Source: an uncultured Fibrobacter sp. (lineage in GTDB: Bacteria > Fibrobacterota > Fibrobacteria > Fibrobacterales > Fibrobacteraceae). Taken from it: DNA of 51,399 nucleotides. Below are positions 1 through 51,399 of the stretch, one piece after another. The DNA is taken from assembly GCF_947305105.1 (NCBI RefSeq), contig NZ_CAMZCS010000024.1, positions 1-51,399 on the forward strand. Reading direction: 5' to 3'. The position numbers and the translations under genes are program-made. How positions within the stretch are numbered: the first letter of the stretch is position 1; each line of letters opens with the position of its first letter. The notes beneath the pieces were generated by a model. It made no database searches. It was given only the letters and a program-made list of their open reading frames with translations, and was not told the DNA's origin.

Positions 1-1404
<1,404 letters not shown>

Positions 1405-1408
1405 GGGA

Positions 1409-2104
1409 TTACTTCTTTTCGATGACGAGGATGTTCCCGTCGTAGGTCATGACCCCGAGCAGGATGCTGTGGATAAGCCGGAACTTGTCGACTTTGTAAT
1501 AGGGCCCGCTTGCCATGGGGTTGGTGCAGTCGGGGTCTGCAACCATGAACTGTTTTTTTTCGTCAAGTCCGTAAAGCACTACAAAGTGACCCATCGGGTC
1601 GCCGTGGATATCGTCAAAGACGGACTGGTCTTTATCGTTCGTGTATTCGCGGGGGCTGCGGTATAGATATGTGGCGCTTAAGCCGCAAAGCACAGGAATA
1701 CCGCGCTTGAAATATCCTTCGAACATGCTTGCCCGTAAATCGGCCGTTGCGACTGTACCGCCCAGGTCGATAAACCGGATGTAGGCGTCAATTGCCTTCT
1801 TGAGCTTGGGCGCATGTTTTGCCTTGTGGAGCTTCACGAGTTTCTCGCGGAGCTCGGGCATCTTGAGGTTACTCCATGTGGGGTCGAAAAGTTTGAGATT
1901 ATAAGAATAGATGGTCGCCTTGAACCCGCGCTTGAGCGCGTCGATGCCGAGGAACACGCCGAGCGTGCCGCCTTCTTCCAGGAACTCGATTTCGGAGATG
2001 AGCTTTTTAAGGGGTATCTTGTAGCCGAGATGCGAATATACCGCGTGTAGGCTGGTCGGTCCGCACGTGACATCGTCTGGCTGAGGGAGAATCTTTATTT
2101 CCAT
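1409..2104 (-). CDS. C39-like cysteine peptidase family protein (cytoplasmic)
   Basis: 231 residues from ATG 2104; an upstream TTG start at 2170 would lie before the likely -10 box and is rejected. The N-terminus has the papain-like Cys motif DDVTCGPTS (Cys14), a later His in GDPMGHFVVLYG (His173) and a following ADPD, which matches the Cys-His-Asp layout of C39-like peptidases. There is no signal peptide, no membrane segment and no ABC-transporter fusion, so it is not a bacteriocin exporter. It is the first gene of a two-gene operon with the N-formylglutamate amidohydrolase. Peptidase activity is inferred from the motifs; the substrate is unknown. Confidence 0.75.
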   Translation of the reverse strand: MEIKILPQPDDVTCGPTSLHAVYSHLGYKIPLKKLISEIEFLEEGGTLGVFLGIDALKRGFKATIYSYNLKLFDPTWSNLKMPELREKLVKLHKAKHAPKLKKAIDAYIRFIDLGGTVATADLRASMFEGYFKRGIPVLCGLSATYLYRSPREYTNDKDQSVFDDIHGDPMGHFVVLYGLDEKKQFMVADPDCTNPMASGPYYKVDKFRLIHSILLGVMTYDGNILVIEKK

Positions 2105-2160
2105 CGCTTTGCCTCGATTATGACGTGGCGGTTTGATACACAAATCGTCGAACGGGCGAA

Positions 2161-2166
2161 AATATA
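2161..2166 (-). promoter_or_regulatory. -10 box TATATT of the C39-like/amidohydrolase operon
   Basis: TATATT on the minus strand, with TTGGGC 18 bases further upstream as a possible -35. It leaves a leader of about 50 bases before ATG 2104 and is divergent from the radA promoter. Confidence 0.5.
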
Positions 2167-2277
2167 GCAAAAAGATTTAAAAATGCCCAAAAAACCTATA
2201 CTTTTTATTTTATCAGCTTCCGAAAAATATTTTCGTTTCTTTTATTGTGGTTGACACAAAATGTCATCTGATTTTGT

Positions 2278-2283
2278 TATATT
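2278..2283 (+). promoter_or_regulatory. -10 box TATATT of radA, 7 bases before the start codon
   Basis: TATATT ends 7 bases before ATG 2291 and no Shine-Dalgarno sequence lies between. A TTGACA at 2251 is 21 bases upstream, a longer spacer than usual, so its role as the -35 is uncertain. The mRNA is predicted to be leaderless or nearly so. Confidence 0.55.
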
Positions 2284-2290
2284 AGTGCAC

Positions 2291-3688
2291 ATGGTAGCAC
2301 TAAATAAAAGCAAGGCAAAAAAAGAGATTGAGTTTCTCTGCACGAGTTGCGGCAACACCACGACGAAGTGGGTAGGGAAGTGCCCGTTTTGCGGGGAGTG
2401 GAACACGCTCAAAGAACATGTGGTAGAACCGGTTCTGGAGAATTCGGGGCGTGGGGGCCGTGGCTTGGGTGGCCCTGTCCACCAGGTCGTGGCGCTCAAG
2501 GATGTCTCTACCGAAGACACGCGCCGGTTGAGTACGGCGAATACGGAATTCGACCGCGTGCTGGGCGGTGGCCTGGCACCGGGGTCGCTTGTGCTGATTG
2601 GCGGCGACCCGGGCATAGGCAAGTCGACGCTCGTGCTCACGACTCTTGCCACGATGACGGCTGCCGGTGTCAAGACGCTTTACGTGAGCGGCGAAGAAAG
2701 TGCAAGCCAGGTAAAACTTCGCAGCGAGCGCCTGAACGTTTCCGGGAGCGACATGCTCCTGCTCTGCGAGACGGGGCTCGAGAAAATTATCGAGAAGGCC
2801 AAGGAAATCAAGCCGCAGGTGCTTGTCGTCGACTCTATCCAGACGGTGTACAAGGGCGACTTGCCGGGAACGCCGGGGTCGGCTTCGCAATTGCGCGAGT
2901 GTACTTTGGACTTGATGGTGTTCGCGAAGAACACGGGGTGCATCACTATCCTTATTGGTCACGTGACCAAGGACGGGCAGATTGCCGGTCCTCGCATTTT
3001 GGAGCACATGGTCGATACCGTCGTGTATTTCGAAGGGGACCGCAATAACCAGTACCGCCTGCTGCGCACTATAAAGAATCGTTTCGGTGCTACCGACGAG
3101 ATTGGTGTTTTCGAGATGACGAGCCATGGGCTGAACGCCGTGCCGAACCCGAGCCGCGTGTTTCTGCAAGAGGGCGTTCCGCCGACTCCGGGGAGCGTTG
3201 TCTGCTGTACGCTCGAAGGCTCGCGCGCGTTGCTCTTTGAAACTCAGGCGCTCGTGAACCAGACAAACTTTGCCGTGCCGCAGCGTGTGGCCGCAGGTAT
3301 CGACCCGAAACGCCTTACGATTATCCTTGCGTTGCTCGAAAAATTCGGTGGCGTAAGTGTCGGCATGTGCGACGTGTTCGCAAGCATTGCCGGCGGCATC
3401 CGCGTGAGCGATACATCGTCCGACCTGGCCCTCGCGCTCGCTATCGCGAGCAACCATCTGGGGATCCCGCTGGGCCGCCAGACCATCGCCATAGGGGAGC
3501 TCGGTCTGTCGGGCGAGGTCCGGAATGTGAGTCTCTTGGACCAGCGGCTCAAGGAGGCACGCCGTCTGGGGATGACTGTGGCGGTGATTCCCTCGTCCGG
3601 TAAATTGCCTGAGTCTGTGGGGGGCATGCGCATTGTTCGCGTGGCCGGTCTCAGCGAGGCTGTGGCCTGGCTCATGGACCAGAAGTAA
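2291..3688 (+). CDS. radA: DNA repair protein RadA
   Basis: Cytoplasmic RecA-like ATPase that processes recombination intermediates by branch migration. The 465 residues show the full RadA plan: an N-terminal four-Cys zinc finger (CTSC and CPFC), Walker A GGDPGIGKST, the RadA-specific KNRFG motif, and a C-terminal Lon-protease-like domain. I chose ATG 2291 over ATG 2261 because the earlier codon lies inside the promoter, between the TTGACA and the TATATT box. The gene stands alone, divergent from the C39-like operon and convergent with the pentapeptide gene, with a shared terminator between. Confidence 0.97.
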   Translation: MVALNKSKAKKEIEFLCTSCGNTTTKWVGKCPFCGEWNTLKEHVVEPVLENSGRGGRGLGGPVHQVVALKDVSTEDTRRLSTANTEFDRVLGGGLAPGSLVLIGGDPGIGKSTLVLTTLATMTAAGVKTLYVSGEESASQVKLRSERLNVSGSDMLLLCETGLEKIIEKAKEIKPQVLVVDSIQTVYKGDLPGTPGSASQLRECTLDLMVFAKNTGCITILIGHVTKDGQIAGPRILEHMVDTVVYFEGDRNNQYRLLRTIKNRFGATDEIGVFEMTSHGLNAVPNPSRVFLQEGVPPTPGSVVCCTLEGSRALLFETQALVNQTNFAVPQRVAAGIDPKRLTIILALLEKFGGVSVGMCDVFASIAGGIRVSDTSSDLALALAIASNHLGIPLGRQTIAIGELGLSGEVRNVSLLDQRLKEARRLGMTVAVIPSSGKLPESVGGMRIVRVAGLSEAVAWLMDQK

Positions 3689-3703
3689 CCGATGTATAAA
3701 ACG

Positions 3704-3730
3704 AAAGGGCGCCCCGTGGGGCGTCCTTTT
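3704..3730. terminator. bidirectional terminator between radA and the pentapeptide-repeat gene
   Basis: A 12-base near-perfect inverted repeat (AAAGGGCGCCCC / GGGGCGTCCTTT) flanked by A on one side and T on the other, sitting between two convergent stop codons. It should serve both strands. Confidence 0.85.
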
Positions 3731-3751
3731 AAATCCGTTATGTAGGGAAGA

Positions 3752-5185
3752 CTATTCTTCGTCGTCGGAGTGTTTTTTCTTCTTCTTTTTCTTCGGAGCA
3801 TCATCGTCGTCCGAAGCTTCTTCACGCGGCTTTCTCTTGCCAGTGCCTTCGACCTTGATGTCGGCGGCCTTTTCGCCACGCTTGGTGAAACCGAACTGAC
3901 GCGGATCGAGACCGCCCGGGAACTTTGTCCTGTTGTCGTAGATGACCTTCTTGGCGGTGAACTTTTCAATCTTTGCGTTGGTCAGGTCGGCACCGGAGAA
4001 GTCAACGTCGTCCATCTTGGTGTCGGCGTCAATTTTCACGCCTTCCATGTTGGCGTTGAGGAAGCTAACCTTGGTCAGCTTGGCACCGGCGAAGCTTGCA
4101 CCAGAGAGCGTTGCGAGGTTGAAGTCGGTACGTTCGATGGTGGAGTTGGAGAAGTTGGCCTTGGTGAGGTCAGCCTTGTCGAAGATGTTCTTGCGGATGT
4201 AAGCACCGTCGAAGACTGTCTTCATCATTTCGGCTTCCTTGAACACGACCTTGTTCACGTCGGAATCGAAGAAGGAGGCCTTGTTGAGTTTAGTGCGTTC
4301 GAAGGAGCTCTTGGAAACGCTACCCTTGTCGAAGATGACACCGGTCAGGTCCTGGCTGTTGAAGTTCATGTTCTTCAGAGAGGACTGGGCAAACTTGGCC
4401 TTCTGGAGCTGCGTCTTGGAGAGGTCGACGTCGTTGAAGGAGGTCAGGGAAAGGTCTGCTTCCTGGAGGTTGACGTTCTTGAAGTCGGCACCACCGAAGT
4501 TGGCCTGGGAAAGACCGGCCTTGGCGAAGTTGACGTTCTCGAGGTCGGTGCTGCCGAAGTTGGCGGCAATCAGGTTACAGGCGGTGAAGTCCGTCTTGAC
4601 GAGCTTGGCCTTCTTGAGGTTCGTGTTAGCCATGAGGGAGCGCGAGAAGTTCGCGTTCGTCATGTTGGCCTTGCTGAAGTCGGCGTTGGTAAGGTCGACG
4701 TCCATGACGGAGGCCTGCGTGAAGTCTGCCTTGCTGAAGTCGGCACCGTCGGAGACCTTCATGGCGTCGAGACGGGCGTTCTTGAAGTTTGCCTGCGGGA
4801 ATTCGCTGTCCAGCAAGGTGGCACGGTAGAGGTTTGCGCCTTCGAAGTTTGCGCCCTTGAAATTGGAAGAGCGGATGTCGGCACCGCTAATCGTCGCCTT
4901 CGTGAGGTTTGCGTTCTTGAAGTTGGCGCCACTGATCACCGCGTTCTGGAAGGAGACTTCGGGGAGGTTCGCTTCCGTGAACTTTATATTCTCACCAGCT
5001 GCGCGCTGGAAGTCCGTCACATGCTTGACAGCCTTGGCTTTGGAGAAGTTGAAATCATCGATACGCTTGTCGCGGAAAGAAATGTTCAGGTCTTTGCCGG
5101 ACCAATCTGTTTGCTGGGCGAATGCCGAAAACGTCATTGCGCAGACAAGGCCGATGCCCAACTTGGATACTTTAATCATATTCAT
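3752..5185 (-). CDS. exported pentapeptide-repeat protein with Lys/Asp-rich tail
   Basis: 477 residues. An N-terminal signal peptide ends around AFAQQ (residue 23), so the protein is exported. Residues of about 45-430 are nearly unbroken pentapeptide repeats of the A(N/D)(F/L)xx type, which fold as a right-handed quadrilateral beta-helix. The last 30 or so residues are low-complexity, with alternating Asp and Lys runs. Most pentapeptide-repeat proteins with known roles (e.g. gyrase mimics) are cytoplasmic, so those roles do not fit here. The ATG at 5185 has AAAGGGA upstream, and a TATATT box lies at 5216-5211 on the same strand. Function unknown; a structural surface or periplasmic rod is the simplest guess. 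Confidence 0.88.
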   Translation of the reverse strand: MNMIKVSKLGIGLVCAMTFSAFAQQTDWSGKDLNISFRDKRIDDFNFSKAKAVKHVTDFQRAAGENIKFTEANLPEVSFQNAVISGANFKNANLTKATISGADIRSSNFKGANFEGANLYRATLLDSEFPQANFKNARLDAMKVSDGADFSKADFTQASVMDVDLTNADFSKANMTNANFSRSLMANTNLKKAKLVKTDFTACNLIAANFGSTDLENVNFAKAGLSQANFGGADFKNVNLQEADLSLTSFNDVDLSKTQLQKAKFAQSSLKNMNFNSQDLTGVIFDKGSVSKSSFERTKLNKASFFDSDVNKVVFKEAEMMKTVFDGAYIRKNIFDKADLTKANFSNSTIERTDFNLATLSGASFAGAKLTKVSFLNANMEGVKIDADTKMDDVDFSGADLTNAKIEKFTAKKVIYDNRTKFPGGLDPRQFGFTKRGEKAADIKVEGTGKRKPREEASDDDDAPKKKKKKKHSDDEE

Positions 5186-5210
5186 ATAAAATTCCCTTTA
5201 ATTATGAACA

Positions 5211-5216
5211 AATATA
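5211..5216 (-). promoter_or_regulatory. -10 box TATATT of the pentapeptide-repeat gene
   Basis: TATATT on the minus strand, 25 bases before ATG 5185, followed by AAAGGG as ribosome-binding site. This is the ordinary leadered arrangement, in contrast to radA and nspC. Confidence 0.5.
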
Positions 5217-5342
5217 ACGGATAGCCCTAAAATAACTAAAAATTTGGCAAAAGATTCCAAATAAAAAAAAAACATCTAAAAAAATGTTTGGTTTCCTTTA
5301 CCTAGGGTATTTGTTTTGCAAAAATTGCTAGTTTTGGCGCAA

Positions 5343-6539
5343 ATGCCAAAATTTGAGTCCAAGGAATATGATGTCGTCGTTTGCGGGGCCGGCCCTGCCG
5401 GTCTGATGGCTGCCTGTACCTATGGAAGGCTGACGGGCGGTGCCGGACGGGTTTTGCTTCTCGATAAGAAGGAACCTTGGAAAGAACCCATTTTCTGCGC
5501 GGAAGCTGTTTCGACGGGGCGTTTGAACGCTTTGTGGCCAATTTCCAAAGAATGGGTCCGTGGCGGCATCTCCGGTATATATTTTACGTCTCCAAAGGGT
5601 TACAGGGCCGAATTCTACAGCAAGGACTGTGGGTCCATGTTGGACCGTTCCCGTTTCCATCATGCTCTCGCAGATGGCTGTGTTGAGGCGGGTGTCGAAT
5701 GCCATTTTGATGCTCTGGTTACAAATCTCTCCCGCGACGGGGATTCCTGGTTGGTCCAGTCGATGACTGGCGGCGAACTTTCGACAGTTCGTGCCAAGGC
5801 CGTGATCGATGCGACGGGGCCGGGATGCCGGTTGACTCGGAATGTCGATTGCCTCAAGGGAATTGAGTCCGGCGATACGGATTTGGAACCGGCAATTTTT
5901 GCGGTGACCGAAGGTATCAAGCATAGTCGCGAACATATTGAGCTCTTTTTTGGGAGTGAGTTCCCGAACGGCTATGGCTGGATATTCCCGCGCGATGGTG
6001 TAGAAGTCAATGTCGGATTCGTTTTAGGGAAAGACCACGATACGCCGATTCCTCTGCGCCAGAAACTTTTGGAATTTATAAACAGGCGTTATCCTGGTGC
6101 GAAGGTCAAGGCTGTGTACGGTGGCATGATTGCCTGCGGCCAGTCCAAGCGCCCGCTTGCAATGCACGGTGTTTTCAAGGCTGGGGATGCCGCGAGCTGC
6201 GTGAACCCGATTAGCCGTTCCGGTATTGTTGAATCGATTCTTTGTGGAAAGATTGTCGCTGAATCTGTCGTGGAATGGTTGGCTTGCGGTACCGATGCTG
6301 AACGCTCCCGTGTGGAAGCTTCGGTGCTCGACCGCTGGATGAAGGCCCAGGGACGCGCCCATTTGCAGATTGCAAATGCGAAGCCCACGTTCGGGAAAAT
6401 TTCGGATGCGCAGTTCGATCGCGCTGCCGAAAAACTATCCCGTATCCCGCAGGGGAAGGCTTCCCTCTGGCGTATATTCTTCACTGTTTTGAGCGCTTGC
6501 CCATCGTTGATTTGGAAGATGCGCTCTTTCTTGCGGTAA
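5343..6539 (+). CDS. FAD-dependent oxidoreductase, geranylgeranyl reductase family
   Basis: 398 residues from ATG 5343; a TTG at 5316 would only add nine residues of poor quality before the nucleotide-binding strand. The N-terminus has the FAD dinucleotide-binding motif DVVVCGAGPAG, and the later GDAAS...NPISRSGI segment is the second FAD-contacting motif of the geranylgeranyl-reductase / PHBH-like group. Members hydrogenate isoprenoid chains or oxidise other lipids. The natural substrate here cannot be read from the sequence. sufE follows after 4 bases and a membrane protein 12 bases after that, so the three are probably co-transcribed. Confidence 0.82.
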   Translation: MPKFESKEYDVVVCGAGPAGLMAACTYGRLTGGAGRVLLLDKKEPWKEPIFCAEAVSTGRLNALWPISKEWVRGGISGIYFTSPKGYRAEFYSKDCGSMLDRSRFHHALADGCVEAGVECHFDALVTNLSRDGDSWLVQSMTGGELSTVRAKAVIDATGPGCRLTRNVDCLKGIESGDTDLEPAIFAVTEGIKHSREHIELFFGSEFPNGYGWIFPRDGVEVNVGFVLGKDHDTPIPLRQKLLEFINRRYPGAKVKAVYGGMIACGQSKRPLAMHGVFKAGDAASCVNPISRSGIVESILCGKIVAESVVEWLACGTDAERSRVEASVLDRWMKAQGRAHLQIANAKPTFGKISDAQFDRAAEKLSRIPQGKASLWRIFFTVLSACPSLIWKMRSFLR

Positions 6540-6543
6540 TGAA

Positions 6544-6987
6544 ATGTCGGCAATAGAAGAACGGTTGGAAAAAGTTCGTGCGAAGTTCGCTTCGTTCTCG
6601 GATCAGGACGACAAGTGGAAATATCTGCTTGATCTGGCCCGTGCGCACAAGGGAATGGACGCTTCGCTGAAGGCGGAGAAGTACATTATCCAAGGTTGTG
6701 CATCCACGATGTACCTGGTTCCCAAGTTCGAATCTGGCGTAATCCATTTCGAGATGGACGTGGAAGGCGGAACGACGAACCCGCTGATTAGTCGCGGGCT
6801 GGGTGCCCTTGCCTTATTGGTGTACAACGATATGCCTCCGAAGGAAATCCTTTCGGTGAATGCTGCGTTTTTCCAGGAAATCGGCTTGAACGTGGGACTT
6901 TCGCCCACGCGCTCCAACGGTTTTGCCAGCTTGATCAAGCAAATTTATTTATATGCCCGCGTCTTCGACGCAATTTCAAAAACATAG
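6544..6987 (+). CDS. sufE: SufE-family cysteine desulfuration protein
   Basis: 147 residues, full length for SufE. SufE accepts the persulfide sulfur from the cysteine desulfurase SufS and passes it to the Fe-S scaffold. The acceptor Cys is at residue 52 in IIQGCAS, matching the conserved xGCxS site. No sufS, sufB, sufC or sufD gene is in the window, so this is an orphan copy. It may supply iron-sulfur or sulfur transfer needs elsewhere. The start follows the flavoprotein stop by 4 bases, which indicates coupled translation. Confidence 0.92.
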   Translation: MSAIEERLEKVRAKFASFSDQDDKWKYLLDLARAHKGMDASLKAEKYIIQGCASTMYLVPKFESGVIHFEMDVEGGTTNPLISRGLGALALLVYNDMPPKEILSVNAAFFQEIGLNVGLSPTRSNGFASLIKQIYLYARVFDAISKT

Positions 6988-6999
6988 GTAGGAGTCAAC

Positions 7000-7575
7000 A
7001 TGTCTTTTAGTTTCTTGAGTGGAAAGAGCCCGTTTGACGAGGCCGAAGAAAAATTGGAAGCCGGTGAGAATCCTTCCGGCAAGCCGAAACTCCCTACACC
7101 GACGATGGGTTGGCAGGATGTCGTGTTCCTCATCGTGCTCGTGGGGCTGGTTGTCGGTGGTTACTATTATTATCAGTACACAAAGAAGAACAGTGCCGAG
7201 GAGTTTGCCAAGTGCGATGTCCTTTATGTGGCTGCCGAAACGGATCCCTCCAAGCTGGTTGAGGCGGAATCCTGCTACAATGCCACGTGGGACCTCGGTT
7301 TTGTGAGCGATTCTATGGAAATCCTCCGCCAGGACCGCCTGGGCGCTATCGAAGACAAGCGCAATCACCTCAAGGATTTGTTCACTGACGTGATGGATGC
7401 TATTGCCGACAAGGATTCTGCAAAGGCTTTCGAAATCGTGAACGGCTACAAGGGCCCGATGCTTTTGCCGAAGAGTGACCGCGAAACGTGGGAAACCATT
7501 GCCAAGGCGGCTTCGCTGAAAGCGGCCGTCGAAGCGGCTGCAGCTCCGGCAGGTGATTCTGCTGCGGCAAAGTAA
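7000..7575 (+). CDS. single-pass membrane protein of unknown function
   Basis: 191 residues, not recognised. It has a charged cytoplasmic N-terminus of about 38 residues, one strong transmembrane helix (about 40-60, VVFLIVLVGLVVGG followed by a Tyr run) and an alpha-helical extracytoplasmic part that ends in an Ala-rich tail. Two Cys in the soluble part could pair. A clear AGGTAGGAG ribosome-binding site precedes ATG 7000. It is third in the flavoprotein-sufE unit. The layout resembles small tetratricopeptide-like membrane anchors, but no repeat is convincing. Confidence 0.8.
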   Translation: MSFSFLSGKSPFDEAEEKLEAGENPSGKPKLPTPTMGWQDVVFLIVLVGLVVGGYYYYQYTKKNSAEEFAKCDVLYVAAETDPSKLVEAESCYNATWDLGFVSDSMEILRQDRLGAIEDKRNHLKDLFTDVMDAIADKDSAKAFEIVNGYKGPMLLPKSDRETWETIAKAASLKAAVEAAAAPAGDSAAAK

Positions 7576-7620
7576 TTCTGCTATATATAAATAGGGAAAC
7601 GTGCTAGATAATATATAGTC

Positions 7621-8031
7621 TTAGCGGAGTTTCTCGACAGTAATTTCCCTCTCGGTTTCCGAGAGGATTTTTATTTGGATGACGTGGGTAATGCCCGCGT
7701 CGTTTCCTTCTAGGCGTTCGGGCCATTCGATAAGGCTGATGCCCGATGCCAAGTAGTCCGGGTCCATACCGACTTCGTACAGGTCGGCGCCACCTTCGAG
7801 ACGGTAGAGGTCGAAGTGGAAGATGGGCGGGTCGTTCGGGTATTCGTGGAGGATGGTGTAGGTGGGGGAGCATACTGTGCCCGTGTAACCGAGCCCCTTG
7901 CAGACACCCCGGCTGATGACGGTCTTGCCCGCGCCCAAATTCCCGTAAAGGGCCACTCGGTCGCCTGGCTGCAGCGACTTCCCGAATTCGCTCGCCCAGT
8001 TGAACGTTTCATCTTCGCTGTAAAACACCAT
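7621..8031 (-). CDS. tsaE: tRNA threonylcarbamoyladenosine biosynthesis ATPase TsaE
   Basis: 136 residues, normal length for TsaE (YjeE). It works with TsaB and TsaD in the last step of t6A modification at position 37 of ANN-decoding tRNAs. Seen: P-loop GNLGAGKT, then SPTYTILHEY and HFDLYRL, all hallmarks of the family. No tsaB or tsaD is nearby. The gene follows nspC on the minus strand after a 38-base spacer that consists almost entirely of 7-base repeats. Confidence 0.96.
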   Translation of the reverse strand: MVFYSEDETFNWASEFGKSLQPGDRVALYGNLGAGKTVISRGVCKGLGYTGTVCSPTYTILHEYPNDPPIFHFDLYRLEGGADLYEVGMDPDYLASGISLIEWPERLEGNDAGITHVIQIKILSETEREITVEKLR

Positions 8032-8033
8032 AG

Positions 8034-8075
8034 ATTCTAGCCTCTAGCCTCTAACCTCTAACCTCTAACCTACAG
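8034..8075. repeat. 7-base tandem repeat array between nspC and tsaE
   Basis: Six consecutive heptamers: ATTCTAG, CCTCTAG, CCTCTAA three times, and CCTACAG. The array fills the spacer and runs a few bases into the end of nspC. It is one of at least six arrays of the same period in this window. Confidence 0.85.
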
Positions 8076-9197
8076 CTTGTCCTTGAACTGTTCGTAGGTG
8101 AACCTGTGCAGCAGGTGGAATTTCCCGTCCATGTCGAACATGCCGATATCCGGGTGGCGGACCCCGTTGAAGAACGTCGTCTTGACCATGGTGTAGTGGA
8201 TCATGTCCTCGAAGATAATGCGGTCCCCGACTTGGAGCGGAGCGTCGAACGAGTAGTCGCCGAGCTGGTCTCCGGCTAGGCAGGTATTTCCAGTTATTTT
8301 GTATGTAAACTTCTTTTCGCCGGGAAGTGCAGCTCCCGTGATGTTCGGCCTGTAGGGCATTTCCAGGCAGTCGGGCATGTGCGCACTGATAGAAACGTTC
8401 AAGATGGCGATGTCCATCTTGTTGTGTACGATGTCGGCGACCGTCGCTACCAGTTCGCCCGTTTGCCAGCCGACCGCCTCTCCCGGTTCCATGACGACCT
8501 CGAGGTGTGGATAGCGTTTTTTAAAGTCATTGAGCAACTTGACAAGCTCTTCGCGATGGTAATCTTTGCGGGTGATGTGGTGGCCTCCACCGAAGTTCAC
8601 CCATTTCATTTGGGGCAAGTAACGCCCGAATTTCTTCTCAAAAGCTGTGAGTACGCCTTCGAGGGCGTCAACGTCTTGTTCGCACAGGGCATGGAAATGC
8701 AGCCCTTCGATGCCGTCCAGCAGTTCTGGCTTGAACTCGGCCTCGGTCACGCCGAGCCTGGAGTGGAGCCCGCATGGGTTGTAAATATCTGTTTCGACGG
8801 TGGAAAATTCCGGGTTTACACGGATGCCCGCGCTTATTTTACTTGCAATGGTTTTTGCCTTGAAGCGCTGCCACTGGGAAAAGCTGTTGTACGTGATGTG
8901 GTCGGCATACTTGAGAATCTCGTCGATTTCCCCGTCTTCGTATGCCGGTGCGAATACATGGACTTCTTTGCCCATTTCTTCTTTAGCGAGTCGAGCCTCG
9001 TTAAGGCTGCTGGCTGTGGCGCCAGGGAGATATTCCGCGATAATGGGGAACGATCTCCAAAAACTGTAACCTTTGAGGGCACATATAATCTTGACGCCTG
9101 TCCTTTCTTGAATGTTGTTCAATATTTCCATGTTCCGGCGAAGGCGTTTTTCGTCCAGAACGAAACAGGGACTGGTGGCTTGTGTATAATCGGGCAT
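8070..9197 (-). CDS. nspC: carboxynorspermidine decarboxylase
   Basis: 375 residues, fold type III PLP enzyme that decarboxylates carboxyspermidine or carboxynorspermidine to make spermidine or norspermidine. The PLP-binding Lys is in CALKGYSFW near residue 42. The HFHALCEQ, NFGGGHH and GDRIIFEDMIHYT segments are typical of NspC and separate it from diaminopimelate decarboxylase. The partner carboxynorspermidine dehydrogenase is not adjacent. ATG 9197 has no Shine-Dalgarno sequence; a TATATT box ends 6 bases before it, so the message is probably leaderless. Confidence 0.94.
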   Translation of the reverse strand: MPDYTQATSPCFVLDEKRLRRNMEILNNIQERTGVKIICALKGYSFWRSFPIIAEYLPGATASSLNEARLAKEEMGKEVHVFAPAYEDGEIDEILKYADHITYNSFSQWQRFKAKTIASKISAGIRVNPEFSTVETDIYNPCGLHSRLGVTEAEFKPELLDGIEGLHFHALCEQDVDALEGVLTAFEKKFGRYLPQMKWVNFGGGHHITRKDYHREELVKLLNDFKKRYPHLEVVMEPGEAVGWQTGELVATVADIVHNKMDIAILNVSISAHMPDCLEMPYRPNITGAALPGEKKFTYKITGNTCLAGDQLGDYSFDAPLQVGDRIIFEDMIHYTMVKTTFFNGVRHPDIGMFDMDGKFHLLHRFTYEQFKDKL

Positions 9198-9203
9198 GTG
9201 CCA

Positions 9204-9209
9204 AATATA
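9204..9209 (-). promoter_or_regulatory. -10 box TATATT of nspC, 6 bases before the start codon
   Basis: On the minus strand TATATT is followed by TGGCAC and then ATG 9197. The spacing equals that at folK and at the exported protein at 41506. No ribosome-binding site fits. Confidence 0.55.
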
Positions 9210-9327
9210 GGAAAAGAAGCCAAGGGTGCTTTTTTTGCCTCTTTTTGGGGTTGTTTTGCTAGAAAAAAAGTGTTTTTTTATGATATCTTGTTGTCTTTTA
9301 AAAAATCCTTTAACTAAATTTAAAGCA

Positions 9328-10326
9328 ATGATTTGGTCTTCTTATACTCGAATAATCGCATCTATTTGTACGATAGCTTTTGCCGGGTTCGCCTTCGCAG
9401 CGGATCCTGCTTCGGCTCCTGCTCCTGCAAAGGCTGCACCTGCCGCAACAGCTCCTGCTCCGGCCCCCGCTCCCGCACCTGCTCCGGCTCCTGCCGCTGC
9501 ACCTGCTCCCGCTCCTGCTAAGGAAGCTCCTAAGGCTGCTTCCGCTCCCGCTCCGGCCCCCGCAAAGGCGGCCCCTGCTCCGGCTCCGGCCAAGGAAGCC
9601 CCGAAGGCTGCTCCTGCCAAGAAGGCCGAACAGAAGGTCGTACCGAGTGTGCCGGTCAACGTCGCTCCGAGAGGCGCTTCTTCTCTTGACGAGATGATCC
9701 AGAAGAAGCTCGACTCCCTCAGCAAGATTAAAGTCAGCACTCCGGTTTCTGGCAGCTCCGATAGCCTTGCCAAGGTCAAGGCGGACAGCGTCCGCAAGAT
9801 GATCCAGGAAGGCAAGTACGTCCAGCGTGCCAAGTACGACAAGTCGAACTTCGATTCCTGGAAGATCGATACTGTTTTCCAGAAGAGCATGAAGGAATCC
9901 GTTTATGGTATCTGGCGCACTCCGATTGTCGCTCACGGCCACGCTTTCCGTGACGCCGAACTGCGCTTCGACATGAACGACACGGTTTATGGAACGACCC
10001 GCACTTACTCTGATTCGGGCCGCTACCAGATGACTGGTGAATACACCTTCAAGGCTCGCTACCGTTTCGACAACGACACCTCCATGGTCACCCGCGAAGT
10101 CTTCGCCGACCGCCAGGTTGTCCGTTGGGACTACATCGCGTTCCGCAAACTCGAGGACACCTTGACCTACAACCTCAAGAAACTCGAATTCCGCGACATG
10201 AACGACAACTGGTTGAATGCCCTGCAGGGCTTCGACAATGTTCCGCCGGAAGTCTACATCAAGGACGAGAAACTTACCGCCGAGATGAAGAAGACTGCGG
10301 AACTCTGGGCGAAGAGAAAAAAATAA
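9328..10326 (+). CDS. exported protein with Ala/Pro-rich linker, unknown function
   Basis: 332 residues from ATG 9328. Earlier in-frame starts would add a poor N-terminus and lie upstream of the likely promoter. A signal peptide is clear (IIASICTIAFAGFAFA, cleavage near residue 24). Residues of about 25-105 are a low-complexity Ala/Pro linker with occasional Lys, comparable to cell-wall-spanning linkers such as that of TonB. The remaining 220 or so residues form a Tyr/Arg-rich, probably beta-rich domain (GIWRTPIVAHGHAF, GRYQMTGEYTFKARYRF) that I do not recognise. It ends 6 bases before the FecCD-type permease, so it may be the first gene of that transport operon. Confidence 0.82.
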   Translation: MIWSSYTRIIASICTIAFAGFAFAADPASAPAPAKAAPAATAPAPAPAPAPAPAPAAAPAPAPAKEAPKAASAPAPAPAKAAPAPAPAKEAPKAAPAKKAEQKVVPSVPVNVAPRGASSLDEMIQKKLDSLSKIKVSTPVSGSSDSLAKVKADSVRKMIQEGKYVQRAKYDKSNFDSWKIDTVFQKSMKESVYGIWRTPIVAHGHAFRDAELRFDMNDTVYGTTRTYSDSGRYQMTGEYTFKARYRFDNDTSMVTREVFADRQVVRWDYIAFRKLEDTLTYNLKKLEFRDMNDNWLNALQGFDNVPPEVYIKDEKLTAEMKKTAELWAKRKK

Positions 10327-10332
10327 GGGCCG

Positions 10333-11328
10333 ATGAAAAACCGCATTTGGTTTTGCTTTGGTTTCCTTTTTCTAGTCGCCGTCTCTCTGAGCTTTTGCAC
10401 ATTGGCTACGGGACCTGTATGGGTTTCGTGGCCTGATTTTTTTTCGGCCCTTTTCGCCGGACCATCGGCTGAGGTCGGGGCTGATTCCATCACTTCGCAA
10501 ATCATTTGGCGGCTCCGCGTGCCCAGGATGTGTGCGGCGGTGTTGGCCGGGACTTCGCTTTCGGTGGCGGGCCTCGCTTTGCAGACTGTCTTTTGTAACC
10601 CGCTTGCCGGGCCGTTTGTGCTGGGCATCAGCAGCGGCGCGAGTCTAGGGGTGGCGCTCTCGTTGCTGGCCGGTTTCAGTTTTGGCAATTTTGGCGTGCT
10701 CGGCGCGGCTGCTGTCGGCGCTTCGGCCGTGACGATTATTGTCATGTGGGTTTCGGGGCGGTTCCGCAATGTGGGCGTGCTTTTGATTGTTGGGCTTTTG
10801 CTCGGGTACTTGATTGACGCTATCGTGAGCGTGCTGATTGCGGGGAGCGAGGCCGAAGCGCTTCGCGTGTACGTGACGTGGAGCATGGGCAGCTTTGGCC
10901 GTATGCTGCTCGATGGCGTGTGGGTGTTTGCGCTCGCCGTGGCCGCGGGGCTTGGGCTTGTGGTGGTGAGCATGCGCTATTTGAATGCGGCGAGGCTTGG
11001 CGACGATTTTGCCCGCGGTCTCGGTGTGCGCGTTGAAGTTTCCAAGAAGTGCGTGCTACTCGGTGCGAGTATCCTCGCTGCGGCATGTACGGCGTTCTGC
11101 GGTCCGGTGGCTTTTGTGGGTATCGCCGTCCCGCATTTGGCTTTTATGTTGTTCAAAACAACCGACCACCGCGTCCTTGTGCCGGGAGCCGCATTGTGCG
11201 GCACGGTGCTTTGCCTCTTGGCGGGGCTGTTCCCGGTGAGCATTCCTCTGAATGCGGTACTCAGCATTGTCGGCGTGCCGGTTGTGTTTTATGTGCTTGT
11301 TCGCGGCTCTAGGACGGGGTGGTGGTGA
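10333..11328 (+). CDS. FecCD/BtuC-type ABC transporter permease
   Basis: 331 residues with about ten hydrophobic segments. It belongs to the FecCD family, inner-membrane permeases for iron-siderophore, haem or cobalamin import. The family signature LAGTSLSVAGLALQTVFCNPL appears in order at about residues 70-90 (quoted in part: SVAGLALQTVFCNPLA), followed by PFVLGISSGASLG and, later, CGPVAFVGIAVPHLA. The stop overlaps the ATPase start (TGATG), so translation is coupled. No substrate-binding protein gene is adjacent and no riboswitch fits in the 6-base gap upstream, so the cargo cannot be assigned. Confidence 0.93.
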   Translation: MKNRIWFCFGFLFLVAVSLSFCTLATGPVWVSWPDFFSALFAGPSAEVGADSITSQIIWRLRVPRMCAAVLAGTSLSVAGLALQTVFCNPLAGPFVLGISSGASLGVALSLLAGFSFGNFGVLGAAAVGASAVTIIVMWVSGRFRNVGVLLIVGLLLGYLIDAIVSVLIAGSEAEALRVYVTWSMGSFGRMLLDGVWVFALAVAAGLGLVVVSMRYLNAARLGDDFARGLGVRVEVSKKCVLLGASILAAACTAFCGPVAFVGIAVPHLAFMLFKTTDHRVLVPGAALCGTVLCLLAGLFPVSIPLNAVLSIVGVPVVFYVLVRGSRTGWW

Positions 11329-12083
11329 TGGCTTGCGGTGTGCTGTTGAAGTGCGAGAACCTTTGCGTAGGGTATGGTGACAGTCGGCCCAAACGGGGTG
11401 CCGAGCGTCCGCTGTCCCTTTTCGAACCGTTCTCGTTTGAACTGCATGCTGGCGAAGTCGTCGCTTTGATGGGTGTGAACGGCTGCGGGAAAAGTACGCT
11501 CCTCAAGACGTTTGCCGGCCTTGTTCCTCAGGTTTCGGGGAATGTGTACTTGGATGGGGTGCCTTTGCAGGCTTGGAACGCCCGCGAGCGGGCCCGTCGT
11601 GTCGGACTTGTCCGTATGTCGGGCACGGCACCGGACCGCATGACGGTCCGGGAATTCGTGGGGCTTGGCCGTTCGCCGTATTCCGGTTTTCTGGATGGCC
11701 GGACCGCTGAAGATGAAAAAATCGTGGACGACGCAATGCAGGCAACGGATGTGGCCTGCTTTGCGGAACGCCCTTTTACGGAACTGAGTGACGGCGAGCG
11801 TAGCCGCGTGTTCTTGGCCGAGGCGGTTGCCCAGCAGGTGAACGTGCTCTTGCTCGACGAGCCGAACGCATTCCTCGATATTCCGAGGAGCCATGCGCTG
11901 TTCCGTCTGTTGAAAAAATTTGTCGGAATGCGCGAAATGGGAATTATCGTTTCGACCCATTCTATCGAGTATGCCGAAAAGTATTGCGACCGCATCGCCG
12001 TCATTGATGGTGGATGTTTCCGTGTGGCTCCTGCTTCCGAAGCACGGACGCTTGGGCTTTTAGACTGGGCGAGGGACGAATGA
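11328..12083 (+). CDS. ABC transporter ATP-binding protein (FecE/BtuD-like)
   Basis: 251 residues from ATG 11328, which overlaps the permease stop; a GTG at 11319 is less likely. Motifs: Walker A GVNGCGKST, ABC signature LSDGERSRV (an SDGE variant of LSGGQ), Walker B VLLLDEPNAFLD and the switch His in VSTHS. It powers the FecCD-type permease at the cytoplasmic face. The stop overlaps the next start by 4 bases (ATGA), tying the Tiki/GumN-like lipoprotein into the same operon. Confidence 0.93.
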   Translation: MACGVLLKCENLCVGYGDSRPKRGAERPLSLFEPFSFELHAGEVVALMGVNGCGKSTLLKTFAGLVPQVSGNVYLDGVPLQAWNARERARRVGLVRMSGTAPDRMTVREFVGLGRSPYSGFLDGRTAEDEKIVDDAMQATDVACFAERPFTELSDGERSRVFLAEAVAQQVNVLLLDEPNAFLDIPRSHALFRLLKKFVGMREMGIIVSTHSIEYAEKYCDRIAVIDGGCFRVAPASEARTLGLLDWARDE

Positions 12084-13051
12084 AGGCTAGATATGTGATG
12101 ATTCACTTGGCTTTGCGGGTGATGTGCGTGCTTTTTTCGGGATGGCTGTTGCTCTCTTGCGCCGGAAATGCCCCACGCGAAACGTCTGCGCCTCAAAGCG
12201 CTTCTGCTCCGCAGCATTTTTTCTGGAAAGTGTCGGATTCGAATTCTTCGGTGTGGCTCCTAGGGAGTATCCACTTTGCCGATTCCTCGTTCTACCCGCT
12301 TGATTCCGTTATCGAGACCGCCTTTGCGAACGCCGAGGAATTGGCCGTCGAAATCGACGTGAGCGATGATTCTGTGAGTAGCGAAATTGCTTCGGAGAGT
12401 ATGCAGCGTGGGATGATGCCTGCGGGAAAGCGCTTACAAGATATTCTGCCCCCGGAAATGTGGAATTCGATTGACAGCATTTGTTCTGCTTGGGGATTCC
12501 CGTCGATGACTTTGCAGGTGATGCGCCCGTGGTTTGCCGCGATGACGCTGAGTGCTTTTGCTATTCAGCGGGCGGGGATTGATCCCACTTTGGGCGTGGA
12601 CGCTGTATTGCTTGACCGTGCGGCGCATGATGGTAAAGCCATCGTGGGGCTTGAAACGGCGAGCGAACAGATTGGTGCCTTGGCCGACACGACGGATTCC
12701 GATTCGGCGGGCATTTTCTATCTCAAGTCTACGTTGCGCGAGGTGTCAGAACTTGATTCGATGGTGGCACGAATTGTGCGTGCCTGGAAAACGGGCGATG
12801 ACGCGCTGTTGCGTGAGACGATGGAAGGCGAGAAAAAGTACGACGAAGGAACTCGTGAGAAGGAATTCAGTGACAAGCTAGATGAAAAGGTCTACAAGTC
12901 CCGCAACGTGAAAATTGCAGAACGCATTGCAGAATTCCTCTCCGAAGACAGGAACGTGTTTGTCGTAGTCGGGGCTGCGCACTTGGTACTTGACGAAGAT
13001 AATGTCGTAGATTTGTTGCGCCGTCGTGGGCTTAAAGTACAACGTTACTAA
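12080..13051 (+). CDS. TraB/GumN (Tiki-like) family lipoprotein
   Basis: 323 residues from ATG 12080, which overlaps the ATPase stop. The N-terminus is a lipoprotein signal with lipobox LLLSC. The mature part belongs to the TraB/PrgY/GumN family, related to the metal-dependent Tiki proteases. Both signature GxxH motifs are present: GSIHFAD near the N-terminus and GAAHLVL near the C-terminus. Some members bind metal or haem. Being encoded with a metallophore-type ABC importer hints at a role in releasing or handling the imported metal complex in the periplasm, but that is inference. The stop overlaps the end of the sigma-54 activator gene on the other strand by 4 bases. Confidence 0.85.
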   Translation: MKARYVMIHLALRVMCVLFSGWLLLSCAGNAPRETSAPQSASAPQHFFWKVSDSNSSVWLLGSIHFADSSFYPLDSVIETAFANAEELAVEIDVSDDSVSSEIASESMQRGMMPAGKRLQDILPPEMWNSIDSICSAWGFPSMTLQVMRPWFAAMTLSAFAIQRAGIDPTLGVDAVLLDRAAHDGKAIVGLETASEQIGALADTTDSDSAGIFYLKSTLREVSELDSMVARIVRAWKTGDDALLRETMEGEKKYDEGTREKEFSDKLDEKVYKSRNVKIAERIAEFLSEDRNVFVVVGAAHLVLDEDNVVDLLRRRGLKVQRY

Positions 13052-14385
13052 CGGATATCCTTGACATTCAGGCCGAGTCGGGCTAACCTGTTGTATAGTG
13101 CCGTGCGGACCATGCCGAGTTTGTCGGCGGCGAGGCTGATGGAACCGTTACATTCGAGAATTTTTGCCTTGAGGAATTCCTTTTCCTCGTCCATCTGCTT
13201 TTTGCGGAACTCGTTGTAGGTATCGGCCGACATGGCGATTCCGCCATTGGTTGTGCCGGGCATATTTGCCGCTGGACCCATGCCTGTATCGATTTGTAAA
13301 TCGTCGGCGTTCAAAATGCCGGGGGCGGTAAAGCACAGGGTGCGCTGGATGACGTTTTCCAGTTCGCGGATGTTGCCGGGCCAGTCGTGGGATTGCAGCT
13401 TTTGCAGGGCTTCGGGCGAGAGGGTGTAGGGTTCGCCTTCGGGTGCGTACTGGCGGATAAAGTAATTGGCTAAGTCCTCGATGTCTTCTTTGCGCTCGCG
13501 GAGGGGTGAAAGTTGCATCGGGATGACGTTCAGGCGGTAGAAAAGGTCTTCGCGGAAGCGCTTTTCGCGGATTTCTTCACGGAGGTCGCGGTTGGTGGCC
13601 GCAATGATGCGGACATTGATATGGCGCGTCTTGTTTGCGCCGATGGGCCTGATCTCGTGGTTTTGGATGACGCGAAGCAGTTTGACCTGGGCGTGGAGCG
13701 GCATGTCCCCGATTTCGTCGAGGAATATGGCTCCGCCGTTCGCTTCTTCGAAAAGGCCGATGCGTTCGTTTTGCGCTCCGGTGAAAGCCCCGCGCGTGTG
13801 CCCGAACAGTTCGCTTTCGAAAAGGGCTTCGGGGATGGCGCTGCAGTTCACTGTGACAAACTTGTCGTACACGCAGGCGATGGCGCGCGCGATAAGGTCT
13901 TTGCCGACGCCCGATTCGCCTTGGATGAGGACGGAACCTGTGTGCAAAATCGCCCTTTCGACGGTCTTGCGGAGGTTCTGCATGGCCTCGCTTTTACCGA
14001 CAAGGTGCGACATCCTTTCGCGGAAGGTACGCTTCGCGGTGTAGATTTCCTTGAGGCGCGCAATTTTGCTCATCAGGTGGAGCCGTAGCGCCTCGACAGA
14101 AAGGAGAATGTCGTAGAGGTTGTTGGGAATGTCCCTGAACTGGTCCGGATTCTCGGCGTAGGCAAGAATCATCGTATCGGGGTTGCGGCTGCGCAGCTTG
14201 GAAAGTGCGCTTTCGCTCTCGTTGGCGAAGGCGTCCAAGTCCCAGATGACAAGCGAGGCGCGGTTGTCGGTATTGGCGGCCTGTGCTATGGGGAAGATGT
14301 TCACCGGATAATCCACGGAAGAAAGGACGTCCTGGATAAACGAGGACGTCGCATTTTCTTTCGTGAAAAAGTCGATGGGTAACAT
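13048..14385 (-). CDS. sigma-54-dependent transcriptional activator with degenerate receiver-like N-terminus
   Basis: 445 residues. The central AAA+ domain (about 125-360) has Walker A GESGVGKD, the sigma-54 contact loop GAFTGA, Walker B GGAIFLDEIGDM and the arginine-finger region. The C-terminus has a Fis-type helix-turn-helix (SLAADKLGMVRTALYNRL). The first 110 or so residues look like a receiver fold, with VIWDLDA at the phospho-acceptor strand. They lack the acidic pair and the conserved Lys of true receivers, so control may not be by phosphorylation. No histidine kinase gene is adjacent. It lies 24 bases downstream of proC, probably at the end of the rho-proC unit. Confidence 0.93.
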   Translation of the reverse strand: MLPIDFFTKENATSSFIQDVLSSVDYPVNIFPIAQAANTDNRASLVIWDLDAFANESESALSKLRSRNPDTMILAYAENPDQFRDIPNNLYDILLSVEALRLHLMSKIARLKEIYTAKRTFRERMSHLVGKSEAMQNLRKTVERAILHTGSVLIQGESGVGKDLIARAIACVYDKFVTVNCSAIPEALFESELFGHTRGAFTGAQNERIGLFEEANGGAIFLDEIGDMPLHAQVKLLRVIQNHEIRPIGANKTRHINVRIIAATNRDLREEIREKRFREDLFYRLNVIPMQLSPLRERKEDIEDLANYFIRQYAPEGEPYTLSPEALQKLQSHDWPGNIRELENVIQRTLCFTAPGILNADDLQIDTGMGPAANMPGTTNGGIAMSADTYNEFRKKQMDEEKEFLKAKILECNGSISLAADKLGMVRTALYNRLARLGLNVKDIR

Positions 14386-14409
14386 CTTTCGCGTTTAGCG
14401 GGGCATGTT

Positions 14410-15216
14410 TTACTTGCCCAGCTCTTTGGAACGTTCGGTCCCGGCGACGACGGCCTTGATGAGCGTGCTGCGGAATGCACCTTCTTCGAGGGCGTTCACG
14501 CCTGCAATCGTCGTCCCGGCGGGGGAGCAGACCATGGCGCACAAGTCGCTTGGGCTCTTGCCGGACTGCTTGACGAGCTCGACGCTGCCTTCGATAGTGC
14601 CGAGGGCGAGCTTGAGCGCGACATCGCGGGTGAGGCCGGCCTTGACACCACCGCGGGTGAGACCTTCGATGAACTCGAACACATACGCAGGGGCACTACC
14701 GGAAAGTCCGGTGACGGCGTCCATCAGGGATTCAGAAACGCGGCAAGTGACGCCCACGGTGCCGAAAATCTTCTCGGCGGTGGAAAGAGTCTTTTCGTTG
14801 ACGCCGTCAGTGGCGAGAGCCACTGTGCCCCTACCCACGGTGAGCGGGAGGTTCGGCATCACGCGGAGCACCTGGTTCTTTTCGCCCAGGACTTCGAGCA
14901 GGTTCTTGCGAGCGACGCCCGCCATGATGCTGATGAATGTCTTTTCGGACTTGAGCGCAGTTGCGGCAGCTTTCCATTCGGCGGAGACTACCTTGAAAAT
15001 CTGCGGCTTCACGCACAGGAACGTGACATCGGCAGATTCGGCGCCTTCGGCGAAACTGCCGACGCGGATGCAGCCGAGTGCGACGACGGCTTCGGCCGCC
15101 TTGTCGCTCGGGTCAAAGAAGAGGATGTCTTTGGGATTGGTGCCGGCATTCAGGAGGCCACGAAGAATTGCTCCTCCCATGTTGCCGGTGCCTGCGAAGA
15201 AAATTTTTTCACTCAT
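14410..15216 (-). CDS. proC: pyrroline-5-carboxylate reductase
   Basis: 268 residues, full length. It reduces 1-pyrroline-5-carboxylate to proline with NAD(P)H, the last step of proline synthesis. Seen: Rossmann motif FAGTGNMGGAI at the N-terminus and the C-terminal P5CR signature (SGSAPAYVFEFIEGL, then GGVKAGL). An AAGGTAAAG ribosome-binding site precedes ATG 15216. The gene begins 9 bases after rho ends, so it is read from the rho promoter or a promoter inside rho. Confidence 0.96.
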   Translation of the reverse strand: MSEKIFFAGTGNMGGAILRGLLNAGTNPKDILFFDPSDKAAEAVVALGCIRVGSFAEGAESADVTFLCVKPQIFKVVSAEWKAAATALKSEKTFISIMAGVARKNLLEVLGEKNQVLRVMPNLPLTVGRGTVALATDGVNEKTLSTAEKIFGTVGVTCRVSESLMDAVTGLSGSAPAYVFEFIEGLTRGGVKAGLTRDVALKLALGTIEGSVELVKQSGKSPSDLCAMVCSPAGTTIAGVNALEEGAFRSTLIKAVVAGTERSKELGK

Positions 15217-15225
15217 GGCTTTACC

Positions 15226-17082
15226 TTACTTGTTCATAGAGTTGAGGAACGTTTCGTTGTCCTCGTAGAGTTTCATCTTGCTGATCATGAAGTCCATGAT
15301 TTCGGTGGAGGTCATGTCTTGCAGGTAGCGACGGAGAATCCAAACGCGCTGGAGTTCGTCTTCGGTGAGCAGGAGTTCTTCCTTACGCGTACCTGACTTG
15401 AAAATATCGATGGCGGGCCAGATGCGCTTTTCGGAAAGGCGGCGGTCCAGCACGAGTTCCATGTTACCGGTACCCTTGAATTCTTCGAAGATCACTTCGT
15501 CCATGCGGCTGCCGGTTTCGATAAGTGCCGTGCCCATGATGGTGAGCGAACCGCCGTTCTCGATTTTACGTGCCGCACCGAAGAAGCGCTTGGGGCGCTG
15601 CATGGCGTTCGCGTCCACACCGCCAGAAAGAATCTTGCCGGAGTGAGGGATGACAACGTTGTTCGCACGGGCAAAACGCGTGATGGAGTCGAGCAAAATA
15701 ACCACGTCGTTGCCGTTTTCCACGAGGCGCTTTGCCTTCTCGATGACGATGTCGGCGACGCGGGTATGGTGCTCGGGCGGCTCGTCGAACGTGGAGGCGA
15801 TGACTTCACCCTTCACGTGGCGGCGCATGTCCGTCACTTCTTCGGGACGTTCGTCAATCAAGAGCACGATAAGCTTGACTTCGGGATGGTTCTGCGTGAT
15901 GGCGTTCGCGATGTTCTGCAGGAGCACCGTCTTACCGGTACGCGGGGGAGCGAGGATAATGCCGCGCTGGCCCTTGCCGATAGGTGTGAACAAATTCATG
16001 ACGCGCGTACTGAACTCGTCTTTTTTCCATTCCAGATTGAGCTTCTGGTTCGGGTGGATTGGCGTGAGGTATTCGAATGCGACGCGGCGTTTTGTCTTTT
16101 CGGGGGAATCGAAGTTCACCGTGTCGATGCGCATCAGGGCGAAATACTTTTCCTGGTCTCTCGGCTGGCGGACCTGTCCCGTGATAGTGTCGCCCATCTT
16201 CAAGTCAAAGCGGCGAATCCAGTTCTGGCTGATGTAGATGTCGTCCGGGCCGGCCTGGTAGTTGTGGTCGGGGTTGCGGAGGAATCCGTAGCCTTCGGGC
16301 ATGATTTCGAGGACGCCTTCGGCGTAAATCGGAGTGTCTTCGCCGTTGGTGGCGCTGAGGATGCGGTAAATCAGCGCCTGCTTGCGCATCTTCTTGAAGT
16401 CGGGGATGTTCAGTTCCATCGCCTGGCGCTGGAGTTCGAACATCGGGAGCCCGCGCAGTTCCTTCCACTTGGCGCGGGAGGCGGCCACCTTCTCGGGGTC
16501 GGGAGGCGGCAGCTGCACGGAATCGTCAAGAATATCGTCTTGCGGCAAGAAACGGTTGCGGCGGTTTTTGAACTTGTTGAACTTATTGAATTTGTTGAAC
16601 TTGTTGTTGCCGTTGTTCCCGTTATTGCCATTATTGTTGTTGAACTGTTGGCGCTGCTGGTTGCCGTCTTGGTTTTGCGGGTTGGCGTTCTGCTGGCCGT
16701 TCTCACCGGCCTGTGCCGGAACTCCTTCGGGAGCCTGTGCCGCACCTTCCTGGTTGGGTGCCTTCTGTTCGTTTGTCTCTATTCCGAGTTCGCGGGCCTG
16801 CTTGCGTTCGGCAGCTTCGATGGCATCGACAACAGGTGCGTTCTGCGCATGTTCATAAGCGGGCGTGAATTCCTGTTCAAAAACGGGCACTTCTTTTTTC
16901 TTGGGAGTGGGGGCTTCTTGCTGGGGCTGTACTTCCTTGCTTTCTGCTTTTTCTGCCTCGACCTGGGCCTTCGGCTTCCTGCCGCGGCGCTTGGGCTGCT
17001 GGGCAGCTTCGCCTTCGGGCTTAGGTGCAGTTTCAAGTTCTAAAGCATTGTCTTGTTCTTGAATTTTCTTTGTTCTAGGCAC
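15226..17082 (-). CDS. rho: transcription termination factor Rho with long Asn/Gln-rich N-terminal insert
   Basis: 618 residues, against roughly 420 in E. coli. Rho is the hexameric RNA helicase that ends transcription. The first 170 or so residues are disordered: an acidic/Lys part with AT-hook-like GRKPK, then a Gln- and Asn-rich stretch, then three NKF repeats and a basic patch. The conserved core follows: N-terminal helical domain, RNA-binding cold-shock fold with GYGFLRNP, Walker A PPRTGKT, Q-loop and R-loop (GGVDANAM). The start is GTG 17082 with AAGGA at a good distance. Long low-complexity inserts occur in Rho of Bacteroidetes and Actinobacteria and can alter RNA binding or drive condensation. 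Confidence 0.97.
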
Positions 17083-17343
17083 TGTAACGTCCTTCTGTAG
17101 ATTAGATTAAAAATTTTACGTGGATGAATGATGAAGAATGGAACAACAGCTTGGCTTGCAAGTCAGTGATTTCCGAAAATTTGATTGGAATAAATAAAAT
17201 GTTCTACATGAGAACTGCCATAAGATACATAAAATTATCGGCTTTGTCATAGAAAAATCCAAAAAAAAGGAAAAAAATTTTTTTTTGTCAATAAATCCGA
17301 AGTATTTCACTTTTTTGCGCATTTCGAGCACTTTTGGAATAAT
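17083..17343. other. divergent rho/folK intergenic region, likely rho leader
   Basis: About 260 AT-rich bases without a credible ORF. It contains a long A tract joined to a T tract at about 17263-17287. It must hold the rho promoter and 5' leader. I see no clear terminator hairpin or riboswitch. Confidence 0.5.
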
Positions 17344-17349
17344 TATATT
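17344..17349 (+). promoter_or_regulatory. -10 box TATATT of folK, 6 bases before the start codon
   Basis: TATATT is followed by AGTGCC and then GTG 17356. The downstream bases AGTGC are shared with the radA promoter. There is no Shine-Dalgarno sequence, so a leaderless mRNA is predicted. Confidence 0.55.
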
Positions 17350-17355
17350 AGTGCC

Positions 17356-17865
17356 GTGGATTCTTTAGAAAGAGTTTTTGTCGCCCTGGGCAGCAATGTG
17401 CCACCTCGATGGGTGAACCTTTTTTCCGGCAGGGACATGCTCCGTCGTATCTCTTCGGGCGGCTGGATGGAAAGCCCTGTGTACGAGACTCCTCCGGTAG
17501 GGCCGGCGGGTCAGGGTCCTTATTTCAACCAGGTCGTGAGCTTCATGTATTCCGGGACTCCCAAGCGCTTGCTTAATTACCTCAAGGGCGCAGAAATTTT
17601 ATTGGGACGCAAGGACCGTGGGCATTGGAATTCTCGCGAAATCGACTTGGACTTGTTGTATTATGGAAAGTTTGTCCAGGCGGGGCGCCCCTGCATCCCG
17701 CATCCAGAATTAGACAGAAGGCAGTTTGTCTTGGTTCCCTTGAACGACATCGCTCCGGACTGGGTAGATTCGTTGAGCGGATGTACCGTGAACTCCCTGC
17801 TGCAGACTCTCCTCGCACGGGAAGAGAAAATCCCGTTCCGCAAGATAACAGAGGTGGAACCCTAA
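17356..17865 (+). CDS. folK: 2-amino-4-hydroxy-6-hydroxymethyldihydropteridine pyrophosphokinase
   Basis: 169 residues. Transfers pyrophosphate from ATP to the hydroxymethyl-pterin in folate synthesis. Seen: FVALGSN at the N-terminus, SPVYETPPVG, PYFNQVV and the HPPK signature REIDLDLLYYG followed by PHPELDRRQFVLVPL. It starts with GTG directly after the promoter box. It begins a tight three-gene run, folK - deoxynucleoside kinase - panC, with gaps of 1 base or an overlap. The cluster therefore joins folate, nucleotide salvage and pantothenate synthesis. Confidence 0.96.
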   Translation: MDSLERVFVALGSNVPPRWVNLFSGRDMLRRISSGGWMESPVYETPPVGPAGQGPYFNQVVSFMYSGTPKRLLNYLKGAEILLGRKDRGHWNSREIDLDLLYYGKFVQAGRPCIPHPELDRRQFVLVPLNDIAPDWVDSLSGCTVNSLLQTLLAREEKIPFRKITEVEP

Positions 17866-17866
17866 T

Positions 17867-18520
17867 ATGATAAAAGAAAGCGGAATCCATTTTATCGCCA
17901 TCGAGGGCGTCATCGGGGTAGGGAAGACGACGCTTGCCCAGATTATCGCCCAACGTTGGAACGCAATGTGCATCGAGGAAAACTACGACAAGAATCCGTT
18001 CCTTGAAAAGTTTTACGAGAATCCCGAAGCGTACGCATTCCAGACACAACTTTTCTTTTTGCTGGACCGCCACAAACAGTTGCAGAACTCGGCTCTTCAG
18101 AGCGACCTTTTCCACGATTTGTTAGTCAGCGATTACACGTACGACAAAGACCAGATTTTTGCTTCGCAGAACCTGTCCGACAGCGAATACGCCATGTACG
18201 AAACTATCGCGCGCTCCTTGGATAAGGACATCCCCAAGCCGGACCTCGTGGTCTACCTGCAGGCGAGCGTGCCTATTTTGTTGGAACGCATCCGCAGCCG
18301 TGGCCGCGCAATGGAAAAAGCCATCGAAGGGAATTACCTCAAGGATTTGCAGGAACGCTACGACCACCATTTTTGGCACTACACCAGTGCACCAGTCTTA
18401 ATCATCAACACGGACAACATTGATTTCGTCCATAACGAGAACCATTTGAATTTGATCCTTGACGCAATCAGTGCGTGCCCGACCCAAACGACATATTTTG
18501 TACCACAAGGAAGTCTATAA
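17867..18520 (+). CDS. deoxynucleoside kinase
   Basis: 217 residues of the deoxyadenosine/deoxyguanosine kinase family, which phosphorylates deoxynucleosides in salvage. Seen: P-loop EGVIGVGKTT, then EENYDKNPFL, the DRHKQL region, and the lid RIRSRGRAME. One base separates it from folK, and its TAA stop overlaps the panC ATG by one base. Base specificity cannot be decided from the motifs. Pairing of this kinase with folK and panC is found in several phyla and probably reflects shared transcription. Confidence 0.93.
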   Translation: MIKESGIHFIAIEGVIGVGKTTLAQIIAQRWNAMCIEENYDKNPFLEKFYENPEAYAFQTQLFFLLDRHKQLQNSALQSDLFHDLLVSDYTYDKDQIFASQNLSDSEYAMYETIARSLDKDIPKPDLVVYLQASVPILLERIRSRGRAMEKAIEGNYLKDLQERYDHHFWHYTSAPVLIINTDNIDFVHNENHLNLILDAISACPTQTTYFVPQGSL

Positions 18521-19368
18521 TGCTTTTAGTCAAGACGATTGACGAACTTCGCGAACAGTTGAAACCTCTCGCTAGACAAGGAAAAAAGATCGGGCTCGTA
18601 CCCACGATGGGTGCGCTCCACAACGGGCATGGCGCGCTCATCAAGGCGTCTGCCGCGGAATGTGACGTGACCGTGGTGAGTGTTTTCTTGAACCCGATTC
18701 AGTTTGGCAAGAACGAAGACCTCGGAAAGTATCCCGTGCGCCTCGAAGCCGACGTGAAACTTGCCGAGTCCATGGGGGCCGATTACGTGTTCGCTCCGTC
18801 TGTTGCCGAAATGTATCCCGATGGTTCGCCGATGACGACGGTCCGCGACGAAAAACTCGAGGAAATGTATTGCGGCGCTTACCGCCCCGGCCATTTCCGT
18901 GGCGTGCTTACCGTAGTTTCCAAGTTGTTCAATATTTCGGGCGCGGATGTCGCTTACTTTGGTGAGAAGGATTACCAGCAGGTGTTCATGATCGAGAAGA
19001 TGGTGCGCGACCTGAATTTCGACATCAAGATTGTGCGCGTTCCCATTGTGCGTGAGGAATCGGGCCTTGCCCTTTCTAGCCGCAACGAATACCTCTCTTC
19101 GGACGAGAAGTACAAGGCGCTCGGCATCCACGAAGGGCTCAAGAAGGCAAAGATTGCCTACAGTTCGGGTGAACGCGGCGTTGCTAAGCTCCGTGACCTT
19201 GTGTTGAAATCGATTCTCGGCAATCGCGGCATCGTGCAGTACGTGGAAATTGTCGACCGCAGGACGCTCCAGCGCTGCAACGGGCTCCTCCCAGACGATA
19301 TCCCGGTGACAATCCTTGTCGCTGCGTTCTTCGGAAAGACTCGCTTGATCGACAATATCGAGCTGTAG
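18520..19368 (+). CDS. panC: pantothenate synthetase
   Basis: 282 residues from ATG 18520, which overlaps the kinase stop (TAATG) and has AAGGAAG upstream. It joins pantoate and beta-alanine with ATP to give pantothenate, the CoA precursor. Seen: PTMGALHNGHGAL with the HxGH nucleotide motif, FLNPIQFG, GEKDYQQ and SSRNEYLS, all diagnostic of PanC. panB and panD are not in the window. It is the last gene of the folK operon. Confidence 0.96.
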   Translation: MLLVKTIDELREQLKPLARQGKKIGLVPTMGALHNGHGALIKASAAECDVTVVSVFLNPIQFGKNEDLGKYPVRLEADVKLAESMGADYVFAPSVAEMYPDGSPMTTVRDEKLEEMYCGAYRPGHFRGVLTVVSKLFNISGADVAYFGEKDYQQVFMIEKMVRDLNFDIKIVRVPIVREESGLALSSRNEYLSSDEKYKALGIHEGLKKAKIAYSSGERGVAKLRDLVLKSILGNRGIVQYVEIVDRRTLQRCNGLLPDDIPVTILVAAFFGKTRLIDNIEL

Positions 19369-19431
19369 TTAAAACAGGTTACGGAAAGTCGACTGCAGAA
19401 AGTTGACTTCCTGTAGAAAATGGAGTTGGAT

Positions 19432-20508
19432 ATGAATAAGAAGTATTGCCTTTGGACTGTGCTGTTATGGGCTGTTCTTCTTTTGGTATCCGCTTGCGGG
19501 GACGATGGGACATCTGCAAACAGCGATGTTCTCGGTGACAGTGACGAACTGACAAGTTTGTCGGTCGTATCGAGTAGCGGTAAGGCGAGTCACTCTTCTG
19601 TGGCCGACTCGGTCGAGATTCTCCCGGATTCCTCTAGCGACAAAAAAACGGCATCCTCGTCATCCAGCAGTTCTGCGGGAAATGTCAGAAGAAGCTCCAG
19701 CTCCAGCAAAAAGGTGGCATCGAGTAGTAGTGTGAAAATTGCATCAAGTAGTTCTGTTCTTGTTCTTGATTCGGCAAGATTATGTACACCGGGCTATATG
19801 TATTGTTCTCGTCCGATTGGAGCTGATAGTTTACAAGCTGGAGCTTATAAGAAATTTACGGATAGCCGTAATGGGCGAACGTATTTTTATTTGACGATTA
19901 ATGGAAAAAATCGCAATGGAGATTCTGCTTCTGTTACGGTAATGGCAGAAAATTTGAATATTGGTGAGATGGTGGACGGATCAAAAGATCAGTCAGATGA
20001 CAAAGCAATAGAGCGTTATTGCTATGATAACGATACCACAAAATGCGAAAAATATGGGGGCCTGTACCAGTGGGCTGAAATGATGCAGTTACCGAGTCGC
20101 TGCAACAAGGAAAGTTGCGCCGAACTAATACAACCGAACCATCAAGGAATCTGCCCGGAGGGCTGGCATCTGTTGACTTCCGATGACTTTTACATTGTCG
20201 TAAATACAAATGGAATTGATGATGACTATAGAGCCATGGAACTTCGTGCTGCGGGATACGGAGGGCTTAACGGTAGTGGATTCAGTTTGATTGGAGCAGG
20301 CCTTAATTGGGTTTATTCATTCATGGGGTTAGATCAATATACCTATTGGCACTATCCTGAGGAAAATTCGCAAAATTTGGCAGAATGGTCTAACGCTGCA
20401 TGGCAATCAAGATATACAACAGAAACATATACCGATATTCATGCGGAAAAAATAAATGGTTATTCAGTCCGTTGTACGATGAATGAAACCGAATCAGCGC
20501 CGGAATAA
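19432..20508 (+). CDS. lipoprotein with poly-Ser linker and FISUMP domain
   Basis: 358 residues from ATG 19432, which has GGAG at a good distance; ATG 19420 is too close to that site. Lipobox LVSAC shows an outer-membrane or surface lipoprotein. Residues of about 35-110 are a Ser-rich linker with Lys, typical of Fibrobacter surface proteins. The C-terminal 240 or so residues form the Fibrobacter succinogenes major paralogous domain, marked by VMAENLNIG, CYDNDTTKCEKYGGLYQW, CPEGWHL and a final YSVRC. The domain is paired-Cys-rich and related to the formylglycine-enzyme/C-type-lectin-like fold. Its molecular job is unknown; surface attachment is often supposed. Confidence 0.93.
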   Translation: MNKKYCLWTVLLWAVLLLVSACGDDGTSANSDVLGDSDELTSLSVVSSSGKASHSSVADSVEILPDSSSDKKTASSSSSSSAGNVRRSSSSSKKVASSSSVKIASSSSVLVLDSARLCTPGYMYCSRPIGADSLQAGAYKKFTDSRNGRTYFYLTINGKNRNGDSASVTVMAENLNIGEMVDGSKDQSDDKAIERYCYDNDTTKCEKYGGLYQWAEMMQLPSRCNKESCAELIQPNHQGICPEGWHLLTSDDFYIVVNTNGIDDDYRAMELRAAGYGGLNGSGFSLIGAGLNWVYSFMGLDQYTYWHYPEENSQNLAEWSNAAWQSRYTTETYTDIHAEKINGYSVRCTMNETESAPE

Positions 20509-20554
20509 TCTCAGCCCCCAAAAAACATAAACATTGTGGCTTAGAAGCAAAACA

Positions 20555-20580
20555 CAAAAAAAGCGGCCATCGAGGCCGCT
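20555..20580 (-). terminator. terminator of the Rpn-nuclease gene (stem may also serve the FISUMP gene)
   Basis: A 7-bp perfect stem (AGCGGCC/GGCCGCT, loop of 5) between convergent genes. On the minus strand it is followed by seven T, a strong terminator. On the plus strand only a short T stretch follows. Confidence 0.85.
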
Positions 20581-20602
20581 CAAATTTGCTTAAGTATACA
20601 AA

Positions 20603-21514
20603 CTACAACTCACGGATCTTTTTTTCAGAAAGGCCGGTATTTCGCACAATTATTTCCATCGGAACGCCATCTTTCAGCAAACCCTTCGCGATTTCTTCCG
20701 CTTTATCCATGGCTCCTTCATAGCGTTCCATGGCTTTGTCATAGTCGCTCATGTCTACTGTCATAAGATACCTCGAACTGAAATTACATAATTTCACCTC
20801 GTTTTGCAATACCTTGAACACGGGGTCATTTGCAAATTCGCTGAAATCGGCTTCTCGATTCAATGTATCGATGGCGCGGAGCCATTGTGCAAGGCGGCTG
20901 CTGTCGTCCGCAAAACGTTCGGCATCCTTGAAGAATTTCTCCACCTCAATCAGTGTTACTGTCTGCCGGTCAAAATAGACCTGCTGTTCCTGATTGCGCA
21001 GCTGTACTGTATGGCGGTAGTTTGCAGATTCGGGGAACGCATTGAAGAACTGGAATCCGATCACGTTCAGGTTTTCGAGTTGAGGCTCTTTCCCTTTCCT
21101 TGCCATGTTGCTTGTAAGACGAGCCACGTAGAGGACTAAGCGATCTCTAAACACTCTCTTGTCTTCGTGCTGAACCTCGATAGATATTCGGTCCCGAGGA
21201 ACATCGCCATCGCGGTCGTTCGTCAGGAGAATGTCCGGCTCTGCGCTTCGGTAGCCAAGTTCGCCGGGGATGAACGGGTTTACGAGTTTCGGGTTCATGA
21301 TGCGGTCGGAGCCGATGAGGCCCAGGGCCGCGTTCACGAGATCCGTCGTGAGCATGATGTTCTTTTCGCTTGCGAGAATTTTCTTGATGCATCCGTCGTT
21401 GTAGAAGTACACGTTTTTGTGCTCGTACTCCTTGACGAATGCGTCAATATCCCCGCCGTTGTTGCTCGTTTCCCTCAGTTTCCCGAGGAACTGCGCGAAT
21501 TCTTCTCGAATCAT
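20603..21514 (-). CDS. Rpn-family recombination-promoting nuclease / PD-(D/E)XK transposase-like protein
   Basis: 303 residues. These proteins carry a PD-(D/E)XK nuclease fold related to transposases and promote RecA-independent recombination in E. coli. Active-site candidates are the Asp of AEPDILLTN and the Glu/Gln of ISIEVQHEDKR, followed by RLVLYVARL as usual in the family. The C-terminal part is helical and ends with a short region (GVPMEIIVRNTGLSEKKI) common to rumen Rpn copies, like a small helix-turn-helix. It stands alone with its own terminator and no inverted repeats or target duplication in view. Related copies are often numerous and phase-variable. Confidence 0.85.
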   Translation of the reverse strand: MIREEFAQFLGKLRETSNNGGDIDAFVKEYEHKNVYFYNDGCIKKILASEKNIMLTTDLVNAALGLIGSDRIMNPKLVNPFIPGELGYRSAEPDILLTNDRDGDVPRDRISIEVQHEDKRVFRDRLVLYVARLTSNMARKGKEPQLENLNVIGFQFFNAFPESANYRHTVQLRNQEQQVYFDRQTVTLIEVEKFFKDAERFADDSSRLAQWLRAIDTLNREADFSEFANDPVFKVLQNEVKLCNFSSRYLMTVDMSDYDKAMERYEGAMDKAEEIAKGLLKDGVPMEIIVRNTGLSEKKIREL

Positions 21515-21631
21515 ATGTCTTTTCCATTCCGGAACGCGCCGGTTCGCAAACGGACGAAAATCCGTCTGTGCTTATAGACGTTTTTACGGCGGTTTTTATC
21601 CGGGCCGGAATGAAATTTTTTTATGTAAAGT

Positions 21632-23053
21632 TTAGCCTAATTTCTTCAGTATTGCGGCGGCTTTCACGAACTGCTGCTTCACGGACTTGGGACCGGTACC
21701 GCCTTCGATGTTACGGCGGGAAACGCTGTATTCGAAGGTGAGGGTCTTCTTCATCTGTTTCACGTTCGGGACGCCGGCGCTGGCCCAGGCCTCGTCACTG
21801 AGGTCCGTGAATTCGAGGCCTTGGCGGGCGGCTTCGCCGACCAGGCTACCGACCACGTGGTGGGCGTCGCGGAACGGCACGCCGGATTCGACCAGAAGAT
21901 CGGCGAGGTCGGTAGCCAGCAGCGCCGGCAGCATCTTCGCGTGCATCTTGTCGAAATTGAAACGTGCGCTTTCCAAGGCTTCTTTCATGACGCGGAGAAT
22001 CACCTTCACGTTATGGACGGAGTCGAAAACCGGTTCCTTGTCTTCTTGCAGGTCGCGGCTGTAGCTGAGCGGGGCTCCCTTCACCAGAGTGTAGAGGGCG
22101 CTGAAGTTGCCGAGCATGCGGCCAGACTTACCACGAATCAGTTCCATGGAGTCGGGGTTCTTCTTCTGCGGCATCATCGAGGAACCGCTAGAGAATGCGT
22201 CGTGCAAGGTGAGGTAGCCGAATTCGCTGGTGCTCCAGTTCACGAAATCTTCGGCGTAGCGGCTCATCGTGTTTGCGATAATGGCGAGGTCGGCCTCGAA
22301 TTCGAGCATCATGTCGCGATGGCTCACGGCGTCGATGCTGTTCGGGCTCACGCCATTAAAACCGAGTTCCTTGGCCACCAAGGCGCGGTGGTACGGGAAG
22401 GCGGAACCGGCCATGGCACCGCTACCGAGCGGGAGTTCGCTGTGCAGTTCCAGGAAGTTGTCGAGGCGCTTCACGTCGCGGCTCACGGCGAAGAACATGC
22501 TCATCAGGTAATGGCTGAAGTAGATGGGCTGTGCCTGCTGCAGGTGCGTGTAGCCCGGCATCATCTTGCCGAAGTATTTTTTCGCGAGGTCGAGCACCGT
22601 TTCCATGAGAGAAACTTCGAGGGCGCGGATTTCGGCGGCGCGGTGGCGCATGTAGAGCTTGAAGTCCGTGCAGACCTGGTCGTTACGGCTACGGCCCGTG
22701 TGGATTTTCTTGCCGAGGGCTCCGATGCGTTCGGTGAGCACGCGTTCCACGGCCATGTGGATGTCCTCGTCGGATTCCTGCCACAGGTTCTTGCCGGCCT
22801 TGTAGTCCTTGAGTATGCTGGCCAGGCCGTCGCAAATCTTCTTGTAGTCGGCCTTGCTGAGCACGCCCGATTCCACTAGGCCCTTGCCATGGCCGATGCT
22901 GCCTTCGATGTCTTCTTCAATGAGTTCGGCGTCGAATTGCAGGCTGAAGCTCAGGTCCACCATGCTCTGCGCCATGCCGCTTGCGAAGCGGCCGGTCCAC
23001 ATGTTGGTCTGGGTGCCTTTCTTTTCAGTTTTCTTTGCGCTAGTCTTTGCCAT
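21632..23053 (-). CDS. argH: argininosuccinate lyase
   Basis: 473 residues. Splits argininosuccinate into arginine and fumarate, the last step of arginine synthesis. The fumarase/aspartase-family signature GSSMMPQKKNPD holds the catalytic Ser. TGRSRNDQ and HLQQAQP are also family marks. I use ATG 23053, preceded by GAGGA; a TTG start at 23110 lies inside the upstream repeat array and the -35 region and is rejected. The short Lys/Thr-rich N-terminal extension of about 15 residues is unusual but harmless. No argG is nearby. Confidence 0.97.
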   Translation of the reverse strand: MAKTSAKKTEKKGTQTNMWTGRFASGMAQSMVDLSFSLQFDAELIEEDIEGSIGHGKGLVESGVLSKADYKKICDGLASILKDYKAGKNLWQESDEDIHMAVERVLTERIGALGKKIHTGRSRNDQVCTDFKLYMRHRAAEIRALEVSLMETVLDLAKKYFGKMMPGYTHLQQAQPIYFSHYLMSMFFAVSRDVKRLDNFLELHSELPLGSGAMAGSAFPYHRALVAKELGFNGVSPNSIDAVSHRDMMLEFEADLAIIANTMSRYAEDFVNWSTSEFGYLTLHDAFSSGSSMMPQKKNPDSMELIRGKSGRMLGNFSALYTLVKGAPLSYSRDLQEDKEPVFDSVHNVKVILRVMKEALESARFNFDKMHAKMLPALLATDLADLLVESGVPFRDAHHVVGSLVGEAARQGLEFTDLSDEAWASAGVPNVKQMKKTLTFEYSVSRRNIEGGTGPKSVKQQFVKAAAILKKLG

Positions 23054-23080
23054 TTTAAAATCCTCTTTTTTACGCGCGGA

Positions 23081-23086
23081 AATATA
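23081..23086 (-). promoter_or_regulatory. -10 box TATATT of argH
   Basis: TATATT on the minus strand with TTGGAA 18 bases upstream as a possible -35. The candidate -35 lies within the adjoining 7-base repeat array, so array changes could alter promoter strength. Confidence 0.45.
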
Positions 23087-23087
23087 G

Positions 23088-23115
23088 TAATTCCGAATTC
23101 CTAATTCCAAATTCT
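23088..23115. repeat. 7-base tandem repeat array between apt and argH
   Basis: Four consecutive heptamers: TAATTCC, GAATTCC, TAATTCC, AAATTCT. It abuts the stop codon of apt and reaches the argH promoter box. Confidence 0.75.
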
Positions 23116-23116
23116 A

Positions 23117-23641
23117 TTAGTGCCCGGGGAATTTCGTGAGTGTCTCGATGTTGTAGCCTTTCAAAACATCGCGGCCATGCAGGTCGAATAGCTCAATGAC
23201 AAACAGCAGCAGTTCTACCTTACCACCCAATTTTTCGATGAGGTGCGCCGCGGCTTTGGCCGTGCCGCCTGTCGCAAGCAGGTCGTCGATGATGACTACT
23301 TTCTGGCCGGGCTTTATGGCATCCTTGTGAACTTCTATGCTTGCCTGCCCGTATTCCAAATCGTAGGTAATGCCGACGGTTTCGCGGGGGAGCTTTCCCT
23401 TCTTGCGCACGGGCACGAACGGCTTGTGGAAATGCTCGGCGAGCGAGACCCCGAACAGGAATCCGCGTGCCTCCAGCCCGGCGACCAAGTCAAATTCCAC
23501 GTTCTCTAGCGCCTTGTAGAGGGCGTTGAGCGTGAGCTTGAGTCCGTCGGCATCGTTCAAAATTCCCGTGATGTCGCGGAACAAAATTCCCGGCTGCGGA
23601 AAATCCGGAACAGAGATAATAAAGTCTTCGATACGTTTCAT
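23117..23641 (-). CDS. apt: adenine phosphoribosyltransferase
   Basis: 174 residues, normal length. Makes AMP from adenine and PRPP in purine salvage. The PRPP-binding motif VVIIDDLLATGGTA is near residue 120, and the N-terminal FPQPGILFRDITGIL segment is typical of Apt. A GGGGAG ribosome-binding site precedes ATG 23641. Repeat arrays lie on both sides of the gene. Confidence 0.97.
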   Translation of the reverse strand: MKRIEDFIISVPDFPQPGILFRDITGILNDADGLKLTLNALYKALENVEFDLVAGLEARGFLFGVSLAEHFHKPFVPVRKKGKLPRETVGITYDLEYGQASIEVHKDAIKPGQKVVIIDDLLATGGTAKAAAHLIEKLGGKVELLLFVIELFDLHGRDVLKGYNIETLTKFPGH

Positions 23642-23647
23642 TTGCTC

Positions 23648-23696
23648 CCCTAATCTTTAGATTCTTCTCCCTAGCCTCTAGATCCTAGATTCTAAT
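23648..23696. repeat. 7-base tandem repeat array between the radical SAM gene and apt
   Basis: Seven degenerate heptamers in register: CCCTAAT, CTTTAGA, TTCTTCT, CCCTAGC, CTCTAGA, TCCTAGA, TTCTAAT. Its last bases overlap the stop of the radical SAM gene, and it ends just before the apt ribosome-binding site. Confidence 0.75.
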
Positions 23697-24576
23697 CCCT
23701 TCCCAAAATCTCCTCCACCTTCGCAATAATCCTGTCCCTTTCCCCACACCAGTTGGGGGCGAGGAGCATATCGCTCGGGCTTTCTCCGCTGAATCGCTCG
23801 ATAGCGGTATCTGGCCCGATAATCTTGATCATTTCGGCGACGGCGGCGCAGTATTCTTCAAAATCCAGCAGCTTGATTTCGCCGGCGGAGAAGTCCTGCG
23901 CCATCACGGTGCCCGCGACAATGTGCAGCGGGTGAATTTTCACGGCGGCAAGTTTCAAATCGCGAACCACTTCGGCGGTGCGTTTGAAATCATTCATGGT
24001 TTCGCCAGGGAGCCCGACAATCACGTGCGTGGTGACGGTGAGGTTTGCCGCTTGGCAGCGCTTGACCGCATCTTCGAACTCGGCGAGGGTATGCCTGCGG
24101 TTGATGGCGGCTAGCGTCAGGTCGTTGGCGGTCTGGAGGCCGATTTCTACGATGATGGGCTTTATGCGGTTCATCTCCGCGAGGTATGCGATTTTCTCGT
24201 CTTCGAGGCAGTCCGGGCGCGTACCGATGGCAAGTCCGGCGATTTCTTCGTGCTTTATGATCGGGTCGATAATCCCCTTCAGGTGCTCGAGCGGCGCGTG
24301 CGTGTTCGTGTACGGCTGCAAGTAGGCGAGGATGCCCGCATGCGGGTACTTATCGCGTAGGCGCGGCACGAATGTCTCGAGCTGCTCCTGGATGGAAACC
24401 TTCGCCTGGTCGAACACCGGGCTGAAACTGCGGTTGTTGCAGTAGCTGCAACCCGAGAATCCCTTGGTACCGTCGAGGTTCGGGCAACTCATGCCTCCGT
24501 TTAGCGGGAGCTTGCGCACCTTGAGGTAGTTCGGGAAAATCTTGAGCAGTAAATCGCGGTAGGGAGTGTAGTGCAT
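23692..24576 (-). CDS. radical SAM protein, YhcC family
   Basis: 294 residues of the YhcC-type radical SAM family. The iron-sulfur Cys cluster is CPNLDGTKGFSGCSYC, with the wide first spacing typical of this family. LQPYTNTHAPL, GTRPDCL and GLQTAND follow in the normal order of the SAM barrel. The last part contains the family region HPLHIVAGT. Substrate is not known with certainty. There is no Shine-Dalgarno sequence; TATCTT ends 7 bases before ATG 24576. It is read toward apt and argH and may start that transcription unit. Confidence 0.92.
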   Translation of the reverse strand: MHYTPYRDLLLKIFPNYLKVRKLPLNGGMSCPNLDGTKGFSGCSYCNNRSFSPVFDQAKVSIQEQLETFVPRLRDKYPHAGILAYLQPYTNTHAPLEHLKGIIDPIIKHEEIAGLAIGTRPDCLEDEKIAYLAEMNRIKPIIVEIGLQTANDLTLAAINRRHTLAEFEDAVKRCQAANLTVTTHVIVGLPGETMNDFKRTAEVVRDLKLAAVKIHPLHIVAGTVMAQDFSAGEIKLLDFEEYCAAVAEMIKIIGPDTAIERFSGESPSDMLLAPNWCGERDRIIAKVEEILGRD

Positions 24577-24593
24577 ATTGAGAAAGATAGTTA

Positions 24594-24628
24594 TAGACGA
24601 TAGGCGAGAGACGAAAGACGAGAGGGAA
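24594..24628. repeat. 7-base tandem repeat array between the radical SAM gene and the TM2 gene
   Basis: Five consecutive heptamers: TAGACGA, TAGGCGA, GAGACGA, AAGACGA, GAGGGAA. The array lies between divergent genes, where the upstream promoter region of the radical SAM gene should be. Confidence 0.78.
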
Positions 24629-24692
24629 AATAAGCGATACTTTGTGCTTTTATGCTGCTTTTTTGCTATTTTACAAGAAAAGAGGATTTTTC

Positions 24693-25028
24693 ATGCCTTA
24701 TTGTCAGAAATGCGGGACTGAGCTTGCCGAGGATGGACGCTTCTGCCCGAAATGTGGCTTGGCTCGGTCAATGAATTCCGAGTCTTATACGGACATTCGT
24801 TTGGAAGAGTTTCACACCGGTAAAAGGGTGAACCAAGTTGCCTATGTACTCATGGCTGCCCTCCTGGGCTGTTTCGGCATCCACAAGTTTTATGCTGGGA
24901 AAATCGGGATGGGAATCCTGTATCTTTTGTTCTGCTGGACGTTTATTCCTGGGGTGCTGGGTATTATCGAGGCTATTCTTGGCGCTACCCGGAAGGCGGA
25001 TGCGAACGGTTACATTTATTTTGACTAG
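24693..25028 (+). CDS. zinc-ribbon and TM2 domain membrane protein
   Basis: 111 residues from ATG 24693, with AGAGGA 7 bases before it; the earlier in-frame start at 24642 lies upstream of this ribosome-binding site. The N-terminus is a zinc ribbon (CQKCG then CPKCG). The C-terminal half is a TM2 domain: two membrane helices with the conserved FGIHKFYAGKIGMGILYLL between and after. Such proteins sit in the inner membrane; their role is not established. A TATTTT box 20-30 bases upstream is a likely -10. Confidence 0.9.
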   Translation: MPYCQKCGTELAEDGRFCPKCGLARSMNSESYTDIRLEEFHTGKRVNQVAYVLMAALLGCFGIHKFYAGKIGMGILYLLFCWTFIPGVLGIIEAILGATRKADANGYIYFD

Positions 25029-25051
25029 CGTGTTCGTTGCGCTGTCCCGAC

Positions 25052-25098
25052 ATTGATACAATTGATACACTTTGGTCAAGAATGAGAAATGCATTCTT
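25052..25098. promoter_or_regulatory. direct and inverted repeats upstream of the xylanase gene
   Basis: ATTGATACA occurs twice in tandem at 25052-25069. A perfect 7-bp inverted repeat, AAGAATG/CATTCTT with a 7-base spacer, follows at 25078-25098. No T run follows, so it is not a good terminator of the TM2 gene. It could be an operator for the xylanase gene; no regulator is known. Confidence 0.4.
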
Positions 25099-25156
25099 CC
25101 CGTTTGGCTCAGTTTTATTTATTATCCATGTAGAATGAAATTAAAATGGGACGCCT

Positions 25157-26818
25157 ATGAAAACGAAACTTTCAAGATTGATTGTCTTAGCTTTAGCCCT
25201 GGTTGCTGCTCCGCTGTTGGCGCAGAACCTCTTGACCAACGGTGACTTGTCGTACGGTGACGGGGGGTGGTACCTTTGGAACAATCCCGCCGGCCCGGCT
25301 GAGGTGCAGACCAAGATAGGGGAGATGGGTCTCGGTGTCGACGCTTCCGAAGGCGCGAAAGTGGTTGTGACGAAACTTCCCAAGGACTGGTGGGGGCTGC
25401 AACTCCAGCCGCCCAAGTGGCTTGCTCCCGATACCGGCTACTATACGCTCACCTTCAAGGCGAAGGGCAACATGCCCATCAACGCCGTGGTGCAGGGCGG
25501 GCCTCCCGATTATCGCCAAAAAGAGAGCGGCAGTTTCCAGCTGACCGACAAGTGGAAGACGTTCTCGATGACGTTCCTTGCCGACCAGAAAGGGTATGGT
25601 TTGAATAACGTAACGTTCCATGTCGGGCTCCAGAAGGGCTGGATGCAGATTGATGACGTGGAAATCGAGAAGGCCGAGTCCATGGATTCCGAATGGTATT
25701 CCAAGGCGAATTCCCGTATCGAGTGGCTGCGCAAGCAGGACTTTTCCGTGGAGGCCAAGCCGGGCGAGAAGGTCAGCGTGAAGCTTGTTCGCCATGCGTT
25801 CCCGTTCGGCACCGCGCTCAACATCCATACCGACAACCCGCGCGACAGTATCGAAAATTGGTACAAGGCCGAGGCCAAGAAGCTCTTCTGGTACGCCGTG
25901 AGCGAAAACCAGTTCAAGTGGCCTGAGTACGAGCCCAAGAAGGGCAAGCTCCGCAAGGACGAGATGTACCGCTACGTGAAGTTCACCCAGGCGAACGGCT
26001 GGAAACTGCGCGGCCACGCCATCATGTGGGCGCACCAGGGCTACGATTACGACAAACATTACTCCAATCCCAAATCGGCCAAGCAGTGCGGCGACCTCGC
26101 GAAGTACCTCAAGGCCCGCATCGAGCGCGACCTGACGGAATACAAGGGCAAGATTACGGAATACGACGTGTGGAACGAGCCGCTCCACGAGGCCTACGCC
26201 TTCAACACGTGTGGCTGGGGCATTCTCGACAGCGCGTTCATTTGGGCGCACCGCGTCGATCCTACGGCCAAGCTCTACATCAACGACTACAACGTCGTCG
26301 CGGCGGGGGAGACCGACCGCTATGTGGACCTGGTCAAGGGAATGCTCGACCGCAAGGTGCCCGTCCACGGCATCGGTGTGCAGTGCCATTTCGGGCTGCG
26401 TCCCGTGGTGCCGGGCCTCATCAAGGAACGTTTGGACAAACTTGCCACGCTCGGACTGCCTATCAAGGTGACAGAGTTCGACGTGGGCGACTGGCAGGTC
26501 GGCATGAACGAGTCCGAGGAGGTGCAGGCCGAGAAGTTCGAAACCTTTATTCGCACGGCGTTTAGCCATCCGGCTGTACACGGCATTGTGCTGTGGGGCT
26601 TCTGGGATAACCGCCACTGGGTCAAGAACGGCGGCATCGTCGCCGCTGACGGCCGTGAAAAGCCCGCCGCAAAGCGCGTCTACGACTTGTGGCACAAGGA
26701 ATGGACAACGGATACTACCGCCACGGCCGGTCCGGACGGCATGGCGAAGTTCCACGGGTTCAAGGGCCGCTACAAGGTAACGGTCGGCGACAAGAGCTTC
26801 GACAAGGATGTCTGGTAA
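25157..26818 (+). CDS. secreted GH10 endo-beta-1,4-xylanase with N-terminal carbohydrate-binding module
   Basis: 553 residues. The signal peptide ends at LLAQ (about residue 23). Residues of about 24-172 are a jelly-roll module of the CBM4/9/22 type (LLTNGDLSYGDGGWYLWNN...). Residues of about 180-515 are the GH10 barrel: HAIMWAHQG, acid/base Glu341 in DVWNEP and nucleophile Glu440 in KVTEFD. A short C-terminal part (GMAKFHGFKGRYKVTVG) resembles a small Ig-like tail. It cuts xylan outside the cell and exposes cellulose for the cellulases. No T9SS-like C-terminal domain is present, so export beyond the outer membrane needs another route or the protein stays periplasmic or membrane-bound. ATG 25157 follows GGGA. 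Confidence 0.95.
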   Translation: MKTKLSRLIVLALALVAAPLLAQNLLTNGDLSYGDGGWYLWNNPAGPAEVQTKIGEMGLGVDASEGAKVVVTKLPKDWWGLQLQPPKWLAPDTGYYTLTFKAKGNMPINAVVQGGPPDYRQKESGSFQLTDKWKTFSMTFLADQKGYGLNNVTFHVGLQKGWMQIDDVEIEKAESMDSEWYSKANSRIEWLRKQDFSVEAKPGEKVSVKLVRHAFPFGTALNIHTDNPRDSIENWYKAEAKKLFWYAVSENQFKWPEYEPKKGKLRKDEMYRYVKFTQANGWKLRGHAIMWAHQGYDYDKHYSNPKSAKQCGDLAKYLKARIERDLTEYKGKITEYDVWNEPLHEAYAFNTCGWGILDSAFIWAHRVDPTAKLYINDYNVVAAGETDRYVDLVKGMLDRKVPVHGIGVQCHFGLRPVVPGLIKERLDKLATLGLPIKVTEFDVGDWQVGMNESEEVQAEKFETFIRTAFSHPAVHGIVLWGFWDNRHWVKNGGIVAADGREKPAAKRVYDLWHKEWTTDTTATAGPDGMAKFHGFKGRYKVTVGDKSFDKDVW

Positions 26819-26843
26819 GGGGCGATTTGCTATTTTCTCTTGC

Positions 26844-27065
26844 ATGAAACAACTCCCCGGAATCCTCTTCATTCTCGCGGCGCCGCTGTCTGTATGGCTC
26901 TATATCAAGGTTCAGGCGGTGTCCGGTTCCGAGATTCTCGCTTTGCTTGCTGCTGTCGGTCTGTATGTGCTGGCGGCGGTTTGCATCGGGTTTGTGTTTT
27001 CGCGTCGGTCCGACCTGAATGGGCGGTCCAGTCAAAAGTGTGACAAAAAACACACTGAATCGTGA
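26844..27065 (+). CDS. small two-helix membrane protein
   Basis: 73 residues from ATG 26844, with two hydrophobic segments (about 5-22 and 30-50) and a basic, Cys-containing tail. Not recognised. TATTTT at 26831-26836 ends 7 bases before the start and there is no Shine-Dalgarno sequence, so it may be leaderless. It sits 25 bases after the xylanase stop; its size and membrane character are the only clues. Confidence 0.6.
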   Translation: MKQLPGILFILAAPLSVWLYIKVQAVSGSEILALLAAVGLYVLAAVCIGFVFSRRSDLNGRSSQKCDKKHTES

Positions 27066-27114
27066 CGAAAGACACCTCTCTATGTTTTTTTGTTTAACTT
27101 AATCTTACACGACT

Positions 27115-27441
27115 ATGTCTATTGAAGAACGCTCCTCCCTAGTTTTTGTCTCTGGCGTTGGCCGTATCAAAGAAGAAAAACCCAAGGCCGAACGCCCCCA
27201 AGGTGATGGAATTGTCCGCATCATGCTGAAGCGTCTTGGCGGTGGCAAAATGGCGAGTATCGTTTCGGGTGTCCCTCTGGACGAATCCGAGTTGAAGGAC
27301 TTGGCTCGCACCCTGAAACAGAAATGCGGTGTCGGTGGAGCCGTGAAAGACTTCAATATCGAAATTCAGGGCGACAAGCGTGCCGTCCTCAAGGCCGAAC
27401 TCGAAAAACGCGGCTTTACCGTCAAAATTTCGGGCGGCTAG
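27115..27441 (+). CDS. yciH: SUI1/eIF1-like translation factor YciH
   Basis: 108 residues, full length for bacterial YciH. Related to eukaryotic eIF1, it binds the small ribosomal subunit and is thought to affect start-codon fidelity. The SUI1 core is clear: RLGGGKMASIVSGV, then LKQKCGVGGAVKD and IQGDKRAVLKAELEKRGF. No Shine-Dalgarno sequence is evident before ATG 27115. Its presence is interesting beside the many apparently leaderless genes, since eIF1-like factors act on start selection; this link is only a suggestion. Confidence 0.95.
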   Translation: MSIEERSSLVFVSGVGRIKEEKPKAERPQGDGIVRIMLKRLGGGKMASIVSGVPLDESELKDLARTLKQKCGVGGAVKDFNIEIQGDKRAVLKAELEKRGFTVKISGG

Positions 27442-27578
27442 ACCCCAAAAAGTTGATGTAAATCATACTCTGCGCCTTTTTTCTCCAAAAGGTGTGTTTT
27501 AGCTTACTTTTCAAAAACGCTAAATCAAAAGTTTACATAGATTACTATTATTGGTTCATTACTCAGTCAGGGGTATAT

Positions 27579-29156
27579 ATGTTTAAAAAGTCTCTTTGCG
27601 TGGCCTTTTTGGGATTCCTATTGGTTCCCACAATGGCTTTTTCTGATTCCACTGCAGGTAAAGTCCGTTCCAAGCTAGGCGATGTCAATCGCCAGAAGGA
27701 AAATCAACAAACATGGAAACCCCTTTCTGTCGGGGCTAGCGTGTACATGTCCGACCGTGTGCGTACGGGGACAGAGTCCGAAGTGATCTTCGGCCTGCCG
27801 GACGGGAGTGTCGTTAGCATTGCCGAAAATGCAGAAATGGTGATTGCCGACCTTTTCGAAAAGGATGGCGTTTTCAGGACAAAATTGGATATTAAGAAGG
27901 GCCATGTCGGCTTCGATGTCAAGAAGCTTTCGGAGAAGTCCTCGTTCGAGTTCAAAACCGGTACGGCGACCGCTGCGATTCGCGGTACAAAGGGCTTTAT
28001 CGGCGGCGAAAAGGGCTTTGTCGGTAGCTTGAAGGAAGGTAAGCTTGAGATTACCTCGACGAAGAGCGGCCGGAAATTCTCGATCGGCGCCGGTGAAACG
28101 GCCTTGGGTCGTGATTCTCTCGTTGTGCTCAAACTTGCAACTTCCGGTAGCCCCTCTCTGGCCAAGGCTTTGGCCAAGGTAACCGAAGACTCGACGCTTT
28201 CTATCGACCAGATTGTCGAGGCGGCCAAAGTGGCCGATTCTACGGTCGCTGCCAAGGAAAACGCGCCGCTTGACGAAGAATCCATGAAGGTTTCTTCCGT
28301 TTCGTCGGTAGTTTGTTCGGGTGGCCTCCAGATTGAAGGTTCCTACCGTACGGCGGTTTCTACCGCTTCCCTTGTTGTGAAGGCCGGAACGTATGTTTCT
28401 GAGAACCTGGCCACATCGACCGACGGGAAGACGCATACTTTCTCTGTCAGCGTTCCTGTTACCGATGAAAACAAACTTTGGACGCTTACTTCTGCTGACG
28501 TTGTCTTGACTGCCGGCGAAAAGGTTGTTACCGAGACGGTCTCCTATACGGCCGACAAGAGCTGTGCCGAGGTGAATACGCGCCCCGCACAGATCCGCTT
28601 CAGTAGCTATGATTCCCTCCGTTGTGTCGCGAATGTGGCCGTTTCCGGCCTCGAGGACGATGCCGCCATATTCTCCGTGGATGTGGACGGAACTCCGAAA
28701 ACGCACGAATCTTTGACCCGTAACGCCTTGAAACGCGCCAAACTCTCCGAAGGGGTTCACGAATACGTGTTCTCCGCAGTGGATATGGCGAAAAACAAGG
28801 TTGAACTGAATAAAAAGCTGGGCTGTTTCCCGCCGCGGAAGTTCAATGTCCAGATTCTCGGCAAAAAACGCGAAGTTGTGTCGAACCCGCCAGGGACTCC
28901 GAAGGGGTATGACAAGATTGTAAAGACGGTTCAGTTTACCGTCCGTGTGCCGGGTGGCGATCCGAGTGTTCTTTACAAGGTTGTTGTGAAGCAGAATAGC
29001 CGCATCATCTTGGAGGAATCTCTGAACCAGATTCAGGCTTTGGATTACCAGGTCCCTGTGGAACTGGTTCGCAAAGGAGTCAACAAAATAGAAGTCGAAG
29101 TCACTCATAAGAGTGGTTACATTGTAAAAGCTCAGAAGGTATACGAGGTCTTTTAA
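27579..29156 (+). CDS. exported FecR-domain protein
   Basis: 525 residues from ATG 27579, with AGGGG upstream; the earlier in-frame start at 27492 gives no signal peptide. The signal peptide ends near MAFSD (residue 23). A FecR domain covers about 25-210 (GASVYMSDRVRTGTESEV, LPDGSVVSIAENAEM, ATAAIRGTKGF). The rest is a series of beta-rich segments with paired Cys, ending in a Lys-rich Ig-like module. It lacks the anti-sigma membrane part of classical FecR and no ECF sigma gene is near. So this is the periplasmic or surface type of FecR protein, often found with large exported proteins. Its stop abuts the start of the barrel protein. Confidence 0.9.
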   Translation: MFKKSLCVAFLGFLLVPTMAFSDSTAGKVRSKLGDVNRQKENQQTWKPLSVGASVYMSDRVRTGTESEVIFGLPDGSVVSIAENAEMVIADLFEKDGVFRTKLDIKKGHVGFDVKKLSEKSSFEFKTGTATAAIRGTKGFIGGEKGFVGSLKEGKLEITSTKSGRKFSIGAGETALGRDSLVVLKLATSGSPSLAKALAKVTEDSTLSIDQIVEAAKVADSTVAAKENAPLDEESMKVSSVSSVVCSGGLQIEGSYRTAVSTASLVVKAGTYVSENLATSTDGKTHTFSVSVPVTDENKLWTLTSADVVLTAGEKVVTETVSYTADKSCAEVNTRPAQIRFSSYDSLRCVANVAVSGLEDDAAIFSVDVDGTPKTHESLTRNALKRAKLSEGVHEYVFSAVDMAKNKVELNKKLGCFPPRKFNVQILGKKREVVSNPPGTPKGYDKIVKTVQFTVRVPGGDPSVLYKVVVKQNSRIILEESLNQIQALDYQVPVELVRKGVNKIEVEVTHKSGYIVKAQKVYEVF

Positions 29157-32100
29157 ATGAATTTTCTATATCGAATTCTCCCGCTAGTTCTCATTGTCAC
29201 CCCTCTATCGTTTGCTGCAGGAGAAACCTCGCAGGCTTCGTCTAAAGCTAGCGCGCCTGCCCCGGCGGCGACTCCGGCTCCTGCGCCAGCGCCTGCTCCG
29301 GCTCCGGCACCTGCTCCGGCTCCGGTTGCGGCCCCAGCCCCAGCTCCCGCCCCGGCACCAGCTCCCGCTGCGGCATCTGCTCCGGCCCCTAAGCAAACGG
29401 CAGCTCCGGCTCCGGCAACGGAAAATGTGGCAAAGAAGGTGAAAGACGAAGAACCGGTTGACGATATAGATGCTCTTTCTGGCGATACGCTCCCTGTCGT
29501 GAACGGAACGCCGCTTTCGGGCTCTGTTTCAGGCTTCTTGAGCAAAGACAAGTCCCCGTACCTCATTAGCGATTCCCTGATTGTCGGCGAAGGCCAGGCC
29601 CTCGTCATCCAGCCGGGTGTTATTATTGCTTTCAAACCGGGAGCTATCCTCGATATTCGTGGAGGCTCCCTTGCTGTTGCTGGTGAAGAGAAGTCTCCGG
29701 TGATTTTCCGCCCATTCAACAAGATGGGCCACTGGGGCGGTATCCGCATTGCTGGCCCCATGCAGGCGGACTTCAAGAACGTATTTATCCGCAATGCCGT
29801 CAATGCCGTGTCGGTGGAAAATGGAACTCTTACAGTCCAGAATGCCGTTATTGACAAACCGCTCGAAACGGGTGTTTACGCCCGCGCTGCGAAGGTGACC
29901 CTCCAGAATTCTATCATGACGAACGCCTTGGGCGTTGGTTTCTGGGCTGCCGACAAGTCGACTCTCCGCTTGGACAATGTCCGTGTCAACGGCAACAAGG
30001 TCGGCCTTGTGGCCGAATCGAATGCCGAAGTCCGGCTTAATACCTCTACCTTCGGCTCCAACGAGGTCGCTGTCTTGAACATGGGCGACAACAATGTCAC
30101 CGAGACGGGTTCGTCCATCACGGGGAACAATTTTGGCGTCGTCTCTACCGAATTCCCGGTGAAATTCAAGAATGCCATTAGCTATAACGAAGAAGATGCC
30201 GCTTCCAATGCGAGAAAGCTGCATTCCACCTTGCCCAAGGAACCGAAAAACCCCAATGCGGGTGGCTATCGTGCAAACGAGCCGGTCCTTGACGATATCG
30301 ACCCCGATGCTCGCTGGAAAATGTCCGGTAACGTGGTTTCCGATGTGGGATACCACCTCGTGCGTACCCGCCACAATCATACGGGTGCCGATTTCTATAG
30401 TGGCGTGAGGGATACGGTCAAGAATGGCGACCGCTACGTCAACTACTTCCAGACGCCTGGATTCTTTACGAATTTGAGCGCCTACATGTTGATGGAATCT
30501 CCGTGGGGCAGTTCCTTGGAACTCACTGTGGACCTCTCGAGCGATTCCTGGAACAGTTTCAATCCCCATACCTTGCAGGCTATTTATACGGACCCGTTCC
30601 AGAAATTGGCTTTGGGTAATATATACCTCTCCGGTGGGAACACCTACCTCGAAGGTATTGATGTGCTCGGTGGTTCTTATGACTTGAAGATTTTGCACAA
30701 CCGTGCCGGTGACCCGCTCTTTGTCGTGACCGGCTTTGCGGGTGAAACTCGTAACCCGCTGAAAGAAGGCGATAGAAATCCGGATATCTACAAGGATTAT
30801 GTCGAGGTGGGCGAGGCTGAATCCCAGGAAATGGTCGCTGGCGGTATGGTCCGCTGGAACATGCATCCGCAATTCTCCGGGCTTCTCGGCTTTATGGGCA
30901 GCAAGGACTATATTGAAGACCCGTTCCTCCGCGACGGCATGAGCGAAAATACGTTGCTTGCCACTCCGCGCCGCAGTTCGCAGACCGCCTTTGCCGAGGG
31001 TAGCTGGATTGCTTATCCGGGTAACATGGAATTCCACGGCAACCTCGCTATCGGTGCCGCCGATACGTCGAACGCCCGTTCTATCCGCGCTGTGAACCAG
31101 GTGTTCTCCAATGCGGGCGTGAGCACTTCCAATTATAACCTGCTCAACCGCTTGATGAAGGACCCGGGTGTCGTCTCTCGCATGAGCGAAAAGGAACTCG
31201 TGGCCATCTTTGGCGACAACACGATGATGACGACTTCGCAGATGAGGGCTGAACTGAAGCGCCTGCTCGAAGAGGCGAAGAGGGTTCGCAATCAGTATGC
31301 CTCGAATGGTTACGAAAATGACCGCCTTTCTGACTGGAACGGCAAAAATGCCGCTTTCGGTGCCGATTTCCGCTGGACATACCATAAGTCCGAACTGAGC
31401 GCCTACCTCCGTGCTGTCGGTCCTGAATTCTACAGTGCCGGTTCTCCGGATCAGATCCAGAACTCCCGTGAGTTCGGTGCTTTCTTCAAGCAGGGATTCT
31501 CCGACTTCTGGACATTGACGATGACTTATGACGTGGATGTCGAAAATGCCGGTAACGGCAACCAGTACAACGCCTTCGGTTTCAACGAGGGTACGACTTG
31601 GGGCTTGTTCAACGAAGCTCCGGATAGCTGGCTCGAGGAACACGAAATGGATGAAAACCGCGCCATCAACACTCAGGATGCGAGCGCCAAGAACCTCATC
31701 AATATCGGTTCTTATGTGGACTTGACTCTCGGTTATGCGTTGAACTACAGAAGCCACCATCGCCCGACTCGCCTCTATGCCGATTTCGACAAGGCTTCGG
31801 GTGTCTATGAAGACAGTTGGTTCAAGGCTAGAGGAAAATCGACCCTCAAGGTCAACGATTCCCTGGAAATCGATTCTGCCCGCTGGGCTCAGTACTATTC
31901 TCATGTCCAGGATGAATACCTGGCTGCGGACTTTACCGAAAAACTGCTGAAACAGTCCGTCCAGGTGAATTTCGACATCAAGATGCCGTACAATGTGCTG
32001 AGCCTTGGCTGGATTCTCACGTTCCGCAACGATCTTTCTGAATTCGACGACGACAAGGCCATGGACGAATTCGACTTTAGCGACGAGACTTACGGCCTTC

Positions 32101-32525
32101 TCGGTTACTATTTCCATGGTGGCGACTATGTGGAACATCGCTTCCCGACCAGCTTGACGACGACGGTGGGCGACATCACGAACGTCATTTCGTTTACGCC
32201 GCGCTACAAGGTGTTCAACCGCAACGACATGACCGATTTCGAGTGGTTCCTTTCTGACAACTTTACTTGGGGCATTTCCAAGAACTTCCTCGAGCTGACT
32301 CTTGCCGGGTCGCTCCGTCGCGAGTTGCTGGAATACACCGACGAGGGTGTGGACTATTCCGAAGAGGAAATGGATGTGGACGGATCTGTCATGTTCCGTG
32401 TGTATTTCACGAAAACATTCTTTACGGACTGGACTTTGGGTGCCGTTTACGACTACCGCCCGGATAGCCGCTCTGACGAATACAAAGACTTCTATGGTAT
32501 TCTTTCTTTGAATTATGCCTTCTAG
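29157..32525 (+). CDS. beta-helix and outer-membrane-barrel protein with Ala/Pro-rich linker
   Basis: 1122 residues. The signal peptide ends near FAAG (residue 22). A low-complexity Ala/Pro linker covers about 33-85. Residues of about 120-260 are a right-handed parallel beta-helix (QPGVIIAFKPGAILDIRGG, then repeated N-rich turns). The large remainder is rich in alternating aromatic beta-strands, and the final residues GILSLNYAF end in Phe, the classical C-terminal signature recognised by the outer-membrane insertion machinery. I infer a surface or periplasmic beta-helix attached to an outer-membrane barrel. Start codon directly follows the FecR-gene stop; the T9SS-like cargo gene follows after 19 bases. 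Function unknown; transport or anchoring of the next gene's product is one hypothesis. Confidence 0.85.
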   Translation: MNFLYRILPLVLIVTPLSFAAGETSQASSKASAPAPAATPAPAPAPAPAPAPAPAPVAAPAPAPAPAPAPAAASAPAPKQTAAPAPATENVAKKVKDEEPVDDIDALSGDTLPVVNGTPLSGSVSGFLSKDKSPYLISDSLIVGEGQALVIQPGVIIAFKPGAILDIRGGSLAVAGEEKSPVIFRPFNKMGHWGGIRIAGPMQADFKNVFIRNAVNAVSVENGTLTVQNAVIDKPLETGVYARAAKVTLQNSIMTNALGVGFWAADKSTLRLDNVRVNGNKVGLVAESNAEVRLNTSTFGSNEVAVLNMGDNNVTETGSSITGNNFGVVSTEFPVKFKNAISYNEEDAASNARKLHSTLPKEPKNPNAGGYRANEPVLDDIDPDARWKMSGNVVSDVGYHLVRTRHNHTGADFYSGVRDTVKNGDRYVNYFQTPGFFTNLSAYMLMESPWGSSLELTVDLSSDSWNSFNPHTLQAIYTDPFQKLALGNIYLSGGNTYLEGIDVLGGSYDLKILHNRAGDPLFVVTGFAGETRNPLKEGDRNPDIYKDYVEVGEAESQEMVAGGMVRWNMHPQFSGLLGFMGSKDYIEDPFLRDGMSENTLLATPRRSSQTAFAEGSWIAYPGNMEFHGNLAIGAADTSNARSIRAVNQVFSNAGVSTSNYNLLNRLMKDPGVVSRMSEKELVAIFGDNTMMTTSQMRAELKRLLEEAKRVRNQYASNGYENDRLSDWNGKNAAFGADFRWTYHKSELSAYLRAVGPEFYSAGSPDQIQNSREFGAFFKQGFSDFWTLTMTYDVDVENAGNGNQYNAFGFNEGTTWGLFNEAPDSWLEEHEMDENRAINTQDASAKNLINIGSYVDLTLGYALNYRSHHRPTRLYADFDKASGVYEDSWFKARGKSTLKVNDSLEIDSARWAQYYSHVQDEYLAADFTEKLLKQSVQVNFDIKMPYNVLSLGWILTFRNDLSEFDDDKAMDEFDFSDETYGLLGYYFHGGDYVEHRFPTSLTTTVGDITNVISFTPRYKVFNRNDMTDFEWFLSDNFTWGISKNFLELTLAGSLRRELLEYTDEGVDYSEEEMDVDGSVMFRVYFTKTFFTDWTLGAVYDYRPDSRSDEYKDFYGILSLNYAF

Positions 32526-32544
32526 GCGTATGGGGAGTTGAAAG

Positions 32545-35500
32545 ATGAAAAACGTTAATAAATACAAGAAAAAGACAATATTTAATCGCATTTTGGCCAT
32601 TTTTCCATTTGCGTTGTGTGCTGCGGGCTATTCGTATGCAGATTCGGTTACGGATGCTATTCCAGAAAAAGCTTGCACGTTTTTTATAGACGATGTTATT
32701 GATTGGGACAGGCTGCGTAGTGATATTACAACACACTCTTCTTTCGATTGCCCTGTTATTGCCGTCAAAATTTCCGGGACACTCCATTTCTCCGATGTCT
32801 CTTCTATGCCTAAGCAGTCGGCATTTCCTACAATTGACGTGCAAATTGATTTGCAAAAACGTGACCTCTACATTTACGGAGACCCGAATTCAAGCAAGAA
32901 TGTCATTGAGGGTGTTGTGCTGAAAGGTAGGGAGACGTCGCTTTTTACGAATCTTGGTAATATTCTCTATGTTGACGGTGTTGATATTGAAAACAGTTTC
33001 ATACTTCCTCAAGCAGAAAGAAAGCTTCCTCGTAACGTCGGTTTCTTTGCTGATACAGTGAAGAATGCCTATTTCAAGAATGTGAATCTGAAAAATGTCG
33101 GTATGAGGGGACTTTTAGATTCCACGAATTCACTATCGACGTTCAATGATGTGGGATTCCTTGTGGGTGTCGTCGAAAGAACGGCTGAGGTGACTCACGT
33201 CTCTGTAGATGGTCTTCAGATTTTCGATATGTATGTCTCTAATATGGGCAGTCTTTTCGGGCGTGCTAAATGGAGCGTTTCTGCGGATGATTGCCAATTG
33301 TCTAATATTGCTTTGACGGGATCGTTGATGCCCGGTAATTCTAAAGATGTTATCTCGATGTCTGCGTTTGGTGGCCTTGTGGGTTCACAAGATATAAGCG
33401 CCGGATTGTTTACGGTGAACAATACATCGATAGATGCGGACATTTCTCTCGTGGGCCAAGGTTTTGAAAAATTTGCCTATGCCGCTGGTGTTGCTGGTTA
33501 TGTGATGGCCAATGTTGCTGACATTGAGCGCGTTTCTGTTTCTGGAAACATTAATGTGCAGAACTCTAGCACGTCTGCAATGACGAAGGCTTCGACGATT
33601 AGAGCTGCAGGCATTTTCGCTTATTGGAATTCCCGAAATCTGAATTCTAGATTGAATTTTGAAAAAATACAGTCCTCGGTGGATTTTTCTGTGGATTTGT
33701 CAAATTATGAGCAGACTGTCATTACGAAGCCGAGCAGTGTCTCCGCAGTTATCAACCAATCTGCTGTAGGTGGACTTGTTGGATATGTCGCATTCTCGGA
33801 CAAAAATCAGATCAATGTCATTGAATCTGAATTTTCGGGATCTATAAATTATCAGTCTGGCGACTTAGGATATCCTGGGCTTGGTGGAATTATCGGCGTA
33901 TATAAAAATACAAGTGCTGACGAGTCGCCATTAACGTTCTCTGATGTAAAAGTGAATGGAGATGGAGCTATACAGTATGATGGCACTGGCTATGCAAGCG
34001 TCGGAAATCTCATGGGTGTTGCTGTGAATGCTTCGATTCGCGCAAGTGAAAGTGTTTTTGAAAAAGACATCCATGTGACGCTTTCTGGAGATGAAGGGGA
34101 CATTGATGGCGCTTCTGTTGGTGGCGTTATCGGTACTGCAATCCAAGCTCCTGTGAAATTCATCGATGTCTCTGTCAAAAGCGATTTGTTCGTTGACGAC
34201 AATATGAAAAATGCAGACATGTCTGCCGATAGACTGGATTTGTCCATAGGCGGTGCTGTTGGTTATGCTGAAGAATCTTCATTGAAATTGGATGTAGATT
34301 ATTTGGGAACGATTTCGGTTACTCGCGACAATTCTGGATCGACAAAAGAAAAAGCCTCAAAACAATATGTTGGTGGCCTTGTCGGTAAAATTTATGGCAC
34401 CAACGATGCGGAGTCTGCACCCGAAGTCGTTATCTTGAATTCTAGTGCTGTCGGCAAGAATGGAACATTGATATCGACTGTTTTCAAAGGAAATAAAAAC
34501 TACAGCTCCTTCATGACGGGTGGGTTAATCGGTGGCTCTGTTCTTAGAACAAAGTCTATTCGAATCGAAAAAACCTTTGTCACTGGGGATATCACTGCGC
34601 AAGACATGAAGCATGATGGCATTTCTTACATGTCGGGTATGCTAGGCTTTATTTTGGTGAATGGGAATGTTGATATCATGAATTCCTACTACCATGGCGC
34701 AATGGTTACGTCGGTGGATCCTGGTTGGCCTGATGATGTTGAGCTTAGTGTAAATTACTACCCAGTTGCATCGTTTGGTATGATTGATGACCTCACGCTA
34801 AGCAATGTGTATGTGTGCGAAACGAATAGCATGGCCTCTTCTGGATCGCTTTATTCGGCTGGTGCGTACACTAAAGTGAATCTTGAAAATGCTCTTGCAT
34901 TTAGCAATGAAAATTATGTAACAAATAAGATGGCGATGAATTCTCCTGCATTTGCATACAGCCTCAACGAAAATCTGGAAGAACCCCTTTGGTTCTATGA
35001 TATGAATAGTAACGGCGGACTTCCGCAATTGAGCCTGGCTGCAAGCGATCCTAAGCCAACCCAGAAGGTGACCTTGGCTGGTTTTGACGTAAGCGGAGAC
35101 GAGGCGTCTGATGTCGTCATTTATACCAATAGTGATGGCAAATGGGAACTCAAGGGGGACGGTCGTCGCTTCAACGACAATGACTTGGATGTCGCCATTT
35201 ACGATCCTACAACGAAAAAGCTCGTATTCTGGAAGCAGCAAGGTGGCGATCTGGAATGGAAGGGCCTCTCTGAAATGGGGAGTGTTCTTGCTGATGGCAT
35301 GGTATTCGAGAAGCAGGTCGTTGATGTCCCCAAGGTGTCGTTTGGCGTGGATACAACTGTCGAAAGTGGAAACCGCATTTGGTTCTGGGACAATTCCGAA
35401 TACAGCATGGTTGACGATGAAAAGTTGCCTGATGCCGTATTTGAAATCGTGTTTAACGGAGTGTCGACGATTTACAAGGGCGCCTATTGGACGGTTCCTG

Positions 35501-37644
35501 GGAAAAATGTCGTGTTCACTTCTTCGGCGCAACTCATTGATTATGTCTCTCACAATCTGCCAGAAGATGGAAACCTGAAGTTAGAATTCGCTTTTGACGC
35601 CATAAGCGCACTTATGTTCAAGAAAACGAATAATGCTTCGCTTACTCTTGAGGAAGAGAATCTCTGGAAATCTCTGGAATCTCAGAGATTCGAAACGACT
35701 GTGGTGTTCTCAAATACCTCGGGCGTGTTGGCTCGCTATACTTCGGCCGGGCACGAGAGGATTGGTGCTGTTACAATAAAGGGTGGAAATTCTGCGCTAT
35801 TGCCGAAGGTTGACAAGTTCGCAATTATCGATGTCTTGGATGGAGATTCTTCTTCGTTCTCCTTTGTCATCAGCAAGACCGGTGGTGAAGTGCTCCGTTC
35901 TGAATATCTGTATGGAGAAGATCTTGATTTGTCCACGCTTCTCTCGGACGGTGACCAACTGATGATTTATCGGATGGGACGCATATATCATGTGCCGACA
36001 GGGCCGGATTCCGTGATTGTTGTGGATTCTACAGGAAAGCCCTCTATCGTGACTGTTGATTCGACTGGAACCTCGGTGATTGTGCCTATAGAGCCGCCGG
36101 AAGATATTGTTCCTGATCTTCCGCCTGTTGTCGACCATTCCGACGAATGTGCTGACAGTGTCTCGATTTCCGATGCCAGTGTGATCAAGTCGGGTACCGC
36201 AGCGTTGTTCTCCTTCAAGATGGATGCTCCGAAATTCTGCGATTCGCTCCTGAATCCGCATGTGATTGTCTCGGGTGCAGATGGAATCGTGAAGGACTCT
36301 GCGTTCGCATTTAGCCGCAAGACTCGTGAGTTCATGATTTATCCGCTCGATCCGGGTGAGTACACCTTCAAGATCAAGGCTTCTTCGAAGAAGAGCAAGT
36401 CTGTCAAGCAGGAATTCTCTGCCGATATCGAAATCCGCGGCCGCGTGTGGAACATGGTGGCTTACGGTTCTTGGCCGAAGAACGTTCTGAAGAACGCCAA
36501 GCCGACGATTTATTCTTGGAACGAGTCGAACGCGATTGGCGACTACTGGCAGTACGAAGCTTTGCCCAAGAATGCCAAGGCCGTCGAGACGGTTGGTTAC
36601 TGGGTCCGTACCGAATCCAACGTGGAATTCAGCCTGGATTTGCCGCTGAAGAAGGCCGAATCCGATTCCCTGAGCTGGACTGTCGAGAAGTCGTTCAGTG
36701 GTTGGAATATGCTTGCTAACCCGTACTCCTGGAACCTGTATGTCGGTTCTGTGGATGGATTCAAGTCTCCGGAAGACGAAACATCCCCGATTTGGCACTG
36801 GAATAACATCACCGCAAGGTATGATATTATCGATACCTTGTTGGCGAACGAAGCGTTCTGGATCCAGGTGGATCGCAAGAGCACGATCAGCATTAGTTCG
36901 AAGCCGGTGTTCCCGGCGGTCAAGGCAAACTCCGCGGCCAAGAAGTCTTCGCTCCTCAAGAGTGCAACGAAGGATTCCTGGAGTATGATGCTTGTTGCTA
37001 CTACGGAAGACGGCGCTGCCGATTCCTGGAACGTACTCGGCGTGGGCTCCAAGAACATCGCGATTGCCGAACCGCCTGCCGGTATGGAAAGTGCTGTTGG
37101 CGTGTCGTTCGTGGGTGAAGACAATGCCATGCTCGCCAAGCGCATCTTGGCCAAGGCCTCCAGTGAAGAATACACCTGGAAGGTCCAGCTGAACGCCTCC
37201 AAGAGCGGGAAGGTGAACCTTGCTCTCGAAGGCCTGGACGAAGTTCGGGCCATGGGCTACGAAGTCTCTCTCGTCATGGATGGAAAGACTTACGAATGGA
37301 ACGACAATTCCTCGATGGACGTGAATGTCTCGGGTTCCAAGACGGCCGAATTGAAGGTCGTTCCGGCGGGCAAGAAGATTGCCGCAGCCAAGGGAATTGG
37401 CAATGTGCATTACGATGTGGTTGCTGGCGGGATTGCCGTGCAGTTTGACGTGTCGGCCGGAATGGCCGGCCAGAAGGCCTCTGTGCGCCTCCTCGACGTG
37501 AACGGCAACGTGGTCTCGACGGTCTACGGGAATGCCCGTTCCGGCACGAACGACTTCCGCTTGGCCGCCCCGGCTCGCAGCGGCGTGTATGTTTTGCAGG
37601 TCCGCGTGGACCGCGAGTCCCGTGTGGCTCGTCTGTCCCTCTAA
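32545..37644 (+). CDS. giant exported protein with GLUG-type repeats and T9SS-like C-terminal sorting domain
   Basis: 1699 residues. ATG 32545 is preceded by GGGGAG. A signal peptide ends near YSYAD (residue 33). Residues of about 90-700 form a beta-solenoid with at least seven GG(L/I/V)(V/I)G motifs of the GLUG type ([28 protein letters not shown] and others). The middle has bacterial-Ig-like and Ser/Thr-Val linker segments ([12 protein letters not shown]). The last 80 or so residues match a type A T9SS sorting domain ([12 protein letters not shown], then [12 protein letters not shown] and final basic ARLSL). It is predicted to pass the outer membrane by T9SS and stay on the surface. The 5' half is more AT-rich and less codon-biased than the 3' end, which suggests a mosaic origin. 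Confidence 0.88.
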
Positions 37645-37655
37645 TCAAGGGCCGA

Positions 37656-38483
37656 ATGTACATCGGTTGTCATCTATCTTCTATGAAGGGCTTCCTTGCG
37701 ATGGGCAAGGATGCCCTTTCTATTGGCGCAAACGTATTCCAGTTTTTTACCCGTAACCCGCGCGGCGGAGCGGCGAAGCCTTTTGACAAGGCCGATGCCT
37801 TGGCGCTTGTGGATTTGATGCAGTCAAACGGTTTCGGGCCAGCACTTGCGCATGCTCCTTACACGCTCAACCCGTGTGCTGCCGATCCAGGACTTCGCGA
37901 CTATGCCCGCGATGTGATGAAGGACGACCTGTGGCGTATGGACCATTTCCCGGGGGCAATGTATAACTTCCATCCGGGGAGCCATGTGAAGCAGGGCGTC
38001 GAGCGCGGAATCGAACTGATTGTCGACCACCTGAACGCCATTTTGCACCCGGAATTGAAGACGGTCGTGCTCCTCGAGACCATGGCGGGGAAGGGGAGCG
38101 AGATCGGGCGCACGTTCGAGGAACTGCGTGCGATTATCGACCGCGTGGAACTGGCGGATAAAATCGGAGTGTGCCTCGATACCTGCCATGTACACGACGG
38201 CGGTTACGACATCGTGAACCACCTCGACTGGGTGCTGGAACAGTTCGACAAAATTATCGGGTTGAAACGGTTGCGCGCCATCCATTTGAACGATAGCAAG
38301 AATCCGCTTGCAAGCCACAAGGATCGCCACGAAGTTATCGGTGCGGGTTTTATTGGGCTGGAAGCGCTTGTTCGTATTGTGAACCATCCGGCACTTCGCG
38401 ATTTGCCTTTCTACCTGGAAACTCCGAACGAACTCCCCGGCTACGCCGCCGAAATTGCGCTTATGCGTAAGCATGCAAAGTAG
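37656..38483 (+). CDS. nfo: deoxyribonuclease IV (endonuclease IV)
   Basis: 275 residues. Zinc-dependent AP endonuclease that cuts DNA at abasic sites in base-excision repair. Seen: GCHLSSMKG at the start, [43 protein letters not shown] and HLNDSKNPL, the full set of metal ligands. It starts 11 bases after the stop of the giant surface protein with only AAGGG as ribosome-binding site, so it is probably read through from that operon. ung in the same window acts upstream in the same repair pathway. Confidence 0.97.
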
Positions 38484-38501
38484 TTTTGCCTGCGTCGACC
38501 A

Positions 38502-38552
38502 GGGAAGGGGAGGGGCCCTTCCCGCATATATTCAAAAAAAAGCGTTTTTTTT
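38502..38552. other. hairpin and A8/T8 palindrome between nfo and tRNA-Asn
   Basis: GGGAAGGG/CCCTTCCC (8-bp stem, 6-base loop) at 38502-38523 lacks a T run, so it is at best a weak terminator of nfo. A run of eight A, GCG, then eight T follows at 38534-38552. The A/T tracts lie 20-40 bases upstream of the tRNA -35 box, where UP elements are found. Confidence 0.45.
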
Positions 38553-38573
38553 CAAAAATTTTCAAAATTCCCC

Positions 38574-38601
38574 TTGACAAAGTTTTTTCTTTATCTATAT
38601 T
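38574..38601 (+). promoter_or_regulatory. promoter of tRNA-Asn, TTGACA-N16-TATATT
   Basis: A textbook sigma-70-type promoter: TTGACA at 38574-38579 and TATATT at 38596-38601, 20 bases before the mature tRNA. It supports TATATT as the usual -10 sequence in this genome. Confidence 0.85.
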
Positions 38602-38621
38602 TGGGGGCGTCTAACAGACGA

Positions 38622-38694
38622 TGCTTCATAGCTCAGTTGGTAGAGCCCGCGACTGTTAATCGCGTTGTCCTTGGTTCGAGTCCAAGTGAAGCAG
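38622..38694 (+). tRNA. tRNA-Asn (anticodon GTT)
   Basis: 73 bases with a complete cloverleaf: acceptor stem TGCTTCA/TGAAGCA, D arm with AGCTCAGTTGGTAGAGC, anticodon stem CGCGA/TCGCG with loop CTGTTAA (anticodon GTT at 38655-38657), T arm CTTGG-TTCGAGT-CCAAG and discriminator G. No CCA is encoded. It has its own promoter and terminator. Confidence 0.98.
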
Positions 38695-38699
38695 CTTAG

Positions 38700-38730
38700 G
38701 ACCCCGTTCGAAAGAGCGGGGTTCTTTGTT
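38700..38730 (+). terminator. terminator of tRNA-Asn
   Basis: A 9-bp stem (ACCCCGTTC/GAGCGGGGT, one G-U pair) with a GAAA tetraloop, followed by TCTTTGTTT, directly after the tRNA. Confidence 0.85.
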
Positions 38731-38752
38731 TATTCTGTAGCTTAATTTGTTA

Positions 38753-38780
38753 TTGGATTTTCTTGTCGTTTTTTTATATT
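38753..38780 (+). promoter_or_regulatory. promoter of the FISUMP/fibro-slime pair, TTGGAT-N16-TATATT
   Basis: TTGGAT at 38753 and TATATT at 38775-38780 with 16 bases between, about 40 bases before ATG 38822. Confidence 0.6.
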
Positions 38781-38821
38781 TCGCAAATAAAAAAATTACA
38801 ATGACGTGGAGGAAAAATCCA

Positions 38822-39919
38822 ATGTATAAGTCTGCTTTGTTGAGTATTTTGTTTGGCCTCTTTTTTCTCCTGAGTGCTTGTGGTGATGTCGAAGTTACGA
38901 CGTCTGAACTTGACTCAGGGCGTGGCTCCGACGATGCCGAAGCTATTGATTCTGTCAAAACCATTTACGATTTGGGCGAATGCAATAAAAAGCGTAATGG
39001 TGAAGTTGTTTTTATTCTGAAGGATGAATCGTACCGCCTTTGTCAAGGTGAAGATTGGCTGAAACTGGATGCGGATCCGGAGTCTTCGTCCTCTTCTAAA
39101 AAGGTATCGAGTTCGTCGAGCAAGAAGTCTTCTTCGTCTTCTGCCAAGTCGTCTAGTTCCTCGAAGCAAAAGTCCTCGTCTTCTGCCAAGTCATCCAGTT
39201 CGTCGAAGCCGGAATCTTCTTCCGATAAATCTAGTTCTTCCGATGAATCCAGTTCCTCCGAGGAATCCAGCTCTTCCGAGGAATCTAGCTCGTCGATACT
39301 TGATTCGTTGTTGCTGCCACGTGAACCGAATATTGACCTGTCTGTGGAATATGATTGCGAGGTGTACGATTGCGTGACAACGGCGCTCCTGAACCAGAAT
39401 ATGCTCGATTCCGGCGTGTACGGCCAGTTCCTTGATGTCCGTGATAGTCAGGTTTATCGTACCATAGCAATCGGTTCGCAGATTTGGCTTGCTCAAAATT
39501 TAAATTACATGACTGATTCTAGTCAATGCTATAACGCTTGCTCAAAATATGGACGTCTCTACTATCAGTCGGAAGCTCTGCATATTTGCCCTGAAGGATG
39601 GCATTTGCCGAGCAGCGAGGAATGGAATACCCTGGATACAATCGTCAGCGCCTTGAAAAAAAGCGACATCGGCAATGGAAATGCCTTGAAATCCATTAAT
39701 TCGTGGACCAGAGAAAAGGGAAATGACGAATTCGGATTCTCCGGTCTTGCCAGTCATTATTTCGGAAGCGTCTATATTTGCAGAGGAGATCACGGCGTGT
39801 ACTGGACATCGGACGAATATGAATATCGCTGTCTGCTGAATGACCGCTCTGACTTGTATCCTTACAAGGAAACTTATAGTAAGGATTGGGGCATGGCTGT
39901 CCGCTGCCTGATGGATTAG
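38822..39919 (+). CDS. lipoprotein with poly-Ser linker and FISUMP domain
   Basis: 365 residues from ATG 38822, which has GGAGGA in front; ATG 38801 would place that site inside the gene. Lipobox LLSAC. A short conserved stretch (about 45-85) with EVVFILKDESYRLCQGEDW comes first, then a Ser-rich linker of about 80 residues with Lys, later Glu/Asp. The C-terminal FISUMP domain follows: LAQNLNYMT, CYNACSKYGRLYYQ, HICPEGWHLPSSEEW, GVYWTSDE and final MAVRCL. It is a paralogue of the lipoprotein at 19432 but uses an acidic second half of the linker. The fibro-slime gene follows after 28 bases, so the two are likely co-expressed. Confidence 0.94.
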   Translation: MYKSALLSILFGLFFLLSACGDVEVTTSELDSGRGSDDAEAIDSVKTIYDLGECNKKRNGEVVFILKDESYRLCQGEDWLKLDADPESSSSSKKVSSSSSKKSSSSSAKSSSSSKQKSSSSAKSSSSSKPESSSDKSSSSDESSSSEESSSSEESSSSILDSLLLPREPNIDLSVEYDCEVYDCVTTALLNQNMLDSGVYGQFLDVRDSQVYRTIAIGSQIWLAQNLNYMTDSSQCYNACSKYGRLYYQSEALHICPEGWHLPSSEEWNTLDTIVSALKKSDIGNGNALKSINSWTREKGNDEFGFSGLASHYFGSVYICRGDHGVYWTSDEYEYRCLLNDRSDLYPYKETYSKDWGMAVRCLMD

Positions 39920-39947
39920 TTACTATTTTTTAATTGTGGGGTTAAAT

Positions 39948-41432
39948 ATGGACAAATTCATCTTTTTTTGTGCGGTCGGCATGCTGACTATGGCTTTCGT
40001 TGGTTGCGATTCTTCGCACACTTCTAAGCCGATTGTCATTGATGAAGAACTTGCATCGATTGATCCGGATCCGACCCAGAGCGAAGATATCAAGGCTCTG
40101 GAAGTCGTTATCCGCGATTTCTCTACAGGATTCCCTGATTTTGATAACTTCCAGTCGGAAGCTTACGAAAGCCAGGTCAGTAGTAAAATCAATCGCGAAA
40201 AATATCCTGAAACCCCCTCCGTTGACACATGGAAAACTTGGCTTTATCCCGGTTATGTCGACAATGAGGATTGGAAGGCCCGCCGTGAAATTCCTAATGG
40301 TTACGATACTTATGGCTGCGGAAATGCCCAGACGCCTAAGTATGGTATAGCTGTCGGGACTCAGGGGGCTCCTCATGACCGTACAAGTGCCACGGGAGTA
40401 TCTTTGGCTACGCCCGATTACATAAATGAAAATCTTGATGCTTCGTACGTTTGGTATGGAGAATTTGGGGCATGCAATGGCGGTAACAGAACTGTTCGCG
40501 GTTATGCTCACGAACTTTGTACCGATGCGACGGAAACGTGGGATGATTCTACAGTAACCCGTAGGTGTGATAAAGAATGTGGCGCTTATATTTGGGCCGA
40601 AAAGGTGTATATTACGCCGGGCATGGTCGAACAGAAACTTACTTTCAAGAATGGTGAAGATGGCAAGTTGAACATGCTCGAACCGGTCATTACGAAGGCG
40701 CGCGACGCATGTGACAACATGTATTTTGAATTGTGGTTTACAGACAACTCAATGAATAAAACTTCCGAAGGAACGCTCGAACTCAAGCAAAAAGAGTCAG
40801 AGACGGGACTTTGGTATGACTGGAATAATGGTGGGTTCTATCCTCTAGATTCCGTTGAAGATGATGGCAAATGGAAGTCTATAAATACTAAGTTCGAAAA
40901 CCAATTTGGTCCGCAAAGTTTGACGATTTATTGTCCGCCTTACAATTATATATATGCGTCAACTCAAACGGATCGGTTTGGGTCGCAAACAAATAATCTT
41001 TGCTCGGCATGGTTGAATGCAGGTGGGCCGAGAGTTGAAGATGCGGCTTTGACTGCTGCCATGAGAGATGCTCGGGCTGGGTTAGTTAATCTCCGCAATT
41101 CCGGCTTTACTATGATGGGGTATGCTCCGTTCAAGTATAAGAAGGGTGCCGGCAAGATGTTCGAGTTTACTTCGCTGGACGATATGTGGGTTTTTGTCGA
41201 TGGCGTTATGGTGCTGGATTTGGGCGGCACCTCGTCGCCCAAGAAAGGTTGGGTTGAATTGGATCGGCTCGCAGTGAACAGTCATGGATGCCATTCGGAC
41301 GACCCCTTGCAGGCTTACTGTAGAGGGAAAATTGAAAATGATGGATCCTGGAAAGACGGTACTTGGCACCATTTGCATGTTTTCTATGCAAATCGGCATT
41401 CCAGCAATTCAACGCTCTACATGAGTTTCTAG
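39948..41432 (+). CDS. fibro-slime domain lipoprotein
   Basis: 494 residues from ATG 39948, with GGGG upstream. Lipobox FVGC. The mature protein opens with VVIRDFSTGFPDFDNF and closes around FEFTSLDDMWVFVDGVMVLD and GTWHHLHVFYA. These are the two halves of the fibro-slime domain, a PA14-like lectin fold described from F. succinogenes and Myxococcus. Fibro-slime proteins are linked to adhesion to cellulose. Here the two halves are separated by about 250 residues with several Cys, longer than in the compact form. It is the second gene of a FISUMP/fibro-slime pair and ends in a strong terminator. Confidence 0.94.
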   Translation: MDKFIFFCAVGMLTMAFVGCDSSHTSKPIVIDEELASIDPDPTQSEDIKALEVVIRDFSTGFPDFDNFQSEAYESQVSSKINREKYPETPSVDTWKTWLYPGYVDNEDWKARREIPNGYDTYGCGNAQTPKYGIAVGTQGAPHDRTSATGVSLATPDYINENLDASYVWYGEFGACNGGNRTVRGYAHELCTDATETWDDSTVTRRCDKECGAYIWAEKVYITPGMVEQKLTFKNGEDGKLNMLEPVITKARDACDNMYFELWFTDNSMNKTSEGTLELKQKESETGLWYDWNNGGFYPLDSVEDDGKWKSINTKFENQFGPQSLTIYCPPYNYIYASTQTDRFGSQTNNLCSAWLNAGGPRVEDAALTAAMRDARAGLVNLRNSGFTMMGYAPFKYKKGAGKMFEFTSLDDMWVFVDGVMVLDLGGTSSPKKGWVELDRLAVNSHGCHSDDPLQAYCRGKIENDGSWKDGTWHHLHVFYANRHSSNSTLYMSF

Positions 41433-41446
41433 AAAGTTCATACAAC

Positions 41447-41480
41447 AGAGACCTGCCTTCGTGGTGGGTCTCTTTTTTTT
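41447..41480 (+). terminator. terminator after the fibro-slime gene
   Basis: AGAGACC/GGTCTCT stem of 7 bp with some inner pairing, followed by eight T. Confidence 0.9.
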
Positions 41481-41493
41481 GATAGGAAATTTT

Positions 41494-41499
41494 TATATT
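41494..41499 (+). promoter_or_regulatory. -10 box TATATT, 6 bases before the exported-protein start
   Basis: TATATT, then TCGGAT, then ATG 41506. No Shine-Dalgarno sequence. Its -35 region would overlap the T run of the preceding terminator. Confidence 0.5.
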
Positions 41500-41505
41500 T
41501 CGGAT

Positions 41506-41907
41506 ATGCTCAAGAAAATTTTTATCGCTATTCTCGCAGCGGCCGCGTTCGCGCTGGCGGCTGATCCAGTCACTATCGAAGGCCGCCTGACCGAAATCCC
41601 GGGCAAGATGCCGAGCAACGACTTGTACAGCTACGTGTACGTGTTCAAGTACAAGGTGTTGAAGGTCGTCTCTGGCAAGCTCGATGCCAAGGAAGTGCTG
41701 GTGGGCGTTTACAACCCGCTCATTGCACGCGGCAAGGTCAAAGACAAGATGGCCGACAAGAGCAAGGGCAACGTGGGCGAGTTCAAGGCGAAGGCCAAGC
41801 ACACGCTCAAGATTGTGCCGCTCGAGGGAAACTGGGACGGAGCCGTCGAAGACGAATACTTTGACGACGAATCCCCGCGCTATCTGGCCATAGAGGTGAA
41901 CGAGTAA
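41506..41907 (+). CDS. small exported protein of unknown function
   Basis: 133 residues from ATG 41506; the longer in-frame ORF from 41461 starts inside the terminator stem. The signal peptide ends near ALAAD (residue 19). The mature part is beta-rich, with many Val, Lys and Tyr (YVYVFKYKVLKVVSGK, then ITTL-like strands) and an acidic C-terminus. Not recognised. It is separated from the MBOAT gene only by a hairpin-forming repeat array and may belong to the same cluster. Confidence 0.8.
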   Translation: MLKKIFIAILAAAAFALAADPVTIEGRLTEIPGKMPSNDLYSYVYVFKYKVLKVVSGKLDAKEVLVGVYNPLIARGKVKDKMADKSKGNVGEFKAKAKHTLKIVPLEGNWDGAVEDEYFDDESPRYLAIEVNE

Positions 41908-41910
41908 TCG

Positions 41911-42006
41911 GTAAACAGTGGTTAGTAAACAGTGGTTAGTAAATAGGGCGGCTTCGCCGCGATTATAAATCCTAACCACCAACCACTAATCACCAACCAC
42001 TAGCTT
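41911..42006. repeat. inverted pair of 7-base repeat arrays forming a long hairpin
   Basis: Left arm: GTAAACA, GTGGTTA, GTAAACA, GTGGTTA, GTAAATA. Centre: GCGGC-TTC-GCCGC. Right arm: CTAACCA, CCAACCA, CTAATCA, CCAACCA, CTAGCTT. The right arm is the imperfect reverse complement of the left, so nearly the whole spacer could fold into one stem. It fills the gap between the exported protein and the MBOAT start with no ordinary ribosome-binding site. Confidence 0.82.
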
Positions 42007-43425
42007 ATGGTTTTTTCTTCCCAGATATTCCTGTTCTACTTTTTGCCGACGTTCTTGGTTGGCTATTTTGTGCTGTTCCGTGCCGGGGTCAAGCATTCCG
42101 GCTTGAACTTCTTCATCACTGTTTTCAGTTACATTTTTTACGGCTGGCTCGAACCGTGGCTCGTGTTCCTGATGTTCGGCTCGACGCTCGTGGTGTACGT
42201 GAGCGGGCGGTTCATCTCGGCTCCGGGGGCGAGCAAGCGGCAGCGTAACCTGGCGCTCCTCGCGGCGATTGTCGTGAACCTCGGTGCGCTCGGGTTCTTC
42301 AAGTACTACATGTTCGGCATGGGTGTCATCAACGATGTGGTAGCGAAGCTCGGTTGCGAACCGTTCTCGGTGATGACGGTGCTCTTGCCGGTGGGCATCT
42401 CGTTCTATACGTTCCAGTCCATGAGCTATGCGATTGACGTGTGGCGCGGTACGGCTCCTCCGGTCAAGGACTTCGTGACGTTCGCCTGCTACGTAGCGCT
42501 TTTCCCGCAACTTGTCGCGGGCCCGATTGTGCGCTACAATACGGTGGCCGAGGAACTCGCAACCCGCACGCATACGCTCGAGAACTTCGTGCGCGGCATC
42601 ATGTTCTTCAGTTTCGGCTTTGCCGAAAAGATTTTCCTTGCGAACCAGGTGGGCATCATCGCCGACCGCGTGTTTGCGGCAGACGCCCCCGGCGTGTTGA
42701 ACTGCTGGTGGGGTAGCCTTGCCTACATGTTCCAGATTTACTTCGACTTCTCGGCGTACAGCAACATGGCGATTGGCCTTGGCCTGATGCTCGGGTTCCA
42801 TTTCCCGCGCAACTTCAACGGCCCGTACCGTTCGGGGAGCATTACCGAATTCTGGAAGCGCTGGCATATTTCTCTCACGAGCTGGTTCCGTGATTACCTC
42901 TACATTGCGCTCGGCGGAAACCGTGTGGGCAAGAAACGCCTGTACTTTAATTTGTTCATGGTCATGTTCTTGAGCGGCGTGTGGCACGGCGCGAACTGGA
43001 CGTTCGTTTGCTGGGGCCTGTACCATGCCTTCTTCATGATTCTGGAACGTGCAAACAACAAGAACGCGCTCTACTACAAGGCGCCCCGCGTGGTGCAGAT
43101 TCTCATTACGCAGGTGATTGTGCTGTTTGGCTGGGTGCTGTTCCGTGCCGATAACATTGGCGAGGCGTGGCGCATGTGGAAATCGATGCTCGGGCTTATG
43201 CCGGTAAGTGGCGCCGATGCCATCCTGACTGCCGAGATCTTCACGCCGACGTGTGTGGTGTTCATGGCGGTGGCGGGCCTGCTTTCGTTCTGGAAGTTCC
43301 GCAGTTTCGACTGGTGTAACGAGGTGAAATTCTGGAAGGCGGTGGTCGCCCTCGGGCTCTTTGTGCTCGCGACGCTTGCGCTATTTACCCAGAGCTACAA
43401 CCCGTTCCTTTATTTCCAGTTCTAG
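42007..43425 (+). CDS. MBOAT-family O-acyltransferase (AlgI/DltB-like)
   Basis: 472 residues with ten or so membrane helices. MBOAT proteins pass acyl (usually acetyl) groups across the inner membrane for transfer to polysaccharides or teichoic acids. Seen: SQIFLFYFLPTF at the start as in AlgI, LPVGISFYTFQSMSYAIDVW, FPQLVAGPIVRY, FWKRWHISLTSWFRDYLY and the catalytic His327 in GVWHGANWTF. The usual partner, a periplasmic SGNH/AlgJ/AlgX-type transferase, is not next to it. Instead an outer-membrane-type protein and a lipoprotein follow. The start is ATG 42007 at the end of the repeat hairpin. Confidence 0.95.
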   Translation: MVFSSQIFLFYFLPTFLVGYFVLFRAGVKHSGLNFFITVFSYIFYGWLEPWLVFLMFGSTLVVYVSGRFISAPGASKRQRNLALLAAIVVNLGALGFFKYYMFGMGVINDVVAKLGCEPFSVMTVLLPVGISFYTFQSMSYAIDVWRGTAPPVKDFVTFACYVALFPQLVAGPIVRYNTVAEELATRTHTLENFVRGIMFFSFGFAEKIFLANQVGIIADRVFAADAPGVLNCWWGSLAYMFQIYFDFSAYSNMAIGLGLMLGFHFPRNFNGPYRSGSITEFWKRWHISLTSWFRDYLYIALGGNRVGKKRLYFNLFMVMFLSGVWHGANWTFVCWGLYHAFFMILERANNKNALYYKAPRVVQILITQVIVLFGWVLFRADNIGEAWRMWKSMLGLMPVSGADAILTAEIFTPTCVVFMAVAGLLSFWKFRSFDWCNEVKFWKAVVALGLFVLATLALFTQSYNPFLYFQF

Positions 43426-43460
43426 GACGCCTCTAAAAATTTTTTTTCTAATTTATGGAC

Positions 43461-44705
43461 ATGTTGATGCGGAAAATTTTAGGACGTGCTCTTTGCCTGC
43501 TTTCGCTCGCGGCGAGTTTCTCCATTGCCGATGCGATCCCTGCCGGGGCGCTTTCGGCGGGTGCTTCGCAGACGCGTGACCAGCAACTCCGCGAAATTCG
43601 CGATGTGATGCGCGGTGGACGAGGTGGATTCTTGGACGTGGGTTTCAACTATTTGCCCCTTCCGAGCCAGACTCCTTTGGAGAGCCCTTACGGTGAACAC
43701 GACGGTTTTGCCTTCAGGCACCATTTTGCTGGTTTCGGCAGTGGCGAGGTTGCCAAGCACACTCAGCTCGGTGCATTGCTGTGGTTCGAACGTTCTGGCT
43801 GGGATGGCGAGGACTTCTTTCTCTTCCCGCAGTATAACGATTTCTCGCATGTGTCTTCCATGACGACCTGGGGGCTTACTTTTACCCAGATAAAGTATGA
43901 TGTAACTCTTGCAGGGGGTATGCAACACTACAACGTGGAGCGTATCGGCGATATCTATCCCGAAGAGAACGATTCCCTGCTTTACTCCTGGGCACACTTG
44001 CGTTGGGGACACCTCAGCTTACAGGGAAATTTCCACCGTTCCGACGTGCGTTTTTTGCGCTTGTCGCTGGACTTGGAATCACGGTTTGTTTACGGCGGTT
44101 CGGCTCGCGGAATCTTGACTTATTTGCCCAATGTCGATGTCACGGTGTACAATCACTCTGCAGATCGGTTCAGTGCCGACAATTACCGTGTGAATTGGGA
44201 ACAGAATTTGTACGGACAAATCCTTTATGCTGAAGTCTCGTACGATTTCCCCGACGACGGATTCCATTCGGCAGCACTCAAGTATTACCCGGATCCTTCG
44301 CGCATGGTGGCCTTCGAGGCAACTTGCATTCGCCGGGACAAGAATATCGACGGTACGGACGACCTCCTTTGGGGTGGTGCGGTTGAGTTCCCGTTTGTCC
44401 GCTTTGCCTATAATTCCTCTTACGAATACGAAAACTTTTTCCATGCCAAGGGAACGTTCATTGTCGAGTTCCAGTTCAACCTGGCAGCGATTGACGGTTT
44501 CTTGTTTGCTCGTGGCGGCACGCGTTCGGCCCCGCTCGAGACGATTAATATCGAAAAGAAAAACAAGGACAATCCGCCCGAGGGTGATGGCCTGATTCAC
44601 TTGAATCCCTCAGATGCCTCGACTTCGGTCGGGAACAAGCCAAAGACTCTTGAAGCGACCGGAATCCGCTATGAAAAGTCCGGTAGCGGGAATGGAGGTC
44701 ACTAA
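43461..44705 (+). CDS. exported, probably outer-membrane protein of unknown function
   Basis: 414 residues from ATG 43461; ATG 43455 is possible and adds two residues. TAATTT ends 6 bases before 43461 and there is no Shine-Dalgarno sequence. The signal peptide ends near SIADA. The body is full of alternating aromatic beta-strands (GALLWFERSGWDGEDFFLF, FAYNSSYEYENFF) as in outer-membrane barrels, then a disordered, charged tail of about 65 residues that does not end in an aromatic. Not recognised. It overlaps the following lipoprotein gene by one base, so the pair is translationally coupled and they may act together. Confidence 0.75.
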   Translation: MLMRKILGRALCLLSLAASFSIADAIPAGALSAGASQTRDQQLREIRDVMRGGRGGFLDVGFNYLPLPSQTPLESPYGEHDGFAFRHHFAGFGSGEVAKHTQLGALLWFERSGWDGEDFFLFPQYNDFSHVSSMTTWGLTFTQIKYDVTLAGGMQHYNVERIGDIYPEENDSLLYSWAHLRWGHLSLQGNFHRSDVRFLRLSLDLESRFVYGGSARGILTYLPNVDVTVYNHSADRFSADNYRVNWEQNLYGQILYAEVSYDFPDDGFHSAALKYYPDPSRMVAFEATCIRRDKNIDGTDDLLWGGAVEFPFVRFAYNSSYEYENFFHAKGTFIVEFQFNLAAIDGFLFARGGTRSAPLETINIEKKNKDNPPEGDGLIHLNPSDASTSVGNKPKTLEATGIRYEKSGSGNGGH

Positions 44706-45118
44706 TGGTTCGTTCTGTAATGAAAGCATTTGTTCGTCCGATGTTTGCTTTTTGCATCCTTTGTGCTCTGTCTCTTTCGCTAACCGGTTGTTTGAGTCAT
44801 TGGTTCATCGAATCCGAGACTCGACTCCAGGTGGAAAACGCGACCGAAGATTATTCCATTCTCTCGCTGGATGTCGTGTCACTTGATGGTAGCGTTTATT
44901 CTTCGTGGATCGACGAGACTGTTTTACCGGGTGAACGCAGCCGCGTCGTGGCCGGCGATTGGGTGGGCGAGTTCAAGATTCGCGTGAAGTACACCGAAAG
45001 TGCGGACGCGAGTGGCGATACGCTCGTGGATTACCGGATGCTGGATTTTGATGGCGGCAGCATGTACCTGCGTGTCACTGCTTCCGATAAGGGCAAGCTG
45101 GAATATAAGTTCCGCTAG
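44705..45118 (+). CDS. small lipoprotein of unknown function
   Basis: 137 residues. The ATG overlaps the previous stop (TAATG). Lipobox SLTGC at about residue 28. The mature 110 residues look like a single beta-sandwich (LQVENATEDYSILSLDVVS, GEFKIRVKY, MYLRVTASDKGKLEYKF). A likely accessory of the preceding outer-membrane-type protein. A terminator follows. Confidence 0.8.
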   Translation: MVRSVMKAFVRPMFAFCILCALSLSLTGCLSHWFIESETRLQVENATEDYSILSLDVVSLDGSVYSSWIDETVLPGERSRVVAGDWVGEFKIRVKYTESADASGDTLVDYRMLDFDGGSMYLRVTASDKGKLEYKFR

Positions 45119-45147
45119 CCAGTCTCTGTCTAGTTTGTTTGATATTT

Positions 45148-45173
45148 GCCGGTGCTGTTTGCGCCGGCTTTTT
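45148..45173 (+). terminator. terminator after the MBOAT-cluster lipoprotein
   Basis: GCCGGTGC/GCGCCGGC stem of 8 bp (one G-U pair), 5-base loop, then five T. It lies between convergent genes and suits only the plus strand. Confidence 0.85.
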
Positions 45174-45181
45174 CGTGCCCG

Positions 45182-45859
45182 CTACTTTATGCTCCAATCG
45201 ATGGGTTCGAGGCCCTTGTTTTGCAGATAAGCGTTCGCTTTGCTGAAGTGCCTGCAGCCGAAGAACCCACGGTATGCCGATAGCGGGCTGGGGTGCGGGG
45301 CCGTGAGGATGAGGTGGCCGCGGCCGGGCGCTATCAGGGATTGCTTCTTGATGGCGAAGCTGCCCCAGAGCAGGAATACGAGGTTTTCGCGGACTTGCGA
45401 GAGCCTCTGGATGATGGTGTCGGTGAATTGCTGCCAGCCGATGCCTGCATGGCTTGCCGCCATGTGGGCGCGCACGGTGAGGGACGCATTGAGGAGCAAC
45501 ACTCCTTGCTGTGCCCAGCATTCTAGGTTGCCATGGGGCGGGGGCGTGATGCCGAGATCGTCGTGGAGTTCCTGGAAAATGTTGATAAGCGATGGCGGCG
45601 GCTCGATGCCGACGGGGACAGAAAAACAGAGCCCGTGTGCCTGGCCTGGATTGTGGTAGGGGTCCTGGCCGATGATGACCGCCTTCACCTTGTCGACAGG
45701 GCAGAAGTCGAGTGCTGCAAAAATTTTGGAGCCGGGAGGGTAGACAACGTGGTGCTCCGCTTTTTCTTTTAGGAGGACTTCCTTGATTTTTTTGAAGTAG
45801 GGTTGCTCGAATTGGTCTTGCAGGAGGTCGAGCCAGGATTGTTCAAGTTTGACGGACAT
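45182..45859 (-). CDS. ung: uracil-DNA glycosylase
   Basis: 225 residues, normal length for family 1 UDG. Removes uracil from DNA. Seen: catalytic GQDPYHNPGQAHGLCFSV, LLLNASLTVR and the DNA-intercalating HPSPLSAYRGF. The spacer before the gene is a 7-base repeat array that reaches into the upstream methyltransferase gene, and no good ribosome-binding site is visible. Confidence 0.97.
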   Translation of the reverse strand: MSVKLEQSWLDLLQDQFEQPYFKKIKEVLLKEKAEHHVVYPPGSKIFAALDFCPVDKVKAVIIGQDPYHNPGQAHGLCFSVPVGIEPPPSLINIFQELHDDLGITPPPHGNLECWAQQGVLLLNASLTVRAHMAASHAGIGWQQFTDTIIQRLSQVRENLVFLLWGSFAIKKQSLIAPGRGHLILTAPHPSPLSAYRGFFGCRHFSKANAYLQNKGLEPIDWSIK

Positions 45860-45867
45860 GGGGAATA

Positions 45868-45909
45868 GTGGTTGGTAAACAGTGGTTAGTGGTTAGAGGC
45901 TGGAGGCTC
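45868..45909. repeat. 7-base tandem repeat array overlapping the end of the methyltransferase gene
   Basis: Six consecutive heptamers: GTGGTTG, GTAAACA, GTGGTTA, GTGGTTA, GAGGCTG, GAGGCTC. The units GTAAACA and GTGGTTA are identical to those at 41911-41938. The part beyond 45886 lies inside the methyltransferase reading frame. Confidence 0.82.
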
Positions 45910-47187
45910 GGGCCTTGCCAGTATTGCGATTTTTTCACCGTAGGCGCGGGTGTAGAAGAGTATGGCGGATTCTTTGCCCTTGGGTTTGAGCCGTGCGATT
46001 TCGGCGTCGGGGTCGAGTTTGACTCCGCGGAGCTTTATCGTGAGGCGGCCTACATTGTGCGCCCTGAGCATGTTGCGGACGGCGCTGGTGGAAATGTCGG
46101 TGCGGTCGACGACTTCGTAGCAGGAAAATCCGGGCGAGGGGAGGGGCGTATCGCTAGATACGTAGGCGATGCCTTCGGAGATGAGGTGGGCTACGGGGTC
46201 GTGGGCCAGCGCCGCGATTCCGAAAAGGCGGCTGCGCACGAGGACCGCGGCGGGTTCCGAGATGTACTTGGATAGTTCGCCGAGAGGGAGGTCCGACTGG
46301 CTGCTTGCGGTGCGGTAGACTCTGTCGCGACCTTCCATTTGCAGGTTTTCGTCGAAATGGCGCTGTTCAGCTTCGTCGCGGGTCTCGCGTGCAGCATCGC
46401 GGGGGGCTTCCCATTGGGCGATGGCATTGCCCTCTTTGTCGACGATGACGGCGCGGACGGTGCCCGGGGCACGGGCGAGTTCGCCGAAGAGGACGAGGCA
46501 TTCGCGACAGTCGGAATGCTTGCCGATGTAGAGAATTTCGGTGTCGTGGGGAATTTCGCCAACGGGGTAGCCGGGCGGGAGTTTCGCCATGCCGCCCTTG
46601 TAGTGCTTCGCGATGTCGAGGACTTCGGCAAAGGTGGGCGAGAGGTTGTTCAGGTCGCGCTGGTTGTCGCCCTCGTCCGTGCGCCGGGCCGGGTCGATGG
46701 TGAAGTAGTCGGCGGGGGATTTGGCAAAGGCTTCCTTGACATCGGCCAGGACGGCTTCGCCGTCGCCGCGCATCACGCATGCGTTATGGCTGTACATGGT
46801 GATGCGGTCTTCGTCCAGGTCTACTCCGGTGACCTTGAGTTCGCGCGGCAGGAAAAAGCTGTCCCCGCCCATGCCGCAGCATAGGTCGTGTACGCTTTTT
46901 CCTCTGGCCTCCTCGCCGTTTGGCCAGAGAGTCGCCTTGTAGCGGCCGATGTCCTGGGCGGTGCTCTGTTCCAGGGCGAGCTTGTCGCACAGGAGGAACG
47001 CTTTGCTTGCCCCGAACTTTTCGCGGAATTTGGGCACGAGCGCCATGTAGTCCATGATGGCGGCGCGCTCGTCGAAACTGTACTTTTTGGCGAGTGCGCT
47101 TGATACCTGCAACTTGTCCATTTTTTTCGCAAGGGCGCCTTGGATGAACTCCTGCACGGCAGTCGATGTCAGCAATTCCTTTAGCAT
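45886..47187 (-). CDS. class I SAM-dependent methyltransferase with THUMP-like C-terminal domain
   Basis: 433 residues from ATG 47187. The N-terminal 90 residues are helical. The SAM-binding motif DLCCGMGGDSFFLP and the following VTGVDLDEDR mark a class I methyltransferase, and TIDPARR is the acceptor-side motif IV. The C-terminal part (YEVVDRTDISTSAVRNML, VGRLTIKLRGVKLDP) fits the THUMP-like domain usually fused to this group. Members probably modify RNA, but the target is unknown. The last seven residues (EPPASNH) are encoded by the repeat array, so the natural C-terminus has been replaced or extended by repeat DNA. Confidence 0.85.
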   Translation of the reverse strand: MLKELLTSTAVQEFIQGALAKKMDKLQVSSALAKKYSFDERAAIMDYMALVPKFREKFGASKAFLLCDKLALEQSTAQDIGRYKATLWPNGEEARGKSVHDLCCGMGGDSFFLPRELKVTGVDLDEDRITMYSHNACVMRGDGEAVLADVKEAFAKSPADYFTIDPARRTDEGDNQRDLNNLSPTFAEVLDIAKHYKGGMAKLPPGYPVGEIPHDTEILYIGKHSDCRECLVLFGELARAPGTVRAVIVDKEGNAIAQWEAPRDAARETRDEAEQRHFDENLQMEGRDRVYRTASSQSDLPLGELSKYISEPAAVLVRSRLFGIAALAHDPVAHLISEGIAYVSSDTPLPSPGFSCYEVVDRTDISTSAVRNMLRAHNVGRLTIKLRGVKLDPDAEIARLKPKGKESAILFYTRAYGEKIAILARPEPPASNH

Positions 47188-47453
47188 GATGCAAAAGCAA
47201 TTTAGCTTTTTAACCTGTTGCGGCGCTAGCAAGGCGCATGCAAAAAACAGGTACGAAGTAGGATGAATGAGCGGATGCCGTCGCTACTATTAGATAGTTT
47301 GGACTTAGTGTAAAAATTCCGAAACATGAACGTGGCCACTTTTTACTTTATGCAAGTAATTCTTTTTTTTGACACCGAACATTTAATATATTTCGTTGCA
47401 GACTTTGGGCCGGCATGTCCGGTCTGACCTATTTTCATTAATAAAGGAAAAAT
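47188..47453. promoter_or_regulatory. divergent intergenic region with DsbA-like gene promoter
   Basis: 266 bases without a gene. TATATT at 47387-47392 is the likely -10 box of the DsbA-like gene; the TTGACA at 47369 is only 12 bases upstream and thus not a normal -35. The leader then has a small hairpin (GCCGG/CCGGT) and AAAGGA before ATG 47454. ACCTGTT/AACAGGT at about 47211-47247 is a possible operator or hairpin near the methyltransferase side. Confidence 0.45.
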
Positions 47454-48188
47454 ATGAAACACTTCTCTATTGTCGCTATGGCATTTCTCGTTGTCGGTTT
47501 GGTCGGATGCAACCAGGCTTCTGCCGGCGGGTCGTTCAACCAGCAGGCTCGCCTGGACAGCCTTGAAAAGGATTTCAAGATTGTCAAGGAAGAATTCGAA
47601 ATCATCAAGTACGCTCTCGACAAGCGTGGCATTTCTCTCGAACAGGCCCGCGCCGAGATGGAAGCCGATAACAAGGTCTGGGACATCCCGGACGAAGACA
47701 GCCCGGTTTTTGGCAACACCAAGGATCCGAAGCTCACCATCGTCGAGTTCACCGAATTCCAGTGCCCGTACTGCTCTCGTATCGCTCCTACGATGAAGGA
47801 ACTCAACCAGAAGTACCCGGACAAAATCAAGTTCGTCTACAAGCACTTCCCGCTCAGCTTCCATGCTAACGCCCAGGCCGCTGCCGCAGCCTCCATCGCC
47901 GCCCACAAGCAGGGCAAGTTCTGGGAATTCCGCTATGCGCTCGCTCCGCACAGCCGCGAACTCAGCGATTCTATGTATGTCGCCGTGGCTAAGGAAGTTG
48001 GCCTCGATATCGAAAAGTTCAAGAAGGACATGGTTCTCGACTCTGCTATGATGGCCCGCATCGACAAGGACTTCCAACTGGGTGTCAAGGTCGGCGTTCA
48101 GGGGACCCCGAATTTCTACATCAACGGCAAGCGCCAGGACCGCTTCTCTCCGGAACTGGTCGAAAAGCTCCTGAAGGAAGCCAAGTAA
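47454..48188 (+). CDS. DsbA-family thiol-disulfide oxidoreductase, lipoprotein
   Basis: 244 residues. Lipobox VGLVGC (Cys19), so it is anchored in a membrane facing the periplasm. A coiled-coil-like segment (about 30-72) precedes the thioredoxin fold. The redox site is FQCPYC (Cys104, Cys107), and the cis-Pro loop is VQGTPNFYING. It likely forms or shuffles disulfides in exported proteins; the Cys-rich FISUMP and fibro-slime lipoproteins in this window are plausible clients. No DsbB or VKOR partner is adjacent. A strong terminator separates it from the endoglucanase gene. Confidence 0.93.
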   Translation: MKHFSIVAMAFLVVGLVGCNQASAGGSFNQQARLDSLEKDFKIVKEEFEIIKYALDKRGISLEQARAEMEADNKVWDIPDEDSPVFGNTKDPKLTIVEFTEFQCPYCSRIAPTMKELNQKYPDKIKFVYKHFPLSFHANAQAAAAASIAAHKQGKFWEFRYALAPHSRELSDSMYVAVAKEVGLDIEKFKKDMVLDSAMMARIDKDFQLGVKVGVQGTPNFYINGKRQDRFSPELVEKLLKEAK

Positions 48189-48195
48189 CGTTTAC

Positions 48196-48234
48196 AACTG
48201 TAACCGGCGGATGTTCCGTCGGTTGCAGTTTTTT
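48196..48234 (+). terminator. terminator after the DsbA-like gene
   Basis: A 16-bp stem with two G-U pairs (starting AACTGTAACC and ending GGTTGCAGTT), loop TGT, then six T. The longest terminator in the window. Confidence 0.92.
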
Positions 48235-48247
48235 GATTTGAGAAAAT

Positions 48248-48253
48248 TATATT
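48248..48253 (+). promoter_or_regulatory. -10 box TATATT of the GH51 endoglucanase gene
   Basis: TATATT about 40 bases before ATG 48293, with AAAGGA as ribosome-binding site. The -35 would overlap the end of the preceding terminator. Confidence 0.45.
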
Positions 48254-48292
48254 CTTGAAAGATTTTAAAACACAAACCAAAGGATGCTAATC

Positions 48293-51200
48293 ATGATGAA
48301 GCAAACTATGAAGGTCGCCGCGATTGCCGCAATGGGCATGGCCGTGGCCGTAATGGCGCAGCCGAAGCAGCCGAAGACGGTCGTTTACAAGTTCTTTGAC
48401 GAACAGTATCGTCAGGGCGGGTTCGACTATGCTTATGGTGGCACGAGCAAGGGCGTCACGATTACCAAGGACGGCGGTTACAAGTCCAAGGCTGCCTTGA
48501 ACATCAAACTGGACCCGAAGGAATACTCCGGTGCCTCCATCTGCTTGTACAACGAATTCTTCGACCTGAATAAGTTCATGCTCGATTCCAAGGTCGAGTT
48601 CATGATCAAGGGCAAGAACGGCGGCGAAAACGTCAAGATTGGCCTCCTCGACGAAGAAGTCAGCGACGGCAAGAAGACGCAGGTCGTGCTCCCGATGAAC
48701 AAGTACATTCAGGGTGGTGCTGTGACGAAGGACTGGAAGAAGGTTTCCATCCCTCTCGTGGACTTCCCGGACCGCGGCCTCTACTGGGACAACACCCGCA
48801 AGTCTGAATTCCCGGCCCGCATCGACTGGGACAAGATTGCGGAAATCCGCTTCTCCATCGACAAGAGCGGTGCCTCCGAATTTGAAATCTGGGTAGACAA
48901 CATCGAAATCGTGAAGGGCAACAAGAAGGCCCCGCCGAAGAAGAAGATGATCTACTGGGACGAAAACAACGACGTCATCGACGGCCCGAAGAACCCCGAA
49001 AAGCTCGACGGCAAGGCCAAGACGCTCGCTACGTTCTACTCCGACGGCCTCAAGGGCTTCAGCTACAGCTACGGTGGTCTCACTGCCCAGCGCGAAGCTC
49101 AGTCCAAGACCCAGGGCAACAAGAATGTGCTCGCCATGTACATCGACAACAACGACTGGTCCGGTGTGACCTACTCGCTGGGCGAAGGCAAGTACATCGA
49201 CCTCTCCAAGGTCCGCAACAAGGGTGGCCTCTACTTCTGGATCAAGGGTAAGCTCGGCGGCGAAAAGCTGTACGTGGGTATCCTCGACAACCAGGGCAAC
49301 GACGTGAAGAGCCAGACCAAGGTCGGCCTCAACGACTGGGCCAAGGTCAGCAAGGATTGGCAGCTCGTCAAGATTCCTCTGAAGCGTTTCATGGATAAGG
49401 GCAAGGCTTGGGATGCTAACAAGCAGGCCGAAGTCGCCAAGGACATGAAGTGGAACAAGATTCAGGAAATCCGCTTCTCTGTGGGCAAGGGCGAAAACCA
49501 GGGTGAACCGGGCAAGCCGGCTCCTGTGACCGTCTTCGTCGACCAGATTACCTTCACCGAGAACATCGACTGGGTTGACCCGGACCTCAAGTGGGATAGC
49601 TTCAAGTCTACGGCTAAGGATCTCGTGATTTCTGACTTCGAAGGCAAGTACGGCAGCGAGACCTGGGAACCGGCATTCGGTCCCAAGTCCCAGCTCAAGT
49701 TCAAGATCGAAAACTGCCCCGAATTCAAGAGCAACTGCTTGAACATCGAACACTACCTCCTCGCCGACTGGGTCGACGTCGTGCTCGACATGAACAAGCG
49801 CGGCCGTCCGGCTGCTGACCGCGACTGGACCAAGCACTGGGGCATCATGTTCGACGTGTACTCCGAAAAGGCTTGGCAGTCCATCACCGTGCAGGTGCAG
49901 GATGCCGGCAACGAAATCTTCGTTTCCAACGTCGGTGCTCCGAAGGGCAAGACCACTCTGCTCGTGCCGTTCCGCACCTTCGGCAAGTTCCCGTACTACC
50001 AGCCGCCTAACGCTGTCGAAAACGGCATCTTCGACCTGAAGGGTGTCGTTGCTCTCGACTTCAAGCCGAGTGGCGAAGGTACTGCCGGTGGCTTCAAGAT
50101 TGACAACATCAGACTCACCAACCAGCGCGAAGTCAAGGCCAAGGAACGTCCGGCCGTCATCAAGGTGGCCATCAAGGGTTCTAACGACGTGCTCAACCAG
50201 GAAATCTCCGGTGGCCTGTTCGGTATCAACGCCGCCCTCTGGGATGGCGACATGCTCGACAACAAGAACTTCAAGGTCCAGACTCGCGACTTCGTGAAGC
50301 GCATCAACCACGGTATCGTCCGTTATCCGGGTGGTCTCCGTGCTGATGACGACCACTGGAAGGAAATTCTCGACAACCACGACTGGATGGTCGACACCGA
50401 CGAATTCCTCGAATGGTTGAAGAAGACCGGCTCCAACGCCATGTTCACCGTGAACTTCGGTTCCGGCACCGAACAGGAAGCTGCCGCTTGGGTGAAGCAC
50501 ACCAACATCGACAAGAAGGCCGGCATCCTCTACTGGGAAATCGGTAACGAAGTCTATGGTAACTGGCACCCGTACTACGAAAAGTATGGTAAGGACGGCG
50601 GTACTATCTACGGTAAGCGCGCCCGCAAGTTCATCGAAGCCATGAAGAAAGTCGACCCGACCATCAAGGTGGCTGTGCTCGGCGTTCTCGAAGGCGACTG
50701 GAACGAAAAGGTGCTCAAGGAAACCGGTGACATCGCTGACGGTCTTATCGTCCACCACTATCCGCAGCACTTCGGCGAAGAAAACGACTTCGCGCTCCTC
50801 TCTGCTCCGCAGACTCTCACCGCTATCTACGAACGCCTGCACAAGGTCGTGGACAAGTGGACTGCCCACTACAAGAAGGACAAGAAGATCGAACTCTGGC
50901 TCACCGAATGGAACTCTGTCGACTTCAACCCGGGCCCGCAGACTCTCTCTGTCGAGAACGGCTTGTTCGTCGCCGACTACCTCGGTATGCTCGCCACCGA
51001 AAACGTGGACAACGCCCAGTACTGGGATATCCATAACGACATCACTCCGGAAGGCGGTGACTATGGTTACCTGACCCGTTCCGGTGAAAACTGCATGAAC
51101 TGCCCGCGTCCGAGCTACTGGGCCTTCCAGATGGCTTCCGACGCTCTCCGCGGCAAGCTCATGAAGACGACGATTACCGGTGACGAAGATGCTCTCCTCA

Positions 51201-51399
51201 CGGCCTACTACACCGTGAAGGGCAAGAAGAAGCAGCTGTTGCTCGTGAACAAGAGCCCCTACAGCGACTTCGACATCAAGCTCGACATCGACGGCTTCAA
51301 GGGTAAGGCCAAGGTCCAGACTCTGGACAAGACCTCCGAAAAGCTGAAGGAAGGCTGGGCCAACGACCCGTCCAAGAAGGCTAAGACTGTCGATATCTC
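48293..51399 (+). CDS. celF: GH51 endoglucanase with three N-terminal CBM11-type jelly-roll domains (3' end cut by window)
   Basis: I translated 1035 codons from ATG 48293; no stop is reached. The signal peptide ends at AVMAQ (about residue 22). Three similar jelly-roll modules follow (about 28-208, 235-422 and 440-612), each ending in a VDNI- or VDQI-type strand (IWVDNIEI, VFVDQITF, KIDNIRL) as in CBM11. The GH51 catalytic part starts near 620. Acid/base Glu753 is in YWEIGNEVYGNW and nucleophile Glu872 in LWLTEWNS. A beta-sandwich follows, which the window cuts. The plan matches endoglucanase F of F. succinogenes, a major cellulose-binding cellulase; the symbol rests on that recognition. Codon use is extremely biased, as in a highly expressed gene. 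Confidence 0.93.
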   Translation, partial: MMKQTMKVAAIAAMGMAVAVMAQPKQPKTVVYKFFDEQYRQGGFDYAYGGTSKGVTITKDGGYKSKAALNIKLDPKEYSGASICLYNEFFDLNKFMLDSKVEFMIKGKNGGENVKIGLLDEEVSDGKKTQVVLPMNKYIQGGAVTKDWKKVSIPLVDFPDRGLYWDNTRKSEFPARIDWDKIAEIRFSIDKSGASEFEIWVDNIEIVKGNKKAPPKKKMIYWDENNDVIDGPKNPEKLDGKAKTLATFYSDGLKGFSYSYGGLTAQREAQSKTQGNKNVLAMYIDNNDWSGVTYSLGEGKYIDLSKVRNKGGLYFWIKGKLGGEKLYVGILDNQGNDVKSQTKVGLNDWAKVSKDWQLVKIPLKRFMDKGKAWDANKQAEVAKDMKWNKIQEIRFSVGKGENQGEPGKPAPVTVFVDQITFTENIDWVDPDLKWDSFKSTAKDLVISDFEGKYGSETWEPAFGPKSQLKFKIENCPEFKSNCLNIEHYLLADWVDVVLDMNKRGRPAADRDWTKHWGIMFDVYSEKAWQSITVQVQDAGNEIFVSNVGAPKGKTTLLVPFRTFGKFPYYQPPNAVENGIFDLKGVVALDFKPSGEGTAGGFKIDNIRLTNQREVKAKERPAVIKVAIKGSNDVLNQEISGGLFGINAALWDGDMLDNKNFKVQTRDFVKRINHGIVRYPGGLRADDDHWKEILDNHDWMVDTDEFLEWLKKTGSNAMFTVNFGSGTEQEAAAWVKHTNIDKKAGILYWEIGNEVYGNWHPYYEKYGKDGGTIYGKRARKFIEAMKKVDPTIKVAVLGVLEGDWNEKVLKETGDIADGLIVHHYPQHFGEENDFALLSAPQTLTAIYERLHKVVDKWTAHYKKDKKIELWLTEWNSVDFNPGPQTLSVENGLFVADYLGMLATENVDNAQYWDIHNDITPEGGDYGYLTRSGENCMNCPRPSYWAFQMASDALRGKLMKTTITGDEDALLTAYYTVKGKKKQLLLVNKSPYSDFDIKLDIDGFKGKAKVQTLDKTSEKLKEGWANDPSKKAKTVDI

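Follow-up and report, generated by a model that had tools for sequence, protein, structure and literature searches.

In a 51,399-nt stretch of DNA from an uncultured Fibrobacter sp. (hereafter, the window), we identified an undescribed pair of outer membrane genes (A and B) to which a polymorphic T9SS protein (C) is attached. The A-B pair is an old two-gene outer membrane unit of the Fibrobacterota that is older than the A-B-C trio, while a large part of C has been exchanged between lineages by recombination. Our preferred interpretation, to which we give about an even chance, is that C is a polymorphic solenoid that is exported by the T9SS and placed on the cell surface, with the conserved A-B pair as its likely outer membrane partner. 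A search of a literature collection found no description of a FecR/beta-helix/barrel pair in Fibrobacter.

Organization of the locus

The features of the locus are as follows:

27471-27496, + strand: terminator-like hairpin between the SUI1 gene and gene A (consensus match only; the count of such matches is about equal to the shuffled mean)
27579-29156, + strand: gene A (525 aa; signal peptide, FecR domain at residues 59-141, Ig-like region, conserved C-terminal domain)
29157-32525, + strand: gene B (1122 aa; signal peptide, linker, beta-helix, 26-stranded barrel, terminal Phe)
30321-32522, + strand: barrel part of gene B (residues 389-1122; strand and loop reading of an AlphaFold2 model)
32545-37644, + strand: gene C (1699 aa; signal peptide, GLUG beta-solenoid, further domains, T9SS type A sorting domain at residues 1642-1694)
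32578-36294, + strand: hypervariable recombinant segment of C (residues about 12-1250; from dS, discordant trees and identity switches; borders approximate, the 5' border sharp)
36295-37644, + strand: conserved C-terminal module of C (about 430-450 aa, ending in the T9SS sorting domain; forms its own trio clade)
37656-38483, + strand: AP endonuclease of the endonuclease IV type (PF01261, E 3e-52), 11 nt 3' of C
38698-38725, + strand: terminator-like hairpin with a 12 bp stem, 3' of the endonuclease gene (consensus match only)

The gaps between the genes are 0 nt (A-B) and 19 nt (B-C), and each of the three genes starts with a signal peptide-like segment, as read directly from the sequence; an earlier note on this DNA had both the coordinates and the signal peptides right. 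The endonuclease IV gene is probably a housekeeping neighbor in the same transcription unit as A-B-C, and the hairpin 3' of it is presumed to close this unit. Among named relatives, those closest to the source genome are metagenome assemblies of Fibrobacter from herbivores, including ruminants.

Gene A encodes an exported FecR domain protein

The FecR domain of A (PF04773, E 2e-10) is directly preceded by the signal peptide, and FecR was found in all 37 members of the A family, 22 of which also carry a Big_13 Ig-like domain. No sigma factor was present among the annotated neighbors of A that were examined, in agreement with the earlier reading of A as an exported FecR protein without a sigma factor. 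A FecR of cell-surface signaling was thus rejected, as A has no neighboring ECF sigma factor and carries a signal peptide in place of the N-terminal cytoplasmic anti-sigma part. Sequence searches for solved relatives of A and of B returned nothing informative.

Gene B encodes a predicted 26-stranded barrel

Residues 23-118 of B form an Ala/Pro linker (57% A+P), which is disordered to about residue 115 in the AlphaFold2 model (37 homologs; mean pLDDT 77, pTM 0.56). In this model the linker is followed by a right-handed beta-helix (residues about 118-330; PF13229, E 1.6e-8) and an all-beta C-terminal barrel (residues 388-1121), and the terminal Phe is found in every listed B relative. Linker, beta-helix, barrel and terminal Phe had all been proposed in the earlier note, and structure prediction bore out the barrel, which was modeled as a 26-stranded outer membrane barrel (26 long strands counted over 734 residues). 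No Pfam model matches this barrel.

The gaps between the strands alternate in length, i.e., the 12 gaps at even positions comprise 2-5 residues while the 13 at odd positions reach up to 95 residues, with a helical insert modeled in extracellular loop 6 (residues 638-716). As this alternation represents normal outer membrane barrel topology with both ends periplasmic, the N-terminal beta-helix should be periplasmic, and we infer from the model that it lies on the periplasmic side of the outer membrane. Many B homologs lack the beta-helix, among them L025, the second copy encoded by this genome, so that the core function does not require it. The extracellular loops of B are conserved to a similar extent as the strands (mean top-residue frequency of 0.60 and 0.57, respectively), unlike the usually hypervariable loops of surface-exposed porins.

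Structural comparisons against the PDB used predicted models, and a family missing from the match lists may still be related. In VIA-align, the best solved match to the B barrel was MtrB (6r2q_B; Z 20.6, rmsd 4.3, 449 residues, 12% identity) and the best match to the beta-helix (residues 112-354) was AlgG (Z 22 over 229 residues). Two other classes of beta-barrel proteins were considered and rejected on strand number and domain content. A classical autotransporter has a 12-stranded barrel behind a beta-helical passenger, and no Pfam autotransporter barrel was matched among the 37 B members. A two-partner secretion/Omp85 transporter has 16 strands plus POTRA domains, in whose place B has the beta-helix; Pfam POTRA, Omp85 and usher domains were not detected in the 37-member B family.

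Gene C encodes a solenoid with a T9SS sorting domain

C matched the GLUG domain (PF07581; 21.0 bits, cutoff 20.5) and contains 7 GGxxG motifs as compared to a mean of 0.9 in shuffled sequences. It also matched the T9SS type A sorting domain TIGR04183 (25.6 bits, cutoff 23), as did two orthologs, L045 and L046 (25.8 and 27.6 bits), while the tails of more distant trio C proteins scored under the cutoff. AlphaFold2 modeling of residues 1-950 (pLDDT 83, pTM 0.83) placed a beta-solenoid at about residues 43-760, with pLDDT mostly above 90. The GLUG motifs and the sorting domain reported in the earlier note were hence recovered above cutoffs, but the solenoid does not extend over all 1699 residues as had been proposed. 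Autotransporter passengers, GLUG-bearing IgA1 proteases and phage tailspikes were the nearest VIA-align matches to the solenoid (Z 16.9 and below), and Foldseek gave no match to it below E 0.001; these structural matches represent common folds and say nothing on function.

The genome encodes T9SS components, including SprA (SprA_N, PF14349, 70 bits over cutoff) and a Peptidase_C25 protein (PF01364, E 3.6e-72), with PorV (PF19572) just below cutoff (25.9 vs. 27 bits). Use of the T9SS by F. succinogenes S85 has been proposed from proteomics (PMC6851124). Judged from these sequence features, the simplest reading is that C would be exported by the general T9SS. With a T9SS sorting domain on C and with SprA and the C25 peptidase in the genome, B would not be needed for passage of C across the outer membrane.

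The A-B pair is widespread and usually occurs without C

A-B pairs occupy two conserved places in Fibrobacter, i.e., next to SUI1 and endonuclease IV genes (as in the window) and next to a ybeY-like gene and a FAD oxidoreductase gene. In nearly all loci whose contig extends to the gene before B, that gene is A, mostly with an overlap of 1-4 nt; L128/L156 are the exception, and a gap of 495 nt is called in L060/L134. More distant A-B pairs (L044, L148, L149, L151, L152) extend to other families, orders and classes of the phylum. The scan of genome contigs for A-B homologs listed only Fibrobacterota, using search patterns that favor close relatives. The B profile was matched in 162 of the 167 genomes of the phylum; as many of these matches score in the beta-helix region only, the barrel itself is less widely distributed. 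A-B without C is much more common than the trio, and in many species without C the endonuclease IV gene lies directly 3' of A-B.

The trio is inherited as a unit

A gene encoding 1207 to 3306+ aa directly follows B in 16 non-redundant loci of the Fibrobacter family (L157 was left out, as its next long gene lies 2 kb away). In the B tree, all 16 C-bearing loci fall on one of two paralogous B branches and none on the other; under parsimony, C has a single origin at the root of that branch, with at least 4 losses. The C-terminal module of C is also present in T9SS-type proteins elsewhere in these genomes, without A-B. In a midpoint-rooted tree, the tails of the trio C proteins group in a single clade (support 1.0) to the exclusion of these same-tail paralogs, and 10 of the 12 splits in their tree are shared with the B tree. 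Monophyly of the C tails together with these shared splits indicates vertical inheritance of the trio as a unit, and the trio is therefore conserved well beyond one strain, the outcome on which the earlier note had made its reading depend. The trio is found at differing genomic places across lineages, so local synteny is not the sole reason for the linkage.

C is a mosaic of old alleles

Seven genomes form a clade with the window in which A and B are 85-96% and 85-95% identical to the window genes, respectively (dN/dS 0.06-0.11), as compared to 42-57% for C (dN/dS 0.30-0.39). Divergence is confined to about residues 12-1250 of C, the C-terminal quarter tracking the neighboring genes; residues 1-800 are only 28-37% identical to the window in genomes with B 85-95% identical. 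Between the window and L045, dS ranges from 0.9 to saturation in the hypervariable segment, while B has a dS of 0.41 and residues 1251-1699 of C one of 0.17-0.5. The two DNA sequences agree fully up to and including codon 11 of C and are unrelated from there on.

Relationships within C also differ from those of the flanking genes. L066 shares 93% identity with the window in B and 33% in residues 1-800 of C, whereas the corresponding values for L066 and L068 are 86% and 72%. Along C, L066 tracks L068 to about 35.2 kb, then L045 and then the window, and the A-B tree conflicts with the tree of the N-terminal part of C. Omega in C residues 12-1250 is below 1; what these data demonstrate is thus recombination between old alleles, exchanged across lineages, and not positive selection. 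An assembly chimera is an unlikely cause of the mosaic, as it is seen in seven separate assemblies with open C frames (1652-1705 aa) and the same flanks.

Two same-tail paralogs from the same genomes vary considerably less than C, with overall identities of 97, 68 and 67% and of 78, 69 and 68%, respectively, in G013, G008 and G018, as compared to 57, 42 and 44% for C; the N-terminal part of the paralog control is collinear (57-70% identity, global alignment). In a second trio lineage, C is 47% identical between L077 and L124 and A and B are 75% identical, indicating that the fast change of C extends beyond the clade of the window. The swapping of the outer two-thirds of C between related species is as expected for a protein involved in recognition or attachment rather than in housekeeping.

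Interpretations of the A-B-C trio

In the preferred interpretation, A, an exported FecR/Ig-like protein, would most likely bind B in the periplasm, as suggested by their near-obligate and often overlapping gene order. The trees indicate that C, a large T9SS cargo, joined A-B once, in one B branch, and was then inherited with it. C would leave the cell through the general T9SS and not through B, to judge from its sorting domain and the T9SS genes, and may then stay at the surface with the beta-solenoid facing outward and A-B as its likely outer membrane partner. The solenoid could represent a recognition or adhesion face that is swapped between lineages against a constant background of A, B and the sorting end, as in the clade of the window, and selection by phage, grazers or protozoa, substrate or neighboring cells may drive its variation. 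Co-inheritance makes a role of A-B in holding or assisting C at the surface plausible, and we infer a physical contact between C and B. Extra constraint on the extracellular loops of B in C-bearing as compared to C-less lineages was not seen when lineages were matched for divergence. Relaxed loops in C-less lineages, considered as a sign of B-C contact, vanished after pairs were matched by strand identity; the label-permutation value of 0.03 obtained in the loop test ignores phylogeny and divergence and was not used.

A competing interpretation, which we regard as somewhat less probable than an even chance, is that A-B represents an independent outer membrane pair (i.e., a channel or envelope scaffold) and that C is a co-transcribed T9SS hitchhiker. 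The greater frequency of A-B without C, its placement at two conserved loci beside housekeeping genes and a loop constraint in B that does not depend on C are all consistent with an independent pair, and the same-tail T9SS proteins encoded away from A-B show that such proteins occur without it. One would, however, expect a pure bystander to become detached or exchanged more readily, while C has remained beside B across deep divergences and in differing genomic settings, with a tail clade congruent with B.

The earlier note had suggested that the three genes form a dedicated device in which A-B would serve as exporter or display port and carry C across the outer membrane. Despite the 19-nt adjacency, the co-inheritance and the wide 26-stranded barrel of B, we consider this very unlikely. 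A-B mostly occurs without any C, which by itself makes a C exporter improbable; C has its own T9SS type A sorting domain, with SprA and the C25 peptidase encoded in the genome, and neither a POTRA nor an usher domain was detected in B, many homologs of which lack the helix.

B could also be a sheath or conduit like the MtrB of extracellular electron transfer, with A as the inserted partner. MtrB is the best whole-barrel structural match and has an equal number of strands; nevertheless, this explanation appears highly improbable given the 12% identity, the FecR/Ig-like rather than multiheme cytochrome nature of A, and PF11854 (MtrB/PioB), which matched nothing in the genome and none of the 37 B proteins. 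A replacement of LptD-LptE by A-B in lipopolysaccharide export, brought to mind by the 26 strands and by the lack of any match to the PF04453 LptD model in the genome, can be practically dismissed, as B matches neither LptD model and matches the LptD structure poorly (TMq 0.15), and as a clear Bacteroidota-type LptD (PF19838, E 3.8e-71) on another contig, away from B, refutes an essential role.

Fibrobacter is a main degrader of plant fiber in ruminants, and both its surface make-up and what that surface encounters are poorly known. The present data define an outer membrane gene pair across most of the phylum, plus a linked T9SS protein with a shuffled outer part. Should the variable face prove to be a phage receptor, an adhesin or a recognition protein, it would make strain-level interactions in the rumen directly accessible to study, and the preferred interpretation, if true, would provide an example of a T9SS cargo with a dedicated outer membrane partner.

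Comparison with known systems

The predicted model of B shares the 26-stranded barrel fold with MtrB/PioB but differs in the added N-terminal beta-helix, the helical loop insert, and the lack of a sequence match and of a cytochrome partner. Residues 112-354 share the right-handed beta-helix fold of AlgG. Unlike AlgG, this helix matches only the generic Beta_helix model, is poorly conserved and is absent from many homologs; low conservation and frequent absence make a catalytic role unlikely. A resembles the leptospiral FecR domain surface proteins Lsa33 and LipL45, to which it is weakly matched, in being exported with a FecR domain and without a sigma factor, but is coupled to a large barrel and carries Ig-like domains and a conserved C-terminal domain. 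C has the signal peptide, the large extracellular-type repeat domain and the above-cutoff C-terminal sorting domain of a T9SS type A cargo; unlike the usual cargo, it is locked to a pair of outer membrane genes and carries a recombinant mosaic as its passenger.

Myxobacterial TraA/TraB is a polymorphic self-recognition receptor with an outer membrane partner (PMC6372800). Differences between the two systems include the T9SS tail of C, the 26-stranded barrel in place of an OmpA-type partner and the additional FecR protein. No sequence relation between the two systems was found, as Pfam scans detected neither PA14 in C nor OmpA in A or B. A specific form of the analogy, in which A-B-C would be a polymorphic surface-recognition system of rumen Fibrobacter with an allele-swapped solenoid on a constant pair, parallel but unrelated to TraAB, is in our view speculative and rather unlikely. 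In broader terms, both systems place a surface protein that is variable but has a conserved sorting end beside a conserved outer membrane gene, and A-B-C may thus work like TraAB-type receptor and partner systems, with a putative role in recognition, without being a member of that family.

Genes flanking the locus

In the clade to which the window belongs, a GH10 xylanase gene sits upstream of the locus formed by the SUI1 gene, A (exported FecR-domain protein) and B (beta-helix and predicted outer-membrane barrel). In other Fibrobacter species, this position is held by very large proteins (>1100 to approx. 1970 aa) or, alternatively, by an acyltransferase/AMP-ligase-like protein of 1150 aa. 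One of two lipoprotein-like genes in the window has a Fib_succ_major (FISUMP) domain (E = 3.2e-17) and a long Ser-rich linker, and the other a weak PA14 match. Remotely related members of the phylum carry a gene of 430-462 aa that follows B after 2-4 nt; the one such gene scanned had no Pfam match.

25157-26818, GH10 xylanase, weak CBM_4_9 match
38801-41432, two lipoprotein-like genes
L151:10198-11499, L149:10664-12052 and L152:4384-5676, gene directly 3' of B

Proteins encoded elsewhere

L025:6138-10381 (G000:C6), second A-B pair of the window's genome, G000
L042:8035-8751 and G000:C47:17955-18230, third family, approx. 240 aa
G000:C21:4995-6410 (L195), LptD
L166:6034-8928, T9SS-tailed protein other than C

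The beta-helix is missing from the B homolog of the second pair (784 aa) and from approx. 20 further B homologs. The third family, which resembles B only at the start of its beta-helix, is carried by nearly all Fibrobacter genomes, including G001, where the barrel-bearing B is absent. Fibrobacter LptD was detected with PF19838 (LptD_2); PF04453 failed to detect it (L195 in G000).

When G000 was compared to genome G013, the L166 protein showed 63-64% in the first 400 residues and 91-96% in the tail. As in C, the large T9SS-tailed surface protein, the N-terminal part is thus more variable than the tail, but the pattern is weaker.

Follow-up and report, generated by a model that had tools for sequence, protein, structure and literature searches.

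A heptamer-armed hairpin before an MBOAT-family gene is one copy of a dispersed repeat family in Fibrobacter

The window analyzed here, a stretch of 51,399 nucleotides from an uncultured Fibrobacter sp. (contig NZ_CAMZCS010000024.1), contains an MBOAT-family gene separated by 99 nt (41908-42006) from an upstream ORF for which no Pfam match was found (Table 1). This gap corresponds to an inverted pair of heptamer arrays flanking a GC hairpin, and arms and core occupy it entirely except for 3-4 nt at each end, in agreement with an earlier note on this DNA that described one hairpin spanning the whole gap. The core of the window copy reads GGCGGC-TTC-GCCGCGATTATAA, and Tandem Repeats Finder assigns a period of 14 to both arms, its call for the left arm being 41911-41943. 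The arms are imperfect inverted copies of each other, since AAAC and GGTT take turns in the left arm and face AACC/AATC, with the result that in the mRNA good pairing would be achieved by every other heptamer only.

The earlier note also pointed out that an ordinary ribosome-binding site is absent before the MBOAT gene. No Shine-Dalgarno-like word was indeed found before its ATG, yet this absence is ordinary in this genome: in a sample of 451 kb (400 kb of the same genome plus the window) such a word is lacking in 176 of 248 array-free genes, being present in 72/248 compared with 28/248 (complementary words) and 27/208 in two controls. Moreover, units like those of the left arm recur without a partner arm, as had been noticed before, in the 26-nt gap between the ORFs 45182-45859(-) and 45886-47187(-), and extend into the end of the latter; in the relative G008, this gap holds an unrelated insert of 107 nt. 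Elsewhere in the window, Pro/Ala-rich coding-like repeats (period 6/18/24) lie near the starts of two genes (9400-9600 and 29270-29390) and vary in length between species, and a very large ORF of 1699 aa (32545-37644), in contrast to its well-conserved neighbors, has relatives that are only 28-38% identical, in 5 of 60 other genomes of the genus (first 318 aa).

Table 1. Heptamer arrays, core and flanking genes in the window
Feature	Position	Strand	Remarks
CTCTAGC/CTCTAAC heptamer array filling a short gap	8032..8069	-	G008 orthologue 14 nt (two units) longer
AGACGAA/AGACGAG heptamer array	24593..24624	+	same family as MBOAT-gap inserts in other species
Upstream ORF, 148 aa	41461..41907	+	stop TAA at 41905-41907 abuts the element
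Left heptamer arm, AAACAGT/GGTTAGT units, top strand G-rich	41911..41946	+	period 14
Conserved core GGCGGC-TTC-GCCGC-GATTATAA: 5-bp GC stem, 3-nt loop, AT-rich octamer	41947..41968	+	
Right heptamer arm, AACCACC/AACCACT/AATCACC units, top strand C-rich	41969..42002	+	
MBOAT-family gene, 472 aa	42007..43425	+	PF03062, E 1.6e-25; directly downstream, ATG at 42007
Lone heptamer units like the left arm, no partner arm	45867..45896	+	in the 26-nt gap between two (-) ORFs

A DNA search of the genome to which the window belongs recovered, besides the window copy, five near-full copies (at least 77 of 93 bases) and one partial copy (59 of 93), and in the other family members, too, an arm of the window's left-arm type precedes the core. 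The core, searched as GGCGGCnnnGCCGCGATTATAA / GGCGGCNNNGCCGCGATTATAA with one mismatch allowed, is present in 40 of 61 Fibrobacter genomes, with 0 matches in reversed-pattern controls. Phylum-wide, it was found in 55 of 167 genomes, and outside the genus in 3 of 87, in each case as a single one-mismatch match. The loop of the core is free to vary, and the stem and GATTATAA are nearly fixed, much of this being imposed by the search pattern itself. The 92 loci fetched represent 90 distinct elements and 56 independent sites, grouped by similarity of at least one flank. The search of related genomes proposed in the earlier note thus yields further copies with inverted arms, and the hairpin belongs to a dispersed family whose core is largely confined to Fibrobacter; no match was found in the phages and plasmids searched. 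A second recurrent core, composed of two GC hairpins (AGAATCACGCAC...GTGCGTCAATATAAGACGGCG...CCGTGATATTT) inside inverted heptamer arms of the CTAG type, occurs in G000 (C1:51812-52120, C1:138390-138618 and C6:17569-17985), and gaps of this kind can also hold dispersed palindromic repeats of other types (GTCATCCTGAG..., GTCATTGCGAAG...; L023, L029, L071; G000 C1:200987-201330).

At least nine arm families surround the core (AGTGGTT, AGTAGGA, ATTATGA, TCATTGG, TTAGGTA, GATTGAT, TGAGCTA, AGACGAA and CTAGATT), in addition to unclassified arms. A universal code of heptamers beginning with AG was considered and dropped once the TCATTGG and ATTATGA families appeared. In 72 non-redundant elements, a left arm folded with its own right arm gives -22.8 kcal/mol versus -15.5 kcal/mol with swapped partners, a difference matched by 0 of 10,000 permutations. 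Within a family this advantage is gone, permutations being at least as good in 1542 of 5000 cases for AGTGGTT and 3156 of 5000 for AGTAGGA, which indicates that arms are matched by family and not by fine compensation. Also, chimeric elements mix arm families (L244, L224 and L184). For example, L244 has a left arm of TCATTGG type and a right arm of AGTAGGA type, and the left arm of L225, grouped with L244 by its flank, is of AGTGGTT/AGTAGAC type.

Of the 89 elements that could be placed with a coding-score gene caller, 78 are in co-directional gaps, 10 in convergent gaps and 1 in a divergent gap; for the 56 independent sites, the corresponding figures are 28 ++, 17 --, 9 convergent and 1 divergent, with 1 undetermined. 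In the own-genome sample, 187 gaps measure at least 60 nt and 49 of them are divergent, and against this baseline, which comes from one genome whereas the elements come from many, elements are depleted in divergent gaps (1 of 55 sites; p 1e-6 versus gaps of at least 60 nt and p 0.0016 versus all gaps). This depletion is not shared by arrays in general, 5 of the 25 array-bearing gaps of the sample being divergent. Nearly all sites of the family have at least one gene reading into them, and most lie in the interval from a stop codon to the following start codon.

The elements also have a definite polarity, with a G-rich arm before the core and a C-rich arm after it in 71 of 78 co-directional elements, the reverse in 0 and a mixed arrangement in 7, and the matching rule is kept by 29 of 33 single arrays at gap edges in the own-genome sample. 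Because an inverted pair looks identical from either strand, G-first polarity is a rule of the element rather than of the transcribed strand, and a meaning in terms of the transcription strand was rejected on this ground. Relative to transcription, the core runs one way at 28 sites and the opposite way at 17, and its direction varies with the arm family, being 19:3 for AGTGGTT and AGTAGGA together and 9:14 for the others (Fisher 0.0018). A TATAAT on the opposite strand of the core was considered as a promoter and set aside, since core direction differs between arm families.

One proposal of the earlier note was a transcript-stabilizing element or an attenuator. A rival reading along these lines is a functional mRNA hairpin, which would stabilize the upstream message, act as an attenuator or mark a processing site and be under selection for its RNA structure. 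The RNA fold of 41895-42020 reaches -35.7 kcal/mol, compared with -24.8 +/- 3.4 for shuffled sequences (z -3.24, 0 of 200 as good), so the folding check that the note had suggested comes out in favor of a real hairpin. The same holds over the 56 sites, with a mean z of -3.86 (-3.03 for the arms alone), and both the avoidance of divergent gaps and the dependence of core direction on arm family are consistent with an RNA function. Nonetheless, a hairpin selected in the mRNA should fold at least as well in the sense strand, and the opposite is observed: at co-directional sites the sense strand is weaker than the antisense (mean -30.8 versus -35.1), antisense being better in 31 of 45 and sense in 13 of 45 (p 0.0017), and for the gap in the window the values are -31.0 and -50.0, respectively. 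If core and anti-core strands are compared over the 56 sites, the bias is weaker, the anti-core strand being better in 37 and the core strand in 18 (p 0.025). The lack of a pairing advantage for own arms within a family also speaks against this reading. At the variable pair, where G.U was compared with A.C, 2 A.C were found against 3.1 expected in 17 pairs, a difference that points neither way. In addition, the stem is followed by GATTATAAAT and not by the U tract that an intrinsic terminator carries after its GC hairpin, the core is found in both directions relative to genes, and the three weak matches obtained with Rfam 15 are all far below the gathering scores, with no family assigned. We take the weak folding in the sense strand as tolerance of a weak hairpin before the start codon, not as selection for a strong one. 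The stabilizer or attenuator proposal is then unsupported, and an mRNA hairpin under selection seems unlikely to us.

The junction before the MBOAT gene was read in 44 rows including the window, a few gaps being trimmed to the true stop by script. It is empty in 21 rows (3 nt in most, up to 24 nt) and filled in 23, with inserts of 82-256 nt. The insert types comprise AGTGGTT (window), AGACGAA, TGAGGTC, TCATTGG, ATTATGAAGTACGA, TTAGAAC, TTAGGTA and TTATGAG, in addition to a composite, two further types and a GTCATCCTGAG repeat. The gene tree of the 44 rows requires at least 19 changes among 12 states, with 9 changes between empty and filled. Within the clade of 16 rows to which the window belongs, 6 rows are empty, with GCC or GCT as linker, and the other 10 show 8 different contents; even the rows nearest to the window, at most 94% identical over the two flanking genes, carry inserts different from its own. 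Moreover, the same core type is found between different arms in four inserts (window, L066, L076 and L087, the last of these with another GC stem). The AGACGAA element at this junction (L018, L068, L074, L078, L083, L088 and L092) is longer, 176-256 nt, with a conserved interior, two GC hairpins inside it, a TAATGGCGC motif and 8-bp ends TTAGACGA...TCGTCTAA, and it may be the most MITE-like member.

A second junction, read in 30 loci, precedes a gene that, from the look of its protein, we take to be an oppB-like permease. Its empty form is TAA|ATG, with 0 nt, and at least seven filled types are observed: AGTGGTT, AGACGAA, TAGTTAC, GGAATTC, TGAGGTC, TTAGAGC and AGTAGGA. Both variable junctions were picked because they are occupied in this genome. 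A control junction of 4 nt (6540-6543) was compared in 29 loci whose upstream gene is comparable and carries an insert in 0 of them, which argues that insertion is not general to short junctions. Also, in the 33 junctions shared with G008, the one relative used for the synteny comparison (G034, G033, G029, G046 and G060 are not syntenic beyond a few genes), most gaps are of equal length and a few of the differences are due to arrays, two window arrays showing length changes of 14 nt and 7 nt. At orthologous junctions, copies of the dispersed family are missing or have given way to other contents, a turnover that is confined to some junctions.

Occupation of the MBOAT junction goes along with a change in the downstream start codon. 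In the main clade of 35 rows, the gene starts with ATG in 22 of 22 filled rows and with GTG in 11 of 13 empty rows (Fisher 1.9e-7), and the five informative independent pairs all shift in the same direction (5 to 0, p 0.0625). A filled gap would break the translational coupling of the two genes through the stop-3nt-GTG arrangement, and the downstream gene would then lean on its own ATG, a stronger start. The shift could be a mechanical by-product of insertion. A hairpin that loops out and holds stop and start together for coupled translation was also considered and is disfavored by the shift from GTG to ATG.

Regarding the origin of the arms, 27 imperfect period-7 arrays are present in the 451-kb sample and 0 in shuffled sequences, with each of the periods 5, 6 and 8-11 yielding 0 to 5 arrays. 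These arrays belong to families such as AGTGGTT, AGTAGGA, CTAGCCT, TCTCGTC, AACTGAT/AACTCAT (in this genome at C1:126125-126282) and TGAGCTA, among others, several of which make inverted pairs around GC hairpins. The array pattern GGTTAGTAAACAGTGGTTAGT, with 2 mismatches, has 39 matches in the own genome and is present in 45 of 61 Fibrobacter genomes, the reversed pattern in 0. Arrays are mostly intergenic, only 3 of 37 falling inside called genes (coding-score gene caller, lower array threshold), and tandem 7-nt intergenic units that change length by whole units correspond to heptamer simple sequence repeats of the STRR or long-SSR type. Passive slippage could be proposed, with STRR-type arrays expanding through replication slippage where selection permits and inverted pairs arising accidentally or through a strand switch at a GC hairpin. 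The dominance of period 7, the enrichment of multiples of 7 among indels of at least 4 nt in orthologous arms (19 of 52) and the many arrays without a core agree with it. However, the 22-nt core is common to genomes with different arms, the same few heptamer vocabularies appear at unrelated loci, and different whole elements occupy one junction between flanking genes up to 94% identical to those of the window. These observations require copying from elsewhere and not in-place slippage alone, and we consider slippage very unlikely as the full explanation.

MITEs and REP sequences are short, dispersed, palindromic, intergenic and non-coding, features that the Fibrobacter element has in common with them. 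The attC site of integrons, a hairpin with conserved R' and R'' boxes at its base and an integrase as partner, was considered solely on account of the position and shape of the Fibrobacter hairpin. A small non-autonomous element of MITE type was the nearest of the three guesses of the earlier note. What stands of it is that near-identical copies are dispersed and that orthologous sites are empty, as in MITEs, and the AGACGAA form moreover has terminal inverted repeats, TTAGACGA...TCGTCTAA. On the contrary, no target-site duplication was seen by eye at the two junctions inspected (MBOAT and permease), few sites having been considered; at the latter, TAA|ATG becomes TAA-GTAAAC...CACTACT-ATG. With regard to a mover, neither of the enzyme families searched, Y1_Tnp and RVT_1, has a match in the own genome, where 39 array matches exist, so that the partner Y1 transposase of a REP/RAYT system is missing there. 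Y1_Tnp is present in 20 and RVT_1 in 16 of 61 genomes, neither correlates with array or core counts among these genomes, and 17 of the 40 core-bearing genomes are without both. Also, the arms come from many unrelated sequence families that are exchangeable and can be mixed in one element, unlike fixed terminal repeats. Movement in trans of a MITE or REP-like element by a transposase is accordingly a doubtful explanation.

Heptamer arrays have been described in other bacteria. In Xanthomonas, GGGAATC heptamers form intergenic arrays, nearly two hundred per genome, mostly between co-directional ORFs and in 7-8% of cases between divergent ORFs, and 70 and 75 cases of two nearby arrays in convergent orientation are given in the cited part of that work (PMC4692102). 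The inverted array pairs, the preference for co-directional gaps and the rarity of divergent ones resemble the situation in Fibrobacter. Nonetheless, the Xanthomonas arrays belong to one sequence family of G-quadruplex type and to another phylum, and a conserved core between arms is not described in the portion of the source referred to here (PMC4692102). In the P6b stem of the Nostoc trnL intron, both strands of the hairpin are made of 7-nt repeats, and the NNTGAGT class has been repeatedly replaced by TDNGATT (PMC4476775). This is, as in Fibrobacter, a heptamer-built hairpin with class replacement at a fixed place, although it lies inside a group I intron and not at an operon junction, has two classes only, and, in the sections cited, no GC-hairpin core with GATTATAA (PMC4476775). 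The TAACTGA heptamers of Beggiatoaceae, Cyanobacteria and Bacteroidetes are intergenic and frequently sit immediately ahead of a start codon, in most cases with no ribosome-binding site. Their position before start codons is shared with the Fibrobacter arrays, which in this genome include the AACTGAT/AACTCAT type, but according to the excerpt considered they are almost only direct repeats, with one inverted case in that genome and no hairpin (PMC4679880). Inverted heptamer pairs are known from Xanthomonas and Nostoc, and the Fibrobacter architecture is real and recurrent. In the literature searched, mainly at the level of titles, no description was found of the Fibrobacter family, of the conserved core or of whole-element turnover at a stop-start junction.

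On balance, we lean toward a Fibrobacter-specific family of dispersed intercistronic repeats, in which a core formed by the GC hairpin and GATTATAA between inverted heptamer arrays inserts at operon junctions, exchanges its arms and breaks coupling. In each copy the G-rich strand lies 5' of the core, and the copy would arrive through insertion into an operon junction. Its arms would lengthen, shorten and be exchanged in 7-base steps as the numerous arrays of the genome recombine and slip, and the host would retain the least harmful copies. A bolder proposal, which we regard as rather unlikely, is that some operon junctions are true insertion targets of a mobile hairpin of a new type, directed at the stop/start boundary, whose two arms are rewritten together from the genome-wide heptamer stock as the core is kept, its identity being a matter of architecture and not of sequence.

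Heptamer arrays occur widely among bacteria, and why they have seven bases, how they spread and what their role is still lack an explanation. Fibrobacter, a gut bacterium, offers a clean system for these questions, because at the same orthologous junction some species have an empty gap of 0-3 nt and others carry unrelated heptamer hairpins, and because a genus-restricted core marks the elements, which obey strict rules of polarity and gene context. How the elements spread and what they cost coupled genes can therefore be tested directly.
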